Below the pieces are notes generated by a model that did no database searches, was not told where the DNA came from, and saw only the letters and a list, made by a program, of their open reading frames with translations. The position numbers and the translations under genes were made by a program. This document shows, piece after piece, positions 1 through 61,179 of a DNA stretch of 61,179 bases (within the stretch, counting starts at the first letter, position 1; every line of letters begins with the position of its first letter). The DNA comes from Cetobacterium somerae ATCC BAA-474. Its GTDB lineage: Bacteria > Fusobacteriota > Fusobacteriia > Fusobacteriales > Fusobacteriaceae. Location of the stretch: NCBI RefSeq assembly GCF_000479045.1, contig NZ_KI518116.1:1-61179 (forward strand), in the 5' to 3' direction.

Positions 1-447
1 TGATAAGATTTCTTTTTTAAAATTATAAAATAACATAAAATTATATATTAAAAATATTACAGTCAACGAATTTAGAAAAATATTATTTTGTCGTAAATTG
101 CTCTTTGGTAAATAATTTAGAAATAATTCAATAGGCTCTTTCTCTTTTTTCAAATGATATTTTTCAGTCAAAAATTTTTTTTCTTGAACCTCTAAAATAT
201 AATTTTTTCCTTTAGTATTAAAACTAGCATAGCCATCTAAATAGCTGTCTAATTTAATTTTTTCTAAGTTTTTATCCTCATTTTTATATAAAAAAATCTC
301 CTCTTGATTTTTATTAAAAAAATCTATACTTTCTCTATTGTTAGATATTTTTATATAATTATCACTATCTTTTGATAAATATGTTAAAAATGATAGAATT
401 GTTAGAAATATTAAAGTATATATTCCCATCCTTTTTTTTATATCCAT
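1..447 (-). CDS. Truncated membrane protein of unknown function (3' end lies outside the window)
   Basis: An open frame of 149 codons runs from an ATG at 447 to the window edge with no stop, so its C-terminus is missing. The start follows a strong GAGGAGGGGG ribosome site. Residues about 7-25 form a hydrophobic helix, a soluble Lys/Glu/Asn-rich stretch of roughly 100 residues follows, and a second hydrophobic helix appears near residues 128-143. This gives a topology of helix, exposed domain, helix. I recognise no family; a membrane sensor or small envelope protein are both possible. It is preceded by a terminator and a structured RNA (580-654), which suggests riboregulation. Confidence 0.6.
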   Translation of the reverse strand, partial: MDIKKRMGIYTLIFLTILSFLTYLSKDSDNYIKISNNRESIDFFNKNQEEIFLYKNEDKNLEKIKLDSYLDGYASFNTKGKNYILEVQEKKFLTEKYHLKKEKEPIELFLNYLPKSNLRQNNIFLNSLTVIFLIYNFMLFYNFKKEILS

Positions 448-538
448 TCCCCCTCCTCATAATTTTAAACATTTAATTATTTATAACTTGTTTTATTATA
501 TCATTTTATCCTTTATTAATTAATATCTTCACTAAAAT

Positions 539-569
539 AAAACCCCCCTCAGAAACTGAGGGGGGTTTT
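539..569 (-). terminator. Strong intrinsic terminator/attenuator
   Basis: A perfect 14-bp stem (AAAACCCCCCTCAG with its complement) closes a 3-nt loop and is followed on the minus strand by TTTTATTTT. It separates the structured RNA at 580-646 from the truncated gene at 447, so it could act as the expression platform of a riboswitch or simply end a small RNA. Confidence 0.85.
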
Positions 570-579
570 ATCTATTTCT

Positions 580-654
580 AGACGTCGGGGCACTTCAAAC
601 TTTAACACAACGTTAAATGTTTCAAGGGTAAGTTTCCTTACGTCTTAAATTATA
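580..654 (-). ncRNA. Candidate small structured RNA or riboswitch with its own -10 box
   Basis: Reading the minus strand, a TGTATAAT extended -10 lies at 649-656 and predicts a start near 642. The RNA then folds into a 5-bp GTAAG/CTTAC hairpin capped by a GAAA tetraloop (628-641) and a 10-bp hairpin with one bulge (597-622, loop GTTGT). The sequence GACGTC (581-586) can pair with the 5' end to close a junction. A strong terminator follows at 539-569. I could not assign it to a known riboswitch family. The pairing was done by hand. Confidence 0.45.
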
Positions 655-743
655 CATGTTTTTAGATTTTTTTAAAGTCCTTTAGAACATTAAGAGCGTT
701 TTCACACACAATTATTCAATTTCTACGAACATTTCTCTAGGAT

Positions 744-1682
744 TTAAATCTCCTCTCCACATCTTTTTAAAAGAGCTTCCCATCTTCTATCCACTTCATT
801 TTGCATCTCTTCTATTAAATGCTCATTTCCAGGTTTAAATAGATGAGCAAATCTTCCTTGATCTTTTATAAACTCTGTAATTGGAAGTTTATTTTTAGGT
901 TTATAAGATAATTTCCACTCTCCATTTATAACTTCAAATAGTGGCCAGTAGCAAGTTTCAACAGCTAACTTACACATCTCCATAAGTTTTTCTGTTGAAT
1001 ATCTCCATCCTCTTGGACATGGAGCTAATACATTTAAAAATGCTGCTCCCTCTGTATAAATAGCTTTTTCTGATTTTTCGTGTAAATCTTTCATATTTCC
1101 TAAAAACGTTGTTTGAGCAACATACGGAATATTATGATCAGCAATAATAGCTGTTAAATCCTTTCTACTTTGAACCTTTCCATTACTATCCTTACCAATA
1201 GGTGAAGTTGTTGTATCAGCATATCTCGGTGTAGCTGACGATCTTTGGATACCTGTATTCATATATGCTCCATTATCATAGCATACATAAACCATATCGT
1301 GTCCTCTTTCCATCGCTCCAGAAAGTGATTGGAATCCTATATCATAAGTTCCTCCATCTCCTCCAAAAGCTATGAATTTATATGTATCATCTATTTTTCC
1401 ACGTCTTTTTAAAGCATTGTAAGCTCCCTCTACTCCACTTAAAGTTGCTCCTGCATTTTCAAAAGCACTATGAATAAATGAATCCTTCCAAGCTGTATAT
1501 GGATACATAAATGTTGAAACCTCTAAACATCCAGTGGCATTTGCAATTACTGCCTTATCCTCAACTTTTAAAGCTCTTAAAACTCCTCTTACTGCAACTC
1601 CTGCTCCACATCCAGCACAAAGTCTATGTCCTCCAGTTAATCTCTCTGGTTTATTCATTTCCTCTTTAAAATTGTATGCCAT
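744..1682 (-). CDS. porB: 2-oxoacid:ferredoxin oxidoreductase, beta (TPP-binding) subunit
   Basis: This subunit binds thiamine diphosphate and one [4Fe-4S] cluster and carries the catalytic centre that oxidises a 2-oxoacid, probably pyruvate, to acyl-CoA and CO2 while reducing ferredoxin. Visible features are the cluster cysteines C22 and C25 in CAGCGAG, C52, a further Cys in the APCPRGW segment near residue 221, and the TPP/Mg motif GDGG at 108-111 followed by a YDNGAYMNTG segment. At 312 residues it matches the family. It is the last gene of a gamma-delta-alpha-beta operon, starting 4 nt after the alpha subunit stop. Substrate choice between pyruvate and branched-chain 2-oxoacids cannot be fixed from sequence alone. 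Confidence 0.93.
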   Translation of the reverse strand: MAYNFKEEMNKPERLTGGHRLCAGCGAGVAVRGVLRALKVEDKAVIANATGCLEVSTFMYPYTAWKDSFIHSAFENAGATLSGVEGAYNALKRRGKIDDTYKFIAFGGDGGTYDIGFQSLSGAMERGHDMVYVCYDNGAYMNTGIQRSSATPRYADTTTSPIGKDSNGKVQSRKDLTAIIADHNIPYVAQTTFLGNMKDLHEKSEKAIYTEGAAFLNVLAPCPRGWRYSTEKLMEMCKLAVETCYWPLFEVINGEWKLSYKPKNKLPITEFIKDQGRFAHLFKPGNEHLIEEMQNEVDRRWEALLKRCGEEI

Positions 1683-1686
1683 CTTA

Positions 1687-2937
1687 CTACCCCCTTACTC
1701 CTAAGTGTCTGTAAACTCTACCAACTTCAAAATCAGCTGTATGTGCTAAAAGCAATTCTGGGTTGTAAGCTATTTCCACTTGATCCTCTATAAGTTGTTT
1801 TGCGTGTGCTTCATAAAGAAGTTCGTTAAATACTCCTTTTATAGTATCTACAGTTACATCTCTTCCACCTAATCCATACACATAGTTAAACATCTCTGGT
1901 CTATCGTGTGAATCATAAAGTGCTGATCTAACCTCAGCAAAAAGCGGTCCTCCAGCTCCAGAGAATCCCTCACATTTATCCATTACACCAACAACTTTTA
2001 TTCCTGTTAAGCTGTATTTTAATTCATCAAATGGGAATGGTCTAAATACTCTAATTTTAATAAGTCCAACTTTTTTCCCCTCTGCTCTTAACTCATCAAC
2101 AGCTTCTTTAGCTGTTCCAGCAGTTGAGTTTATAAGTACTATAGCTACATCTGCATCTTGCATCTTATACTCCTCAAAGAATGAGTATTTTCTTCCTGTT
2201 AATTTTTCATAATCTTTTGCTACCTCTTTTATAACATGTCTTGCGTTTATCATAGCATGAGCTTGCTGAACTTTATGCTCCATATAGAAGTTAGCTGTAT
2301 CGTATGGTCCATGAGCTATTGGTCTAGCTGAGTTTAATAGATAATCCTCTGGATTATACTCTCCCACAAAAGCCTTTACCTTATCATCTTCTAAAAGCTC
2401 TATATTTTCAACAGCGTGAGATGTTATAAATCCATCTTGGCAAACCATTGCAGGAAGCATAACTCTTGGATCTTCGGCTATTTTTACTGCTTGAATATAG
2501 TTGTCATACGCCTCTTGATTTGTTTCACTATATATTTGAATCCAACCAGTGTCTCTAGCCCCCATTGAATCACTGTGGTCTGCATTTATATTAATTGGTC
2601 CAGTTAAAGCTCTGTTTATAAGTGCCATAGTTATAGGTAATCTCATTGAAGAAGCTACATATAACATCTCCCACATTAAAGCAAGTCCGCATGACGAAGT
2701 AGCTGTCATTGTTCTAGCTCCTGCTGCTTGAGCTCCTATAGCTGCTGACATTGCACTATGCTCTGATTCCACTGGAATAAACTCTGTATTTACATTTCCA
2801 TCTGCTACATACTTAGAGAAGTATTGCGGTACCTCAGTTGATGGTGTAATTGGAAATGCTGGCATTACATCTGGATTTATCTGTCTCATGGCTGTGGCTA
2901 CAGCTTCGTTTCCTGACATTCTCTCTCTTATACTCAT
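1687..2937 (-). CDS. porA: 2-oxoacid:ferredoxin oxidoreductase, alpha subunit
   Basis: This is the alpha chain of the heterotetrameric enzyme. It holds the pyrimidine-binding half of the TPP site plus a transketolase C-terminal-like domain. The N-terminal GNEAVATAMRQINPDV segment, the PITPSTEVPQYF motif and the later GGPLFAEVRSALY region are typical. Its 416 residues are slightly longer than many homologues (about 390). It lies 14 nt downstream of the ferredoxin-like delta subunit and 4 nt before beta, so the subunits should be made together. The separate-subunit form resembles archaeal and Thermotoga enzymes rather than the single-chain pyruvate:ferredoxin oxidoreductase found in many anaerobes. 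Confidence 0.93.
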   Translation of the reverse strand: MSIRERMSGNEAVATAMRQINPDVMPAFPITPSTEVPQYFSKYVADGNVNTEFIPVESEHSAMSAAIGAQAAGARTMTATSSCGLALMWEMLYVASSMRLPITMALINRALTGPININADHSDSMGARDTGWIQIYSETNQEAYDNYIQAVKIAEDPRVMLPAMVCQDGFITSHAVENIELLEDDKVKAFVGEYNPEDYLLNSARPIAHGPYDTANFYMEHKVQQAHAMINARHVIKEVAKDYEKLTGRKYSFFEEYKMQDADVAIVLINSTAGTAKEAVDELRAEGKKVGLIKIRVFRPFPFDELKYSLTGIKVVGVMDKCEGFSGAGGPLFAEVRSALYDSHDRPEMFNYVYGLGGRDVTVDTIKGVFNELLYEAHAKQLIEDQVEIAYNPELLLAHTADFEVGRVYRHLGVRG

Positions 2938-2951
2938 TTTCCTCTCTCCTC

Positions 2952-3254
2952 CTAAGCCTTTGTAAACTCTATCGCTTTAAATGGGCATACTGCAAAACAA
3001 ACTCCACACCCTTTGCAGTGATCCTGATCAAAATCTAGTCTTTTTCCATCTTTAACTGGAATAGCTGAATCTGGGCATACTGGGATACATAGTAAACATT
3101 GCTTACAATTCTCATCAATAAAATCAACTTTCATTGTTCTCCAGTCACCAGTTTTAAAGTTTTCAGCACTTCCAGCTTCATATACTACTCCACCAGGAGT
3201 TATCTCTTGCCAAGTTATAGTTTCATCTATTATTCTACCGTTTTTATTTTTCAT
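2952..3254 (-). CDS. porD: 2-oxoacid:ferredoxin oxidoreductase, delta (2[4Fe-4S] ferredoxin) subunit
   Basis: This small 100-residue protein carries two [4Fe-4S] binding motifs, CKQCLLCIPVCP and CKGCGVCFAVCP, in its C-terminal half. It relays electrons from the catalytic beta subunit toward external ferredoxin. The N-terminal 45 residues match the usual extension that docks onto the other subunits. Its start overlaps the last base of the gamma stop codon, so translation is coupled. Gene order gamma-delta-alpha-beta is the classical por arrangement. Confidence 0.94.
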   Translation of the reverse strand: MKNKNGRIIDETITWQEITPGGVVYEAGSAENFKTGDWRTMKVDFIDENCKQCLLCIPVCPDSAIPVKDGKRLDFDQDHCKGCGVCFAVCPFKAIEFTKA

Positions 3255-3829
3255 TATCCTTCCACCTCATCCATTGAACGCTTTAACGCACACATATTCC
3301 CCTCTAAAACTTGAGGTTTAGTACTAAATTTATGTTTAAATGACTCTTCCATATTTTTTATAAATTCAGCTTCTGGTATAAGTTCACTAACTTTTACAAC
3401 TGCTCCAAGCATCGGTGTATTTGGGAAATATTTTCCTAAACACTCTTCAGATATCTTTCTAGCATTGCATGTATAAAGTCTTCCTGTATAACCTCTTAAT
3501 TCAGCTCTTAACTCCTCAGGACTTCTCTCACTATTTACAATTATAGCTCCGCCCTCTTTAAGACCTTTTTCCACTTCAATTGCTTTTATTAAAGTTTCAT
3601 CCACTACAACTACAAAGTTTGGTTCATAAATATTTGAATGAACTCTAATTGGTTCATTTCCTATACGATTATAAGCTGTTATTGGTGCTCCCATTCTCTC
3701 TGGTCCATACTCAGGAAAACCTTGAACATACATCCCACTACTAAATGCTACATCTGCTAATAGAAGAGAAGCTGTTTTTGCACCTTGTCCACCTCTACCA
3801 TGCCATCTGATTTCTACCATTTTACTCAT
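3254..3829 (-). CDS. porG: 2-oxoacid:ferredoxin oxidoreductase, gamma subunit
   Basis: This is the gamma chain, which binds coenzyme A in related enzymes. The opening RWHGRGGQGAKTAS motif and the GFPEYGPERMGAPI segment are diagnostic of the POR_gamma family, and 191 residues is the usual length. ATG at 3829 is used here; an in-frame ATG three codons later is equally possible. It is the first enzyme gene of the operon, 16 nt after the YheO-type regulator, with no visible promoter or terminator between them. Confidence 0.92.
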   Translation of the reverse strand: MSKMVEIRWHGRGGQGAKTASLLLADVAFSSGMYVQGFPEYGPERMGAPITAYNRIGNEPIRVHSNIYEPNFVVVVDETLIKAIEVEKGLKEGGAIIVNSERSPEELRAELRGYTGRLYTCNARKISEECLGKYFPNTPMLGAVVKVSELIPEAEFIKNMEESFKHKFSTKPQVLEGNMCALKRSMDEVEG

Positions 3830-3845
3830 GATCTACCATCCTTTT

Positions 3846-4490
3846 TTAAATTTTGCTTAAATAACGATATATTGTTGATTCAGAAACATTTAAAGCTTCT
3901 GAGACCTCTAAAACTCCACCTCTTAAATCAAATATCCCCTTTTGGTGAAGTTTTTTTATAACATTAAGTTTCTCCTCCCCCTCTATCTCTTTCCAAGATA
4001 CTCTACCTTTTAAAATCTCTAGTAAAGCCTTGTTTATCATCTCTTTTATAGAGTTTGGAAAATCCACTTCTGTTACTAACTCTTTTTCATCTTTTAAATT
4101 TAGACCAAAATTTGCCATACTCTCCATTTGATAGGCTATGTTTAAATAACTACTCACATCTACATTTACACATATCATTCCAATAATATTCCCATCTATA
4201 TTTTTTATAAAAAATGTTGAGGATCTAAGAATTTTTCCTCCCACAACACCTTTTGAGTTTGTTATAAACTCTCTATCATCATAGAGTCTCTCTTTCAAAA
4301 TTTTTAATCCAAATTCACTCATAGGAGAACCTATCTCTCTTCCACTCACATGGTTGTTGAATATCTCGATACTAGAACTACTTATATCTGTTAAATCATG
4401 AAGAACTACCTCTACATTTTCTCCATAACATTTAGACATAAATCTTGCTACTTTTCTGTACTCTTCTAAGATCTCTAAGTCTCCTTTCAA
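3846..4490 (-). CDS. YheO/DauR-type transcriptional regulator (PAS-like domain plus HTH)
   Basis: The first 120 or so residues match the YheO-like PAS domain, including VEVVLHDL and a late GMICVNVD strand. The last 25 residues form a helix-turn-helix of the HTH_22 kind (VSEALNVSESTIYRYLSKI). Family members such as DauR regulate amino-acid catabolism. The gene starts at TTG behind an AGGAGGGGG site and is the first cistron of the por operon, reading straight into the gamma subunit. It is therefore a good candidate to control the enzyme, sensing a 2-oxoacid or amino acid; that ligand is inference. Confidence 0.85.
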   Translation of the reverse strand: MKGDLEILEEYRKVARFMSKCYGENVEVVLHDLTDISSSSIEIFNNHVSGREIGSPMSEFGLKILKERLYDDREFITNSKGVVGGKILRSSTFFIKNIDGNIIGMICVNVDVSSYLNIAYQMESMANFGLNLKDEKELVTEVDFPNSIKEMINKALLEILKGRVSWKEIEGEEKLNVIKKLHQKGIFDLRGGVLEVSEALNVSESTIYRYLSKI

Positions 4491-4519
4491 ATTAATCCCC
4501 CTCCTTTTTCCAATATAGG

Positions 4520-4548
4520 TATATACCCCACGCTCTTCAAAAAGTCAA
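4520..4548 (-). promoter_or_regulatory. Promoter of the regulator-por operon
   Basis: On the minus strand a TTGACT -35 (4543-4548) and a TATATA -10 (4520-4525) are separated by exactly 17 nt, about 30 nt upstream of the TTG start at 4490. This fits a housekeeping sigma factor promoter and supports the regulator being co-transcribed with por. Confidence 0.65.
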
Positions 4549-4602
4549 AAAAAATTTTCTTACAATAAGAATTTTTTTCTCATTTTCCATATTCAATAAA
4601 AA

Positions 4603-4620
4603 AAGGGAGTTTCCTCCCTT
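4603..4620 (-). terminator. Intrinsic terminator of the YjiH-type gene
   Basis: On the minus strand AAGGGAG-GAAA-CTCCCTT forms a 7-bp stem with a tetraloop followed by a run of Ts. It starts within the stop codon region of the upstream gene and isolates it from the por operon. Confidence 0.8.
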
Positions 4621-5959
4621 AATTTGCTAATAATCCTATTTTTAACATGAACAGTCCAACTCCATATATCATTGGAAAAGCCACTATACTTCTTAAGAAA
4701 AATATTTTCATTACATCAAAAAAATTAAACCCTATTTTTGAATTCATAAGAATAATTCCAGTCTCACTAAAATATATCAATTGAGAAAAAGTTAGTCCTC
4801 CAATTACAAATCTAGCCAATTCACTTGGACAATCTTTAATAAATACAGCTGGTAACCACATATCTGTAATTCCTATTATCATAGATGGAGCCATATACTG
4901 AGCTATCTCTCTTTCAAAACCTACAAATTCTAAAAATGGTACCATAGGTGCTGTTATTACTTGAAAAACTATTGTTTTCTCTGCAAGAACTAACCCTATT
5001 GTTCCTATTAACATTATAACAGGAGTAAACGTTACGTATATTGTTAAAACCTTTAAAAATGAATCCTTTAAAACCTTTGTAGCCTTTGTTCTTCCAGCTA
5101 CATCTGAAGCCAATCTTAAAGCGTAACTCATACTCGTATCTCTTTCATTTGGAGCTTCACCCTCTTTATAGTAATTATCTTTAAACTTTTTTAAAGGAAG
5201 TCTTGAAATCACAACTCCTGTTAAAATTGTACAAACTACAATAGAGCCATAAAAATATCCAAATATATGTGATAACCTTAATAAATCTGCCATCATTATA
5301 GCAAATGATATCCCAACTAAAGAGAACGATGTAGCTATTATCGCCGCTTCTTTTTGAGTATAATACCCTTTTTCATATTGTTGATCTGTAACTACAATTC
5401 CAATAGTTCCATCTCCTACAAAAGATGCTAGAGCATCTATTGCTGCATACCCAGGTACTCTAAATAACTTTCTCATATATGGAGCGATTAAAGTTCCAAT
5501 AAACTCAACTAATCCAAAAGATGTAAGAAGTGGAATTAGCATAACTTCAAGTAAAAAAGTTACTAAAATAGTTGGAAGTAGTTCATTTATCATCATTAAA
5601 CCAGTTCCTTCATCTGCTACTACATCACCTATTACATTGGGTAAAAAATTATATGCTATTAAAATTAAAGACAGTGCTCCAATTATTCTAACTATTGATA
5701 CAAATTTACTACTTATAAAAAATTCGTCCAAAACTCTATCATTAAAAGTTTTCTTTTTTATTCCAAAAATAGTTCCAAATATGGTGACCACAGCAAATCC
5801 TATCATAAAGGACTTAACTACTCCCACATATCCATTAACTATATAACTTTTTATGTGTCCTAAAAGCATTGCTGATTCTCCTCCAATTACAATTGGAACT
5901 AGAAACAGCCAGATTCCCATAAAAGAATAAAATCCGAATTTAAAAGTATTGATTACCAC
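4619..5959 (-). CDS. YjiH-type membrane protein with nucleoside-recognition (Gate) domains
   Basis: This is a 446-residue polytopic membrane protein with about ten hydrophobic segments. The pattern VGDGTIGIVVTDQQYEKGYYTQKEAAIIATSF and a second half-repeat near residues 330-400 (PSMIIGITDMWLP) fit the Gate domain family represented by YjiH. Its transported substrate is not established. A GTG start at 5959 is chosen because GGGAGG lies 7 nt upstream. A long structured leader with a terminator and an operator-like palindrome at the promoter precede it, so expression is probably tightly controlled by a small molecule and a repressor. Confidence 0.75.
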   Translation of the reverse strand: MVINTFKFGFYSFMGIWLFLVPIVIGGESAMLLGHIKSYIVNGYVGVVKSFMIGFAVVTIFGTIFGIKKKTFNDRVLDEFFISSKFVSIVRIIGALSLILIAYNFLPNVIGDVVADEGTGLMMINELLPTILVTFLLEVMLIPLLTSFGLVEFIGTLIAPYMRKLFRVPGYAAIDALASFVGDGTIGIVVTDQQYEKGYYTQKEAAIIATSFSLVGISFAIMMADLLRLSHIFGYFYGSIVVCTILTGVVISRLPLKKFKDNYYKEGEAPNERDTSMSYALRLASDVAGRTKATKVLKDSFLKVLTIYVTFTPVIMLIGTIGLVLAEKTIVFQVITAPMVPFLEFVGFEREIAQYMAPSMIIGITDMWLPAVFIKDCPSELARFVIGGLTFSQLIYFSETGIILMNSKIGFNFFDVMKIFFLRSIVAFPMIYGVGLFMLKIGLLAN

Positions 5960-6141
5960 TATCGCCTCCCTATTTTTTAGTCAAAAAAAGAGCGCACAAA
6001 GTACGCTCTCAAAGATAACAAATAACAAAATTCTCGAATATTGTTATGGCAGCGTCACAATATTTATGTTCACAGGGTTATAACGTCTTTGCCATCGGCC
6101 TTAGGCTCAGTTTATAAAGGTGAACTAATATTAAAATTTTA
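5960..6141 (-). promoter_or_regulatory. Structured 5' leader of the YjiH-type gene; candidate riboswitch with attenuator
   Basis: From a predicted start near 6141 the minus-strand RNA can form a long-range stem GTTCAC (6120-6125) with GTGAAC (6068-6073), and an 8-bp hairpin AATATTGT/ACAATATT (6037-6064). The loop of that hairpin carries TGCCAT (6046-6051), which can pair with ATGGCA (6090-6095) in the junction as a pseudoknot. An intrinsic terminator follows at 5983-6008, ahead of the GTG start. This is the layout of a transcriptional riboswitch. I could not place it in a known family, and the folding was done by eye. Confidence 0.5.
5983..6008 (-). terminator. Attenuator hairpin before the YjiH-type gene
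   Basis: GAGCGTAC-TTT-GTGCGCTC forms an 8-bp stem (one G-T pair) followed by seven Ts on the minus strand, about 25 nt before the GTG start. Its position inside the leader suggests conditional termination rather than simple gene-end termination. Confidence 0.75.
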
Positions 6142-6142
6142 T

Positions 6143-6160
6143 AATGCATTATGATGCATT
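6143..6160. promoter_or_regulatory. Operator-like palindrome overlapping the -10 of the leader promoter
   Basis: AATGCAT-TATG-ATGCATT has perfect 7-nt inverted arms and covers the -10 hexamer. A dimeric repressor bound here would block the promoter. The cognate regulator is unknown. Confidence 0.5.
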
Positions 6161-6176
6161 TTCGTTATTTTGTCAA
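6148..6176 (-). promoter_or_regulatory. Promoter of the YjiH-type gene leader
   Basis: A consensus TTGACA -35 (6171-6176) lies 17 nt from a CATAAT -10 (6148-6153) on the minus strand, predicting transcription from about 6141 and a leader of roughly 180 nt. Confidence 0.7.
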
Positions 6177-6204
6177 TATATTATTTTTTATTTTTATACT
6201 GCTT

Positions 6205-7398
6205 TTAAACTAACTCTAAACCATTTCTTAAATCTGTAATTATATCCTCTACATCCTCAAGTCCTACAGAGATTCTAACTAATCCATCAGTGATTCCTGC
6301 AGTTAATCTCTCCTCTCTTGTATATGGTGAGTGAGTCATTGAAGCTGGGTGTTGAATAAGTGTCTCTGTATCTCCTAAAGAAACTGCTAGAGAACAAAGT
6401 TTTAGATTATTTAATAGAGTTTTTCCTGCATCCATTCCACCTTTTAGTTCAAAGGCAAAAATTCCTCCAAAGTCTTTCATCTGTTTACATGCAATTTCGT
6501 GTCCTGGATGTGTTTTTAATCCTGGGTAAAACACTGTTTCAACTTTAGGATGAGTATTTAAAAACTCCGCTACTTTTCTAGCATTAGAACAGTGTCTTTC
6601 CATTCTAATCTCTAAAGTTTTCATTCCTCTAATTATGTAGTAAGCGTCCATTGGACTTAAAACTGCTCCAGTCATATCTTTTACTCCAACAAGTCTAACT
6701 TGAGTTACTAAATCCATTTTACCTACAACAAAACCTGCTATTACATCTCCATGTCCATTTAAATATTTTGTAGCCGAGTGAACAACAACATCTGCTCCCA
6801 GTGTTAAAGGTTTTTGACAATACGGTGTTGCAAATGTATTGTCCACTACAACTAATATATTATCATTGTGTGTGTGAGCTATTTTTGAAACTGCTTCTAT
6901 ATCAACAATTTTCAGATTTGGATTTGCTGGTGTTTCTAAATAAACAACTTTTGTATTAGCTTTTAAAGATCTCTTTACAGCTTCTAAATCTGAAGTATCT
7001 ATAAATTCTACATCTATTCCAAATTTTGTTAATCCATGACTAAGCAGTGCAAATGTACATCCATAAAGTGTTTTGTCTGCTAAAACATGGTCTCCAGCTT
7101 TTAAAACTGTCCACATTACTGAAGCTATTGCTCCCATTCCTGAAGCTGTGGCCAGTGCTGCTTCTCCCTCTTCTAAAAGAGCCAACTTTTTCTCTACAAC
7201 TGTTACTGTAGGGTTCCCCAATCTTGAATAGATATATCCCTCTTCCTCTAAAGCAAATCTTTTCCCCCCTTGCTCAGCTGAATCAAATATAAATGTTGAT
7301 GTCTGATAGATTGGTGTAGCTAAAGTTCCAAACGGATTTTTCTCACTTCCACCATGAATCGCTATTGTTCCAAAACCATTTTTCATATTTTTATCCAT
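6205..7398 (-). CDS. megL: Methionine gamma-lyase (PLP-dependent)
   Basis: This Cys/Met metabolism PLP enzyme cleaves L-methionine to methanethiol, ammonia and 2-oxobutyrate. The PLP lysine sits in SATKYLNGHGDV, and the Tyr-Gly-Cys motif in TLYGCTFALLSHG carries the active-site cysteine typical of methionine gamma-lyase rather than cystathionine enzymes. The length of 397 residues matches. Fusobacteria are known for methanethiol production by this enzyme. The 2-oxobutyrate formed is a plausible substrate for a ferredoxin-linked oxidoreductase such as the por complex nearby, which is inference. An AGGAG site precedes the ATG. Confidence 0.9.
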   Translation of the reverse strand: MDKNMKNGFGTIAIHGGSEKNPFGTLATPIYQTSTFIFDSAEQGGKRFALEEEGYIYSRLGNPTVTVVEKKLALLEEGEAALATASGMGAIASVMWTVLKAGDHVLADKTLYGCTFALLSHGLTKFGIDVEFIDTSDLEAVKRSLKANTKVVYLETPANPNLKIVDIEAVSKIAHTHNDNILVVVDNTFATPYCQKPLTLGADVVVHSATKYLNGHGDVIAGFVVGKMDLVTQVRLVGVKDMTGAVLSPMDAYYIIRGMKTLEIRMERHCSNARKVAEFLNTHPKVETVFYPGLKTHPGHEIACKQMKDFGGIFAFELKGGMDAGKTLLNNLKLCSLAVSLGDTETLIQHPASMTHSPYTREERLTAGITDGLVRISVGLEDVEDIITDLRNGLELV

Positions 7399-7520
7399 AA
7401 TAACTCCTCCCTATGAAACCTATTTTTAACACAATTATACCTCTTTTAACTCTTAAAGCAAGGTTTCAAAGGAAAAACTGTTATATAACAGTTTTTTATA
7501 AAAATATTTAGAAAAATAAA

Positions 7521-7542
7521 AGTCAGATCTTTCGATCTGACT
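7521..7542 (-). terminator. Intrinsic terminator of mgtE
   Basis: AGTCAGATC-GAAA-GATCTGACT is a perfect 9-bp stem with a GAAA tetraloop followed by TTTATTTTT on the minus strand, just after the mgtE stop. Confidence 0.9.
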
Positions 7543-7544
7543 CT

Positions 7545-8897
7545 CTATCTCAATACATCACTATATAAAAACATTGCTAAGTAAAAGTAAATTACTAAGG
7601 CTAGTGCATCAACAATAGTTGTAACTAATGGCCCTGCCATTATAGCTGGGTCTAACTTTAATTTTTTAGCTCCAATTGGAAGTAATCCTCCAACTAATTT
7701 TGCTATTACTACTGTTATACCTAAAGTAAACGATACTAGCATTGACATTTTAAAATCTTGCTTTAATATATAATTCATACGTAAAAAGTTTACAGCTCCT
7801 AATCCCAATCCTACGATTAAACTTACTCTTAACTCTTTCCATACAACTTTTAAATAATCACTCATTTTAATCTCACCTAAAGCCATTCCTCTTATTATAA
7901 GAGTTGACGATTGTGAACCTGCATTTCCTCCTGTATCCATAAGCATTGGAATAGCTGCAGCTAAAACTACCATCTGTTCTATTATCTCTTCATATTTACT
8001 AATAATTGATCCTGTAAAAGTAGCTGAAACCATTAGTACTAAAAGCCATGTTAAACGATTTTTAGCTAAGTGTAAAACTGAAGTTTCTAAATACTCCTCC
8101 TTACTTGGTGCCATAGCAGCCATCTTCTGGAAGTCCTCTGTATTTTCCTCTTCAATAACATCTACCATATCATCTATAGTAATAATTCCCACTAAAATAT
8201 TTTCCTTATCAATTACTGGTAAAACTGTTAAATCATACTTTTTAAATAACTTTACAGCTTCCTCTTGATTTGTTGATGTTTTTACAGAAAGTATATTCTT
8301 ATCCATAATATTTTCTATAACCTCATCATCAGAAGATGCTAAAAGTTTCTTTAATGTTATCTCTCCCTCAAGCTTTTTATTCTTATCTATAACATAAGCA
8401 ACATCTATAGTTTCAAGTTCCTCTGCATATTTTCTTATATGCTCAAGACTCTCTTTTACAGTTTGGTTACTTCTTAGAGAAAGATACTCTATTGTCATTA
8501 AACTTCCTGCTGAATCCTCTTCATAAGATAAAAATTGATTTATTAGAGATCTGTTTTCATGCTTGTAATTTTCAAGCACTCTTTTCACAACATTTGAAGG
8601 CATCTCTTCTAAAAAGTCAATCATATCATCAAAATATAGCTCCTCCAATAGAGATTGAAGTTTATCATCATTTATTGAACCTACAATTTTTATCTGCTCA
8701 TCAGCATCTAAATTTGCAAAAACTTCCGCCGCTAACTCTTTGTGTAAAAGTCTAAAAAGAATAATTATATCCTTTTCATTTTCACTGTTAGCTTCAATAA
8801 ATTCAGCTATATTTACTGGAGTTTCTAAGTTTAGAACCTCCTTTAGACCTTTTAAATCCTTTTTTAATAGAAGCTCTTTTACTTTTGTTTCAAACAT
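7545..8897 (-). CDS. mgtE: Magnesium channel/transporter MgtE
   Basis: MgtE is a dimeric inner-membrane Mg2+ channel gated by cytosolic Mg2+. The order here is standard: an acidic helical MgtE_N domain at residues 1-125, a pair of CBS domains at about 130-250, and five membrane helices in the last 170 residues. The signature NAGSQSSTLIIRGMALGE is present. At 450 residues it is full length. It starts at ATG behind AGGAGG. The leader contains a well-formed short ORF and competing hairpins (8919-9010) but no recognisable M-box, so Mg2+ control may act through translation of the leader. Confidence 0.93.
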   Translation of the reverse strand: MFETKVKELLLKKDLKGLKEVLNLETPVNIAEFIEANSENEKDIIILFRLLHKELAAEVFANLDADEQIKIVGSINDDKLQSLLEELYFDDMIDFLEEMPSNVVKRVLENYKHENRSLINQFLSYEEDSAGSLMTIEYLSLRSNQTVKESLEHIRKYAEELETIDVAYVIDKNKKLEGEITLKKLLASSDDEVIENIMDKNILSVKTSTNQEEAVKLFKKYDLTVLPVIDKENILVGIITIDDMVDVIEEENTEDFQKMAAMAPSKEEYLETSVLHLAKNRLTWLLVLMVSATFTGSIISKYEEIIEQMVVLAAAIPMLMDTGGNAGSQSSTLIIRGMALGEIKMSDYLKVVWKELRVSLIVGLGLGAVNFLRMNYILKQDFKMSMLVSFTLGITVVIAKLVGGLLPIGAKKLKLDPAIMAGPLVTTIVDALALVIYFYLAMFLYSDVLR

Positions 8898-8953
8898 TTT
8901 TCCTCCTTGAATTTTGCAGAGGAAAACTGAAGAAAAATTTCTAGACCTTTCCC

Positions 8954-9010
8954 CTACAAACTATATATTAAATTGTTTTTATTTTTAGTCCGTTTGGGGT
9001 AACTATCCAT
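8954..9010 (-). CDS. Short leader ORF upstream of mgtE (18 codons)
   Basis: ATG at 9010 follows AAAGGAGAG at good spacing and encodes MDSYPKRTKNKNNLIYSL before a TAG. The stop codon falls inside the base-pairing segment 8951-8961 (GTTTGTAGGGG on the RNA). That segment can pair with CCCCAAAC (8992-8999, within the ORF) or, through GGGGAAA (8948-8954), with TTTTCCTC (8919-8926) close to the mgtE ribosome site. A ribosome on the leader would decide between the two folds. Enterobacterial mgtA uses a Mg2+-responsive leader peptide; similarity here is functional analogy only. Confidence 0.5.
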   Translation of the reverse strand: MDSYPKRTKNKNNLIYSL

Positions 9011-9103
9011 CTTTTCTCTCCTTTAATTTATTTTTGTTTTTCAACCTTTAAATTATACCTTTTTTATAAAAAAAAGTAAATATTTTATATTTTTACATAA
9101 AAA

Positions 9104-9131
9104 AAAGCCTTAGAAAATCTTCTAAGGCTTT
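9104..9131 (-). terminator. Intrinsic terminator of the cold-shock gene
   Basis: AAAGCCTTAGAA pairs with TTCTAAGGCTTT around a 4-nt loop, followed by a long T run on the minus strand, 10 nt after the gene's stop codon. Confidence 0.9.
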
Positions 9132-9140
9132 AAAATATCA

Positions 9141-9341
9141 TTACTTTACAGTTACGATGTTAGATGCTTGAGGTCCTCTTTCACCTTGAACTACGTCAAA
9201 AGTTACTTCTTCTCCTTCTACTAACTTCTTGAATCCATCTTTCTTGATTTGAGAGAAGTGTGCGAATACATCTTTCCCGTCCTCACCAGTGATAAATCCA
9301 AATCCTTTTTCTTCGTTAAACCATTTAACAGTACCTTTCAT
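9141..9341 (-). CDS. cspA: Cold-shock domain protein
   Basis: A 66-residue single cold-shock domain that binds single-stranded RNA and DNA and melts secondary structure. RNP1 (KGFGFI) and RNP2 (VFAHF) are intact, and the ending QASNIV is typical. It is a monocistronic unit with a consensus promoter, a leader of about 125 nt and its own terminator. The long leader is like those of cold-regulated csp genes, in which the RNA itself senses temperature. Which csp paralogue this is cannot be told. Confidence 0.95.
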
Positions 9342-9472
9342 TTGATACCTCCATAAAATTATTTTTTATAACTCTACAAATCTTAATCTTTAAATCAGAG
9401 GTTAAACAAACTCAAGTTACCTATAGGTTTCTCTTCTAAAAATTTTAAAACTCATATTATTAATCTAGAATT

Positions 9473-9501
9473 ATTATACATGTTTTTTATTAAAAAGTAA
9501 A
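9473..9501 (-). promoter_or_regulatory. Promoter of the cold-shock gene
   Basis: TTTACT -35 (9496-9501) and TGTATAAT extended -10 (hexamer 9473-9478) with 17-nt spacing on the minus strand. The start would be near 9466, leaving an untranslated leader of about 125 nt. Confidence 0.7.
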
Positions 9502-9520
9502 GCTTTTTTATTATTTTTTT

Positions 9521-10150
9521 TTATTTCTTATTTAGCTCTTCAACTGTTACAAACTCAAAACCTTTAGCTTTTAACTCTGGAATAGCTACTTTTAGAGCCT
9601 GAGCAGTTTTCCCATAGTCATGTAGTAATACTATTCCATTATCCTTTGCATTTTCTACTAAAAACTTAGCTATATAATCTGCATCAGATGGTTTTTCCCA
9701 ATCTTTAGGACAGATGTTCCACATAACTGACTCCATACCTAAACTCTTTTTTAACTCCTCTTTTTGAGTTTTTCCTAAAGCACCATATGGAGGTCTAAAG
9801 TATACAACTTTTTTATTTGTTACACTTGTAATAATTTTATTTGTACTTTCAAGTTCTTTTTTTACATCATTCATTGGTAATTTTTTTAAATTTGGATGAT
9901 TATACGAGTGGTTTGCAATTTGATGTCCACCATCATATATTTTTTCTAAAATTTTTGGATATCTTTTTCCATTTGTTCCTAAAATAAAAAATGTTGCCTT
10001 TGCATTGTTTTCATTTAAAACTTCTAAAATTTCCTCTGTTATTTTAGCTTTTGGACCATCATCAAAAGTCAGAGCTATTCTCTTTGTTTCCTGAGCAAAA
10101 ATAGACATAGTCATCATACATGCCACTAATAAATACTTTAATATTTTCAT
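9521..10150 (-). CDS. Secreted polysaccharide deacetylase (CE4 / NodB family)
   Basis: A carbohydrate esterase of family 4 that removes acetyl groups from N-acetylglucosamine polymers such as peptidoglycan. A signal peptide (MKILKYLLVACMMTMSIFA) precedes the catalytic domain. Motifs visible in order are TFDDGP (catalytic Asp and metal Asp), HSYNHP (metal His pair), RPPYGA and a C-terminal LLHDYG. I place the start at 10150, where AAGGAGAGGGG lies just upstream, rather than at an ATG 16 codons earlier that has no site and no role for its extra residues. It stands alone, facing away from the glycogen operon. Confidence 0.88.
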   Translation of the reverse strand: MKILKYLLVACMMTMSIFAQETKRIALTFDDGPKAKITEEILEVLNENNAKATFFILGTNGKRYPKILEKIYDGGHQIANHSYNHPNLKKLPMNDVKKELESTNKIITSVTNKKVVYFRPPYGALGKTQKEELKKSLGMESVMWNICPKDWEKPSDADYIAKFLVENAKDNGIVLLHDYGKTAQALKVAIPELKAKGFEFVTVEELNKK

Positions 10151-10337
10151 CTTTTCCCCTCTCCTTATTTTTTCAATTAAAATATAACACAATATCATAC
10201 CTTTGGTATAGATATTTTCTTTTTATTTTATACTAAATAAATTTAATACAAAATATTCCTTCACTTTCTTTTTTTAATTTGGAAATTATTTTTTATTTTT
10301 ATAAAGGAAAGATGTATCTTTTTTCAAAATAATATAT

Positions 10338-10343
10338 TATAAT
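10338..10343 (+). promoter_or_regulatory. Likely -10 box of the glycogen operon
   Basis: A TATAAT hexamer lies 33 nt before the glgB ATG in a very A/T-rich stretch. No convincing -35 is visible 17 nt upstream, so the assignment is tentative and an activator may be needed. Confidence 0.4.
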
Positions 10344-10375
10344 AATTAAAATTTTGGGAAAAAGGGGGGATTTCT

Positions 10376-12256
10376 ATGAATTATACTCTTTATAAAACTT
10401 TCGGTTCTCATCTGAAAAAAAATGATGGTGTTGATGGAGTTCTATTTACTCTTTGGGCACCTAATGCTATGAAAGTTTCAGTCGTTGGAGATTTCAATGA
10501 CTGGGATGGAAAAAGAAACTATATGAATAAAGATATTCAAACTGGAGTTTGGACTCTTTTTATTCCTAATTTAAAAGAGGGAACAATTTATAAATATATG
10601 ATTGCTGATAAAAATCAAAAAATATTTATGAAAAGTGATCCCTTTGCCTTTTATTCTGAAGTTCGACCTAATACTGCTTCTATTGTTTATAACCCTTTTA
10701 AATCTTTTCCGTGGGAAGATAAAAAATGGTTAGAAAAAAGAGCTTCAGAAAATCTTTACAGTAAACCTATCAGTATTTATGAACTACATTTAGGTTCTTG
10801 GAAAAGAAACTATAACCGTGGAGATGGCCCTGAAGATGGAAGAGAGTTTCTCAACTACCGAGAAATTGCTAAAAAGCTTGTTCCATATATTTTAGAAACA
10901 GGTTTTACTCATATTGAAATCCTTCCTCTCACTGAACATCCTTTAGATACATCTTGGGGATATCAAGGAGTTGGATATTTCTCTATCACAAGTCGTTATG
11001 GCTCACCTGAAGATTTTAAATATCTTGTTAATGAATGCCATAAAGCTGGAATTGGAGTCATTTTAGACTGGGTCCCTGGACATTTTTGTAAAGATGCCCA
11101 TGGTCTATATAGATTTGATGGAACACCTCTTTTTGAATACGAAAACGAAATTTTAGGGGAAAACCCAACTTGGGGAACTGCTAACTTTGATTTTACTAAA
11201 CCCTTTGTCAAAAACTTTTTATTATCAAGTGCAACATTTTTATTTGAACATTTTCATATTGATGGAATTCGTGCTGATGCAGTCTCAAACCTTTTATACC
11301 TTGAGTATGGACGTGAAAAAACAGGTCTTAAAAACTCACTTGGTGGAGATGCTAAGTTAGAAGCTATTGATTTTCTAAGAACACTCAACGAAACAATTTT
11401 TAAACTTTACAAAAACCCACTTATGATTGCTGAAGAAGCCACATCTTGGCCTTTAGTAACAGCTCCTACATATAAAGGAGGCCTTGGATTTAACTACAAA
11501 TGGAATATGGGATGGATGAATGATATGTTGAAATACATGTCCTATACCCCTTGTGAAAGAGATAAAAATCATAATCTTTTAACATTCTCTATTATGTATG
11601 CTTTTAGCGAAAACTTTATACTAGCCTTATCTCACGATGAAGTGGTACATGGAAAAAAATCACTTCTTGATAAAATGAGTGGAGATTATATTCAAAAATT
11701 TGATTCCCTTAGAATGTTTTATGGATTCATGTTTGGACATCCTGGAAAAAAACTTATTTTTATGGGAGGGGAATTTGGTCAATTTATTGAATGGAGATAT
11801 TATGAGGAGTTAGAATGGAAACTTTTAAAATATCCACAACATGACTCTTTAAAAACTTATATTAGCAAACTTAATGAATTTTATAAATCAGAACCAGCTC
11901 TTTGGGGAAAAGATTCAACTTCTGATGGATTCCAGTGGGTTAACCATAAAAATCACTCTCAAAAACTTATAACATTTATAAGAAAAGGAGATAATTTAGA
12001 GGATTTTATTTTAGTTGTTTGTAACTTTACTAAAAATGAATATATAAATCACTCTATTGGTGTTCCAAGAATGTTTGAGTATATGGAAGTTTTTAATAGT
12101 GATAAAGATATTTTTGGTGGTAGTAACCAAGTTAATAGTGAAATTATCAAACCTATGAATAGAGAGCTAGATGATCAACCTTTCTCTATTTCAATAAATA
12201 TAGCTCCACTTTGTACACTGTTTTTAAAGCCAATATTAAAAAAAGGGGGAATTTAA
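10376..12256 (+). CDS. glgB: 1,4-alpha-glucan branching enzyme
   Basis: GlgB makes alpha-1,6 branches in glycogen. An N-terminal CBM48 domain ([11 protein letters not shown] near residue 40) precedes a GH13 barrel. Visible catalytic regions are [12 protein letters not shown] (nucleophile Asp), IAEEATSWP (acid/base Glu) and [14 protein letters not shown], the last diagnostic of branching enzymes. Its 626 residues are normal for the short-N-terminus type. It opens a six-gene operon and ends 2 nt before glgC. Confidence 0.95.
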
Positions 12257-12258
12257 CT

Positions 12259-13377
12259 ATGAAAAAGAAAATGATAGCTATGATTTTAGCTGGCGGTCAA
12301 GGAAGTAGACTTAAAAAACTCACAAAAGATGTTGCAAAACCTGCTGTTCCTTTTGGAGGTAAGTACAGAATTATAGACTTCCCATTAAGCAACTGTGTTA
12401 ACTCTGGAATTGACACTGTTGGAGTTTTAGTTCAATACAAGCCATTTCTGTTAAATAAACATATTGGAGTTGGAAGTCCATGGGATTTAGATGTTGAAGG
12501 AGCTGGAGTTAGTATTTTACCTCCATACTCTACAGAAAGTGAAAATCGTTGGTATAAGGGGACTGCCGATGCTATATTTCAAAATGAAAACTATATTGAT
12601 ATGTATAATCCTGAATATGTTCTTATTCTTTCTGGAGACCATATCTATAAAATGGATTACGATAAAATGCTAGATTTTCATATTGAAACAGGAGCTGCAG
12701 CAACTGTAGCTGTTATTGATGTTCCTCTTGAGGAAGCTTCTCGTTTTGGAATTATGAATACAAATAAAAATAATGAAATTTATGAGTTTGAAGAAAAACC
12801 TAAAGAGCCTAAGAGTACTTTAGCAAGTATGGGTATATATATTTTCAATTGGGCTGCTCTTAAAAAAGCGCTAAAAGAGGATCAACAAGATAAGTATTCA
12901 GATAAAGATTTTGGAAAAAATATTATTCCAAAATTTTTAAGAGAAGGTCAAAAATTAATGGCTTATCCTTTTGCTGGTTACTGGAAAGATGTAGGAACTA
13001 TAGAGAGTCTTTGGGCTGCTAATATGGATTTGTTAGATAGCTCAAATCCCATTGATCTCTTTGATAAAAATTGGAGAATCTACTCTCAAGCTACAAATAA
13101 ACCTGGTCACCTTCTTGAAGAAACCGCAGTTATTAAAAACTCTATTATTTCAGAGGGATGTATTATTAAAGGTGAGGTTATTAACTCTATTATCTCTTCT
13201 GAGGTTTTTGTTGAAGAGGGAGCTAAAGTACATAACAGTGTCATTTTAGCTGGAGCAGTTTTAAAAGAGGGTAGTTTTGTTAATAGAATAATTTTAGGTG
13301 AAAATGTTGTTGTTGAAAAAAATGAGCATTTTGGAAGAAAAGATGAAATTCTATTTATCAGTGGGGGGGATGAATAA
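12259..13377 (+). CDS. glgC: Glucose-1-phosphate adenylyltransferase, catalytic subunit
   Basis: GlgC forms ADP-glucose from glucose-1-phosphate and ATP, the committed step of glycogen synthesis. The nucleotide-binding GGQGSRL near residue 13, [11 protein letters not shown] and [10 protein letters not shown] are present, followed by a C-terminal left-handed beta-helix. The start at 12259 is chosen because the GGGGGA ribosome site is immediately upstream; an in-frame ATG 16 codons earlier would lie inside glgB. It overlaps glgD by one base (TAATG), which fits equal expression of the two subunits. Confidence 0.94.
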
Positions 13378-14468
13378 TGTTAGCAAAATATACTGGAGTT
13401 ATCACATCTTTTGAAAGTAGAGATCTTTTAAAAACTTTAACAGCCCACAGAGGAATCGCTACAGTTCCTATTGCAGGAAAATATAGAGCTATTGATTTCC
13501 CTTTATCATATATGAAAAATGCTGGAATTAGAAATATTCATGTTCTTACTAGTAAAAATTGTCGCTCTCTTAGAAATCACTTAGATGTAGCTAAATCTTG
13601 GGGGTTAAATAGAAAAAATGGAGGTCTTACAATTCACAGTGGTGATGTTGAAAGTGACACTGAACTTTTAGTTGAAAACTTTGATGATCTTCTAAAATCC
13701 AAAGATGAGATGATTGTCATCGCTCCAACTTACATGATTGCAAATATAGACTTAGATAAGGCTATTGAATTTCATGAGCTTTCAGAAGCTGATGTTACAG
13801 TTATATATAAAAATATTCCTGAACCATCAGAAAATTTTCTTGGTTGTGATATTTTAGAATTTAATGAAAAAAATCATCTAACAAGAGCTTGTGCTAATTT
13901 TTTACCAAAGAAAAATCAAAATATATCTTTAGAAATATTTTTGATAAAAAGATCTCTTTTAATGGCCTTAGTTATGTCTAGACCCCTTAATCAAATCTCT
14001 TTAAAAGATATTATCTATAGAAGTAAAAACAATCTAAAAATCATGGGATTTGAGCATAAAGAGTATCTTTCTTGTTTAAATTCACTAGCGAACTACTTTA
14101 GAACTAATATGGATTTAATAAATTCTAAAACTTTAAAAGAGATTTTCTTTAATGAAAATAGACCTATTTTTAGCAAGGTTAAAGATTCAATTCCTACTCA
14201 CTATTTAAGTGAAGAGGTTGTAAAAAACTCTATTATTTCTAATGAGTGTTTTATTGAAGGAACTGTTATTAATAGCGTACTTTCAAGATATGTTAATGTA
14301 GAAAAAGGTGCTAGGGTAGAAAATTGTATTATTCTTCAAAATTGTACTATAAAAGCTGGTACACATTTAAAGAATATTATTGTTGATAAAAATGTTGTTT
14401 TAGAAGAAACAGAGTTAGAAGGAAACCCTTCATATCCTCTTGTTATTCAGAAAAAATATAAATTTTAA
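13377..14468 (+). CDS. glgD: ADP-glucose pyrophosphorylase regulatory subunit GlgD
   Basis: GlgD is the GlgC-like partner found in Firmicutes and some relatives. It forms GlgC-GlgD heterotetramers with higher activity. The protein keeps the fold (AGKYRAIDFPLSYM, then a C-terminal hexapeptide-repeat helix) but lacks the GGQGSRL catalytic loop, having a degenerate N-terminus (ITSFESRDLLKTLTAHRGIA). It is 363 residues long. The start codon shares a base with the glgC stop. Loss of the triphosphate loop argues for a regulatory rather than catalytic role. Confidence 0.92.
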   Translation: MLAKYTGVITSFESRDLLKTLTAHRGIATVPIAGKYRAIDFPLSYMKNAGIRNIHVLTSKNCRSLRNHLDVAKSWGLNRKNGGLTIHSGDVESDTELLVENFDDLLKSKDEMIVIAPTYMIANIDLDKAIEFHELSEADVTVIYKNIPEPSENFLGCDILEFNEKNHLTRACANFLPKKNQNISLEIFLIKRSLLMALVMSRPLNQISLKDIIYRSKNNLKIMGFEHKEYLSCLNSLANYFRTNMDLINSKTLKEIFFNENRPIFSKVKDSIPTHYLSEEVVKNSIISNECFIEGTVINSVLSRYVNVEKGARVENCIILQNCTIKAGTHLKNIIVDKNVVLEETELEGNPSYPLVIQKKYKF

Positions 14469-14489
14469 CTTTTACAAGGAGGAAAGAAG

Positions 14490-15932
14490 ATGAAAAATAT
14501 CAATCTGCTTTTTGCCACTTCAGAAGCTGATCCATTTTTAAAAGTTGGAGGTCTTGGGGATGTATCTCACGCTCTTCCAAAGGCATTAAAAAAAGTTGGT
14601 GTTAATGCTAAAGTTATACTTCCAAAAAACGGAAATATTCCTAAAAAATTTGTAGAAAAAATGAATTTTTTAGGTTCTTTTACTGTACCTGTTGGATGGA
14701 GAAATCAATATGCTGGATTATTTCATTTAGAGTATGATGGTGTGGATTTCTATTTCATAGATAATGAATACTATTTTAAAAGACATATACCTTACGGTCA
14801 TTATGATGATGGAGAGATTTTTTCTTTCTTTTGTAGAGGAGTTTTAGAAGCTGTTAAGCATATACCTGATTTTTCTCCTGATATCATTCACTGTAATGAT
14901 TGGCACACAGGTATGATTCCTGTACTTTTAAAAGCTTTTTACAAAGAGGATCCACTTTTAAAAAATACAAAAACTGTTTTCACAATACATAATCTAAAAT
15001 ATCAAGGTGTATTTTCTAAAGATATTTTGGGAGAACTTCTATGTCTTGATTCATCATATTATTCAGAAGATAAACTTAAATTTTATGATGGTGTATCTTT
15101 TATGAAAGGTGGTCTTATATACTCTGATTTAGTTACAACTGTTAGTGAAACTTATGCTAAAGAGATTACATATCCTTTCTATGGGGAAAAATTAAATGGA
15201 TTAATTATTGAACTTGGAGATAAAGTTCATGGAATTGTAAATGGAATCGATTACACTTTATACGATCCTAGAAAAGATGATAAACTTTACGCTAATTTTG
15301 GATTAACTAACTTAAAGAAAAAAGCTATAAATAAAGTGGAATTACAAAAAAGACTGGGACTTCCTGTAGACGAAAATATTTTAATGGTAGGATTAGTTTC
15401 TCGTTTAGTTAGTCAAAAGGGCCTTGATCTTATAAAATGGGTTATGGATGATATCTTGAATATTAACCTTCAATTTGTTGTTTTAGGAACTGGAGATGTG
15501 CAGTACCAAGATCTGTTTAACTATTATTCATATATTAATCCTGGGAAACTCTCAGCTAACATAACATTTAGTGATGAGTTAGCTAGAAAAATATATGGAG
15601 CATGTGATCTGTTTTTAATGCCATCTCTATTCGAACCATGTGGTATAGGTCAACTTATTGCTATGAGATACGGTACTATTCCTTTAGTTAGAGAGACTGG
15701 AGGTTTAAAAGATACTGTTTCTAACTTTAATCCCGATACCTTGGGAGGAACTGGTTTTGTTTTCCAAAATTATAATGCTCATGATATGCTTTTCAAACTT
15801 GAATATGCTGCTAAAGTTTTCTATGAAGATAAAAAAGCTTGGACCGCTCTTATGAGATCTTGTATGAAATATAACTCTGATTGGAAAGAGTCAGCTAAAA
15901 AATATAAATCGTTATACGGAGGTCTTTTATGA
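14490..15932 (+). CDS. glgA: Glycogen synthase (ADP-glucose dependent, GT5)
   Basis: GlgA extends alpha-1,4 chains from ADP-glucose. The N-terminal motif KVGGLGDV (residues about 20-27, K-x-G-G-L) binds the sugar nucleotide. HCNDWHTGMIP and the C-terminal LFEPCGIGQLIAMRYGTIPLVRETGGLKDTV block (E/G-rich nucleotide site) complete the GT-B fold. Its length is 480 residues. An AAGGAGG site precedes the ATG, and the stop overlaps the glgP start by 4 nt (ATGA). Confidence 0.95.
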   Translation: MKNINLLFATSEADPFLKVGGLGDVSHALPKALKKVGVNAKVILPKNGNIPKKFVEKMNFLGSFTVPVGWRNQYAGLFHLEYDGVDFYFIDNEYYFKRHIPYGHYDDGEIFSFFCRGVLEAVKHIPDFSPDIIHCNDWHTGMIPVLLKAFYKEDPLLKNTKTVFTIHNLKYQGVFSKDILGELLCLDSSYYSEDKLKFYDGVSFMKGGLIYSDLVTTVSETYAKEITYPFYGEKLNGLIIELGDKVHGIVNGIDYTLYDPRKDDKLYANFGLTNLKKKAINKVELQKRLGLPVDENILMVGLVSRLVSQKGLDLIKWVMDDILNINLQFVVLGTGDVQYQDLFNYYSYINPGKLSANITFSDELARKIYGACDLFLMPSLFEPCGIGQLIAMRYGTIPLVRETGGLKDTVSNFNPDTLGGTGFVFQNYNAHDMLFKLEYAAKVFYEDKKAWTALMRSCMKYNSDWKESAKKYKSLYGGLL

Positions 15933-18361
15933 ATCTAACTAAAAATCAATTTAAAGAAGATTATGTTAAAAGACTTACTCTAACTTTTGCACAAACTACT
16001 ACAGAAGCTTCCCTAGAGCATAAATATTTAGCTCTTGGAAAACTTATAAGAGATTATATATCTGAATCTTGGGCAGAAACTAACAACTACTACACTAAGA
16101 AAAAATGTAAACAGATATATTATTTCTCTATGGAATTTCTACTTGGGAGATTATTAAACTCATATCTTTTAAATCTTAATATTCGAGATGTTGTTAAAGA
16201 TGGGCTTAGAGATTTAGGAATTGATTTAGATACTCTTTTAGAATTAGAACCTGATCCTGCTCTTGGAAATGGTGGTCTTGGAAGACTTGCAGCATGTTTT
16301 ATGGATTCACTTGCATCCCTTGGTTTTCCTGGTCATGGATGTGGTATAAGATTTAAACATGGCCTTTTTAATCAAAAAATTATAAATGGATATCAAAAAG
16401 AACTTTTAAATAACTGGTTAAAAGAGGATTTTCTATGGGAGATTAAAAAACCTGAAAAAACTGTAACTGTTAGATTTGGTGGAGTTGTAAATTTAGTTAA
16501 TACTCCAAATGGAATTGAGCCCGTATACTCTGGTTGTGAAGAGATTGACGCTGTTCCTTATGATATCCCTATCTTAGGTTCTAATATGGAAACTGTTAAT
16601 ACCCTTAGACTTTTTAGTGCTGAACTCCCTGAAGAGGAGATTGATTTAAATGGTCTTCAAAAAGGTGATTATCAAAAATTTATTGATAAAAAGTTTGCTG
16701 TTGAAGCTATTTCACAGATTTTATATCCTGATGATTCTAGTTTTCAAGGAAAGCTTTTACGTCTAAAACAGGAGTATTTTTTTGTTAGTGCTGGACTTCA
16801 AACTATTTTAAAAAGATATAAAAAACTCAAAGAATCTATCCATAAATTCTCTGATTTTGTAGGAATTCACATTAACGATACTCACCCTGCTATAGCTGTT
16901 GGTGAACTTATGAGGTTACTTTTAGATGAAGAGGGACTAGACTGGGATAGCGCTTGGGATATAACAGTTAAAACTTTAGCTTATACTAATCATACTATAT
17001 TAGCTGAAGCTATGGAAAAATGGCCTTATGATATGTTTAAAAAAACTGTTCCTCGAATTCTTATGATTATCGAAGAGATTGATAGAAGATTCTGTGAAGA
17101 GGTTAGTAAAAAATATGAAGAGGATTATAGTAAAATTGATTCAATGAGAATAATCTATAATGGTGAGGTTAGAATGGCTAATCTAGCTATAATAGGTTCT
17201 CATTCAATTAATGGAGTTGCTAAAATTCACACTGAAATTCTAAAAAATAGAGAGCTCCATGACTTCTATCTTCTTTATCCTGAAAGATTTAACAATAAAA
17301 CTAATGGTATTACCCATAGAAGATGGTTAAAAAATGCAAACCCTGAACTTTACAAATTAGTTATAGAGAAAAGTGGTCCTGAGTGTTTAAATGACACAAA
17401 TAAATTTATTAACTTTTTAAAATATATAAATGATGACAATGTTTTACAGACACTAGATAAAATCAAATTTAAAAACAAAGAGAAGGTTGTTGCCTTTGTT
17501 AAAAATAAATATAATATAGATATAAATCCATTTTCAATTTTTGATGTACAAGTTAAAAGGCTTCATGGATACAAAAGACAGCTGCTTAATGTATTTAATA
17601 TAATTTATCTATACAATCAGCTAAAACAAAATCCAGAGCTTGATATAGTTCCACGAACATTCTTTTTTGGTGCTAAAGCTGCACCATCTTACTATTTAGC
17701 CAAAAATATTATAAAGCTTATAAACTCTGTAGCTAATGTTATAAATAATGATCCTGATATTAGAAATAAAATTAAGGTCGTATTTCTTGAAAATTACGGT
17801 GTTTCTATAGCTGAGCTTATAATTCCAGCAGGAGATGTAAGTGAGCAGATTTCAACAGCTTCTAAAGAGGCCTCTGGAACTGGAAATATGAAGTTTATGA
17901 TGAACGGAGCTGTTACCCTTGCTACTCTTGATGGAGCTAACGTTGAGATTTATGACGAAGTTGGAGATAATAATATCGTTATCTTTGGACTTACTTCTCA
18001 AGAAGTTATGGATTTAGAAAAGAATAGAACATATAACTTTAGAGATATTTTAAATTCTAACCCTGATTTACAAAAGATTCTTACTCAACTTAGTGATGGA
18101 ACTTTTTCTGAAAATAAGGAGGAGTTTAAAGATATCCTAAATCATATATATGGAGAAGGAGACCCTTATTTTGTCTTAAAGGATTTCTCTGCTTATGTTG
18201 AAGCTCAAAATAAAATTAATACTCTATACGAAAATAGAAGAGGCTGGTTACAAATGTGTTTAGTTAATATTGCACACTCTGGAAAATTCTCTTCTGATAA
18301 TAGTATTCGAAAATATGCTGAAGATATTTGGCATATTAAGGAGGTGAAAAGAGGTGAATAG
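15929..18361 (+). CDS. glgP: Glycogen phosphorylase (GT35)
   Basis: GlgP releases glucose-1-phosphate from glycogen ends. The PLP lysine lies in EASGTGNMKFMMNGAVTLAT, and the family's NGGLGRLAACFMDS and LHGYKRQLLN motifs are intact over 810 residues, the normal bacterial length. It is coupled to glgA by an ATGA overlap and to the following GH13 gene by an 8-nt overlap. Synthesis and degradation enzymes are thus made from one transcript, so flux must be controlled by metabolites rather than separate transcription. Confidence 0.95.
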   Translation: MNLTKNQFKEDYVKRLTLTFAQTTTEASLEHKYLALGKLIRDYISESWAETNNYYTKKKCKQIYYFSMEFLLGRLLNSYLLNLNIRDVVKDGLRDLGIDLDTLLELEPDPALGNGGLGRLAACFMDSLASLGFPGHGCGIRFKHGLFNQKIINGYQKELLNNWLKEDFLWEIKKPEKTVTVRFGGVVNLVNTPNGIEPVYSGCEEIDAVPYDIPILGSNMETVNTLRLFSAELPEEEIDLNGLQKGDYQKFIDKKFAVEAISQILYPDDSSFQGKLLRLKQEYFFVSAGLQTILKRYKKLKESIHKFSDFVGIHINDTHPAIAVGELMRLLLDEEGLDWDSAWDITVKTLAYTNHTILAEAMEKWPYDMFKKTVPRILMIIEEIDRRFCEEVSKKYEEDYSKIDSMRIIYNGEVRMANLAIIGSHSINGVAKIHTEILKNRELHDFYLLYPERFNNKTNGITHRRWLKNANPELYKLVIEKSGPECLNDTNKFINFLKYINDDNVLQTLDKIKFKNKEKVVAFVKNKYNIDINPFSIFDVQVKRLHGYKRQLLNVFNIIYLYNQLKQNPELDIVPRTFFFGAKAAPSYYLAKNIIKLINSVANVINNDPDIRNKIKVVFLENYGVSIAELIIPAGDVSEQISTASKEASGTGNMKFMMNGAVTLATLDGANVEIYDEVGDNNIVIFGLTSQEVMDLEKNRTYNFRDILNSNPDLQKILTQLSDGTFSENKEEFKDILNHIYGEGDPYFVLKDFSAYVEAQNKINTLYENRRGWLQMCLVNIAHSGKFSSDNSIRKYAEDIWHIKEVKRGE

Positions 18362-20291
18362 TCTTTCTTACTCGTTGCCTAAAGATTCTATTTTATTTGA
18401 TTCTCAAAATGAACAATTTAAAACACCTTTTGGAGCTACTCCTTGTGGAGAAAATATAAAATTTAATATATTAACTCAAAAAAATATTAACTGTTTAGGT
18501 ATTAACTTAATAATTAAAAATGGAAAAATATTGGAGTTTAAAATGCTTCCTGAAGCTGAAAAAAAAATTGGAGACCATGACTATATTGTCTGGTCTCTTA
18601 ATTTTACAACTCCATCTTTAGCTAAAACTATTTTTTATCACTTTAAAATATCCATTGGAAATGAAAATACTATTTTTTACTATGGAAATAACTCTCTAGC
18701 TCTTGGTGGGAGAGGAGATATCTATGAAAATTTTCCAATTGACTATCAAATTACCCTATACTATAAAAATAATCCTACTCCTAACTGGTTTAAAGAGAGT
18801 ATTGCCTATCAAATCTTTCCAGATAGATTTAAAAATGGAAATAAAGATGGTAAGGTTAATGAACCTAAAGCTAATAGTTTTTTATATGGAAGATGGTCTG
18901 ATATTCCAATGTATATAAAAAATAATAAAAATGAAATAGCTCGTTGGGATTTTTTTGGAGGTAACTTAAAAGGGATTACTGAAAAAATCAACTATCTTAA
19001 AGGTTTAAATGTTGGAACCCTATATTTAAATCCTATTTTTGAAGCGACTAGTAACCATCGTTATGATACTAATAACTATCATAATATTGATCCTGTTTTA
19101 GGAACATATAAAGATTTTAAAGATATGGTTAAAGAGTGTAAAAAAAGAGGAATATACACAATTTTAGATGGTGTTTTTAATCATACCGGAAAAGACAGTA
19201 TATATTTTAAAGAAGCATCTACATCTACATCCTCACCATTTTATCCATGGTATAGATTCCAAAACTATCCCTATGACTACGATTGTTGGTGGGGAATTAA
19301 AGATTTACCTTGTGTAAATGAACTAGAACCTAGCTTTTTTAAATATATTGTTGAAGGGGAAAATAGTGTTATTAATCATTGGATGAAAACTGGCATTAAA
19401 GGTTGGAGACTTGATGTAGCTGATGAACTTCCAAGCTTCTTTATTGAGAGCTTAAAATATAAATGTAAAAATATTGACTCTGAATCAGTTATTATTGGGG
19501 AAGTTTGGGAAGATGCTAGTAATAAGATAAGTTATGGTCAAAGAAGAGAGTATTTTAATGGTAAGCAACTAGATTCAGCTATGAACTATCCTCTTAGAAC
19601 ATATCTTTTAAACTTCTACAATGGTTCTATCGATAGTGAAACTCTTTGTAAATATATGAACTCTTTAAAAGAAAACTATCCTAAAGAAAATTATTTTGCA
19701 TCCTTTAATCTTTTAGGAAGTCATGATGTAAAGAGAATAAAAACCTCTGTTAAAGATATCGTAAAAGATTATAATCTTGAACCTCAATATTTAGAGCCTG
19801 CTACAACTAGAATTCTAAAATCTTTGAGTTTAATTCAATTTACTCTTCCTGGAGTTCCTGTTATCTATTATGGAGATGAAGTAGGAGTAGAGGGAGGCAA
19901 AGATCCAGATAACCGAAGAACATATCCTTGGGGAAAAGAGGACCAAGATCTTTTAAGTTGGTATAAAAAAATTTCTTTTTTAAGATCTAGTTCTAAAGTG
20001 TTAAAAAAAGGTGAAATTAAATTTTTTTCACCACATCCTGACGTGTTTGCTTACATTAGATTCTTCCCCAACGAGAGAGACTTTATAGGAGTTCTTACAA
20101 ATAGAAATCCAAATAAATCAAAAATTTTTAAAATTAATTTGAAGGAATTTCTAGGGCAATTTAGTAATAATATAGCGACTGACATATATCGTTGGAATGA
20201 CCCCCTAATCATTCCAATAGATTCATCTACTAATTTCCCAATAAAAATCCCCCCACTAAAGACCCTTTTATTTAGTAGTAAAAGTGTCTAA
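18354..20291 (+). CDS. GH13 alpha-glucanase (neopullulanase/maltogenic amylase-like)
   Basis: An intracellular alpha-amylase-family hydrolase without a signal peptide. An N-terminal immunoglobulin-like starch-binding domain (about 1-125) is followed by a GH13 barrel. The conserved regions read LDGVFNHTG, GWRLDVADE (nucleophile Asp), IIGEVWED (acid/base Glu) and LLGSHDVKR. Its 645 residues fit neopullulanase or cyclomaltodextrinase types. No glgX debranching gene is present in the operon, so this enzyme may trim the limit dextrin branches left by GlgP, which is inference. A GTG start at 18354 follows AAGGAGG and overlaps the end of glgP. Confidence 0.88.
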   Translation: MNSLSYSLPKDSILFDSQNEQFKTPFGATPCGENIKFNILTQKNINCLGINLIIKNGKILEFKMLPEAEKKIGDHDYIVWSLNFTTPSLAKTIFYHFKISIGNENTIFYYGNNSLALGGRGDIYENFPIDYQITLYYKNNPTPNWFKESIAYQIFPDRFKNGNKDGKVNEPKANSFLYGRWSDIPMYIKNNKNEIARWDFFGGNLKGITEKINYLKGLNVGTLYLNPIFEATSNHRYDTNNYHNIDPVLGTYKDFKDMVKECKKRGIYTILDGVFNHTGKDSIYFKEASTSTSSPFYPWYRFQNYPYDYDCWWGIKDLPCVNELEPSFFKYIVEGENSVINHWMKTGIKGWRLDVADELPSFFIESLKYKCKNIDSESVIIGEVWEDASNKISYGQRREYFNGKQLDSAMNYPLRTYLLNFYNGSIDSETLCKYMNSLKENYPKENYFASFNLLGSHDVKRIKTSVKDIVKDYNLEPQYLEPATTRILKSLSLIQFTLPGVPVIYYGDEVGVEGGKDPDNRRTYPWGKEDQDLLSWYKKISFLRSSSKVLKKGEIKFFSPHPDVFAYIRFFPNERDFIGVLTNRNPNKSKIFKINLKEFLGQFSNNIATDIYRWNDPLIIPIDSSTNFPIKIPPLKTLLFSSKSV

Positions 20292-20292
20292 G

Positions 20293-20326
20293 AAAAGCTG
20301 AGCACTCCCCCCTGCTCAGCTTTTTT
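20293..20326 (+). terminator. Intrinsic terminator of the glycogen operon
   Basis: AAAAGCTGAGCA pairs with TGCTCAGCTTTT around an 8-nt loop and runs into six Ts, right after the last gene of the operon. Confidence 0.92.
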
Positions 20327-20368
20327 CCTAAGGGTACTTGTGAGTGTTTTCTCATAAGCACTTTTAGG
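20327..20368. repeat. Long imperfect inverted repeat between operons
   Basis: CCTAAGGGTACTTGTGAG pairs with CTCATAAGCACTTTTAGG around the loop TGTTTT: 17 of 18 positions pair, counting G-T. It directly abuts the glg terminator and lies 25 nt before the -35 of the ABC operon promoter. It could be a second terminator-like barrier, an RNA end-protecting hairpin or an operator. It has no T run of its own. Confidence 0.6.
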
Positions 20369-20392
20369 AAAAATATTTTTATAAAAAAGTAT

Positions 20393-20421
20393 TTGACAAT
20401 TTTATTTTCATAGTTTATAAT
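20393..20421 (+). promoter_or_regulatory. Consensus promoter of the ABC-transporter operon
   Basis: A perfect TTGACA (20393-20398) and a perfect TATAAT (20416-20421) are separated by exactly 17 nt. This is the strongest promoter seen in the window and drives the attenuator leader that follows. Confidence 0.88.
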
Positions 20422-20467
20422 CAATCAAACTTTAGTAGTTTAAGAATTTTTTAAAGGAGGTCAGGTC

Positions 20468-20545
20468 ATGTTATTTAGAAATGATAGGAATAGGGTACAA
20501 AATAATAAAAACTCTATATTCTATTATATTCTTAGTAATTTTTGA
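20468..20545 (+). CDS. Leader peptide of an amino-acid transporter attenuator
   Basis: An ATG 7 nt after the very strong AAAGGAGGT site encodes 25 residues, MLFRNDRNRVQNNKNSIFYY followed by ILSNF. It has three Arg codons (AGA, AGG, AGG at codons 4, 7, 9) and six Asn codons. Its late codons (20525-20535) contain TATATTCTTAG, which is complementary (one G-U pair) to CTAAGAGTATA at 20622-20632, the 5' arm of the downstream terminator. A ribosome stalled on the Arg/Asn codons would leave this segment free to form an antiterminator. The design matches classical leader-peptide attenuation, with arginine as the most likely effector. Confidence 0.6.
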   Translation: MLFRNDRNRVQNNKNSIFYYILSNF

Positions 20546-20610
20546 TGCTGGCCATCCATTTTTATTTTTATAACTATGGATTACTTTCGCAAAATTATTT
20601 ACCCTTTTAA
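20545..20610 (+). CDS. Second overlapping leader ORF (21 codons)
   Basis: Its ATG shares one base with the stop of the first leader ORF (TGATG), so a terminating ribosome could reinitiate. It encodes MLAIHFYFYNYGLLSQNYLP and a final F, rich in Phe and Tyr. It ends 6 nt before the terminator stem. It may tune ribosome position near the terminator, or it may simply be a chance frame; it has no independent ribosome site. Confidence 0.35.
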   Translation: MLAIHFYFYNYGLLSQNYLPF

Positions 20611-20616
20611 TTTTGG

Positions 20617-20660
20617 AAGGTCTAAGAGTATAAGTCTATACTCTTAGACCTTCTTTTTTT
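20617..20660 (+). terminator. Attenuator terminator before the ABC operon
   Basis: AAGGTCTAAGAGTATA pairs perfectly over 16 bp with its complement around the loop AGTC, followed by CTTTTTTT. It stands between the leader ORFs and the permease gene, 30 nt before the permease ATG, so read-through is required for transporter expression. Confidence 0.92.
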
Positions 20661-20690
20661 ATACCAAATACTAATATAAAGGAGATTTTT

Positions 20691-21356
20691 ATGGGAGATT
20701 ACTTAAGTACACTAAAAACAATTTTTATTGATGGTTACAGATATCAATACGTTCTTCAAGGTTTAGCTTTTTCAGTTGGTGTTACAGCTTTTTCAGCTAT
20801 CTTTGGTGTTATTTTTGGTATTTTTATCGCACTTTTAAGACTTTCACCTAGATTCAAATGGATAGCTATTTGCTATATTGATCTTATTAGAGGGACTCCA
20901 GCAGTTGTTCAACTTCTAGTTCTAGCTAATATTATTTTTGCTGGATTCCGTGACATGCCTATATTTTTAGTTGCTGGTATTGCCTTTGGAATAAACTCTA
21001 GTGCTTATGTTGCTGAGATTATCAGAGCTGGTATTGAAGGGTTAGATAAAGGACAAATGGAAGCTTCTAGAGCTCTTGGAATGAGTTATCCAATGGCTAT
21101 GAAAGAGGTTATAATTCCACAAGCTATTAGAAAAATACTTCCAGCATTAGTTAGTGAATTTATTACTCTTTTAAAAGAGACATCTATAGTTGGATTTATC
21201 GGTGGAGTAGACCTTTTAAGATCTGCAAACATAATTACATCTCAAACTTATAGAGGAGTTGAGCCACTACTTTTAGTTGGTTTAATATACCTAGTTTTAG
21301 TTGGAATCTTTACAAAAATCATGAGAGGCGTTGAAAAGGGGTTGAGTAATAAATGA
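20691..21356 (+). CDS. Polar amino-acid ABC transporter, permease
   Basis: A 221-residue inner-membrane permease of the HisM/GlnP family with about five membrane helices. The EAA loop appears as [25 protein letters not shown] near residues 124-148 and contacts the ATPase. It is the first structural gene after the attenuator, has an AAAGGAG site, and its stop overlaps the ATPase start by 4 nt. Substrate class is polar or basic amino acids. The leader peptide's arginine codons hint at arginine or another basic amino acid, but this is inference. Confidence 0.92.
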
Positions 21357-22081
21357 TAAAAGTTGATAATTTATTTAAAAATTATGGGGAACTTGAAGTT
21401 TTAAAAGGAGTTTCTACTCATATAATGAAAGGAGAAGTTGTTGCAGTAATTGGACCTTCTGGAAGTGGAAAATCCACATTTTTAAGATGTATAAATCGTT
21501 TAGAAGAACCTACTCTTGGGCATATCTATATCAGTGGAGAAGATATTATGAGTTCTAAAACAGATATAAATCATATGAGAGCTAAAGTTGGAATGGTTTT
21601 TCAACACTTCAACCTTTTTCCCCATAAAACAGTTCTTGAAAATCTTACTTTAGCTCCTATGAAAGTTAAAAGTATGAAAAAGGAGGATGTTGAAGAAAAA
21701 GCTCTTATTTTATTAAAAAAAGTTGGTTTAAAAGATAAAGCTTTAGCATATCCAGATCAACTATCTGGAGGTCAAAAACAAAGAATAGCTATTGCTAGAG
21801 CTCTTTGTATGGATCCTGAAGTTATACTCTTTGATGAACCTACATCTGCTCTAGACCCTGAAATGATACGTGAAGTTTTAGATGTTATGAGAGATCTTGC
21901 TAAAGAGGGAATGACTATGGTTGTAGTTACACATGAAATGGGATTTGCTAGAAAAGTTGCAGATAGAGTTTTATTTATGGATCAAGGATCTATTTTAGAA
22001 GATACAACACCTGACGAACTTTTTGACGGGTCTAACCACTCTAGAGCAAAAGATTTCATTGAAAAGGTTTTAAATCATTAA
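21353..22081 (+). CDS. Polar amino-acid ABC transporter, ATP-binding protein
   Basis: A GlnQ/HisP-type ATPase of 242 residues. Walker A (GPSGSGKST), Q-loop ([10 protein letters not shown]), signature LSGGQKQR, Walker B ([14 protein letters not shown]) and the H-switch ([10 protein letters not shown]) are all intact. It energises uptake by the adjacent permease. It overlaps the permease by 4 nt and lies 34 nt before the binding-protein gene. Confidence 0.95.
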
Positions 22082-22115
22082 TATAAAATATTTTAAAAAC
22101 ATTGAGGAGGATATT

Positions 22116-22835
22116 ATGAAAAAGATTTTTAAAAATTTGGTTTTATTTTTAATGTTAATTATGAGTACTTTAACTTTTGCAAAAGGAAAACTTTATGTTG
22201 GTACTAATGCTGAATTTCCACCCTTCGAATACCTTGATAAAGGGGAGGTAGTTGGATTTGATATAGATTTAGTTAAAGCTATTGGGGAAAAATTAGGTAT
22301 GGAAATAGTTATTAAAGATATGGCTTTTGATGGGCTAATTCCAGCTCTTGAAACTAATAAAATAGATATTGTTATAGCTGGAATGACAGCTAGTGATGAG
22401 AGAAAAATGGCTGTTAATTTTTCAAATCCATATTACACAGCTAACCAAGTTATAATTTTAAATGATAATAATAGTGATATTAAAACATTCGATGATTTAA
22501 AAGGAAAACTTGTTGGAGTTATGCTAGGATTTACTGGGGATGTTGTAGTTAGTGAGATGAAGGATGTTAAGTCAAAAAAATATAATGCTTCTTACGCTGC
22601 TATCATGGAACTGCAAAACAATAAAATCGATGCTGTTGTTTTAGATTCTGAAACTGCTTTAAACTATGTGAAAAATAACAAAGGTTTAAAATTAGCAGAA
22701 ACATCTGGAGAACCTGAAGAATATGCTATTGCTATCTCTAAAAAAAATAGTGAGCTTTTAAATAAAATCAACACAGCTTTAGATGAATTGAAAAAAGATG
22801 GAACTTATGAAGCTCTTTTGAAAAAATATATGTAA
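22116..22835 (+). CDS. Polar amino-acid ABC transporter, periplasmic binding protein
   Basis: A SBP_bac_3 family protein of 239 residues with a signal peptide ending near TLTFA. The ligand-binding features GTNAEFPPFEYLD, VGFDIDLVKAIGEKLG and the GMTASDERKMAVNFSNPYY segment are clear. It delivers the amino acid to the permease-ATPase complex. There is no lipobox cysteine at the cleavage site, as expected for a free periplasmic protein in a Gram-negative cell. The exact ligand is not readable from sequence. Confidence 0.93.
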   Translation: MKKIFKNLVLFLMLIMSTLTFAKGKLYVGTNAEFPPFEYLDKGEVVGFDIDLVKAIGEKLGMEIVIKDMAFDGLIPALETNKIDIVIAGMTASDERKMAVNFSNPYYTANQVIILNDNNSDIKTFDDLKGKLVGVMLGFTGDVVVSEMKDVKSKKYNASYAAIMELQNNKIDAVVLDSETALNYVKNNKGLKLAETSGEPEEYAIAISKKNSELLNKINTALDELKKDGTYEALLKKYM

Positions 22836-22844
22836 ATATATATA

Positions 22845-22870
22845 AAAATCCCCCTAGCTAGGGGGATTTT
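22845..22870. terminator. Bidirectional terminator between the ABC operon and the NRPS gene
   Basis: AAAATCCCCCTAG joined directly to CTAGGGGGATTTT forms a perfect 26-nt palindrome with A/T flanks on both sides. It serves the convergent transporter and NRPS transcripts. Confidence 0.88.
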
Positions 22871-25715
22871 ATTTTTTATACTTACTTATTGTTTCTAAGT
22901 TTGGATTTAATAGAATTTTTTCTACTCCCTCTTTATTTATAAAAGGTTCTATCTCATTTATAAATCTAACTATACTCAAAGAGTCTGCACCTAATTCATA
23001 AAAATTCCAATTCACTTTATTTTTATCTATTTTTATCTCTAATATCTCTTCCCAAATTTTGATAATCTTTTTTTCAAAACTTGATAATGACACCTCATCT
23101 ATATTATCTTTAAAATCTTTTTGTCCTAACTCTTTAAGTTTTTTTAAATCTAATTTTCCATTAGAATTTAGTGGAAACTCATCAATTTCAAAGAAAGCAT
23201 ATGGTATCATATATTCTGGTAACTTTTCTTTAAGATTTTTTAAAAGTTCTTTTTGATCTATTTTTCCAATATAATATGCTAACAAAGCATTTTTAGATGA
23301 GTTAGGAACAACTCTACACCCTACTACTGATGGATATTCCTCTATCTTTTTTTCAATCTCTTCTAACTCTATACGATAACCTCTAATTTTAACTTGGAAA
23401 TCTTTTCTTTCTAAAAACTCCAAATCATTATCTTTATTTATTCTACATAGATCTCCTGATTTATAAAATCTTTTATTTTCTAAGTATATAAATTTATCTG
23501 TAGTCTCTTTTAAGTTATTATAATATCCTTTTGCTAAACAGTCTCCACCTATAAATAGTTCTCCCATATTTTCATTAGTATCAATCTCTAAATAAAGATC
23601 AATATTATCTAAAGGTTTTCCTATTGGCAATCCCTCTCCTATATAAGTTTTATTTTTATCAAAAATATGGTATATACACCCCACTGTAGCTTCTGTTGGT
23701 CCATATTCATTAACTATTTTACAACTATCACCTAAAATATCTTGAGCTTTTTTAGCTGTACTTACCTTTAACTGTTCTCCACCTACAATTACTAACTTAA
23801 ACCTATCCTTTTTTATATTATATTTTGAAATAATTTCCAAGTGAGTTGGTGTCATTTTTACACTATTCATTTTACTATTTTCAAAAATATTTTTTAAAGT
23901 TATTGGTGTAATTTTCTCATTAAAAAACTCTATTTTCCCACCTGCTAGTAATGTTGTAAAAATCGCTGTTATAGATAAATCAAAGGATATTGATGTGAAA
24001 AAACCAAATATACTTTTCTCTGTTATCCCATATTTTTCAATGCAGTTAGATATATAGTTACAAAGTGTACCATATGTTATTTCTACACCTTTAGGCTTTC
24101 CTGTGCTTCCTGAAGTGTAAATAGTATAAATAACATCTTCATTTTTATATTCTGTAAACTCTTTAAAATTTAGATTATTTAGAGTATCTTCTTCTAAAAT
24201 AAACTCTAAAGATTCTAACAATATCTTACTTGCTGAGCTCTCCTTTATATAATCTACTCTTTCTTTTGGGTACTCTGGATCTATTGGTATAAATACAGCT
24301 CCTACTTTTATACATGCTAATATAGAGATTAAATAACTTGAGTCTCTTTTTGTTGATATAGAAACTCTGTCTCCCTTGTTAACTCCTATTTTTTTCAAAT
24401 AATTAGCTACTTTTGAAGCACCAATAAATATATCTCTATAACTTATTTCTTTATTATTCTCTAAAGTTAAAATATCTTCTTGATCAGATTTTTTAAAAAT
24501 ATCTTTAAATACATCAACTTTTTTTACCTCTTTATTACCTTTAATCTCAACTTTCACTCTATTTAAAAGAGTATCTTTTAACTTTTCTAAATACTCCTCT
24601 AATTTCTCCTCTTCATAGTTATCTTCATAATACCCAACTGTTATTATAGTTTTATTCTCTAACTCAGTTATTACAAAAGATAATGGAACTAGTGGTGTTA
24701 TTACTGGTAGTGCATAAACTTTTTCTGGTATAAAATATTTTGTTTTATAATTTTGTAAATCAATTCTACCTAAATTTGATATTACCGCTGTTGTTGCAGT
24801 TTTTTCTTGCCTATTATAATTAAAAATTGTATATTTTAATCCCAATCTTAAAATATCCATTGGAATATTCTCAAATATAAAATACTCCTTTGGTGAATAT
24901 TCTATATCTTCATTTTTTAATATTGTATTTATTAAATCTTTATTTATCTCTTGCCAATTTTCACTTGTAGTTTCTAAATACATGGGTAGTGATAGATTTC
25001 CAGTATTTAATTTTTCTTCTGGAAACTTTTCTCTTATATCTCTTGTTATTATAAATCTACTTTTAGAATCTTCACTTAAACTCTGAATACCACCTATTAA
25101 TTTAGCTGTTATACTATTTATTTTTTCATCAAGCTCAATTTTTTTAGAGATTGGATCTGTAATTTTATAAGATACTCTATCTTTTAGTGGTGAATATTTT
25201 CCAACTGTTACTATGTCGCTATTTTTCTTAATTCCACTATCTTTTAGTAAATCTATGTCTCTCACTTTAGAAGAAAACTTTTCAACCTCTAAATTATTAA
25301 GCTCTTTAAAAATTGCTTCAATCCAAATTCCTTGTCCTTTTCCATCCATCACTCCATGGTGAGTTCGAAATATAATTGTTATTTTATCAAATTCATTAAG
25401 ATAGTATATTTCACAGGCTACATCTTTAGTTAAATCGATCTTTCTTTTCATTAACTCTTTAAAATCTTTTCCCACATCTTTTCTTTGAATCTTGATAACT
25501 TTTGGACAGAGTTTTGAATCTACCCAAAATCCATTTTTTAATTTAAATCTACTTTCAGGATATATCTCACTAACTTTATTAACTGCTTTTTGAAAAACAT
25601 CTATTTTTATATCCCCTCTTCCCTCTACAATCCTATTTATTACAAAAGAGTTATAGTTTTTTTCAAATGCTAGATACATTCTCTCATTAGGAGATAACTT
25701 TCTTTTATTCATCAT
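22869..25715 (-). CDS. Single-module nonribosomal peptide synthetase-like protein (C-A-PCP)
   Basis: A 948-residue protein with three parts. A condensation/acyltransferase-like domain (1-390) has an intact HHGVMDG at 119-125. An adenylation domain (about 410-860) has A3 TSGSTGKPKG (534-543), A5 NEYGPTEATVG, A7 YKSGDL, A8 IRGYRIE and A10 NGKLDL with Lys854. A carrier domain has LGADSLS with Ser912 for the phosphopantetheine arm. No thioesterase or reductase follows. Hand alignment to GrsA gives the specificity residues D579 L580 T583 K620 I643 G645 E670 V678 G679 K854, close to the published asparagine code (DLTKLGEVGK). It likely joins an acyl donor to asparagine. It overlaps the DUF2147 gene by 4 nt. 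No phosphopantetheinyl transferase is in the window. Confidence 0.85.
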   Translation of the reverse strand: MMNKRKLSPNERMYLAFEKNYNSFVINRIVEGRGDIKIDVFQKAVNKVSEIYPESRFKLKNGFWVDSKLCPKVIKIQRKDVGKDFKELMKRKIDLTKDVACEIYYLNEFDKITIIFRTHHGVMDGKGQGIWIEAIFKELNNLEVEKFSSKVRDIDLLKDSGIKKNSDIVTVGKYSPLKDRVSYKITDPISKKIELDEKINSITAKLIGGIQSLSEDSKSRFIITRDIREKFPEEKLNTGNLSLPMYLETTSENWQEINKDLINTILKNEDIEYSPKEYFIFENIPMDILRLGLKYTIFNYNRQEKTATTAVISNLGRIDLQNYKTKYFIPEKVYALPVITPLVPLSFVITELENKTIITVGYYEDNYEEEKLEEYLEKLKDTLLNRVKVEIKGNKEVKKVDVFKDIFKKSDQEDILTLENNKEISYRDIFIGASKVANYLKKIGVNKGDRVSISTKRDSSYLISILACIKVGAVFIPIDPEYPKERVDYIKESSASKILLESLEFILEEDTLNNLNFKEFTEYKNEDVIYTIYTSGSTGKPKGVEITYGTLCNYISNCIEKYGITEKSIFGFFTSISFDLSITAIFTTLLAGGKIEFFNEKITPITLKNIFENSKMNSVKMTPTHLEIISKYNIKKDRFKLVIVGGEQLKVSTAKKAQDILGDSCKIVNEYGPTEATVGCIYHIFDKNKTYIGEGLPIGKPLDNIDLYLEIDTNENMGELFIGGDCLAKGYYNNLKETTDKFIYLENKRFYKSGDLCRINKDNDLEFLERKDFQVKIRGYRIELEEIEKKIEEYPSVVGCRVVPNSSKNALLAYYIGKIDQKELLKNLKEKLPEYMIPYAFFEIDEFPLNSNGKLDLKKLKELGQKDFKDNIDEVSLSSFEKKIIKIWEEILEIKIDKNKVNWNFYELGADSLSIVRFINEIEPFINKEGVEKILLNPNLETISKYKK

Positions 25716-26158
25716 AATTTTTCATCACCATATTTTTTTATGTACTCTTTATCTATTTTTTTCCAAACTCTCTTAGCTCCCAATATTCCATGAGGATCAA
25801 GTGAACCTTTTAATATAAATTTATTACCTTCAAGTTTTACAGAGGCATAATATTCTCTTGAACTTTTTGGATCTATTATTCGCCCCTTTTTGTATGTTAC
25901 ATCATCAACTTTTTGAAAATCTTTTACTAACTCAAAATCTATTATCTCATCTTTATTTGTATAACTTATTATATTAAAATTTTTATCAACTGTCGCTATA
26001 TACTTTATTTTTCCTATATATGTATTTTTTTCCTTTTCTATTAAAACAATGGCTTCCTTTCCATTTTTTCCCTCTTGAGTCATCCAATATCCTAAAATTG
26101 AATTAGCAAATAACATATTTCCTACAATCATAAAAAGTATTATAATTCTCATTTTCAC
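25712..26158 (-). CDS. Exported DUF2147-family protein
   Basis: A 148-residue protein with a signal peptide (cleavage probably after MLFANS) and the DUF2147 pattern: LGYWMTQEGKNGKEAIVLIEKEK, then a GKIKYI strand and a late GRIIDPKSSREYYASVKLEGNKFILKGS. The family forms small periplasmic beta-sheet proteins without a defined role. Its stop overlaps the NRPS start (ATGATGA), so the two are translationally coupled. A role in handling or exporting the NRPS product at the envelope is possible but unproven. Confidence 0.8.
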   Translation of the reverse strand: MKMRIIILFMIVGNMLFANSILGYWMTQEGKNGKEAIVLIEKEKNTYIGKIKYIATVDKNFNIISYTNKDEIIDFELVKDFQKVDDVTYKKGRIIDPKSSREYYASVKLEGNKFILKGSLDPHGILGAKRVWKKIDKEYIKKYGDEKL

Positions 26159-26316
26159 AAACTCCTTTTATTTTTAATAACTTAATATTATAACTTATAG
26201 TTACATATAGTAATATTAGAAATACTTTACGCTTTTCTTTTCTATTATTTTTCTAATAGCTTTATCTATCTTTTTATGATATAATTTTCCGTTAAAATAT
26301 ATTTTAGGAGGTTCTT

Positions 26317-27201
26317 TTGAAAAAAACTTTAGTATTGCTAATCACTTTTATTTTTAATAGTATTTTACTTATCTCTTCTGATAATTCTTTACATAATAAA
26401 TCTATGTTTCCTTTACTTGGAGACGAAGCTCGTAAAATGGGGTATGAACTTCCAAATCCTTATGGAATAAATGTTATATATGTAGATATGAAACAAGATG
26501 TTGATATTAAAGAGATTAACTTAACAGGAACCATTGGAAAATTAGATATTGGAAAAAGTTTAAATCTTAATGCAGATAAAGCTAAAACAGTTAATACAAA
26601 TAAACTGGTTAAAGCTGACATTTGGGTTTTCCCTTTTTTAAATGTTTATGGAATTTTAGGAAAAACAAAAGGACATTCTACAGCTAATGTCAATGGAACT
26701 TTCTTTTTACCATCTATCTTTCCAACTGGAAAACCTATTCCTATACCTATTAAAGATGTTGATTTTACTTTAAGATATGAAGGAACTACTTATGGAGTTG
26801 GAACTGTTTTAGCTGGAGGGTATAAAAATTTCTTCTCTCTTGTTGATTTCAACTATACTAACACTACTTTAAATATTATTGAGGGAGATATCTCGGCTTT
26901 TGTTGTTTCTCCAAAAGTTGGTTATAACTTTGACTTTTATAACACTAAAAACTCTATTTGGATTGGAACTATGTATCAAAATATTACCCAAACTTTAAAA
27001 GGAGATATCAATACACTTGGAATTCTTCCACCTGGAATCAATGTTAAAAATGGAAAATTTGAAGTAAAAGAGAGTACTTCATCTCCTTGGAACAATGTTA
27101 TTGGTTTTAGAAGTGAAATAAATAAATCAGTTGAATTTACAACTGAAGTTGGTTTTGGAAAGAGAAAGAGTGTAACTCTCTCTTTAGGATATAGATTTTA
27201 A
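26317..27201 (+). CDS. Outer-membrane beta-barrel protein of unknown function
   Basis: A 294-residue protein starting at TTG behind TAGGAGG. A signal peptide is followed by alternating beta strands and the C-terminal aromatic ending LGYRF typical of outer-membrane barrels inserted by BamA. I do not recognise a specific family. It is divergent from the DUF2147-NRPS pair and shares an intergenic region of 158 nt with it, so the two units may be co-regulated. A channel for import or export is one possibility. Confidence 0.75.
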   Translation: MKKTLVLLITFIFNSILLISSDNSLHNKSMFPLLGDEARKMGYELPNPYGINVIYVDMKQDVDIKEINLTGTIGKLDIGKSLNLNADKAKTVNTNKLVKADIWVFPFLNVYGILGKTKGHSTANVNGTFFLPSIFPTGKPIPIPIKDVDFTLRYEGTTYGVGTVLAGGYKNFFSLVDFNYTNTTLNIIEGDISAFVVSPKVGYNFDFYNTKNSIWIGTMYQNITQTLKGDINTLGILPPGINVKNGKFEVKESTSSPWNNVIGFRSEINKSVEFTTEVGFGKRKSVTLSLGYRF

Positions 27202-27229
27202 AAAAAAGCTGAATCTCTTCAGCTTTTTT
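27202..27229. terminator. Bidirectional terminator between convergent genes
   Basis: AAAAAAGCTGAA-TCTC-TTCAGCTTTTTT ends both the outer-membrane protein gene (plus) and the MscS gene (minus). Confidence 0.9.
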
Positions 27230-28091
27230 ATTTATCAACATTATTTAAATGAACATCCATTTGTGGGAATGGTATGCTTATATTCTCTCTATCTAAAGCA
27301 CCTTTAATTCCATTTAATGTTTCCTTATAAACTGTCCAGTAGTGCTCATTTGTTGTCCAACCTTTTAAAGCTATATTTATAGAACTGTCTGCATAGGCAT
27401 CTACATGGCTATATACAGGAGGATCTGTTAAAACTAAAGGATTACTTCTTAAAAGTTTTTCTAAAGCCTCTCTAGCTACATCTAAATCTGCATCGTAAGA
27501 TACTCCTATTATAAATTTTAATCTTCTAATTGGTGTTTTTGTATAGTTTATTACTTTATTTGAGACAATAGAACCATTTGGAACTATTACTAAATCATTA
27601 TTATGAGTTCTAACTGTAGTAGAAAAAATATCAATATCGTATACATATCCCATCTCTCCAGCTATATTTACTTCATCTCCAACTTTATATGTTTTAAATA
27701 TCAAAACAATTATTCCACCTGCAAAGTTTGATAGGTTATCCTTTAATGCTAAACCAACACCTATTCCCAATGTTCCAAAGAATGCAAGTAAACTACTCTC
27801 TTTTACTCCCATAATCAAAAGGCAAATTGTTATTAATGTAGCGTGTAATCCCACATATAAAATTGATCTAATAAAACTTCTAAGAGATGGATCTATTACA
27901 TTCTCTTTTTTAGCTTTATTATAAATTGGCGCTATTTTTTTTACTAACTTTAAAACAAAATAGTATATCCCTATACAGATAAATAGTTTTATTATGAAAA
28001 ATAAAAACTCCACTGTAAAATTGACAAAAATATTTTTATCAACTAAGTGATTTAAAACTTCTTCCACAAAACTTTGTGACTTAACTTCCAC
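27228..28091 (-). CDS. mscS: Small-conductance mechanosensitive channel (MscS family)
   Basis: An inner-membrane channel that releases solutes under hypo-osmotic stress. It has three N-terminal hydrophobic helices; the pore-lining TM3 is LLAFFGTLGIGVGLALKDNLSNFAGG, with the Gly/Ala packing pattern and the LKDNLSN kink. The cytosolic beta domain follows (YKVGDEVNIAGEMGYV, VPNGSIVSN) and the ending IPFPQMDVHLN is standard. At 287 residues it equals the E. coli protein. Confidence 0.93.
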   Translation of the reverse strand: MEVKSQSFVEEVLNHLVDKNIFVNFTVEFLFFIIKLFICIGIYYFVLKLVKKIAPIYNKAKKENVIDPSLRSFIRSILYVGLHATLITICLLIMGVKESSLLAFFGTLGIGVGLALKDNLSNFAGGIIVLIFKTYKVGDEVNIAGEMGYVYDIDIFSTTVRTHNNDLVIVPNGSIVSNKVINYTKTPIRRLKFIIGVSYDADLDVAREALEKLLRSNPLVLTDPPVYSHVDAYADSSINIALKGWTTNEHYWTVYKETLNGIKGALDRENISIPFPQMDVHLNNVDK

Positions 28092-28181
28092 TTTTTTCCT
28101 CCTAAATATTATATCTTTTAAATTTTTTAAACTAAATAAATTCTACAGATGAAACAAATTTTATTTATTACTACATAATAA

Positions 28182-28219
28182 AATCCTCTATCTTTTAAAT
28201 TTTTAAAAGACAAAGGATT
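28182..28219 (-). terminator. Intrinsic terminator of the carbonic anhydrase gene
   Basis: On the minus strand AATCCTTTGTCTTTTAA pairs along 17 positions (two G-T) with TTAAAAGATAGAGGATT, followed by TTATT. It begins 6 nt after the stop codon. Confidence 0.75.
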
Positions 28220-28224
28220 AGTTA

Positions 28225-28863
28225 TTAAACTTGATACTCTTTAGGTATTATTCCTTTTGATTTCCAATCTTCTATTGGAATCTCTATTTCAACTATCTTT
28301 CCACTTCTAATATCTAAAACCCATCCATGAACTCTTGGATATTTTCCATTTTCAATTCTATTTCTTATAACTGATAATTCAAATATATGTTTAAGTTGCT
28401 CTAATACGTTTAACTCTGTTAATCTATCTAACCTTTCCTGTTCAGTTGCTAGATTTTCTAACTCCTCTTTATGCTCTACCTCTATCTTTTTTATTGGCAT
28501 TAACCAACTTGATATTATTGAAGAGTGTCTGCACTTATCATGAGCTGTTTTAATTCCTCCGCACTCGTAGTGACCAGAAACTATTATATGCTCCACTTCT
28601 AACTGTTCAACTGCATACTCCAAAGTTGCTAAAAAATTCATATCATTAGAAAATACTTGATTAGCTATATTTCTATGAATAAAAAAACTTCCAGGTTCAC
28701 TTTGAGTAAATGTGTCAATAGGCATTCTACTATCTGAGCATCCTATATATAGAAATGGTGGATTTTGTCCCTTCGAAAGATTTTTAAAATAATCTTTGTC
28801 TAAATCCAATCTTTTTTCAACCCATTCTAAATTTGCTTCTAATAATTCATTATAATTTTGCAT
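28225..28863 (-). CDS. Beta-class carbonic anhydrase
   Basis: A zinc enzyme interconverting CO2 and bicarbonate in the cytoplasm. The CSDSRMP motif gives Cys42 and the Asp44/Arg46 dyad, and HYECGG gives His98 and Cys101, completing the zinc site. At 212 residues it matches the can/cynT group. An AGGAG site precedes the ATG. It stands as a single gene next to mscS. Confidence 0.94.
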   Translation of the reverse strand: MQNYNELLEANLEWVEKRLDLDKDYFKNLSKGQNPPFLYIGCSDSRMPIDTFTQSEPGSFFIHRNIANQVFSNDMNFLATLEYAVEQLEVEHIIVSGHYECGGIKTAHDKCRHSSIISSWLMPIKKIEVEHKEELENLATEQERLDRLTELNVLEQLKHIFELSVIRNRIENGKYPRVHGWVLDIRSGKIVEIEIPIEDWKSKGIIPKEYQV

Positions 28864-28954
28864 TTCTCCTCCTTAAAACCTATATAGAGTATTACCTACA
28901 TTTTACTATATTTCACAAAATATTTCTACCTTTTTAGTGGCTTATTTCCTTTAG

Positions 28955-28981
28955 TTTCATATATGGAATTTTTTTATGAAA
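28955..28981. promoter_or_regulatory. Inverted repeat upstream of eda, candidate operator
   Basis: TTTCATA and TATGAAA arms are separated by 13 nt and adjoin a TTGACA -35-like hexamer (28982-28987), about 75 nt before the aldolase start. A matching -10 is poor. An IclR-type regulator is encoded at 33084; a link is speculative. Confidence 0.3.
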
Positions 28982-29053
28982 TTGACATTGTTTATAAACC
29001 ACTATTTTTATAAAATTAAGTCAACTAATAAAAGAAATATAGGGGGTTTACAA

Positions 29054-29692
29054 ATGTTAAAAAAACATGAAATTATAGATAGAATTATAAACACTGGTGT
29101 TGTTGCAGTTGTTAGAGCTGAGAATTTAGAGGAAGCTAAGCGTGTTTCTAATGCTTGTATCGCTGGTGGAGTTAATGCAATTGAAGTAACTTATACTGTA
29201 CCTGGAGCAACTGAGGTTATTAGAGAACTTTCTAAGGAGTTCCCTGGAGACGATTTTATAATTGGTGCAGGAACTGTTTTAGATACAGAAACTGCTAGAC
29301 TTGCTATTTTAGCTGGAGCAAAATATATCGTTTCTCCTGGATTTGATGCTGAAACTGCTAAACTTTGTAACAGATATGCTATTCCATACATGCCAGGATG
29401 TATGACTATTACTGAAATGATTAAAGCTATGGAATTAGGTTGTGACATCATTAAACTTTTCCCAGGAAGCGCTTTTGGACCTGACTTTATTAAAGCTGTT
29501 AAAGCACCTTTACCTCAAGCTAATATTATGCCTACAGGTGGAGTTTCTATCGAAAACGTTGATCAATGGATTAAAAACGGAGTTGTAGCTGTTGGTGTTG
29601 GTGGAAAGTTAGCTACTGGACCTAGCGAAGAGATTACTGCTACTGCAAAAGCTTTCATAGCTAAAGTTAAAAAGGTTAGAGAGGAGATCTAA
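29054..29692 (+). CDS. eda: KDPG / 4-hydroxy-2-oxoglutarate aldolase
   Basis: A class I aldolase splitting 2-keto-3-deoxy-6-phosphogluconate into pyruvate and glyceraldehyde-3-phosphate. The Schiff-base lysine lies in GCDIIKLFPGSAFGP, and the N-terminal EVTYTVPGA and GAGTVLDTE segments are typical. I start at 29054 (MLKKHEII), preceded by AGGGGG; an ATG 26 codons earlier lacks a site and adds unrelated residues. KDG kinase follows 2 nt later, so the pair turns 2-keto-3-deoxygluconate from uronates into central metabolites. Confidence 0.93.
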   Translation: MLKKHEIIDRIINTGVVAVVRAENLEEAKRVSNACIAGGVNAIEVTYTVPGATEVIRELSKEFPGDDFIIGAGTVLDTETARLAILAGAKYIVSPGFDAETAKLCNRYAIPYMPGCMTITEMIKAMELGCDIIKLFPGSAFGPDFIKAVKAPLPQANIMPTGGVSIENVDQWIKNGVVAVGVGGKLATGPSEEITATAKAFIAKVKKVREEI

Positions 29693-29694
29693 TT

Positions 29695-30684
29695 ATGAGT
29701 AAAATCGTAACTCTTGGAGAGATTATGTTACGTCTTTCCACTGAAAATAATAATAGATTTATTCAAAGTAATACATTTAGAGCTGACTATGGTGGTGGAG
29801 AAGCTAACGTAGCTGTTTCTCTTGCAAACTTTGGAATAGAATCTGAATATGTTACTAAACTACCTAACAATCCACTTTCTGATTCTATCTTTAGATACTT
29901 AAAAGCTAACGGAGTTGAAACAAAAAATATAGTTCTTGGTGGAGAAAGACTTGGAACTTACTACCTAGAAGTTGGAACAAGTGTTAGAGCATCATCAGTT
30001 ATTTATGATAGAAAATACTCATCATTTTCTACTTTAAACTATAACGAATTACAAATAGAATCTATTCTAAAAGATTGTAAAATACTACACCTTTCTGGAA
30101 TTACACCTGCTCTTTCTGAAAATTGTAAAGAGCTTACTATTAAAATTATGGAAAAAGCCAAAGAGATGGGAGTTTTAATTAGTTTTGATTTTAACTACAG
30201 AGGAAAACTTTGGACTTTAGATGAAGCTTCTCCTGTTTTAACAAGTTATCTTCCATATATAGATATCTGTTTTGCTGGTATTCTAGATGCTAAAAACATT
30301 ATGAAGTTAGGAGATCATTCTGATTTAAATGAATATTATAAAGAGATTACAAAAAAATATCCAAATATAAAATATCTACTTTCTACAAAACGTGAAACTC
30401 ACTCAGTTAATGAAAACTCTTTAACTGGTTTCATCTTTAAAGAGGGGGAACTTATAGCTTCACCTAGATATACTTTCCAAATTGTTGATAGAGTTGGTGG
30501 AGGAGATGCTTTCGCTGCTGGAGCTCTTTTTGGAATCTATAATAACCATTCACCTAAAGATATTGTAGATTTTGCAACTGCAGCATCTGTTTATAAGCAC
30601 ACTGTAAGAGGTGATGCAAACTTAGTTTCAAAAGATGAAATTTATAACATCATCAATAATGGTATTTCAACTGTTTCAAGATAA
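29695..30684 (+). CDS. kdgK: 2-keto-3-deoxygluconate kinase (PfkB family)
   Basis: A ribokinase-like sugar kinase of 329 residues. It has the N-terminal substrate motif YGGGEANVAVSLANFG and the C-terminal catalytic motif DRVGGGDAFAAGALFG with the base Asp. Pairing with the KDPG aldolase gene identifies the substrate as 2-keto-3-deoxygluconate. No uronate isomerase or dehydratase genes are present in the window. Confidence 0.9.
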   Translation: MSKIVTLGEIMLRLSTENNNRFIQSNTFRADYGGGEANVAVSLANFGIESEYVTKLPNNPLSDSIFRYLKANGVETKNIVLGGERLGTYYLEVGTSVRASSVIYDRKYSSFSTLNYNELQIESILKDCKILHLSGITPALSENCKELTIKIMEKAKEMGVLISFDFNYRGKLWTLDEASPVLTSYLPYIDICFAGILDAKNIMKLGDHSDLNEYYKEITKKYPNIKYLLSTKRETHSVNENSLTGFIFKEGELIASPRYTFQIVDRVGGGDAFAAGALFGIYNNHSPKDIVDFATAASVYKHTVRGDANLVSKDEIYNIINNGISTVSR

Positions 30685-30692
30685 TATATAAA

Positions 30693-30725
30693 AAAATGGT
30701 AAGAAACTCATCTCTTACCATTTTT
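30693..30725. terminator. Bidirectional terminator between kdgK and hcp
   Basis: AAAATGGTAAGA pairs with TCTTACCATTTT; T runs on both strands let it end both convergent transcripts. Confidence 0.85.
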
Positions 30726-30736
30726 ATTTTCATTTT

Positions 30737-32404
30737 TTAGAAATTCTTTAAATCCTCTTCTACTGTTGAAATAGTTCCAATATTAAAGTTATCTATTAAA
30801 ACTTTTAAAACATTTCCTGATAAAAATGCTGGAATTGTTGGTCCTAAATGGATATTTTTAACTCCTAAGTGTAATAATGCTAGTAAAACTATTACAGCTT
30901 TTTGCTCATACCAAGCTATATTATAAGCAATTGGTAACTCATTTATATCATTTAATTGGAATACCTCTTTCAATTTTAAAGCTATTAATGCTAATGAGTA
31001 TGAATCATTACATTGTCCTGCATCTAAAACTCTTGGAATTCCACCAATATCCCCTAAATTTAATTTATTATATTTATACTTTGCACAACCTGCTGTTAAA
31101 ATAACTGTATCTTTTGGTAAATTAGCTGCAAACTCTGTATAATAATCTCTTGATTTCATTCTTCCGTCGCATCCTGCCATTACATAGAATCTTCTAATAG
31201 CTCCAGATTTTACTGCATCTACAACTTTATCAGCTAGTGCAAATACTTGATTATGTGCAAAACCACCTATAATTTTTCCTGTTTCAATCTCTGTTGGTGC
31301 TTTACATGTTTTAGCTAATGCTATAACTTCTGAGAAATCTTTTTTTCCATCTTTTTCTTCAACTCTTTTCCATCCTGGGAATCCAGTTGCATTTGTTGTA
31401 AATACTTTTCCTTCATATGAAGCCCCAGCTTTTGGAGGTACTATACAGTTTGTTGTAAATACAACAGGACCATTAAATGTTTCAAACTCCTCTTTTTGTT
31501 TCCACCATGCATTTCCATAGTTTCCAGCTAAATGTTTATATTTTTTTAACTCTGGATAATAGTGAGCTGGTAACATCTCTGAGTGAGTATATACATCTAC
31601 TCCTGTTCCTTCTGTTTGCTCTAAAAGTTGAACTATATCATTCAAGTCATGACCTGATATTAAAATTCCAGGATTATTTCTAACTCCAATATTTACCTCT
31701 GTTATCTCTGGATTTCCAAATTTTCCTGTATTAGCAGAATCTAGCAACGCCATTACATCTACTCCAAATTTTCCTGTTTCTAAAGTTAATCCTACTAAAC
31801 CTCCTAACTCGATTGAATCATCTAAAGTTGAAACTAAAGCTTTTTCTATAAACATAACTATTTCTGATTTCTCATATCCTAAATTTACAGAGTGCTCATA
31901 ATATGCTGCCATACCTTTTAAACCATAAGTTATAACCTCTCTTAAAGATCTTACATCTTCATTTTCAGTTGAAAGTACCCCAATAGTTAAAGCTTTTTTA
32001 TTCATATCCTCTATTGTTTTTACTGTAAATGTTGTTGCATCATGATTTTTTAATCTTTTTATATCTAATCCAAAATTATCCAATTGAGTTTTTACTTTAT
32101 CTCTAATTTCTAATCCTTTTAAAATCTCTTTAGATATCATCTCATCATCAAAATTTGCATTTGTTATCGTTATAAATAAAGAGTTTGTTATATAATAGTC
32201 AATCTCTGAATTCAACTCTTTATTTTCTAATCTACTTTCTAAAGATAAATTCTCTCTCAAAATAGATATACCTTTTGCTGTATAAATAAGTAAATCTTGA
32301 AGATTTGATGTAGTTGGTTTCTTTCCACAAACTCCCACTACTGAGCAGCCTTTATTTCCTGCTGTTTCTTGACATTGAAAACAAAACATCGGTATTTTTT
32401 CCAT
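30737..32404 (-). CDS. hcp: Hybrid-cluster protein (hydroxylamine/NO-detoxifying reductase)
   Basis: Hcp holds a [4Fe-4S] cluster and a hybrid Fe-S-O cluster. It reduces hydroxylamine in vitro and nitric oxide in cells. The N-terminal cysteines C8, C11, C20 and C26 follow the class I spacing of strict anaerobes. Hybrid-cluster ligand segments are visible as [27 protein letters not shown] and AGQCNDSYS. Its length is 555 residues. A CRP/FNR-type palindrome sits at -41.5 from the predicted start site, indicating activation by a regulator such as HcpR. No hcr reductase partner is next to it. Confidence 0.95.
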
Positions 32405-32438
32405 TAATATCTCTCCCTCTTTTTTAATTCATAAGTGG

Positions 32439-32481
32439 ATTATATCAGTATAGTTATTTTTTTTCTGTAACATATGTTACA
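32439..32481 (-). promoter_or_regulatory. hcp promoter with CRP/FNR-type activator site
   Basis: TGTAACATATGTTACA (32466-32481) is a perfect 16-bp palindrome. On the minus strand it lies upstream of a TATAAT -10 (32439-32444). With transcription starting near 32432 the operator centre falls at -41.5, the standard class II position for a CRP/FNR activator. No good -35 is present, as expected when an activator replaces it. HcpR of anaerobes is the likely regulator, and its gene is not in the window. Confidence 0.75.
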
Positions 32482-32570
32482 AACTCAACTTTTTTTCTAG
32501 TAGATTTTTTATATTTAAGGTATAATCAGTTTATACTAATGAAAATATTCTTTTTATAGGAGGAGATTTT

Positions 32571-33080
32571 ATGAAAAAATATCTATTTGTTTTTGGTTTT
32601 TTACTTTTTTTAATGGGATGTAGCAACACAGAAGAATATGTTGTCTCTGATTTTTTTGTAGCAGGAGATTTTACTTATAAAGGTGGATTTGAAAATGCTG
32701 GTTCGAAAACTACTAGTAAAACAGTTCGAAAAAATGGCTTAAGATTTATTATTGAGGAAACTACTGATACAGCTACAAGAGTTGAAAGAGTATACCTAGT
32801 TAATAGAGATTCAATCTCTCTAATCTATGTTGGTGAGGATACTCATGTAAATATAGATGATCTAAATTTAACTAAAGGTGAAGTTGTTTTAAAGGCACCA
32901 TTTACAGTTGGAAAAACTTGGAAATCTGGTGAAAATATATATGAAATAGTTGAATTTATAGATGCTGAATCTGGACCTGAAGTTACTGTAGAAAAAAGAT
33001 ATCCTAGTGGAACAACAGAAAGAACTACTTATCAAAAAGGATTTGGAAAAGTACAAAAAACTACAACAATGGTGAATTAG
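32571..33080 (+). CDS. Lipoprotein of unknown function
   Basis: A 169-residue protein with a type II signal peptide: KKYLFVFGFLLFLMGC ends at the lipobox cysteine Cys17, followed by SNTEE. The mature part is Thr/Val/Glu-rich and probably all-beta, with a YKGGFEN segment near the N-terminus. No family recognised. It is followed after 3 nt by an IclR-type regulator gene, so the two share a transcript starting downstream of the hcp control region. Confidence 0.75.
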   Translation: MKKYLFVFGFLLFLMGCSNTEEYVVSDFFVAGDFTYKGGFENAGSKTTSKTVRKNGLRFIIEETTDTATRVERVYLVNRDSISLIYVGEDTHVNIDDLNLTKGEVVLKAPFTVGKTWKSGENIYEIVEFIDAESGPEVTVEKRYPSGTTERTTYQKGFGKVQKTTTMVN

Positions 33081-33083
33081 AAT

Positions 33084-33836
33084 ATGAAAAAATTAGTTCC
33101 AGCTATGGAAAAAATTGATAAAATTTTCAACTATCTTTATTTAAAAGAGAAAGCTTCTCAAGCTGAAATCTCTAAAGATTTAAATATACCTAAAGCTACT
33201 ACAAATAGATTAATCTATACTTTAGTCACAATGGGATATATCTATCAAAATGGAAAAGATTATACTTTAGGAAATAAGTTTGATTACTTTTCAAATAAAA
33301 ATAAAAATTATAACTTAATAAAAAATATTTCATATCCATATTTAGAAGAACTATCTTTAAAATTTAAGGAAACATTTAAAGTTAGTGTTTTTGATAAAAA
33401 CAAAATTAGAGTCATTGCTTCTGTTGAAAGTAATGATTATTATAAAATTACAGTTCCAGAAAATGCAATCTTTCCTCTACATGCAGGTGCAGCAAGTAAA
33501 ATTTTAATCTGTCAACTAACAGAAAAAAAATTGAACTCTTTACTTCCTGAAACTTTGCCAAAATATACTGAAAATACAATAACTAGTAGAGATATTCTAA
33601 AAAAAGAACTTTTTAAAGTTAATATAAAAAAAATTGCATTTGACAACATGGAGCATTCAAATACAATTAGTGCCGTAGCTATTCCTATTTATGATAAAAA
33701 TAATAAAATTATAGCTGCTTTAAGTTGTCCTTTTTTTAGCAACAATACTAATGAATCTCATATAAATGAAATCATAATCGCTATGAAAGATATCTCTGAA
33801 AAGATAAGTACAACTCTTATTAATATGTCTTTTTAA
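33084..33836 (+). CDS. IclR-family transcriptional regulator
   Basis: A winged helix-turn-helix domain at residues 1-65 (ASQAEISKDLNIPKATTNRLIYTLVTMGYI) is followed by an IclR effector-binding domain with the typical HAGAASKILI segment. IclR proteins often repress sugar-acid catabolism, and KDPG/KDG genes are classic targets. The eda-kdgK operon lies 2.4 kb away, so it is a candidate target; that is inference. At 250 residues the length is normal. Confidence 0.88.
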   Translation: MKKLVPAMEKIDKIFNYLYLKEKASQAEISKDLNIPKATTNRLIYTLVTMGYIYQNGKDYTLGNKFDYFSNKNKNYNLIKNISYPYLEELSLKFKETFKVSVFDKNKIRVIASVESNDYYKITVPENAIFPLHAGAASKILICQLTEKKLNSLLPETLPKYTENTITSRDILKKELFKVNIKKIAFDNMEHSNTISAVAIPIYDKNNKIIAALSCPFFSNNTNESHINEIIIAMKDISEKISTTLINMSF

Positions 33837-33940
33837 TTTTTTTTTATTTTCTTAAAAGGAAATTTATAAAATCCTCGAATAATGAAAGTGAAGTCAGAAA
33901 ATAAAAACTAAAGGTTTTTTAAACAAGAGGAGGATTTTTT

Positions 33941-34384
33941 ATGGAAAATAAAGATCTAGTATTTCAAATGAACAAATTTGTAGGAGACTTACATGTATTT
34001 AAAACTAAAGTACATAACTTCCACTGGAATTTAACTGGAGAGCACTTCTTCGTTATACATCCTATGCTTGATGGTATAATGGGTGAAATTGATGCACAAA
34101 TCGATTCTGTTGCTGAGAGAATTTTAATGATCGGACACAGACCTTTTGGATCTTTAGAAATCTATTTAAAACATACTGTTTTAGCTGAAGCTGAAACTAA
34201 AGCATATCCAGCTAAAGAAGCTGTTAAATTAATGTTAGAAGATTTCAAACTTCTTTTAGCTGAAGCTAACATTATTATGGGAATCGCTGAAAAAGAGGAT
34301 GATCAAGAAACTCTTACTCTAGTTACTGATATAGCTGCTTTATATCAAAAACATATCTGGATGTTTGGTGCTTGGTTAGCATAA
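33941..34384 (+). CDS. dps: Dps-like ferritin, DNA protection/iron storage
   Basis: A 147-residue member of the Dps family, forming 12-subunit cages that oxidise and store iron using peroxide. The inter-subunit ferroxidase ligands are visible in HNFHWNLTGEHFF and HPMLDGIMGEIDAQIDSVAERI. The N-terminus is short, so strong DNA binding is not evident. A single-gene unit with an AGAGGAGG site, about 105 nt of leader and its own terminator. Confidence 0.93.
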   Translation: MENKDLVFQMNKFVGDLHVFKTKVHNFHWNLTGEHFFVIHPMLDGIMGEIDAQIDSVAERILMIGHRPFGSLEIYLKHTVLAEAETKAYPAKEAVKLMLEDFKLLLAEANIIMGIAEKEDDQETLTLVTDIAALYQKHIWMFGAWLA

Positions 34385-34394
34385 GTATAAAATT

Positions 34395-34424
34395 AAAACC
34401 CCTTGAAATTTCAAGGGGTTTTTT
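34395..34424. terminator. Bidirectional terminator after dps
   Basis: AAAACCCCTTGAAATTTCAAGGGGTTTT is a perfect palindrome in an A/T context, between convergent dps and the PTS IIA gene. Confidence 0.9.
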
Positions 34425-34437
34425 GTTTCACTTTTTA

Positions 34438-34776
34438 TTACTTACTTTCTAAAGCAAATAATCTTTTGTTTAATTTAATCATTTTCTTAATTAACTCTCT
34501 CTCTGATAAAGCTGTCATTAAGTGATCTTGAGCGTGAACGAAAACTATTGATAAAGGTATTTTTTGTCCTCCCGCTTCTTTTTGAATCATATCTGTTTGT
34601 ACGTGGTGAGCTTTTAAAACTGCTGCGTCACACTCTTTCATACACTCTTCAGCTTCTTCAAATTTCCCCTCTTCAGCAAATGCTAGTGCTTGATGTGCAC
34701 ATCCTTTAGCTTCTCCTGCATATGCTACTATTGAAAATATTATCTCTTCTAATTCCTCTTCTGTAAAATCTACCAT
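34438..34776 (-). CDS. PTS lactose/cellobiose-family IIA component
   Basis: A 112-residue helical IIA protein of the LacF/CelC group. The phosphorylated histidine is in the conserved VHAQDHLMTA segment. It passes phosphate from HPr to the IIB protein. It follows the MupG-like gene by 26 nt in one transcript. The matching IIB (37516) and IIC (39101) genes are in the opposite, divergent operon, so the permease is split across two transcripts. Confidence 0.93.
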   Translation of the reverse strand: MVDFTEEELEEIIFSIVAYAGEAKGCAHQALAFAEEGKFEEAEECMKECDAAVLKAHHVQTDMIQKEAGGQKIPLSIVFVHAQDHLMTALSERELIKKMIKLNKRLFALESK

Positions 34777-34802
34777 TTTATATCCTCCTAAACCGATTTT
34801 TA

Positions 34803-35888
34803 TTACTTTTTTATTTTAATCTTGAATTTTTGCCAAGGTTTAATACTATCTAATAATCCCATGTAGTTTGGATCTATTTTCCCAACTACACTTGTTTTTC
34901 CTGAATTTTTCATATCTTTTCTTGCAATATGTAACTCTCCAGCATATTGACCATAAAGTGATGATTCGATTAATACATCTCCTTTTTTAATATCAACTGG
35001 GTTAAATAACTCAAAATGAGTTCCTTTATATTTTACTCTTGACTGTGTCGATCTAACAACATACTCTCCTACATCCCCTCTTTGGTAATGTAGTTCTTTT
35101 TCAATTATATCTTTTTCAACTGACCCTACACCATCATAAACTTCACACTCAAGCTCTAGCATCTCTTTATTTACATCTGCTAGTCTCTTAAGTTCCTCTT
35201 CTGTTGGAAAACAGTTTGATATAATTACAACATCTATTCCTTCATTAAATAACTCTCTACCTTGAACTTCAATTGGTAAATCTCTATGCTCTTCTAATGT
35301 ACAAAGTCCATCATTTACTGGCCATGGTCCAAAAGTTCCTGTTTGTGATGTTACAAATGCTGCTGTTGTTAAAGCAAAACCTTTAAATCTCTTATTACAA
35401 CTTCTAAAATGCTCTCTTGAAAGCCCTGTATATCTATGTGGATAGAAATTATGACATCCAACTAATTTCTCTTTATTTGGCATAAAATCCATTATTGTAT
35501 TTACATAGTTTGTATCTTGACTCATATTTATCTCAACTAATAATCCATACTCATTAAATGTCATGATACTCTCTTCGTTTCCAGAAAAACCTAGGTCTAA
35601 TCTTACTCCTGTAGCTCCAATCTCTTTAAAAAATGAAAGATCTTCATAACTTATATTTAATTTACTGAATATAGATGGAGCCACGTCTACCATAACTTCC
35701 ATTCCAAAGTTATTTGCATGCTCAATTGTATCTTTAAACTCTTTTAATATAACTTCTTTATCCCCATCAACTGATAATAAGCAAGTAAAAACTCTCTTAT
35801 ATCCATATTTTGCTGCTAGCTCAATATAGTTTTTATTTTCTTCCAATGTAGCATGAAATGGATATATAGATATTCCTAATTGTTTCAT
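34803..35888 (-). CDS. mupG: MupG-like 6-phospho-N-acetylmuramidase (DUF871 family)
   Basis: A 361-residue cytoplasmic protein with an N-terminal TIM barrel (opening with GISIYPFHATLEENKNYIELA) and a C-terminal cyclophilin-like domain of about 120 residues. The DUF871 hallmarks GVRLDLGF, NFYPHRYTGL and GTFGPWPVNDGLCTLEEHR are clear. Characterised members cleave MurNAc-6P-GlcNAc made by PTS import. Linkage to a PTS IIA gene and the adjacent IIB/porin/IIC operon fits import of a disaccharide. Other phosphorylated beta-disaccharides cannot be excluded. Confidence 0.85.
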   Translation of the reverse strand: MKQLGISIYPFHATLEENKNYIELAAKYGYKRVFTCLLSVDGDKEVILKEFKDTIEHANNFGMEVMVDVAPSIFSKLNISYEDLSFFKEIGATGVRLDLGFSGNEESIMTFNEYGLLVEINMSQDTNYVNTIMDFMPNKEKLVGCHNFYPHRYTGLSREHFRSCNKRFKGFALTTAAFVTSQTGTFGPWPVNDGLCTLEEHRDLPIEVQGRELFNEGIDVVIISNCFPTEEELKRLADVNKEMLELECEVYDGVGSVEKDIIEKELHYQRGDVGEYVVRSTQSRVKYKGTHFELFNPVDIKKGDVLIESSLYGQYAGELHIARKDMKNSGKTSVVGKIDPNYMGLLDSIKPWQKFKIKIKK

Positions 35889-36051
35889 TCTCTACTCCCT
35901 CCTGAAAACCTTTATTTTACTTAGTTTTTACTAGATTTTTCAGCATAAGTCAAGAGTTAAAACTTCAAGAAAAATATATTCTTTTTTTTCGTCTAATATC
36001 TACAATAATTTCAATTACTTTTTACTTTTTTTCACATATTAACGGGTAAAT
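35889..36051 (-). promoter_or_regulatory. Leader/promoter region of the mupG-IIA operon
   Basis: On the minus strand TTGACT followed after 17 nt by TAAAAA lies about 40-70 nt before the mupG start. The -10 is weak (4 of 6). The start itself has a strong AGGAGGGAG site. I see no terminator after the Rep_3-like gene, so part of the transcription may come through from it. Confidence 0.35.
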
Positions 36052-37197
36052 TTATTTTTTTTCTCCTGTAGCATCTTCTGATGTTTTATATATCTCTATA
36101 GTACTCTCTCTACCTTTATCTAAATAAAGAATATTGATTTTATGTCTTTCATCTTTATATTCTAGAGTCTCTCCAACTTTCATATTTCTTAAAGCTTTTA
36201 AAAAATTGTAATTATAATAAAACTTACATTTTAAAAGTTCTTTATAAAGTCTTGACTCAAAGATAAATCTATTTGAAAATATATCTACTGTTTTACTAAC
36301 TAAAATATATTTCTCTTGATGATCTATATTCTGATTTTCTTTTAAAGCCAAACATATAGCATCATCTAAAGAACCAGAGATACCTTTATCTAAATGATAA
36401 AGATTATTTCTTACAAACTCTACTCCCTCTTTTAATAATGCTTCCTCTATTACTTTACTTACTTTTGATATAGAATCTACTCTATCTCTAAGAGGAAGTA
36501 GTAATCTATCAATCTCTTCAGCTAATATTGGAGATAATTTATGATTAAATATAAATTCTATCTCCATTATTTTACTTGTAAAACCATCGCTATTTTTTAT
36601 TTTTTTATAATCTATATTATATTTTGTTAATTGATTTATATCTTCTAAGGCTGGTTTTAAAATTGTTTTTTCAAAATCATAAAATCTTTCATAGTTTTCT
36701 TGTCCTACACCTAAAAGTTCCTTTAGTTGATCTCTACTTATCAAAAATCCACCTTGATTTCTATTTTTTATCATAGCTAAATATAGTTGAAAACTTTTTT
36801 TATCTTTAAATAAAAGTATTAGAAGTAAATCTATATCATCAAATATTCCACTCTCTTTTAATGATTTTAAAGATTTTGATATATAAAGCCTATACTCCTC
36901 TCTATTTCTCATATAAAAATCAAATATGGGAAATGACGAGAAAAATATCTCTTCATCTTTTTCAACTAATTTCAAATGAATTCTTCTTTTAGAAAATTTA
37001 TCTAAAAAATCTTCTATTAATCCTCTTTCTTTTACAATTGATTTCAACTCTTTTTCTGTAAAAACTATATATTTTTCATTTTTTCCTTTATATCTTTCTC
37101 TGATTACCTCTAAAAAATCTCTTTCTTTTTTGTTTAACTTTTTATCTGTATCTATAAAAATATCATTTTTAGAAAAATCAAAAGCCATTTTTCTCAT
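36052..37197 (-). CDS. Rep_3-like (RepB-type initiator fold) protein
   Basis: A 381-residue protein whose residues about 30-230 resemble plasmid replication initiators of the Rep_3 family: two winged-helix units, with the typical block LISRDQLKELLGVGQENYERFYDFEKTILKPALEDIN and a following strand ending IMEIEFIF. The C-terminal 150 residues are unassigned. There are no plasmid partition, mobilisation or iteron features nearby, and chromosomal housekeeping genes flank it. It therefore may be a domesticated initiator used as a DNA-binding regulator of the surrounding PTS genes, or a relic of an integrated plasmid. The family call is from pattern only. Confidence 0.6.
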   Translation of the reverse strand: MRKMAFDFSKNDIFIDTDKKLNKKERDFLEVIRERYKGKNEKYIVFTEKELKSIVKERGLIEDFLDKFSKRRIHLKLVEKDEEIFFSSFPIFDFYMRNREEYRLYISKSLKSLKESGIFDDIDLLLILLFKDKKSFQLYLAMIKNRNQGGFLISRDQLKELLGVGQENYERFYDFEKTILKPALEDINQLTKYNIDYKKIKNSDGFTSKIMEIEFIFNHKLSPILAEEIDRLLLPLRDRVDSISKVSKVIEEALLKEGVEFVRNNLYHLDKGISGSLDDAICLALKENQNIDHQEKYILVSKTVDIFSNRFIFESRLYKELLKCKFYYNYNFLKALRNMKVGETLEYKDERHKINILYLDKGRESTIEIYKTSEDATGEKK

Positions 37198-37375
37198 ACT
37201 TCCACCACCTTTTTTGTATAATTATTAATTTTTTTTAAATTTTTTTGTTTTTTTTTAACAGTTTTCCATGAAAATTAGACGATTTTTTTTGTTTTTTTTT
37301 TCGTTCCTATTAAAGAATACAATATTTCTCTCTTATTTTCAAGTTTTTTTTTATTATATATATTGTTATTTGACG

Positions 37376-37410
37376 AAAAAAGTCTGATTTTTGTGAAATT
37401 TGACTTTTTT
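37376..37410. promoter_or_regulatory. Inverted repeat overlapping the -35 of the PTS operon promoter
   Basis: AAAAAAGTC (37376-37384) and GACTTTTTT (37402-37410) are perfect inverted arms separated by 17 nt. The right arm covers the -35 hexamer, so a bound protein would compete with RNA polymerase. Confidence 0.45.
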
Positions 37411-37428
37411 TAAAACATATTTTATAAT
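37400..37428 (+). promoter_or_regulatory. Promoter of the IIB-porin-IIC operon
   Basis: TTGACT (37400-37405) and TATAAT (37423-37428) with 17-nt spacing. The start would be near 37435, giving a leader of about 80 nt before the IIB gene. Confidence 0.8.
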
Positions 37429-37439
37429 TCTAGTGTCAG

Positions 37440-37452
37440 GTGAATGGTTCAC
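37440..37452. promoter_or_regulatory. Small palindrome at the start of the PTS transcript
   Basis: GTGAA-TGG-TTCAC lies at about +6 to +18 relative to the predicted start, the usual place for a repressor operator. It could also form a 5-bp RNA hairpin. Confidence 0.45.
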
Positions 37453-37515
37453 TCAACATAAATTAAAAATTTTAAATTAAAAATTCAAATATGTAAATCA
37501 AAAGGAGAAACAATT

Positions 37516-37821
37516 ATGAAAAAAATATTATTACTTTGTTCTGCAGGAATGTCAACAAGTATGGTTGTTAAAAAAATGGAAGCTGCTGCTGCTGCTGAAA
37601 ATATAGAAGTTAAAATTGATGCTGTAGGTTTAGAGCAATTCCACGAATTATTACCTAAATATGATGTATTCCTTTTAGGTCCACAAGTTAGATTTAAGAA
37701 AGCTGAATTAGCTGCTATCGCTGCTGAAGCTGGAAAGCCTTTAGATGTAATTGATACTATGGCATATGGAACTTTAAACGGTAAGAAAATTTTAGACTTT
37801 GCTTTAAGCTTAGCTAAGTAA
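37516..37821 (+). CDS. PTS lactose/cellobiose-family IIB component
   Basis: A 101-residue IIB domain with the phospho-cysteine in LLLCSAGMSTSMVV (Cys8) at the end of the first strand, as in CelA/ChbB. It accepts phosphate from IIA (34438) and phosphorylates the incoming sugar bound by IIC (39101). It is the first gene of the plus-strand operon, with an AAAGGAG site. Confidence 0.94.
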   Translation: MKKILLLCSAGMSTSMVVKKMEAAAAAENIEVKIDAVGLEQFHELLPKYDVFLLGPQVRFKKAELAAIAAEAGKPLDVIDTMAYGTLNGKKILDFALSLAK

Positions 37822-37873
37822 TTAAAATAAAAATAATAATAACACTTTTATTTAAAAAACGGGAGGGTAACAA

Positions 37874-38992
37874 ATGAAAAAATCACTTTATTTATTAGCT
37901 GCTTTATCATTATTAGGTACAAACGTTTTTGCTAAAGAGGTTGTAGCAAGTCCTACAACTACTACTGAAACAGTTGCACCTGTTGCTGGGGAAATTAGAG
38001 AAGAGAATGTAAACGAAGAAACTCAAGTTATGACTATGGTTGAAGTTCCAGAAGATAAATGGACTTTTAATGGTAGAATGTACTTAGAGACAGAGGATTT
38101 TGATGGGGGATCATCTTTAAGATGGCAAGGACCTGGAGAAAATATTGGTGACGATGAAGATGGAACTTTCATTGGAACTGGAGTATCTGCTTCAAAAGGA
38201 AAATTAACTTTAGATTTAAATGTTGAGAAAAGATTTGGTGGAGATTTAGGATTCAATAGACCTGATGCTGAGTGGGAAGCACTAAGAGTAGACTGGAAAG
38301 TTAGATATCAATTATTTGCTAACCAAGCATTCCATTTAAAATATAGAAATGAAGAAAGAACTAGAGATTATTCTAAAAATGCTTACCAATCTAACTGGAC
38401 TAGAGATAGATATGAATTAGGAACTGACTTTAATCATTTTAACGGAATGTTAGCTGGATGGTTAGTTGTAGGATATGATAAAGATAAATCAACAGGTTTA
38501 AATGAATTAAAAGATGCTCCAGGTACACATACAATTTCTTCTGAAAGAGATAATGGATGGTACTGGGAAGGAGATTTTGGACCTTCATTTAAATTAACTG
38601 AAAAGTTATCATTAAATCCTACTATCTATACTACTGGAGAGATGTATGATTCTTATGAAATGGTTGAAACTCAATTAAGAGTTATGATGCCATATCAAGC
38701 TACTGAAAAATTAACTATCATGCCTAGAATCAGATTCACTTTAGAGAGAACTCAAGATGCTAAAGTTAATGGAGATTACATAAGAGATTATGAGAACAAA
38801 GCTGGATCAAGAGTTAGATATGAATTAATGGCTAACTATGTAATCAATGAGCAATTCTCAACTTTCTTAGGAGTTGCATATGATGATAATACTAGAGATT
38901 ACAAAAACGCTGATAAAATCGGTGGTAACGAAGGTAAAAAAGATCTTGATATGTGGTGGACATACGTTGGTTTAAACTACAAGTTTAACTAA
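37874..38992 (+). CDS. Outer-membrane porin linked to the PTS system
   Basis: A 372-residue exported protein: signal peptide (MKKSLYLLAALSLLGTNVFA), an N-terminal Val/Thr/Glu/Pro-rich linker to about residue 55, then amphipathic strands rich in Arg/Asp/Tyr and a terminal YVGLNYKFN typical of barrels. It resembles fusobacterial FomA-like porins in architecture. Its position between IIB and IIC genes suggests a dedicated outer-membrane pore for the sugar taken up by this PTS, an arrangement more like chitoporin-chb loci than a general porin. Confidence 0.82.
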   Translation: MKKSLYLLAALSLLGTNVFAKEVVASPTTTTETVAPVAGEIREENVNEETQVMTMVEVPEDKWTFNGRMYLETEDFDGGSSLRWQGPGENIGDDEDGTFIGTGVSASKGKLTLDLNVEKRFGGDLGFNRPDAEWEALRVDWKVRYQLFANQAFHLKYRNEERTRDYSKNAYQSNWTRDRYELGTDFNHFNGMLAGWLVVGYDKDKSTGLNELKDAPGTHTISSERDNGWYWEGDFGPSFKLTEKLSLNPTIYTTGEMYDSYEMVETQLRVMMPYQATEKLTIMPRIRFTLERTQDAKVNGDYIRDYENKAGSRVRYELMANYVINEQFSTFLGVAYDDNTRDYKNADKIGGNEGKKDLDMWWTYVGLNYKFN

Positions 38993-39024
38993 TATCAACT
39001 ATATAAAAGTATTATAAAAATTAT

Positions 39025-39052
39025 GGGGAGGGGAAGTTTTTTCCTCCACCCC
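39025..39052 (+). terminator. Partial attenuator hairpin between porin and IIC genes
   Basis: GGGGAGGGGAAG pairs with most of TTTTCCTCCACCCC; only a short interrupted T run follows. It may end a fraction of transcripts, or protect the 3' end of a porin mRNA so that porin is made in excess of IIC. Confidence 0.55.
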
Positions 39053-39065
39053 TTTCTATAAAATT

Positions 39066-39074
39066 TGATATAAT
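39066..39074 (+). promoter_or_regulatory. Extended -10 promoter element before the IIC gene
   Basis: TGATATAAT is an extended -10 (TGnTATAAT) 27 nt before the ATG. There is no -35 in the GC-rich hairpin upstream. It could give IIC its own transcript downstream of the hairpin. Confidence 0.4.
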
Positions 39075-39100
39075 AAAACTAAAAAACGGAGGAAAAATTT

Positions 39101-40435
39101 ATGAGTAACTTTATGAATCTTATTGAAGAAAAACTTATGCCTGTTGCTGCCAAAGTTGGACAAAACAGATATTTAAATGCAATCAAAGACGGTTTCGTTT
39201 ACACAATGCCGTTCTTAATTATTGGTTCATTTATCCTTTTAATGGTAAACCTACCATTTACTGATCCTAATAACGTACTTTACATGGAATGGTACGCTAA
39301 TTTAATGGGATCTTTTAAAGGAGATTTAGTACAACCTTTCTATGTAAGTATGGGAATTATGTCTCTATTCGTTTCTTATGGAATTGGAATGTCTTTATCT
39401 AATAGCTACGGTCTTAATGGTACAACTGGTGGATTCTTATCAATGTATGCATTTTTACTAGTTTCAGCGAAACTAGATTGGTTACCTGTTGGTCAAGCTG
39501 AGGGAGCTGGAGCTCTATTCCTTATCCCTGATGGTGGATGGATGCCAATTATGGATGCTAGATACCTTGACGCTAAAGGATTATTTACAGCTATCCTAGG
39601 AGCAATAATAGCTATTGAAATATTCAGACTATTAGTACAAAAGAAGTTTGTTATAAAACTACCTGATTCTGTACCACCTGCAATTGCTAAATCTTTTGAG
39701 TTATTAATCCCAATCGTATTTGTTACAATCATCTTCCACGCAATGAATATATTTGCAATGAAGAGCTTAAACATTATGGTTCCTGAGATTATTTTAAAAG
39801 CTTTTGCACCATTATTAAATATGTCTGATTCATTAATCTCTGTAATCTTTATTATCATAATCACTCACCTTTTATGGTTTGCTGGATTACACGGAACAAA
39901 TATCGTTATAGCTATTATTAACTCTATAACACTATCTAACCTTGCTGCTAACCAAGCTGCTCTTCAAGCTGGTGAAGCTTTACCTAAGATATTTGCAGGA
40001 GGATTCCTTGATGCTTATGTTTATATCGGAGGAGCTGGAGCTACTTTAGGACTTGCACTTGCTATGTCTGTAAGTAAGAATGCACATATTAAATCAATTG
40101 GAAAACTTTCAGTTATTCCAGCAGTATTCAATATCAATGAACCAATAATGTTTGGAGCACCTATTGTAATGAACCCATTACTATTCATTCCATTCGTTGG
40201 AATCCCAGTATTAAATGCTTGTATAGCATGGTTTGCTACAAAGTTTGATTTAGTAGGAAAAATTATAACTCTTGTTCCTTGGACAACTCCAGGGCCAATC
40301 GGAGCATTACTTGCTACTAACTTCAGTATTACTGCGTTTATCCTAAGTTGTGGATTGGTTGCTGTTTCATTCTTCTTATACATTCCTTTCTTAAGAGTAT
40401 ATGAGAAGTCTTTAAATGAAACTGAAGCTGCTTAA
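39101..40435 (+). CDS. PTS lactose/cellobiose-family IIC permease
   Basis: A 444-residue inner-membrane permease of the CelB/ChbC type with about ten membrane helices. The motif FAGLHGTNIVIAIINSI and the later FNINEPIMFGAPIVMNPLLFIPF, which form the sugar site, are intact. It is a separate IIC without fused IIA or IIB, as in cellobiose/chitobiose systems. Together with IIB, IIA, the porin and MupG it forms a complete uptake route for a disaccharide; the exact sugar is inferred from MupG. Confidence 0.94.
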   Translation: MSNFMNLIEEKLMPVAAKVGQNRYLNAIKDGFVYTMPFLIIGSFILLMVNLPFTDPNNVLYMEWYANLMGSFKGDLVQPFYVSMGIMSLFVSYGIGMSLSNSYGLNGTTGGFLSMYAFLLVSAKLDWLPVGQAEGAGALFLIPDGGWMPIMDARYLDAKGLFTAILGAIIAIEIFRLLVQKKFVIKLPDSVPPAIAKSFELLIPIVFVTIIFHAMNIFAMKSLNIMVPEIILKAFAPLLNMSDSLISVIFIIIITHLLWFAGLHGTNIVIAIINSITLSNLAANQAALQAGEALPKIFAGGFLDAYVYIGGAGATLGLALAMSVSKNAHIKSIGKLSVIPAVFNINEPIMFGAPIVMNPLLFIPFVGIPVLNACIAWFATKFDLVGKIITLVPWTTPGPIGALLATNFSITAFILSCGLVAVSFFLYIPFLRVYEKSLNETEAA

Positions 40436-40468
40436 TAAATAATTTATAAATAAAGTGCTAATATATAT

Positions 40469-40504
40469 AAAAACCTCCCTAGGCTTAAGCCTAGGGAGGT
40501 TTTT
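40469..40504. terminator. Bidirectional terminator, 36-bp perfect palindrome
   Basis: Arms AAAAACCTCCCTAGGCTT and its complement meet with no spacer. It ends the PTS operon and, on the other strand, ligA. Confidence 0.92.
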
Positions 40505-40505
40505 A

Positions 40506-42554
40506 TTATTTTGTTAACTCTATAAATTCATCCTCTGTTAAAATATTTATTGTTCCAATCTCTTTTGCCTTTGTTAATTTACTACCTGCATCCTCTCCAA
40601 CAATTAAGTAATCAAGCTTTTTGCTCACAGATGATAAATTTGTTCCACCTAAAGATTCTATTAAGTCTTTAATCTCTTCTCTTTTAAATCTTTGTAGTTT
40701 TCCTGTAAATAGGAATGTCTTTCCTGAAAACTTACCATTTTCAACAATTTTCTCTTCAACTTCTTCATCTGATTTTCCAAAGTTTACTCCATAATACTTT
40801 AACTTTTTCACTATTGCCATTGATTTTTCATCTCTAAAAAAGTTATAAACAGATTCTGCAACTTTATCACCAACACCATCAATCTCTAAAAGTTCCTCTT
40901 TAGACATTTGAGATAATCTATCTATATTTTTACTTTTCTTTGCTAAAACATTTCCTAAAAATTTTCCAACAAAAGGTATTCCTAAAGCATATAGTGTTTT
41001 AGAGTATGGTCTCTCTTTGCTTTTCTCTATTGAAGCTAAAAGTTTTTCTACACTTTTTTCTCCCATCTTATCCAATTGCATAAGTTCTTCTTTATGTTCT
41101 CCTAAATTATATATATCAGTAATATCTTTTATATAATTTAACTCTAGCATTCTTTCTACAATCTTACTTCCAAATCCACTTATATTCATCCCATCACGAG
41201 ATACAAAATACTCTATACTTCCTTGAATAATTGCTGGGCAGTTAGGATTTACACACTTTAAATCAACTAACCCCTCCTCCTTTTCTAAAACTGATTCGCA
41301 CACTGGGCAGTTTGTTGGAGGAGTAACTTCTTTTTCCTCTCCTGTTCTAACCTCTTTTATAGAACTTACAACTTGTGGAATAATTTCAGCTGCTTTTTCT
41401 ATAAATACTCTATCTCCAACTCTAATGTCTTTTCTTAAAATCTCATCCATATTATGTAAACTAGCTCTTTTAACTCTGCTTCCAGATAGTTCAACCTCTT
41501 CTAACTCTGCTACAGGAGTAACTTTTCCAGTTCTTCCAACTTGCCAAGTTATACCCAAAAGTTTAGTTGTTACCTGTTTTGCTGGAAATTTGTAAGCTAT
41601 TGCCCATCTTGGACTTTTTGTTGTATATCCTACCTCTTCCCATAAATCTATATTATCTAATTTTATTACTAATCCATCTGTTTCAAAGTCTAACTTCTCT
41701 CTTTCAATCTCCCAGTAAGCTATTCTTTTTTCCATAATAGTTAAGTCATCAATAACCTCAGCTACTCCAGTTGTTTTTATTCCTACTTTATCTAAATAAT
41801 CTAAACTTTCTTTATGAGTTTTAAAACCATATTTTAAAGGTTCCACTACATAATAGAAATAAGCATCCAATCCTCTTTCTTTAACTATTTCTGAATCTAA
41901 CTGTCTTAAAGTTCCACTAGCTGCGTTTCTTGGGTTGGCAAATATCTCTTCACCATTTTTTAATCTTTCTTCATTTAATTTTTCAAATTGACTTAAAGGA
42001 AGTACAATCTCTCCTCTAACCTCTAAATCAACATCCTCTTTTAAATAATTAGGAATTGTATTAATAGCTAAGATATTTTCTGTAACATCCTCTCCCTCTA
42101 TTCCATCCCCTCTTGTTACTGCTCTTACAAGTTGACCTTTTTCGTAAGTTATACTTATACTAGCTCCATCTAACTTTAACTCAAGAACATACTCTAATCT
42201 TTCATGCTTATACTCAAGATTTTTTTCTATTCTCTCTGTAAAAGCAATTACATCCTCAATATTGTATGAGTTACTTAAGCTTAACATAGGCTTTTTATGA
42301 ATAACTTTTTTAAACTTAGATTCTTTTAAATCAATTGCTCCCACATGTTTTGTTGGAGATATCTCCTCTTTAAATTCAGGATAATCTTTTTCTAATTTTT
42401 CTAACTCTTTTAAAAGTTTATCAAATTCAAAGTCAGAGATTATAGATTCATTTTTAGTATAATAATAATAGTTATAACGCTCTATCTCTTTTCTCAATTC
42501 ATCTATTCTTTTTTTCGGTTCGCTCTCTTCAACTAAATCAAAAAGTTTTAGCAT
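40506..42554 (-). CDS. ligA: NAD-dependent DNA ligase
   Basis: LigA seals nicks in replication and repair using NAD+. Domains in order: Ia domain (1-70), adenylation domain with the AMP-lysine in ELKLDGASIS, OB fold, a Cys4 zinc finger (CPVCESVLEKEEG...CVNPNCP), a helix-hairpin-helix region and a C-terminal BRCT domain (GKFSGKTFLFTGKL onwards). At 682 residues it is full length. It is an essential housekeeping gene and marks this as chromosome. Confidence 0.97.
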   Translation of the reverse strand: MLKLFDLVEESEPKKRIDELRKEIERYNYYYYTKNESIISDFEFDKLLKELEKLEKDYPEFKEEISPTKHVGAIDLKESKFKKVIHKKPMLSLSNSYNIEDVIAFTERIEKNLEYKHERLEYVLELKLDGASISITYEKGQLVRAVTRGDGIEGEDVTENILAINTIPNYLKEDVDLEVRGEIVLPLSQFEKLNEERLKNGEEIFANPRNAASGTLRQLDSEIVKERGLDAYFYYVVEPLKYGFKTHKESLDYLDKVGIKTTGVAEVIDDLTIMEKRIAYWEIEREKLDFETDGLVIKLDNIDLWEEVGYTTKSPRWAIAYKFPAKQVTTKLLGITWQVGRTGKVTPVAELEEVELSGSRVKRASLHNMDEILRKDIRVGDRVFIEKAAEIIPQVVSSIKEVRTGEEKEVTPPTNCPVCESVLEKEEGLVDLKCVNPNCPAIIQGSIEYFVSRDGMNISGFGSKIVERMLELNYIKDITDIYNLGEHKEELMQLDKMGEKSVEKLLASIEKSKERPYSKTLYALGIPFVGKFLGNVLAKKSKNIDRLSQMSKEELLEIDGVGDKVAESVYNFFRDEKSMAIVKKLKYYGVNFGKSDEEVEEKIVENGKFSGKTFLFTGKLQRFKREEIKDLIESLGGTNLSSVSKKLDYLIVGEDAGSKLTKAKEIGTINILTEDEFIELTK

Positions 42555-42668
42555 TCTCCACCATCCTTTTTTATTAAATTATACCACTTTTCTATTTACA
42601 AATTAAGAGTTTAGTGGTAATAAATAGATATGAAAGTTCTTTTTTATTAAAGGTTATGGAGGTATTAA

Positions 42669-43745
42669 ATGGAAAACATCATTTTATCACCAAGTAAATA
42701 TATTCAGGGAGCTAACTCTTTAAGCAATATTGCTAAATATGCTAAAAAAAATGCTTTTATTATTGCTGATAACTTTGTTATGAGTATAACTGAAGATATT
42801 ATAAAAGAAAGTTTTAAAAAAGAAAATTTAATAGCAACTTTTGAAATTTTTAACGGCGAGTGCTCAAAAAATGAGGTTAATAGATTAAAAGAGATTTTAA
42901 AAGAAAAAAAATCTGAAATTATTATTGGAGTTGGAGGTGGTAAAACTTTAGATACTGCTAAAGCTCTTGCACACTACTCAAATCTTCCCGTTATAATTGT
43001 TCCTACTATTGCATCAACTGATGCTCCATGTAGTGCTTTATCAGTTCTTTATACTGATGACGGTGTTTTTGATGAATATCTTATTTTACCAAGTAATCCA
43101 AATATAGTTTTAATGGATACAGAGATTATTGCTAAAGCTCCTGCTAGACTTTTAGCTAGCGGAATGGGCGATGCCTTAGCTACATACTTTGAAGCTAGAG
43201 CATGTGAGCAATCAGGAGCTCTAAATATGGGTGGTGGACTTCCTACTAAAGCTGCTATGGCTCTTGCTAAACTATGCTTTGATACACTTATAGCAGATGG
43301 AGAAAAAGCTATGTTTGCTGCACAAAAATGTGTTTGTACTAAAGCTGTTGAAAATATTATTGAAGCTAATACATATTTGAGCGGTATTGGTTTTGAAAGT
43401 GGTGGATTAGCTGCTGCTCATGCTATTCACAATGGATTAACAGCTCTTGAAGAGTGCCATGACTTATATCATGGTGAAAAAGTAGCTTTTGGAACTTTGG
43501 TTCAACTATTCCTTGAAAATGCACCAATGGAAGAGATTGACGAAGTTTTATTTTTCTGTAAAAATATTGGACTCCCAACCTCTTTAGAAGATTTAGGAGT
43601 TAATTCTATTGAACGAGAAAAACTTTTAGAAGTAGCTAAGCTAGCTTGTGCACCAGGAGAAACAATTCATAATATGCCTTTTAAAGTTACTCCTGAAAAA
43701 GTTTTAGCTGCTATTTTAGCTGCTGATAACTATGGTGGATATTAA
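42669..43745 (+). CDS. gldA: Glycerol dehydrogenase
   Basis: An iron-type, zinc-binding alcohol dehydrogenase of 358 residues that oxidises glycerol to dihydroxyacetone with NAD+. The NAD-binding IIGVGGGKTLDTAKALAH segment and the VPTIASTDAPCSALSVLY substrate region are diagnostic. Metal ligands lie in GMGDALATYFEARAC (Asp), AAHAIHNGL (His) and YHGEKVAFG (His). A monocistronic gene with a GGAGGT site; no dihydroxyacetone kinase is next to it. Confidence 0.95.
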   Translation: MENIILSPSKYIQGANSLSNIAKYAKKNAFIIADNFVMSITEDIIKESFKKENLIATFEIFNGECSKNEVNRLKEILKEKKSEIIIGVGGGKTLDTAKALAHYSNLPVIIVPTIASTDAPCSALSVLYTDDGVFDEYLILPSNPNIVLMDTEIIAKAPARLLASGMGDALATYFEARACEQSGALNMGGGLPTKAAMALAKLCFDTLIADGEKAMFAAQKCVCTKAVENIIEANTYLSGIGFESGGLAAAHAIHNGLTALEECHDLYHGEKVAFGTLVQLFLENAPMEEIDEVLFFCKNIGLPTSLEDLGVNSIEREKLLEVAKLACAPGETIHNMPFKVTPEKVLAAILAADNYGGY

Positions 43746-43765
43746 AAAAATTGATTATAAAAAAG

Positions 43766-43793
43766 AAAACCCTTGGATTAATCCAAGGGTTTT
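43766..43793. terminator. Bidirectional terminator between gldA and the porin gene
   Basis: AAAACCCTTGGATT followed directly by its complement forms a 28-bp perfect palindrome between convergent genes. Confidence 0.92.
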
Positions 43794-43807
43794 TAATTGC
43801 ATATCTA

Positions 43808-44911
43808 TTAGAATGTAGCTTTCATTCCTACATATGCAAGTGGTTGCCATCTCCAGTGAGAAGCAGCATCTTGAGCTGTTATATTCCAGTTTCTGTACTC
43901 TGCTCCAACTCCAGCATTTACTGCAAAGTTTTCAGTTACTTTATACTCTGCATCTAATGTTAATAATGTGTATAAGCTATAAGTTGTTTTAGCTGACTTA
44001 GAAACTTTTCCTGTAGTTTCATTTTTAGTATACTTATCATATTGTCCAAATTTATATGGATCATATCCACCTTCAAAGTTGAAATCAATTGCATAGTTAT
44101 CTGTTGAATATAATGCAAATGTTCTGTATAAGTAGATTTCCCACTCTGCTACGAAATCTTTATCTTTATTATCTGTTAAATCAGCATTTGTATGGAAGTC
44201 TTGTCCATAGAAATTTTGATTTAAATAGATTGTACCATCCCAAGTAAATCCTAATGGTAAGTTACCTGCGTACTCGATATCCATACCGATAGTGTTCATA
44301 TAGTTAGATCCACCATCTTCTGGGAATGAGTGATATACTTTTGGAGCAAGTAATAATTTGCTTAATAATGCTCCTTCATTTTTATATACTGTAAATCTTG
44401 CTTGGTACTCTAAGTTTTGAGAGTCATCCTCTTCATCTCTATATTGTACTCTTGAAGTAAACCAATCGTTATGTTGATAGTAAGCTCTTAATCTTGTTTC
44501 AGTCCCGTTTTTAGAGTTTTTATTTCTATCTCCGTTGCTCTCTAAGTTGTTATAATCTCTGATTCTTCCTTCTAATTTGAAGTTCTCAGTTGCTTGAACA
44601 CCAAAAGTTGTTTCAAGTCTAGAGTATTTATTAGCTCCTCTATTCCATGTATCTTGGTTATCATCTGCAGCATTTGTAGCTGTATTCCATCTAATGTCAT
44701 CTCCATGACCTTCTGTTTCACCGTAAGCTCTATACTGTACTCCTACATATCCTGTTGGTTTAAATACAGGTGCTACAACCTCTTCAACTACAGGCTCAGC
44801 TACAACTATAATCTCTTTCGATACTTCAACTGGAGCTACAACAACCTCTTTAGCTTGAACTGCAGTTCCTACAACAAGTAAAGATCCTAAAAAAAGTGCT
44901 AATTTTTTCAT
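43808..44911 (-). CDS. FomA-like major outer-membrane porin
   Basis: A 367-residue exported protein. The signal peptide MKKLALFLGSLLVVGTAVQA is close to that of fusobacterial FomA. A Val/Glu/Pro-rich linker follows, then FKPTGYVGVQYRAYGETEG, the same register as the first barrel strand of FomA, and a terminal YVGMKATF. The start at 44911 has a GGAGGGG site; an ATG 30 codons upstream only adds residues before the signal peptide. It is unlinked to transport genes and may be a general porin. Confidence 0.85.
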   Translation of the reverse strand: MKKLALFLGSLLVVGTAVQAKEVVVAPVEVSKEIIVVAEPVVEEVVAPVFKPTGYVGVQYRAYGETEGHGDDIRWNTATNAADDNQDTWNRGANKYSRLETTFGVQATENFKLEGRIRDYNNLESNGDRNKNSKNGTETRLRAYYQHNDWFTSRVQYRDEEDDSQNLEYQARFTVYKNEGALLSKLLLAPKVYHSFPEDGGSNYMNTIGMDIEYAGNLPLGFTWDGTIYLNQNFYGQDFHTNADLTDNKDKDFVAEWEIYLYRTFALYSTDNYAIDFNFEGGYDPYKFGQYDKYTKNETTGKVSKSAKTTYSLYTLLTLDAEYKVTENFAVNAGVGAEYRNWNITAQDAASHWRWQPLAYVGMKATF

Positions 44912-45145
44912 AAAATCCCCTCCGATTTTTAATTGTGTTATTTTGAGAAATAATTTTTTATAGTAAAAAAATATTTCTTTTCCACTGTATTCTTTATACA
45001 ATATTTTTTTAAATTTGTAAATATAATTTTTCTTAGTAAATTATTTTTTTGTTTACTTTTTATCTATAAACCCTTATTTTTAAAAGAAAAGTTCACTTTT
45101 ATATTTTTATTTTTATTTTACTATATGAAATTTATCCATTAAAAA

Positions 45146-45167
45146 AAGAGATAGATTTCTATCTCTT
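45146..45167 (-). terminator. Intrinsic terminator of the ROK regulator gene
   Basis: AAGAGATAG-AAAT-CTATCTCTT is a 9-bp stem running into seven Ts on the minus strand. Confidence 0.88.
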
Positions 45168-45172
45168 AAAAT

Positions 45173-46354
45173 TTACTCTTCTAAATTATCTTGAAAATGA
45201 TAATTATAAAAAATATAATTTATTGGTAAAAATGAAGCTACTAGCTCTTCTCTAAACACATGTTTATCTAAAACTATAAGTTTTTCATGAACTTCTCCTA
45301 GTTGAAACTCTTGTAAATACATCTTTAAATAACTTAAGAAAAGTGAACTTTTAAATACTCTTCCAGAAAGCAAAAAAGTATCTAAAGGTAGTAAATTATT
45401 GTGATTAATCATAAGAATTGCAATATATCTTGCTACTTTTCTCAGTGCTTTACATTCAGTTATCTCTCCACTTTCTGCCCTTTTTATGAACTCTTCAAAA
45501 CTCATATTTTTATACATATCTACTATACGAGTTGAGTAATTATTTTCCTTTAAAATTTCTTCAAATATATTTTTAGGTGAAACCATTGTATCAAAACATC
45601 CTTTTTTCTTACAAATTTCACAATATACATCTGAGTTAGGTTCCACTATAAAATGTCTAGTTCCCATTGATCTATAATGAGAAATAGCTGGATTTACAAG
45701 CTTATTATCTATAATAATAGCACTTCCTCTTTTTTCTCCATATTTAACTAAGAAAAAATCTTTATATTCTGGAGCTAAGAAAGCTTCGTATAAAGCTTCT
45801 GCTCTAATTTCAGTTTCTACAAATACATATCCTGAAAATTTATCCATGATTGATTTTTTTAAAGTTAAAAATCTATCCTCTTTAAATAAATCTAATGATT
45901 TTTTTACAATAAACTCATTGGTTACTACAACACCAACGCCTAGTATTTTCTCAGGTAAAACTTTATTTTCTTTTGCAAGTTTTTCAATAAATTCAAGCAA
46001 AGCTTTTAAATATTCGTCAAAATCACCATTATAGTTATTTTTAAATTTCAGCTCCCCTAAAATATCATTTTTTAAATTTGTTAATATAACCTTTGTAAAA
46101 TTCTCCTCTATTAATACACCCATAGAATAGAATCTTTCATAATTTATAACCAATAGATTTTTTTTTCTATTATTTTCATCTATATATTTTTTTTCAACAA
46201 GTATATTATCCCCAAGTAATTTTTTAGAAATTTTTGTTAAAGCTGCTGGCGAAACCATTATATTTTCAGCAATCTCTAACTTATTAGACCCACCACATTG
46301 ATTAATAAATTTTAATAAATTTGTAATGTTTTTATTTTGACTTTTAAAATCCAT
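45173..46354 (-). CDS. ROK-family transcriptional regulator (NagC/XylR type)
   Basis: An N-terminal winged helix-turn-helix (NKLEIAENIMVSPAALTKISKKLL) is joined to a ROK sugar-kinase-like domain. The structural zinc motif appears as YCEICKKKGCFDTMVSP. The glycine-rich ATP loops of active kinases are weak, as usual for regulators. I place the start at 46354 (MDFKSQN), where AAAGGAG lies upstream, rather than 10 codons earlier. Target genes probably involve sugar or amino-sugar use. Neighbours are a porin and a divergent groES, so its regulon cannot be read from context. Confidence 0.88.
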   Translation of the reverse strand: MDFKSQNKNITNLLKFINQCGGSNKLEIAENIMVSPAALTKISKKLLGDNILVEKKYIDENNRKKNLLVINYERFYSMGVLIEENFTKVILTNLKNDILGELKFKNNYNGDFDEYLKALLEFIEKLAKENKVLPEKILGVGVVVTNEFIVKKSLDLFKEDRFLTLKKSIMDKFSGYVFVETEIRAEALYEAFLAPEYKDFFLVKYGEKRGSAIIIDNKLVNPAISHYRSMGTRHFIVEPNSDVYCEICKKKGCFDTMVSPKNIFEEILKENNYSTRIVDMYKNMSFEEFIKRAESGEITECKALRKVARYIAILMINHNNLLPLDTFLLSGRVFKSSLFLSYLKMYLQEFQLGEVHEKLIVLDKHVFREELVASFLPINYIFYNYHFQDNLEE

Positions 46355-46494
46355 CCCCGACTCCTTTATTTTTTTTATTGACAAACCCTTTTTTTTAATG
46401 TATATTTTACCTTGTAAAACACACGTCGTTTTTTCGAGATATTTTTTTTACCAAATTAAATAAAAATAGTATATCTTTATTTAATTATATCATA

Positions 46495-46596
46495 AATCAA
46501 TAATAAGGTGCTAAACTTATTATATAAATAGCCAGCAACCCTCCAGTTGATTGGTTAGAAACCCGTTTTAAGAAGAGATGTTCCCGTCATCTCTTC
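46495..46596 (+). promoter_or_regulatory. Structured RNA leader with terminator upstream of the orphan groES
   Basis: AATCAA (46495-46500) can pair with TTGATT (46547-46552) to close a domain. Inside lies an 8-bp hairpin ATAATAAG/CTTATTAT with the loop GTGCTAAA (46508-46515), whose TGCT can pair with AGCA in GCCAGCAACC (46531-46540) as a pseudoknot. A small GGTT-AGA-AACC hairpin and then the terminator GAAGAGATG/CATCTCTTC (46572-46596) plus TTTTATTTTT follow. This looks like a riboswitch with an expression platform. The words GGTGCTAA and CAGCAACC recall the SAM-I core but in reversed order, so I do not assign it. Confidence 0.5.
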
Positions 46597-46667
46597 TTTT
46601 ATTTTTATTGCTTTTTTATTTTTTTTTGTTACAATTTTATTATCTTAAAATATTTTAGGAGGTAAAA

Positions 46668-46943
46668 ATGAAAATTAAACCTATTGGTAAAAGAGTTCTT
46701 GTTAAAACTATAAATTTAGAAGAAAAAACATCAACAGGGATTATATTAATTCAAAATAATGAGGAAAAAAATTATAGAATTGGGGAAATAATCTCTTTAA
46801 GTACTGATTCTGAGGTAAACTCTTTATTTAGTATTAATGATAAAGTTATTTTTTCTAAAAAATCTGGAGTTAAAATTAATGATTCTTCTAAGGAACAAAT
46901 TTTATTAAATTTAGAAGAAATCTTTGGTATTATTGAAGAGTAA
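46668..46943 (+). CDS. groES: Orphan co-chaperonin GroES-like protein
   Basis: A 91-residue GroES fold: N-terminal KPIGKRVLVKTINLEEKT, mobile-loop segment STGIIL that contacts GroEL, and a C-terminal VIFSKKSGVKI and LLNLEEIFGIIEE. No groEL follows; the next gene is convergent pcp. The mobile loop usually reads GGIVL, so it is slightly changed, and the body is Ser/Asn-rich compared with typical GroES. It could be the sole GroES with groEL elsewhere, or a second specialised copy. It has an AGGAGG site, a structured leader and its own terminator. No CIRCE element is present. Confidence 0.85.
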   Translation: MKIKPIGKRVLVKTINLEEKTSTGIILIQNNEEKNYRIGEIISLSTDSEVNSLFSINDKVIFSKKSGVKINDSSKEQILLNLEEIFGIIEE

Positions 46944-46946
46944 AAG

Positions 46947-46976
46947 AAAAGCCCATCTTTATGACGGGCTTTTTTT
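46947..46976. terminator. Terminator between groES and pcp
   Basis: AAAAGCCC and GGGCTTTT arms surround an 11-nt loop, with Ts following on the plus strand, in the 34-nt gap between convergent genes. Confidence 0.8.
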
Positions 46977-46977
46977 A

Positions 46978-47619
46978 TTAAAACTCTTTACCACCTGAAA
47001 CTTTAACATCTACTTTATATTTATTTAATGCTTGAACTGCACACTCTAAAGCTTTTGTTATAGTTGTAACTTCCATATAAGGCATATTTTTCTTATCAAC
47101 AACTTGCTCTGTTATGTAAGGAACATGAATAAATCCACCTTTTATATTTAAATTATTCTTTGATATATAATAAAGTAATGAGTACATTATATGATTACAT
47201 ACATATGTTCCAGCTGTATTTGAAACTGAAGCTGGTATTTTTGCTAACTTAATCTCTTCAACAATCCCTTTAATAGGAAGCGTTGCAAAATAAGCATTCT
47301 CTCCATCTTCGTAAACTGGAGTATCTATTGGTTGATATCCTTCATTATCTGGAATTCTACCATCATCCATATTAATAGCTACTCTTTCAACTGACATATC
47401 ATATCTTCCTCCAGCTTGTCCAATACATATAACAGCATCTGGTTTATGCTCTTCTATTCCTGCAAATAGTTTTTCAGCTGATTTTTTGAAAACTGTTGGT
47501 ATTTGTAATTTTATTACCTCTATACCGTCAATACTATCTTTCATTGCCTTCACTGCTTCCCATGCTGGATTTATACTTTCTCCTCCAAATGGATCAAAAC
47601 CTGTAATTAAAACTTTCAT
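46978..47619 (-). CDS. pcp: Pyroglutamyl-peptidase I
   Basis: A cytosolic cysteine peptidase removing N-terminal pyroglutamate from peptides. The catalytic triad is visible as Glu79 ([10 protein letters not shown]), Cys141 ([10 protein letters not shown]) and His165 (GGFIHVPY). At 213 residues it matches the C15 family. It is the last gene after DUF969 and DUF979 membrane proteins; this trio suggests uptake of a pyroglutamyl substrate followed by cleavage. Confidence 0.95.
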
Positions 47620-47637
47620 TACACTACCTCCTAAAAA

Positions 47638-48555
47638 TTAAAATGCTAAGAAATACATTAATACAACATGTATTGCAAGAAGAGGTACCGCTACACCTAC
47701 TTGCTTTAATATTACACCATTTTTATTTTTCATCTCTAGTATCGATGCTGGAACTATATTGAAATTAGCTCCCATTGGTGTTAATAAAGTTCCGCAGAAT
47801 CCTGCTGTTAATCCAAGAGCTCCAACTACTGCCGGATTACCACCTTGAGCTATAACAAATGGATAACCTATTCCTGCTGTTATAACTGCAAAAGCCGCAA
47901 ATCCATTTCCCATAATCATTGTGAATATAGCCATTGCTAAACAATAAACAGTTACTCCAGCTAAAATATTTCCTTCTGGAACTACACTTCCCATTATTCC
48001 GGCAATTACAGTTCCAACTCCAGCTTTAGCAAATACAGAACCTAAAGATCCTAAAAGTTGTGGTAAAATAACTGTTGGACCCATTTGTTGTAAAATTCTA
48101 CTTGAATCATAAGGAATTTTATCAAACTTTTCTTTTGTTACTATCATAGTAACAACTAGTGCAACTATTGCCCCAATTCCTAGTCCTATTAATCCACCTA
48201 ATTTTGTAAATTGAGCTATTGAAAATGCTACAACTCCTATTAATCCAGCTGGAACAAATAACATATTTCCAATTTTATGAGCTTGTTTCTCTCTAAACTC
48301 CTCTGTACTTGTTGTAAATGAAGCAAGTGAAACAGATTTTGTAGCACTTAAAACTCCCATTACTAAAAGTAATCCTCCTACTATTGATGGATTTACATGA
48401 GGTCCACCTATAAATAAGAATCCAAATATAATCCAAAATGCTGCTGATCCTATTCTCTTAGGATTCTTCTTATCTAAAAATGAATATACACCGCTTATCA
48501 ATAAAATAATTCCGCAAAGTATATACATAAATTCTAATAACATCTTTACATCCAT
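47638..48555 (-). CDS. DUF979 membrane protein (putative permease subunit)
   Basis: A 305-residue integral membrane protein with about nine hydrophobic segments. The GNGFAAFAVITAGIGYPFVIAQGGNPAVVGALGLTAGFCGTLLTPMGANFN block is characteristic of DUF979 and resembles ion-coupled organic acid permeases. It follows DUF969 by 12 nt and precedes pcp by 18 nt. Transport of 5-oxoproline or pyroglutamyl peptides is inferred from the neighbourhood only. Confidence 0.85.
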   Translation of the reverse strand: MDVKMLLEFMYILCGIILLISGVYSFLDKKNPKRIGSAAFWIIFGFLFIGGPHVNPSIVGGLLLVMGVLSATKSVSLASFTTSTEEFREKQAHKIGNMLFVPAGLIGVVAFSIAQFTKLGGLIGLGIGAIVALVVTMIVTKEKFDKIPYDSSRILQQMGPTVILPQLLGSLGSVFAKAGVGTVIAGIMGSVVPEGNILAGVTVYCLAMAIFTMIMGNGFAAFAVITAGIGYPFVIAQGGNPAVVGALGLTAGFCGTLLTPMGANFNIVPASILEMKNKNGVILKQVGVAVPLLAIHVVLMYFLAF

Positions 48556-48567
48556 TAATTTTGCCTC

Positions 48568-49230
48568 CTACTTTGCTCTTAACTTTTTAATTTTTCTATC
48601 TAAACGATAGTATTGGAAATATGCTAATACTAAAGTTATTAATGCCACTGGTATAGAAGCTTTAGCCACATCATACGCTTCTACCTTTACACCTAACTCT
48701 TGTAAAGTTCCAACAATTAAAAGAACTCCAGAAGATGCTACGAAAACATTTTGCCCAAAGAAGTTAGCGTAGTTTTCTGAAGCATTAGTTATTCCTTTTA
48801 AATCTTCATCTAACTCTTCTGATACTACTCCATCCTTCTCAATAGCACCTTTTGCCATAGGATAAATTAATGGTCTAATAAACTGAACATGTCCACCTAA
48901 TCTCATAGATAAAACTGCTGCTAACATTCTTACAGTTACATATATTGATAAAACTTTTCCAGCTGTTGCACCTTTCAACTTTGATATACAAATTGATGCT
49001 CTTTCTCTCAAACCATTTCTTTCTAGTATTCCAACTACAGAAAGCGTTAATAATAAAAGTGTCATATATCTAGTTTGAACAAAAGCTGTTCCTAAAATAT
49101 TTAAAACCTCAACAAAGTCAATTCCTGCAACAAGTCCTGTTGCTATTCCAGCTATTAAAACAACAGCTATAGTATCTAATTTGATTATAAATCCAATTAG
49201 AATAATTAATACCCCTATTAATTTAATCAC
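48568..49230 (-). CDS. DUF969 membrane protein (partner of DUF979)
   Basis: A 220-residue membrane protein with about six hydrophobic segments and the RLGGHVQFIRPLIYPMAKGA motif typical of DUF969. DUF969 and DUF979 are almost always adjacent and together resemble the two halves of a larger permease. Its start overlaps the end of hslO by 4 nt. The substrate is unknown; pcp downstream suggests pyroglutamyl compounds. Confidence 0.85.
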   Translation of the reverse strand: MIKLIGVLIILIGFIIKLDTIAVVLIAGIATGLVAGIDFVEVLNILGTAFVQTRYMTLLLLTLSVVGILERNGLRERASICISKLKGATAGKVLSIYVTVRMLAAVLSMRLGGHVQFIRPLIYPMAKGAIEKDGVVSEELDEDLKGITNASENYANFFGQNVFVASSGVLLIVGTLQELGVKVEAYDVAKASIPVALITLVLAYFQYYRLDRKIKKLRAK

Positions 49231-50117
49231 AGTATCTCACCTAAATCCTCTCTTTTAAACGAGTATCTTTTTCCACAGAAATGACACTCAGCTTCTACCT
49301 CTCCTCTTTCAGCTAATATCTCTTCTAACTGCTCTTTTCCTAAAGTTATAATTCCTTTATAGAATTTCTCTTTATCACAATTACAATTATATTTTATCTC
49401 TTTTGAGTCTAAAATTTCATATGGCTCTACTAATTTTTCATGAGTTTCATCATTCATATCTTCATATAAAAGGTGTAAAATTCTTTCAATATCCATTCCA
49501 CCTTTAAATAGTTCTGTTACGCTTCTAATAGCTCCTATTTTCTTCTCTAACTCTACTATAAAACCTTCTTCTGCATCTGGTAAAAGCTGAATCATGTATC
49601 CACCAGCTGATCTAACTGTTGTTTCATTTTCTAAATCTACACCTAAAGCAATTACTGTAGGCGTTTGTTCTGAAGTTACATAATAATATGCAATATCATA
49701 TGCAATCTCTCCACTTTCTATTGTTGATACTCCAACATAAGGATCCTTTAATCCTAAATCTTTAATAACATTTAAAGTTCCTCTTCCTACTAAAGCTTGT
49801 ACATCTGGTTGTCCATTTTCTTTTGCTGGTAGATCTGCTTCTGGATTTGAAACATAACCTTTTACACCATCCTTATCAACTGTTACTACCATACTTGATA
49901 AAGGTCCATCTGTCATTGTTCTAAGTGTTAGTATATCATTTCCTTTTAAGGTTGCTCCCATCATTACTCCTGCTGAAAGAAGTCTTCCAAAAGCTGATAT
50001 AGCAGTTGGACTACACTTATGAATATCTAAAGCTTCCTGTACAATATCTTTTGTATCTACAAGAACAAATCTTGCATTTTTACTTACACCTCTAATTAAT
50101 CTACTCATTTTTTTCAC
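49227..50117 (-). CDS. hslO: Redox-regulated chaperone Hsp33
   Basis: A 296-residue Hsp33. The C-terminal zinc switch keeps its four cysteines (NCNCD and CHFCG). Zinc release and disulfide formation under oxidative stress activate the holdase. N-terminal features SPTAISAFGRLLSAGVMMG and the VRSAGGYMIQLLP block are standard. It lies 2 nt after the helix-hairpin-helix gene and overlaps DUF969 by 4 nt, in a long minus-strand run. Confidence 0.95.
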   Translation of the reverse strand: MKKMSRLIRGVSKNARFVLVDTKDIVQEALDIHKCSPTAISAFGRLLSAGVMMGATLKGNDILTLRTMTDGPLSSMVVTVDKDGVKGYVSNPEADLPAKENGQPDVQALVGRGTLNVIKDLGLKDPYVGVSTIESGEIAYDIAYYYVTSEQTPTVIALGVDLENETTVRSAGGYMIQLLPDAEEGFIVELEKKIGAIRSVTELFKGGMDIERILHLLYEDMNDETHEKLVEPYEILDSKEIKYNCNCDKEKFYKGIITLGKEQLEEILAERGEVEAECHFCGKRYSFKREDLGEIL

Positions 50118-50119
50118 CT

Positions 50120-50617
50120 CTAATAATCAATATAATCTTTTAAATCTTCATATTTTTTACTGGAAATAATTTTTTTTAATTCTAAATTATTCCTAATAAT
50201 ACTATTTTCATGGTATTTTCTAATACTTTGTATCTCTTTTTTACTAAATCCATAATATATTAAAGTTTTATCATCTGCCTTATTGATATTAAATCTATTT
50301 AGTTTAATATTTTGTGGCTCTTTAAACTTTACTTTTAGCTTTTCATAAGTCTTTTTTCCAATTCCAGATATTCTAGTCATTTCGTTTAATTTTTTATATC
50401 CACCAGTTATATCTCTATACTCTATTATCTTATCAACATAACTTTGAGATATTCCATTTTTTAACATATCACTTTTGCTTGCTTTATTAATATCTAAAAG
50501 TAAATTTTGAGTATCTAGTGTATTTTTACTCTCAATAACTTTAAACTCACTTTCTATTATTCCATAAGAGAAAGTTGATATTAATAAAATTAAAATTGAA
50601 AAAATTAACTTTTTCAT
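50120..50617 (-). CDS. ComEA-like helix-hairpin-helix protein
   Basis: A 165-residue exported protein with a signal peptide (ending near STFSYG) and two helix-hairpin-helix units: DINKASKSDMLKNGISQSYVDKIIEYR... ISGIGKKTYEKLK and a degenerate second copy starting FNINKADDKTLIYYGFSKKEIQSI. ComEA proteins bind incoming DNA in transformation, but a DNA-uptake role here is unproven because no other com genes are visible. Confidence 0.75.
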   Translation of the reverse strand: MKKLIFSILILLISTFSYGIIESEFKVIESKNTLDTQNLLLDINKASKSDMLKNGISQSYVDKIIEYRDITGGYKKLNEMTRISGIGKKTYEKLKVKFKEPQNIKLNRFNINKADDKTLIYYGFSKKEIQSIRKYHENSIIRNNLELKKIISSKKYEDLKDYIDY

Positions 50618-50618
50618 A

Positions 50619-52019
50619 CTATATCTCCTTAGAAAAAAGTTCTATTTTCTTATTGTGTCTCATCCTCATCTCTGCAATATATAATGCTGGATCTTTAGGA
50701 TTAACTAATCTTTCTATTTGATCAATATATTCTGTTTCTTTATGAATGGCTTTACTTATAGCTCCACCACCAAGACCCATAGTTTGTTGATTTTCTTCTA
50801 TCATCTCTATATTAAATCTAGATTCAGCTCCAGGAATAGAGTATCCTACATTTTCTCCCCAATCTAAACTATTTTTTTGACGATACATATAGTAAGGTTC
50901 CATTCCTTTTCTTTTTACAAGTTCACCTATTGCATTTTCAACTAACATTCTTTCAACTTCAGACTCCTCAAAATCTTCATGATATAGAGGTGAACCTTTC
51001 TTTTTAGCTAGAGCGTGAACTGTTAAGTTTTCTATGTCATATTTCTCAAGCTCATTTAAAGTACTTAATATATCTTCAACACTTTCACCAGGTAACCCCA
51101 ATATTAAATCCATATTCAAGATAAATCCAATCTCTTTTATATCTCTATAGACTTCATCAAAATGTTTTCTATTAAAAGTTCTGTTTAAATCTTTTAAAGT
51201 TTGCTCTTTAAATGTTTGAGGATTTAAACTTACTCTATCTACTCCGTATTCTTTAAGAATCTCTAATTTTCTTTTTGTTATAGCATCCTCTCTTCCAGCT
51301 TCAAAAGTAAACTCTTTTAAGTTTGAAAGATCTATATTTTTATGAACTGCTTTTAAAACTTTTTCAGTATCCTCTTCTGTTAAAATACTTGGTGTTCCAC
51401 CACCTATATACAATGATTCATATTTATAACCTTTATTTTTTGAAAGTTCTCCTACAAGCTCAATCTCTTCTAAAAGTGTTTCTACAAATTTTGGATAAAA
51501 ACGCCCTAAACTGCTATTTATTTCGTAAGATGCAAAAGAGCAGTATCTACATTTTGATGGACAAAAAGGAATTCCTATATACATATTCATTGCATCTTTA
51601 TTTAATAATCTTTCCTCTGTTTCAATTACTCTCATTAAAAGATCTATTTTATCAAAATTAGCAAGGTACATATTATTTAAAAGATTCTTAACTCTTTCTT
51701 TTGAAAATCCCATTTGCATAAGTCTTCTAGTCATTTTAGTAGGTCTTACACCAATTAAACTTCCCCATGGATAATTTTTATTAAGTGCTTTTAATAAACC
51801 ACCTTTTAACATTATTAAATTTTGATCTTCAATTGTATGCTCTAAATTCTCCTCTTCCATTATAGCTTCTTTTCCATCTATTTCAGCTTTTACAATTATC
51901 TTATTCCCTTTATAACTTACTTCACCTTTTATATCTTTACCTACTTCTTTAGGTAACATAATTCTTACAAACTCCTCTAAACTTTTTTCACTTAAAGGAA
52001 AGTTAGTAACTATTGACAC
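50619..52019 (-). CDS. hemZ: HemZ-like radical SAM coproporphyrinogen dehydrogenase
   Basis: A 466-residue radical SAM enzyme. The cluster motif is CPSKCRYCSF and the family's YIGGGTPSILT and LGLPGESVEDI segments follow. An N-terminal domain of about 150 residues before the cluster marks the HemZ subgroup rather than HemN. It starts at GTG (52019) with only a distant AGGAAGT site. HemZ-type proteins are often heme-linked but some are of unsettled function in anaerobes, so the exact reaction is uncertain. Confidence 0.82.
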   Translation of the reverse strand: MSIVTNFPLSEKSLEEFVRIMLPKEVGKDIKGEVSYKGNKIIVKAEIDGKEAIMEEENLEHTIEDQNLIMLKGGLLKALNKNYPWGSLIGVRPTKMTRRLMQMGFSKERVKNLLNNMYLANFDKIDLLMRVIETEERLLNKDAMNMYIGIPFCPSKCRYCSFASYEINSSLGRFYPKFVETLLEEIELVGELSKNKGYKYESLYIGGGTPSILTEEDTEKVLKAVHKNIDLSNLKEFTFEAGREDAITKRKLEILKEYGVDRVSLNPQTFKEQTLKDLNRTFNRKHFDEVYRDIKEIGFILNMDLILGLPGESVEDILSTLNELEKYDIENLTVHALAKKKGSPLYHEDFEESEVERMLVENAIGELVKRKGMEPYYMYRQKNSLDWGENVGYSIPGAESRFNIEMIEENQQTMGLGGGAISKAIHKETEYIDQIERLVNPKDPALYIAEMRMRHNKKIELFSKEI

Positions 52020-52035
52020 TTAAATACACCACTTC

Positions 52036-52839
52036 CTATTTCATTAATAATAAAACTAAAATTCCAATTATGATTCTATATACTCCAAAAGCCACAAAAG
52101 TTCTCTTTTTTATATATCCCATAAACCAATTAATAACAACATATGCTACAACAAAAGAAACTACAGATCCTACTATTAAAAGCTGCCATTCTAACGTTGT
52201 AAAATTAAGTCCATTTTTTAAGAGCTTCAGTAGAGTTGCCCCTGCCATTGTTGGAATAGCTAGGAAAAATGAATACTCTGCTGCTGCTGCTCTAGACACA
52301 CCTAAAAGTAAAGATCCTACTATTGTTGCTCCTGAACGCGATGTTCCTGGAATCATAGCTAAACATTGGAAAAATCCAATTGTAAAAGCCAATTTATATG
52401 ACATCTGCTTTATTGAAGTTACTTTACCCTTTAAGTTTTTTCTTTCAACTAAAATAAAAATAATACCATAAAGTATAAGCATACTTGCAACTACTGTTGT
52501 GTTATCCATAAAGAATTCAGATATATAATCATCTGCTAATAACCCAATAACTCCTGCAGGTAAAACCCCTACAATTATCTTTGTCCACAAAGAAAACTTC
52601 TCTTTAAACTCCTCTTTTGTTTTTACAAAAGGAGTTAAATCTTTCCAAAAGTAAGCTACAACTGATAAAATAGCTCCAAACTGAATGATTACTAAAAAGT
52701 TATCCATAAAACTTTTAGACACAAGAGGAGAGTTTATAAATCTCTCCACTAATATCATATGACCCGTACTACTTACAGGAACAAACTCTGTCATCCCTTC
52801 TACAATTCCCAGTATAATAACTAGTAAAAATGGATTCAT
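52036..52839 (-). CDS. uppP: Undecaprenyl-diphosphatase
   Basis: UppP/BacA dephosphorylates undecaprenyl pyrophosphate at the membrane to recycle the lipid carrier for peptidoglycan and LPS. The two active-site motifs EGMTEFVPVSSTGHMIL (residues about 14-30) and PGTSRSGAT are intact among eight hydrophobic segments. At 267 residues it is full length. It follows the heptose epimerase gene by 11 nt, fitting envelope biosynthesis. Confidence 0.95.
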   Translation of the reverse strand: MNPFLLVIILGIVEGMTEFVPVSSTGHMILVERFINSPLVSKSFMDNFLVIIQFGAILSVVAYFWKDLTPFVKTKEEFKEKFSLWTKIIVGVLPAGVIGLLADDYISEFFMDNTTVVASMLILYGIIFILVERKNLKGKVTSIKQMSYKLAFTIGFFQCLAMIPGTSRSGATIVGSLLLGVSRAAAAEYSFFLAIPTMAGATLLKLLKNGLNFTTLEWQLLIVGSVVSFVVAYVVINWFMGYIKKRTFVAFGVYRIIIGILVLLLMK

Positions 52840-52850
52840 TTCATCTCCTC

Positions 52851-53846
52851 CTATAGGTAGCTATCCTCTTTTTTAAGATATTTTACATAGTCAGCTACTC
52901 CGTCCTCTAAAGAACAGAACTCTTTAGTATAACCTGCTTCTCTTAATTTTCTCATAGAAGCTTGTGTAAAGTATTGATATCTTCCTCTTAAATCCTCTGG
53001 CATTGGAACAAACTCTATTACTTCTTCTGTTTTTAATTCAAAGTTTTCACTAGCATTTTTCATAGTTTCCATTGATAAGTCATGGAAGCTTCTTGCTTCT
53101 CCTGTTCCTATATTATAAACCCCTGATGGAACTTCATTAAACATACAGAAATATAACATATCAACAACATCTTTAATATAGATAAAGTCTCTTAATTGCT
53201 CTCCATCTCTGTATCCCTCTTTATGAGATTTAAATAGTTTTACTCCTCCATTTTCATTAAATTGGTTAAATGTGTGGAATACCATTGAAGCCATTCTTCC
53301 TTTATGATACTCTTGTGGTCCATAAACATTAAAGAATTTAGCTCCTATCCATTGTTTCGGAGCTTTTTCCTGCTTAAATGCCCAATCATCAAAGAATTTT
53401 TTAGAATATCCATATTTGTTTAATGGCATTAATTTTTTTAATTCTTCTGGAGTCCCCTCATCACTATATCCTTGCTCTCCTCCTCCATAAGTTGCTGCTG
53501 AAGAGGCATATACATACACAATATTTCTATCAGCACAGAAATCCCATAATTTTTTTGAATACTCATAGTTATTCTTCATTAAAAGATCTCCATCTTTCTC
53601 AGTTGTTGCTGATATAGCTCCCATGTGTAAAACTGCTGTTACTTTACTTGCATTTTCTTCATTTTCAAGCCATGCAAAAAGCTCATCTCTATCACACCAG
53701 TCAGCATAATCTCTCTTTCTTAAATTTAACCATTTTTCCTCAGTTCTTAATTTATCAACAGCTAATATATCATTTATTCCCATCTCATTTAATTTCCAAA
53801 TATAAGCACTTCCTATAAATCCAGCTGCTCCTGTTACTATAATCAT
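52851..53846 (-). CDS. hldD: ADP-L-glycero-D-manno-heptose 6-epimerase
   Basis: An SDR-type epimerase that makes the ADP-L-glycero-D-manno-heptose used in the LPS inner core. The NAD(P) loop GAAGFIG, the catalytic YGYSK and the C-terminal FVPMPEDLRGRYQYFT block are typical; length 331. It overlaps the PHP gene by 4 nt. Together with the gmhB-like gene at 59367 it shows a heptose-containing LPS and so a Gram-negative envelope. Confidence 0.95.
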   Translation of the reverse strand: MIIVTGAAGFIGSAYIWKLNEMGINDILAVDKLRTEEKWLNLRKRDYADWCDRDELFAWLENEENASKVTAVLHMGAISATTEKDGDLLMKNNYEYSKKLWDFCADRNIVYVYASSAATYGGGEQGYSDEGTPEELKKLMPLNKYGYSKKFFDDWAFKQEKAPKQWIGAKFFNVYGPQEYHKGRMASMVFHTFNQFNENGGVKLFKSHKEGYRDGEQLRDFIYIKDVVDMLYFCMFNEVPSGVYNIGTGEARSFHDLSMETMKNASENFELKTEEVIEFVPMPEDLRGRYQYFTQASMRKLREAGYTKEFCSLEDGVADYVKYLKKEDSYL

Positions 53847-54700
53847 TTTACTTCCTCCTTGCTTTCTCTTTCTAATAAATCTTTTATATCCTCTTCAGTA
53901 ATAGAAGCATGAGCAATATCTACTCCCACTCTATTTCCACCATGAAAATCTGATCCTCCAACTTTCAACAAACCTTTTTCTGTGGCCAACTTTCTATAAT
54001 ATTTAATCTCTTTAGGTGTATATGAACTATACTCTACCTCTAATCCATCTAATCCAGCCTCTAAAAGAATATCTATTATCTTTTCTGTTCTTTCTCTTGA
54101 ATCACAAATTAAACTAGGATGAGCTAGAGCTGAGATTCCCTTGCATTCCTTTATAAGTTTTATAATCTCAATAGGATCTGAGCTACCTTTCTCTACATAA
54201 GCTACACCATTTCTTCCTAAGTACTGCTTGAAAGCTTCACCTTTTGAATAAACAAATCCTTTGTTCATCATAACATTACATATATGAGCTCTGCTCACGA
54301 TAGTTCCTGTAGCTTCTTTTTCTATCTCTTCCATTGTTATTTTAAGGCCTAAATTATTTAGTTTTTTAATAATTTTTTCATTTCTTTCTTTTCTGGCTTT
54401 TTTTAGTTCTATTAGTTTTGACGCTAATTTTTCTGATTTGTCGTTTAAAAAATATCCTAAAATATGAATTTCATATCCTTGATAAGAGCATGAAAACTCT
54501 ATTCCAGGTATAAATTTTAAATCTAGTTCATGGGCTATCTCTTTCCCCTCAGAAATACCTTCCATTGTATCATGGTCTGTTATTGCTATTCCTTTTAAAC
54601 CAATATATTTAGCTCTTTTTAAAAGCTCTTCCACAGTAAATGTTCCATCTGAATATGTTGTATGAGTATGTAAATCATACCTTTCACTTAAATCCTTCAT
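53843..54700 (-). CDS. PHP-domain phosphoesterase (RNase AM/YciV type)
   Basis: A 285-residue metal-dependent phosphoesterase. The opening DLHTHTTYSDGTFTVEELL gives the first metal ligands, GIAITDHDT, HPSL and GGSDFHGG the others. Close relatives act on 3',5'-nucleoside bisphosphates or trim 5' ends of RNA. An AGGAG site precedes the start. It is coupled to hldD by overlap but is probably functionally unrelated. Confidence 0.88.
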   Translation of the reverse strand: MKDLSERYDLHTHTTYSDGTFTVEELLKRAKYIGLKGIAITDHDTMEGISEGKEIAHELDLKFIPGIEFSCSYQGYEIHILGYFLNDKSEKLASKLIELKKARKERNEKIIKKLNNLGLKITMEEIEKEATGTIVSRAHICNVMMNKGFVYSKGEAFKQYLGRNGVAYVEKGSSDPIEIIKLIKECKGISALAHPSLICDSRERTEKIIDILLEAGLDGLEVEYSSYTPKEIKYYRKLATEKGLLKVGGSDFHGGNRVGVDIAHASITEEDIKDLLERESKEEVK

Positions 54701-54718
54701 AAGACTCCTCCCTTAAGT

Positions 54719-54752
54719 AAAAATGGCACCTTTATCTCTAAAGGCGCCACAG
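54719..54752 (-). terminator. Intrinsic terminator after the lipoprotein gene
   Basis: GTGGCGCCTTTA pairs with TAAAGGTGCCAT (one G-T) around GAGA, then TTTTTA on the minus strand. It divides the long minus-strand run between secA-lipoprotein and the PHP-hldD operon. Confidence 0.88.
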
Positions 54753-54756
54753 TTTT

Positions 54757-55494
54757 TTAGTCATCCCACTTTTCTAATTTTGAAAAATACTCTGAATAAG
54801 CAAGGTATAAAGCCTTTGCATTTATATTATTCTTCTCTAACTTTGTCTTCTCTTTTTTCTTGTAAATATCATTTACTTGTACAACTCTAGGAGATACTTC
54901 TACAAAATACCATGATTTTGAATCAAAGAATTCTCCTCTTTTTATAAATTTATTTAGAAGTTTTCTAAATCTTTTGATCTCTTTTTCTGATAAGTCGCTC
55001 TTTTTAGAGAATTCAACTATTTCAGCCCATTCCTCTTTTGTAGCAACTTCATTAGCTATATGATTAGATGGGTTTGCCATTCTAACATATGATTGAGTTA
55101 CCATATATTTAGCTAATCCTGCAGGGTCTTTAAAGTTTTCATCTTTTAAATAGTATTCTCTTGGAAGTTTTTTTACAGTTTTTTCTAATATAGAGTTAAA
55201 TTGCTCTTGATCTGCTTCTGTTATCTCTCCCTTTGTCTTTAAAGAATCTAAAAACTTTACTTGTTTTTGATCTAGCTTTTGATTTCTTGCTAAATAACTT
55301 ATTGGTTGATCTGCTCCATACCAATCTTCTAATTCAGATTCTCCTATTATTACTGTACTGAATGTTTCTTCCCAGTTTTTCATAGCCACTGTATCAACCT
55401 TATACTTTTCTTGTAAATTAACATTGTTTTTATTTAGTGAGCTACATGCTGTTAATGCAGCTAACATTGCAACTAGAACTATAGTTTTTTTCAT
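54757..55494 (-). CDS. Lipoprotein of unknown function
   Basis: A 245-residue protein with a type II signal peptide ending at the lipobox LTAC (Cys17), then SSLNKNN. The mature part is charged and mostly helical (many KK, EE and Leu positions) with a C-terminal EKTKLEKNN helix. No known family recognised. It lies 9 nt after secA and shares its transcript. Confidence 0.75.
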   Translation of the reverse strand: MKKTIVLVAMLAALTACSSLNKNNVNLQEKYKVDTVAMKNWEETFSTVIIGESELEDWYGADQPISYLARNQKLDQKQVKFLDSLKTKGEITEADQEQFNSILEKTVKKLPREYYLKDENFKDPAGLAKYMVTQSYVRMANPSNHIANEVATKEEWAEIVEFSKKSDLSEKEIKRFRKLLNKFIKRGEFFDSKSWYFVEVSPRVVQVNDIYKKKEKTKLEKNNINAKALYLAYSEYFSKLEKWDD

Positions 55495-55503
55495 TTTTCC
55501 TCC

Positions 55504-58125
55504 CTACACTCTTCCACAACATTTTCCGTATATTTTTCCACTTCCACACTTACAAGCTGAATCAAAATCTAATTCCTCTTCTACCCCAGGCTCTACAACT
55601 TCCTCTTCAGGATTTTTAACAACAACTTTAAACATATATGATGTTGCCTCTGTTTTTATTGTTGATAACATTCTAGAGTACATATCTCCAGATATAATTT
55701 TATATTCTACTAATGGATCTTTTTGTCCATAAGATCTTAAATAGATTCCCTCTCTTAAAGCATCTAAAGCTTTTAAGTGTTCTCTCCATCTAGCATCCAC
55801 AACTTCAAATAAAACATATTTCTCTACTTTTCTCATGATTTCAGGAGTTATTTCTTCCTCTTTTTTCTCATAATCTTTCTCTATATCTCTATATATTTTA
55901 TCAGCATACTCTTCAACTGTTAAAGCTTTATATTCTTCCATATCTGTTATTTCATATCCGTACTTCTCAAGAAGAGCATCTTTAACTCCAACAATATCCC
56001 ACTCATCTTTAAATTCTCCTACAAATCTTTCTACAACTATATCAGAAATACTTGATTTTAACATTCCTAAAATTGTTTCTTTTAAGTCTTCTTTCTCTAA
56101 AGCTTCATTTCTACTTGCATAGATAGCTTCTCTTTGCTTATTCATTACATCATCAAATTCAAGAAGATTTTTTCTAATTCCGAAGTTTCTTGATTCAACT
56201 TTCTTCTGAGCATTTTCGATAGCTTTATTTATCATTCTATGTTGAATTGATTCTCCTTCAGGTAGTCCAAGCTTTTCCATAACTCCTTGAATTCTTTCAG
56301 ATCCAAACAATCTCATAAGGTCGTCCTCTAAACATAGATAGAATTCAGATGCTCCTGGGTCTCCCTGTCTTCCTGCTCTACCTCTTAGCTGATTATCTAT
56401 TCTTCTAGACTCATGTCTCTCTGTACCTAAAATAAATAATCCACCAGCTGAAATTACTTTTTGCTTCTCCTCTTCACATTCAACTTTATATTTATCTAAA
56501 ATTACTGGATAATTTCCAGCGTCTCTACTTCCAATCTCTGCAATAGCTCTGAACTCTGGATTTCCTCCTAGCATGATGTCAGTTCCTCTACCTGCCATAT
56601 TAGTAGCTATTGTTACAGCCTGATATCTTCCAGCTTGAGCTACAATCTCAGCCTCTTTAGCATGTAATTTAGCATTAAGAACATTGTGAGGTATACCTTT
56701 TTCTTTTAATAACTCTGAAAGTTCTTCTGAACTTTTTATTGATACAGTACCAACTAAAACTGGTTGTCCCTTTGCATAAAGTTCTTCTATTCTTCTTATA
56801 ATAGCATCTGTTTTCTCTTTTTTTGTTTTATAAACTAAATCAGGAAAATCAACTCTTTGTACAGGTTTATTTGTTGGTATTACAATTACCTCTAAACCAT
56901 AAGTATGCATAAATTCTGCTGCTTCTGTTTCAGCTGTTCCTGTCATACCAGCTAATTTATCATACATTCTAAAATAGTTTTGAAGTGTTATTGATGCAAG
57001 TGTTTGATTTTCTCCAGCAACATTTACTCCTTCTTTTGCTTCAATAGCTTGATGAAGACCATCAGAGTATCTTCTACCTTCCATAGCTCTTCCAGTAAAT
57101 TCATCAATTATAACTACTTCTCCCTCTCTAATTAAATAGTCTCTATCTTTTATAAATAGTTCCTTTGCTTTTAAGGCTTGATTTAAATAGTGAGTTAACT
57201 CAACATGCTCTGGTGAGTATAAGTTGTCTATATTTAATAATTGTTCAACTTTTTTAATTCCCTTATCTGTTAAAACTATGTTTCTAGCTTTTTCATCTAC
57301 TTCATAGTCTCCCCATTGCTCGTCAGGAATATTCATCTCTTTTTTTGTTTTAGCATCTTTTATTTTTTCTGTTTCAAAACTTCTATCTAATCTGAAAGCT
57401 ACCTGACAGAATATAGAGTACCACTTTGTTGTTTCTGAAGCTGCTCCTGATATGATTAACGGCGTTCTAGCTTCATCGATTAGTATCGAGTCAACCTCAT
57501 CCACTATACAGAAATTTAAAGGTCTTTGAACCTTATCTTCAACTTTGTTAACCATATTATCTCTTAAATAGTCAAATCCAAATTCAGAGTTTGTACCATA
57601 TGTAATATCAGCTTCATAAGCAGCTTTTCTTGCTGCATTTTCCATTCCATTTACAATTACCCCTGAAGTTAATCCTAAAAATTCATAAACTCTTCCCATT
57701 AACTCTCTATCTCTTTGAGCTAGATAGTCATTAACAGTTATAACGTGAACTCCTTTTCCACTTAAAGCATTTAAATAAACCGGAGCTGTTGCAACTAATG
57801 TTTTTCCTTCTCCTGTTTTCATCTCTGTTATTTTTCCTTCGTGAAGTACAATTCCACCAATTAATTGTACATCATAGTGTCTCATTCCATGAACTCTTTT
57901 TGATGCTTCTCTTACAACTGCAAAAGCTTCAACTAAAACATCATCTAATGTTTCACCTTTCTCTAATCTTTGTCTAAATTCGTAAGTTTTCCCCTTTAAC
58001 TCATCATCTGAAAGTTTCTCTATTTCAGGTTCTAACGAGTTTATCATTGTTACTAATTTCTTGATTCTTTTAATCTCTCTGTCATTTCTTGTACCGAAAA
58101 TCTTCTTTAATAAATCTCCAAACAT
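55504..58125 (-). CDS. secA: Preprotein translocase ATPase SecA
   Basis: SecA drives export through SecYEG. Walker A ([13 protein letters not shown]), the [15 protein letters not shown] Walker B/DEAD region, MAGRGTDI and GRAGRQGD motifs of the second motor domain, and the C-terminal zinc tail [15 protein letters not shown] are all present over 873 residues. It has a good promoter at 58170-58198 and an AAGGACGTAAGG ribosome site. Confidence 0.97.
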
Positions 58126-58169
58126 CCTTACGTCCTTCCTAGCTTTATTGTGCTTATTTGTTACTCAAT

Positions 58170-58198
58170 ATATTACCATAATTAGATTTATTAGTCAA
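58170..58198 (-). promoter_or_regulatory. Promoter of secA
   Basis: TTGACT (58193-58198) and TAATAT (58170-58175) with 17-nt spacing on the minus strand, about 45 nt before the secA ATG. Confidence 0.7.
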
Positions 58199-58221
58199 TT
58201 TATAGCCCACATCTAGAAAAT

Positions 58222-58250
58222 TTGACCCGTGATTCAAAAAAAGCTATTAA
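58222..58250 (+). promoter_or_regulatory. Promoter of the YeiH-type gene
   Basis: TTGACC (58222-58227) and TATTAA (58245-58250) with 17-nt spacing, divergent from the secA promoter 24 nt away. Confidence 0.5.
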
Positions 58251-58312
58251 TTTATACAAATTTATGTTATATTGTAATTAAAGTAACAATATATTTTAGG
58301 AGGTTTTTTATT

Positions 58313-59341
58313 TTGAGTATATTCAATTCTGCTAAGAAGATAATTCCTGGCCTACTACTTTGTATTTTGATTGCACAGCTTGGAGTTTTTCTTGGGAAAT
58401 TTGTCCCAAGCATCGGTGGAGCTCCCCTTGCTATTTTCTTAGGACTTATAGCTGGAAACACTTTTGCTAAATCAACTATTTTTGCTCCTGGTTCTAAATT
58501 TTCGGAAAGTGATTTACTTTCATATTCAATTGTTTTATTAGGAGGTACTTTAAGTATTAACACTATTTTACAACTTGGTGTTTCTGGTATCGCTTTTATT
58601 CTTTTACAAATGACTTTAACAATTGCTTTAACTATGTTCATCGGTAAAAAACTTGGATTTTCAAAACATTTCAGAGCTCTTATGGCAAGTGGAAATGCCG
58701 TTTGTGGGTCTTCAGCAATTGGAGCTAGTTCACCAGTAATTAATGCTGAAGACAATGATAAAGGGATATCTATTACAATTGTTAATTTAACAGGAACTAT
58801 GCTTATGTTTGCTTTAATTCCTATAGCTGGTTATTTTTATAATTTTGAAACTTTACAAACTTCAGCTCTTCTTGGTGGTATTTTGCAATCAGTTGGACAA
58901 GTTATCGCAGCAGGAAGTATGGTTAATCATAATGTTCTTGAAATGGCGACTATTTTTAAAATTGTAAGAATTGTATTTTTAGTTATTGTTGTTCTATGGT
59001 TATCAAGAGAATTTAATAATAAAGAGTTAGAAATGGATACTGAGTTTGCTTTAGAAGAGGAAGCATATAGTAAAAAGAAAAATAAAATATCTGTACCTTG
59101 GTACATTATAGGATTTTTTATTCTTTGTATATTATTTAGTTTTGGATTAATTCCTGGTGAAGTATCTAAAACCTTTAAAATGATTTCATCTAAATTCGAA
59201 ATAGTTGCTCTTGCTGGTATTGGTATGAGAGTAAATATTAGTGAGCTAATAAAGCAAGGTCCTAAAGCATCTCTTTATGGACTATTAGTTGGATTAAGTC
59301 AAATTATTATAGCAATTATTTTAATAAAGATTTTTATATAA
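58313..59341 (+). CDS. YeiH-family (UPF0324) membrane permease
   Basis: A 342-residue membrane protein with about ten helices. The signatures GGTLSINTILQLGVSG and ASGNAVCGSSAIGASSPVINA define the family. Substrate unknown; some members are linked to sulfur compounds. The start is TTG at 58313, 8 nt after TAGGAGG; an in-frame ATG 28 codons upstream would place the ribosome site inside the coding region. Confidence 0.85.
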   Translation: MSIFNSAKKIIPGLLLCILIAQLGVFLGKFVPSIGGAPLAIFLGLIAGNTFAKSTIFAPGSKFSESDLLSYSIVLLGGTLSINTILQLGVSGIAFILLQMTLTIALTMFIGKKLGFSKHFRALMASGNAVCGSSAIGASSPVINAEDNDKGISITIVNLTGTMLMFALIPIAGYFYNFETLQTSALLGGILQSVGQVIAAGSMVNHNVLEMATIFKIVRIVFLVIVVLWLSREFNNKELEMDTEFALEEEAYSKKKNKISVPWYIIGFFILCILFSFGLIPGEVSKTFKMISSKFEIVALAGIGMRVNISELIKQGPKASLYGLLVGLSQIIIAIILIKIFI

Positions 59342-59343
59342 AT

Positions 59344-59368
59344 AAAAACTGGATATAATCCAGTTTTT
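59344..59368. terminator. Bidirectional terminator between convergent genes
   Basis: AAAAACTGGAT-ATA-ATCCAGTTTTT, with A/T flanks, ends the YeiH-type gene (plus) and gmhB (minus). Confidence 0.9.
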
Positions 59369-59915
59369 ATTTTTTTAATATAGCTGCAACATCTAATAAA
59401 TCTTTTGCAATTAAATATTGATTTTTTACATCTTCTTCTATTTTTTTTCCATAACCAGTTAAAACTAAAACTGATTTTAAACCTGCTTTTTTTCCAGCCT
59501 CTAAATCTCCTTTTTTATCTCCAATCATAAAAGAATTTTCTATATCTACATTATATTTATTTATTCCTTCTAATAACATTCCTGGATTGGGTTTTCTACA
59601 ATTACAATCAACTTTGTATTTTCCAATACCTTTTTCTGGATGGTGAGGACAATAAAAACACTCTAAAATCTCTATTCCAAACTCTTTTAGTTTTTCAGTC
59701 ATTTGATTATTTAGTGTTACTAAATCCTCTTCAGTATAATAACCTCTCCCAATACCTGATTGGTTTGTGACAACTATAAATTCATAACCTAAATTTTTTA
59801 ATTCTTTTAACCCCTCTATTGCATTTTTTTCAAATTCAAAATCTTCCCATTTATGAAGATATGATTTTTCTACATTTATTGTTCCATCTCTATCTAAAAA
59901 TATAACTTTTTTCAT
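59367..59915 (-). CDS. gmhB: D-glycero-D-manno-heptose 1,7-bisphosphate 7-phosphatase
   Basis: A HAD-superfamily phosphatase of 182 residues for LPS heptose synthesis. The nucleophile motif FLDRDGTIN, TNQSGIGRGYY, the zinc-binding CYCPHHPEKGIGKYKVDCNCRKP and the MIGDKKGDLEAG acid motif are all visible. It works in the same pathway as the hldD gene at 52851. Confidence 0.94.
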   Translation of the reverse strand: MKKVIFLDRDGTINVEKSYLHKWEDFEFEKNAIEGLKELKNLGYEFIVVTNQSGIGRGYYTEEDLVTLNNQMTEKLKEFGIEILECFYCPHHPEKGIGKYKVDCNCRKPNPGMLLEGINKYNVDIENSFMIGDKKGDLEAGKKAGLKSVLVLTGYGKKIEEDVKNQYLIAKDLLDVAAILKK

Positions 59916-60014
59916 AGTCTCTCCTTTTCTTTTTTATATATTATATCACTCTTATAAAGGATTTTTTAGTTTATTCAGAATATAATTTATATTAAAGAGT
60001 TGGGAGGGATTTTT

Positions 60015-60413
60015 ATGGATTTAAAAGATATTATTCAGTTTATAGGTTCTTTAGCTTTTACTTCAGCAATTTTAACAGTAACTGTATTCATTCTTAATTA
60101 TAAATATAAAGAATTTTTAAATAAAATTCTTAAAGGAAAATTAAGCCATCTTCAGTTGCATAAAATTTTGGGTATAACAACAATAATCTTAGGAACTATA
60201 CATGGTTTAGGTATGGCTTTTGCATATCCTTCAGTTTTAAAAAAATATACTGGTATTAGTGGTATTTTTCTTTTAAGCTTATTTTGGATTTTAGGAACAC
60301 TTCCTTTTATTGTAAAAAAAGTTCCAATAAAATATAAAAAAAATGTACTTAAAAGTCATAAAATTTTAGGTGGCATCATATTTATATTTATTATTATTCA
60401 CATATCACTTTAG
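60015..60413 (+). CDS. Small b-type cytochrome-like membrane protein (ferric-reductase-like)
   Basis: A 132-residue protein with four hydrophobic helices. Two of them carry His pairs with exactly 13 residues between them: His49-His63 and His115-His129. This HX13H pattern is the bis-heme signature of ferric reductase and NADPH oxidase membrane domains. No flavin or NAD domain is present, so electrons must come from a partner. The start at 60015 follows GGGAGGG. It is followed after 8 nt by a TauE/SafE permease gene in the same operon. Confidence 0.7.
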   Translation: MDLKDIIQFIGSLAFTSAILTVTVFILNYKYKEFLNKILKGKLSHLQLHKILGITTIILGTIHGLGMAFAYPSVLKKYTGISGIFLLSLFWILGTLPFIVKKVPIKYKKNVLKSHKILGGIIFIFIIIHISL

Positions 60414-60421
60414 GAGGCAAC

Positions 60422-61132
60422 ATGGATATTTCAGAAATTTTATTTATGCTTATTGTTGGAGTTGGAATGGGTTTTAGTTTAATGGGAATGTCAACTGCTA
60501 TTCTTTTTTCACCAATATTAGTTTCAATATATGGTTCAAAATTAGGGAATGGAATAATGTTTGTTCCATTTTTAATAGCAGATTTATATGTTTCCTATTT
60601 ATATCGAAATAATTATGATAAAAAAATTGTTTTAAAACTTATACCTTTCTCAGTTATTGGAATGGTTATCGCATCTATTTTTGCAAACTCTATTTCAGAA
60701 GATATTTTTAGAAAAATTATTGCAACTATCATTATGTTTTCTAGCATTTTATTCTTCTTAAAAAAATATGAACATAAATTAACAAAACTTTCCTGGTTAT
60801 TTGGAGTCTTTGGTGGTGCTTCATCATATTTAGCAAATGTTTCAGGACCTATTTTTAACGTATATCTACTTAGTTATAAACAAAAAGAAGAAGATTTTAT
60901 AGGTACAAGAGCTGTATTTTTTACTGTTATAAACATAATAAAGCTTTTTATGTATATATTTATTTTTAAAAATATTAATATCTTTACTATAACTAGAGGA
61001 TCAGTAGCTATTCCTACTATATTTTTAGGTGTATTTCTAGCAAAAAAGCTATTGAAAATAATGAATCAAAAAATATTCAATACTGTTGTTGTTTTATTAG
61101 GGCTTATAGTTGCAATAAAAATGCTGCTATAA
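60422..61132 (+). CDS. TauE/SafE-family permease
   Basis: A 236-residue membrane protein with about seven to eight helices. The first repeat opens MLIVGVGMGFSLMGMSTAILFSPIL and the second GVFGGASSYLANVSGPIFNVYLL, the two-repeat pattern of TauE/SafE (COG0730) transporters of sulfite, sulfonates or other organic anions. The substrate is not readable. It forms an operon with the preceding cytochrome-like protein, with a GGAGG site before its ATG. Confidence 0.85.
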   Translation: MDISEILFMLIVGVGMGFSLMGMSTAILFSPILVSIYGSKLGNGIMFVPFLIADLYVSYLYRNNYDKKIVLKLIPFSVIGMVIASIFANSISEDIFRKIIATIIMFSSILFFLKKYEHKLTKLSWLFGVFGGASSYLANVSGPIFNVYLLSYKQKEEDFIGTRAVFFTVINIIKLFMYIFIFKNINIFTITRGSVAIPTIFLGVFLAKKLLKIMNQKIFNTVVVLLGLIVAIKMLL

Positions 61133-61140
61133 GCATTTTT
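61117..61140 (+). terminator. Intrinsic terminator overlapping the end of the TauE/SafE gene
   Basis: AAAAATGCT and AGCATTTTT pair around a 6-nt loop and extend into TTT. The stop codon is within the hairpin. Confidence 0.7.
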
Positions 61141-61179
61141 TTTAGTAAATTTTACAAAAAATAAAAAAGATTGGCAACT

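Follow-up and report, generated by a model that had tools for sequence, protein, structure and literature searches.

A 61,179-nucleotide stretch of the Cetobacterium somerae ATCC BAA-474 genome (the window) carries a nonribosomal peptide synthetase (NRPS) gene that, together with the genes for a DUF2147 protein and an outer-membrane-type barrel protein, forms a cassette gained or lost as one unit. The NRPS is a single C-A-T module without a release domain; its adenylation (A) domain is predicted to load asparagine, and its condensation (C) domain, judged by sequence, is of a divergent subfamily whose closest kin occur in lipstatin-type operons and in Streptomyces polyketide synthase (PKS) clusters. 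An original prediction, made from the window, had pointed to a small acyl-amino-acid metabolite; we now favour, as the likeliest chemistry, an asparaginyl lipid produced by a module of lipstatin type. Enzymes of this kind are already known, and what is new is the cassette, the code, and the envelope partners.

Domain anatomy and asparagine-type code of the NRPS

The NRPS and DUF2147 reading frames, their strands, their start-stop overlap, and the divergent barrel gene were all recovered where the original prediction had placed them (Table 1). The C, A, and carrier domains had been called intact, and their motifs are present. Pfam AMP-binding scored 192.8 bits on the A domain, with AMP-binding_C also above its cut-off; the core motifs YTSGSTGKPKG and GPTEATVG were found, and the Lys517 equivalent is K854. 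The carrier domain reached 27 bits with PP-binding (cut-off, 20.8) and holds the serine of LGxDS. Pfam Condensation gave 24.5 bits, under its curated cut-off of 30.6, though the C fold is clear in the structural model. About 36 amino acids remain after the carrier serine, and the protein is thus without a TE or R domain, as had been predicted. The possibility that the whole protein is an acyl-CoA ligase or DltA was rejected, as the NCBIfam DltA score of 267.6 bits falls short of the cut-off (476).

Table 1. Features of the cassette and its NRPS (positions in the window)
Feature	Position	Strand	Basis or remark
Cassette as one unit	22836..27227		Flanks: SBP stop 22835, MscS stop 27228; flanks 47 bp apart in relative without cassette
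C-A-T single-module NRPS, 948 aa	22869..25715	-	ORF call, Pfam, full-length relatives in lipstatin-type operons (28% identity over 970 aa)
Divergent condensation domain, residues 1-390	24546..25715	-	AF2 model, VIA, subfamily search
HHGVMDG catalytic motif, residues 119-125	25341..25361	-	
Adenylation domain, residues 419-854, code DLTKIGEVGK	23154..24461	-	
Carrier (T) domain, LGADSL, Ser912 at 22980-22982	22887..23090	-	
4-bp ATGA stop/start overlap of DUF2147 and NRPS genes	25712..25715	-	
Exported DUF2147 protein, 148 aa, predicted lipocalin fold	25712..26158	-	Pfam, AF2, VIA
Divergent promoter region	26159..26316		Conserved RBS AGGAGG ahead of TTG start on + side
Outer-membrane-type barrel protein, 294 aa, signal-peptide-like N-terminus, C-terminal GYRF	26317..27201	+	Sequence

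Specificity residues were read from an alignment to gramicidin and tyrocidine A domains, at ten positions that we take to follow PheA numbering. The same ten letters, DLTKIGEVGK, occur in all eight cassette NRPSs, which come from two genera and fall to 46% overall identity. They agree at nine of ten positions with DLTKLGEVGK, which we take to be the published Asn code; the match claimed originally is therefore borne out and extends, invariant, to eight genomes. Over the same range of identity, HHxxxDG and the carrier serine are retained and the frames are without stops.

The AF2 model of the C domain (residues 1 to 402; pLDDT, 86.7) displays a full condensation fold with HHGVMDG intact. Foldseek likewise returned the condensation fold (E 1e-18), and VIA gave Z scores of 29 to 35 to the best structures, where AzeD of P. 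aeruginosa ranked first (34.8) and pyochelin Cy second (29.3). Lower scores were obtained for CDA-C1 (29.2), the RzmA starter domain (28.8), and the C domains of LgrA and BmdB (24 to 26), so that the starter C domains stand level with pyochelin Cy and under AzeD. No sequence relationship to the starter C domains of RzmA or CDA was seen in a PDB profile search.

Sequence proved more informative than the fold. A set of 72,556 plasmid records was searched with the C domain alone and with the full NRPS. The full protein reached 1500 records through its A domain; the C domain alone matched only 23 (21 from Streptomyces and 2 from Rhodococcus), with E 1e-37 to an lst-type module. All 10 of the matches inspected are single-module NRPSs of about 1000 to 1140 amino acids, and 6 of them sit in operons with genes for a KASIII, a second protein, an AMP/acyl-CoA ligase, an NAD-dependent epimerase/reductase, the NRPS, and a formyltransferase, which we take to be the published lst (lipstatin) gene set. 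The L029 operon encodes an OleD-like reductase, and its "hypothetical" second gene resembles a KASIII gene. Identity between the cassette C domain and those of lst type is 22 to 28%, and a Rhodococcus NRPS aligns with the window protein over its full length (28% identity over 970 amino acids; E 8e-137). Two further inspected relatives, L028 and L037 on Streptomyces plasmids, have type I PKS genes as neighbours, and their codes are DLTKIGEIGK and DLTKVGEIGK; the combination of an Asn-type single-module NRPS with type I PKS and TauD/TfdA genes at these loci suggests an amino-acid-decorated polyketide. A literature search gave no match for a Cetobacterium NRPS of the cassette kind. The earlier statement that no product is described is thus true of the cassette, but the enzyme family has described relatives of lipstatin type.

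In a midpoint-rooted tree, the fusobacterial NRPSs form one group that includes a distant protein of G045, whose row lies on a long branch. That protein, from another Fusobacteriaceae genus, is a C-A-T relative with the code DFTKIGEVSK, encoded within a larger, unexplored fusobacterial biosynthetic cluster (L011, G045:C289, 408-8315) that also holds an OleD-like reductase, an SDR, an MBL-fold protein, an AMP-ligase-like protein, and a PRK07204-type KASIII. The locus was considered as a lipstatin operon and rejected: the OleD-like reductase is present, but the KASIII matches NCBIfam PRK07204 and is not OleA-like. It was retained only as a relative.

Distribution of the cassette and its envelope partners

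NRPSs look rare in Fusobacteria, and the unusual character ascribed to this one holds, since its C-domain type occurs in 9 of 98 genomes of the phylum. In eight of those nine, a close relative of DUF2147 lies directly upstream of the NRPS gene, and the two genes are linked in all eight; a close relative of the barrel is found in each of these cassette genomes and is adjacent in seven. The barrel occurs without the NRPS in just one other genome of the set (G003). The co-occurrence of barrel and NRPS gave a Fisher p of 6e-11 over genomes and of 0.02 over genera, the latter showing that relatedness limits the weight of the association. A scan of genome contigs returned one close relative only, in a Cetobacterium metagenome-assembled genome, at 90% protein identity.

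In five Cetobacterium genomes, the window included, the cassette lies between an amino-acid-binding-protein (SBP) gene and mscS. The cassette-free Cetobacterium genome G008 presents a clean empty site, with the SBP and mscS stop codons 47 bp apart; in G013, the contig stops at mscS and the site is visible from one side only. The cassette is missing in half of the Cetobacterium genomes. Three genomes, G014 and two from a second genus (g11), have the cassette genes at unrelated places, once in the collinear order barrel-DUF2147-NRPS. The amino-acid SBP/ABC genes (20691-22835) were rejected as cassette members for Cetobacterium because they are present at the equivalent site in G008. Downstream of the NRPS gene in G048 (L010, 9324-10873) are a lone SBP_bac_3 amino-acid-binding gene, whose product is 49% identical to that of window positions 22116-22835, and an MBL-fold gene; that this family abuts the NRPS in both G048 and Cetobacterium is perhaps a coincidence. 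Next to mscS, G008 (L019:8999-11746) and G013 (L020:932-3679) encode a 915-amino-acid protein whose start resembles a signal peptide and which cassette-bearing genomes lack at this place.

The three cassette genes are plainly constrained, with dN/dS values of 0.09 to 0.21 compared to 0.02 to 0.13 for their neighbours. Between species the values are 0.13 to 0.20 and the NRPS-DUF2147 pair is kept in eight genomes, so the arrangement noticed in the window lies beyond chance.

The DUF2147 protein scored 55.2 bits with PF09917 (cut-off, 27); its gene may start with GTG at 26158, although ATG at 26152 is likelier. Its AF2 model (pLDDT, 82.6) has a predicted lipocalin (calycin) fold: the best VIA match was the HP1028 lipocalin of Helicobacter pylori (4INN), with Z 15.5 over 117 residues at 2.1 Å and 21% identity, and the next match reached 8.6. 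Fatty-acid-binding proteins follow HP1028 in the Foldseek list. On the strength of the model, a lipocalin adjoining a lipid-type NRPS would be coherent, though a common fold does not reveal the ligand. We know of no NRPS partner of HP1028, and a literature search on DUF2147 by name found no functional study. Two more DUF2147 paralogues occur in the C. somerae genome (G000:C36:77-544 and G000:C156:8746-9189), neither beside an NRPS gene.

The barrel is putatively of outer-membrane type, as its sequence features suggest. A promoter scan of the region between it and the DUF2147 gene did no better than shuffles. The protein family crosses phyla: homologues with 34 to 40% identity were found on Enterobacterales and Photobacterium records (E. 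coli, Klebsiella, Rahnella, Proteus, and Photobacterium; L022-L027), where they adjoin a BamA/TamA-like protein and mostly also a DUF4056 protein. No NRPS of the cassette type was found in the stretches inspected near these homologues.

Proposed chemistry and its alternatives

The lipstatin NRPS was reportedly found by Bai et al. in 2014 to be required to join leucine, via its carboxyl group, to a hydroxyl on the fatty chain; capping of the amine by a formyltransferase is ascribed to the same work. A lipstatin-like transfer from carboxyl to hydroxyl would account for the missing release domain. Esterastin, a relative of lipstatin, carries N-acetyl-asparagine and so offers a chemical precedent for an Asn ester of a lipid. 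We tentatively prefer, at somewhat less than even confidence, a three-gene envelope cassette in which the NRPS puts Asn on a lipid hydroxyl or amine, the C domain releases it, and the product is handled by DUF2147 together with the barrel. The cytoplasmic NRPS would adenylate asparagine and load it on the carrier domain of the same protein, which AcpS, as the sole phosphopantetheinyl transferase (PPTase) of the cell, would convert to the holo form. The lipstatin-type C domain would then pass the asparaginyl group to the lipid, condensation itself being the release step, with no need of a thioesterase. The exported Asn-lipid would be bound in the periplasm by the DUF2147 lipocalin, and the barrel would place it in, or pass it through, the outer membrane. 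The domain anatomy, the conserved Asn-type code, the kinship of the C domain, the gene linkage, the lipocalin fold, and the missing matches for a thioesterase or an Sfp-type PPTase come from computation; we infer the ester or amide bond, the identity of the lipid, the binding of the product by DUF2147, and the role of the barrel.

Searches of the C. somerae genome (3.07 Mb) bear on several of these steps. The check for a PPTase that accompanied the original prediction turned up a single gene, of AcpS type, and no Sfp-type PPTase was found in this genome or in ten others. Strict conservation of the NRPS in AcpS-only genomes points to AcpS as the candidate partner of its T domain. No match to PF00975 was obtained in the genome at E ≤ 0.001 for a thioesterase acting in trans; an Asn-S-T donor and a lipid hydroxyl acceptor, with condensation as release, would fit the absence of a thioesterase from both protein and genome. 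No LstA-D-like lipid-chain genes or formyltransferase lie next to the cassette, and no exporter lies inside it. In the rest of the genome, the search for lipstatin-like chain building yielded only two KASIII genes, both FabH-like in appearance, which leaves an ordinary cell lipid as the acceptor to be expected. The missing chain, formyltransferase, and exporter genes weigh against the asparaginyl-lipid proposal, as do the low identity (22 to 28%) to lst-type C domains, a C fold that is by VIA about as near to the starter C domains RzmA and CDA-C1 as to a Cy domain, and the presence of the barrel family without the NRPS in G003 and Enterobacterales.

The main rival, close to the view of the original prediction, is lipo-initiation, in which the C domain would acylate the amine of T-bound Asn with acyl-CoA or acyl-ACP as donor; N-acyl-Asn would then leave through slow hydrolysis or with the help of some further enzyme, and the DUF2147 lipocalin would bind it. 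The C-A-T order without an upstream carrier speaks for it, as do the higher Z scores to the RzmA starter domain and CDA-C1 (28.6 to 29.2) than to the LgrA and BmdB C domains (24 to 26). Direct use of acyl-CoA is possible for starter C domains, and in RzmA, chain length is gated by R148, the residue eight positions beyond the catalytic histidine, with shorter side chains admitting longer chains (PMC7804268). At this position, located by motif offset, the cassette proteins have Gln and the L010 protein has Ala; if lipo-initiation held, this would suggest that the chains are of short to medium length. Fatty acid amides of gut bacteria are likewise made by C domains whose nearest kin are starter C domains, but they carry DHxxxDS rather than the HHxxxDG of the cassette NRPS (PMC13142362). 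Further, AzeD scored well above the starter C domains and pyochelin Cy level with them, the sequence kin of the C domain are lst-type modules, and the genome lacks a thioesterase match; we consider lipo-initiation unlikely, though well worth weighing. What stands of the earlier claim of a dedicated, envelope-linked acyl-amino-acid is a dedicated, envelope-linked small molecule, supported by the gene linkage and lipocalin fold; acylation of Asn is less supported, the C-domain kin being lst-type or PKS-linked.

AlmEFG adds glycine, and DltABCD D-Ala, to envelope components. By a similar decoration, Asn might be moved to a fixed component (the hydroxyacyl chain of lipid A, a lipoprotein, or a glycan) that DUF2147 and the barrel assemble. 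The partners are indeed exported and of outer-membrane type, the Enterobacterales kin of the barrel adjoin a BamA-like and mostly a DUF4056 protein, and the AcpS-only genome presumably fits AlmEFG- or DltABCD-type systems. The cassette, however, holds no AlmG-, DltB-, or DltD-like transferase, the C domain is without an export signal, and the nearest relatives are in metabolite operons, which together make such decoration improbable. It is more improbable by far that the NRPS is a degenerate remnant that makes nothing any more for want of an Sfp-type PPTase. Although AcpS alone was found, the dN/dS of the cassette exceeds that of its neighbours, and half of the Cetobacterium genomes lack it, dN/dS between species is still 0.13 to 0.20, and the catalytic motif, the carrier serine, and all ten code positions are kept to 46% identity without stops.

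Cetobacterium is a major fish-gut symbiont. If the asparaginyl-lipid proposal is true, a lipstatin-type module has been recruited to make a lipid tagged with Asn that has a periplasmic carrier of its own, a DUF2147 protein gains a functional context, and product release by a thioesterase-less C-A-T module is explained. Asparaginyl ester or amide lipids, or else N-acyl-Asn, would be expected in cassette-positive strains only. In its fullest form the proposal is possible but distinctly doubtful: a mobile three-gene system of Gram-negative gut bacteria, in which an AcpS-activated, thioesterase-free lipstatin-type NRPS would make an asparaginyl lipid that a dedicated lipocalin delivers to a cognate outer-membrane barrel, would constitute a new pathway for an envelope or secreted signalling lipid.

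Comparison with known systems

The cassette NRPS resembles the LstE-type NRPSs of lipstatin operons in being a C-A-T single module of about 1000 amino acids with a C domain of the divergent subfamily, the comparison being with the operon NRPSs rather than with S. toxytricini LstE itself. It differs from them in its Asn-type code, as the lst-type codes are DIFALGGVVK and DMALIGSIVK. The lipstatin operon further comprises LstA/B (KASIII), LstC, LstD, and LstF, whereas the cassette is without lstA-D or lstF and has a lipocalin and an outer-membrane barrel instead; LstA and LstB have been described (PMC12141560). The PKS-linked C-A-T NRPSs of Streptomyces (L028 and L037) share both the C subfamily and an almost identical code (DLTKI/VGEIGK) with the cassette NRPS but, unlike it, adjoin type I PKS and TauD/TfdA genes. 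The starter (lipo-initiation) C domains of RzmA and CDA have the fold and HHxxxDG of the cassette C domain (Z about 29) but work within multimodular lines. Finally, the gut fatty-acid-amide systems OaaA/OaaACP/OaaC resemble the cassette as short NRPS-like systems of gut bacteria for lipid-amine chemistry, but work with stand-alone proteins, a fatty-acid-activating A domain, and DHxxxDS (PMC13142362), in contrast to the Asn-type A domain and HHxxxDG of the cassette NRPS.
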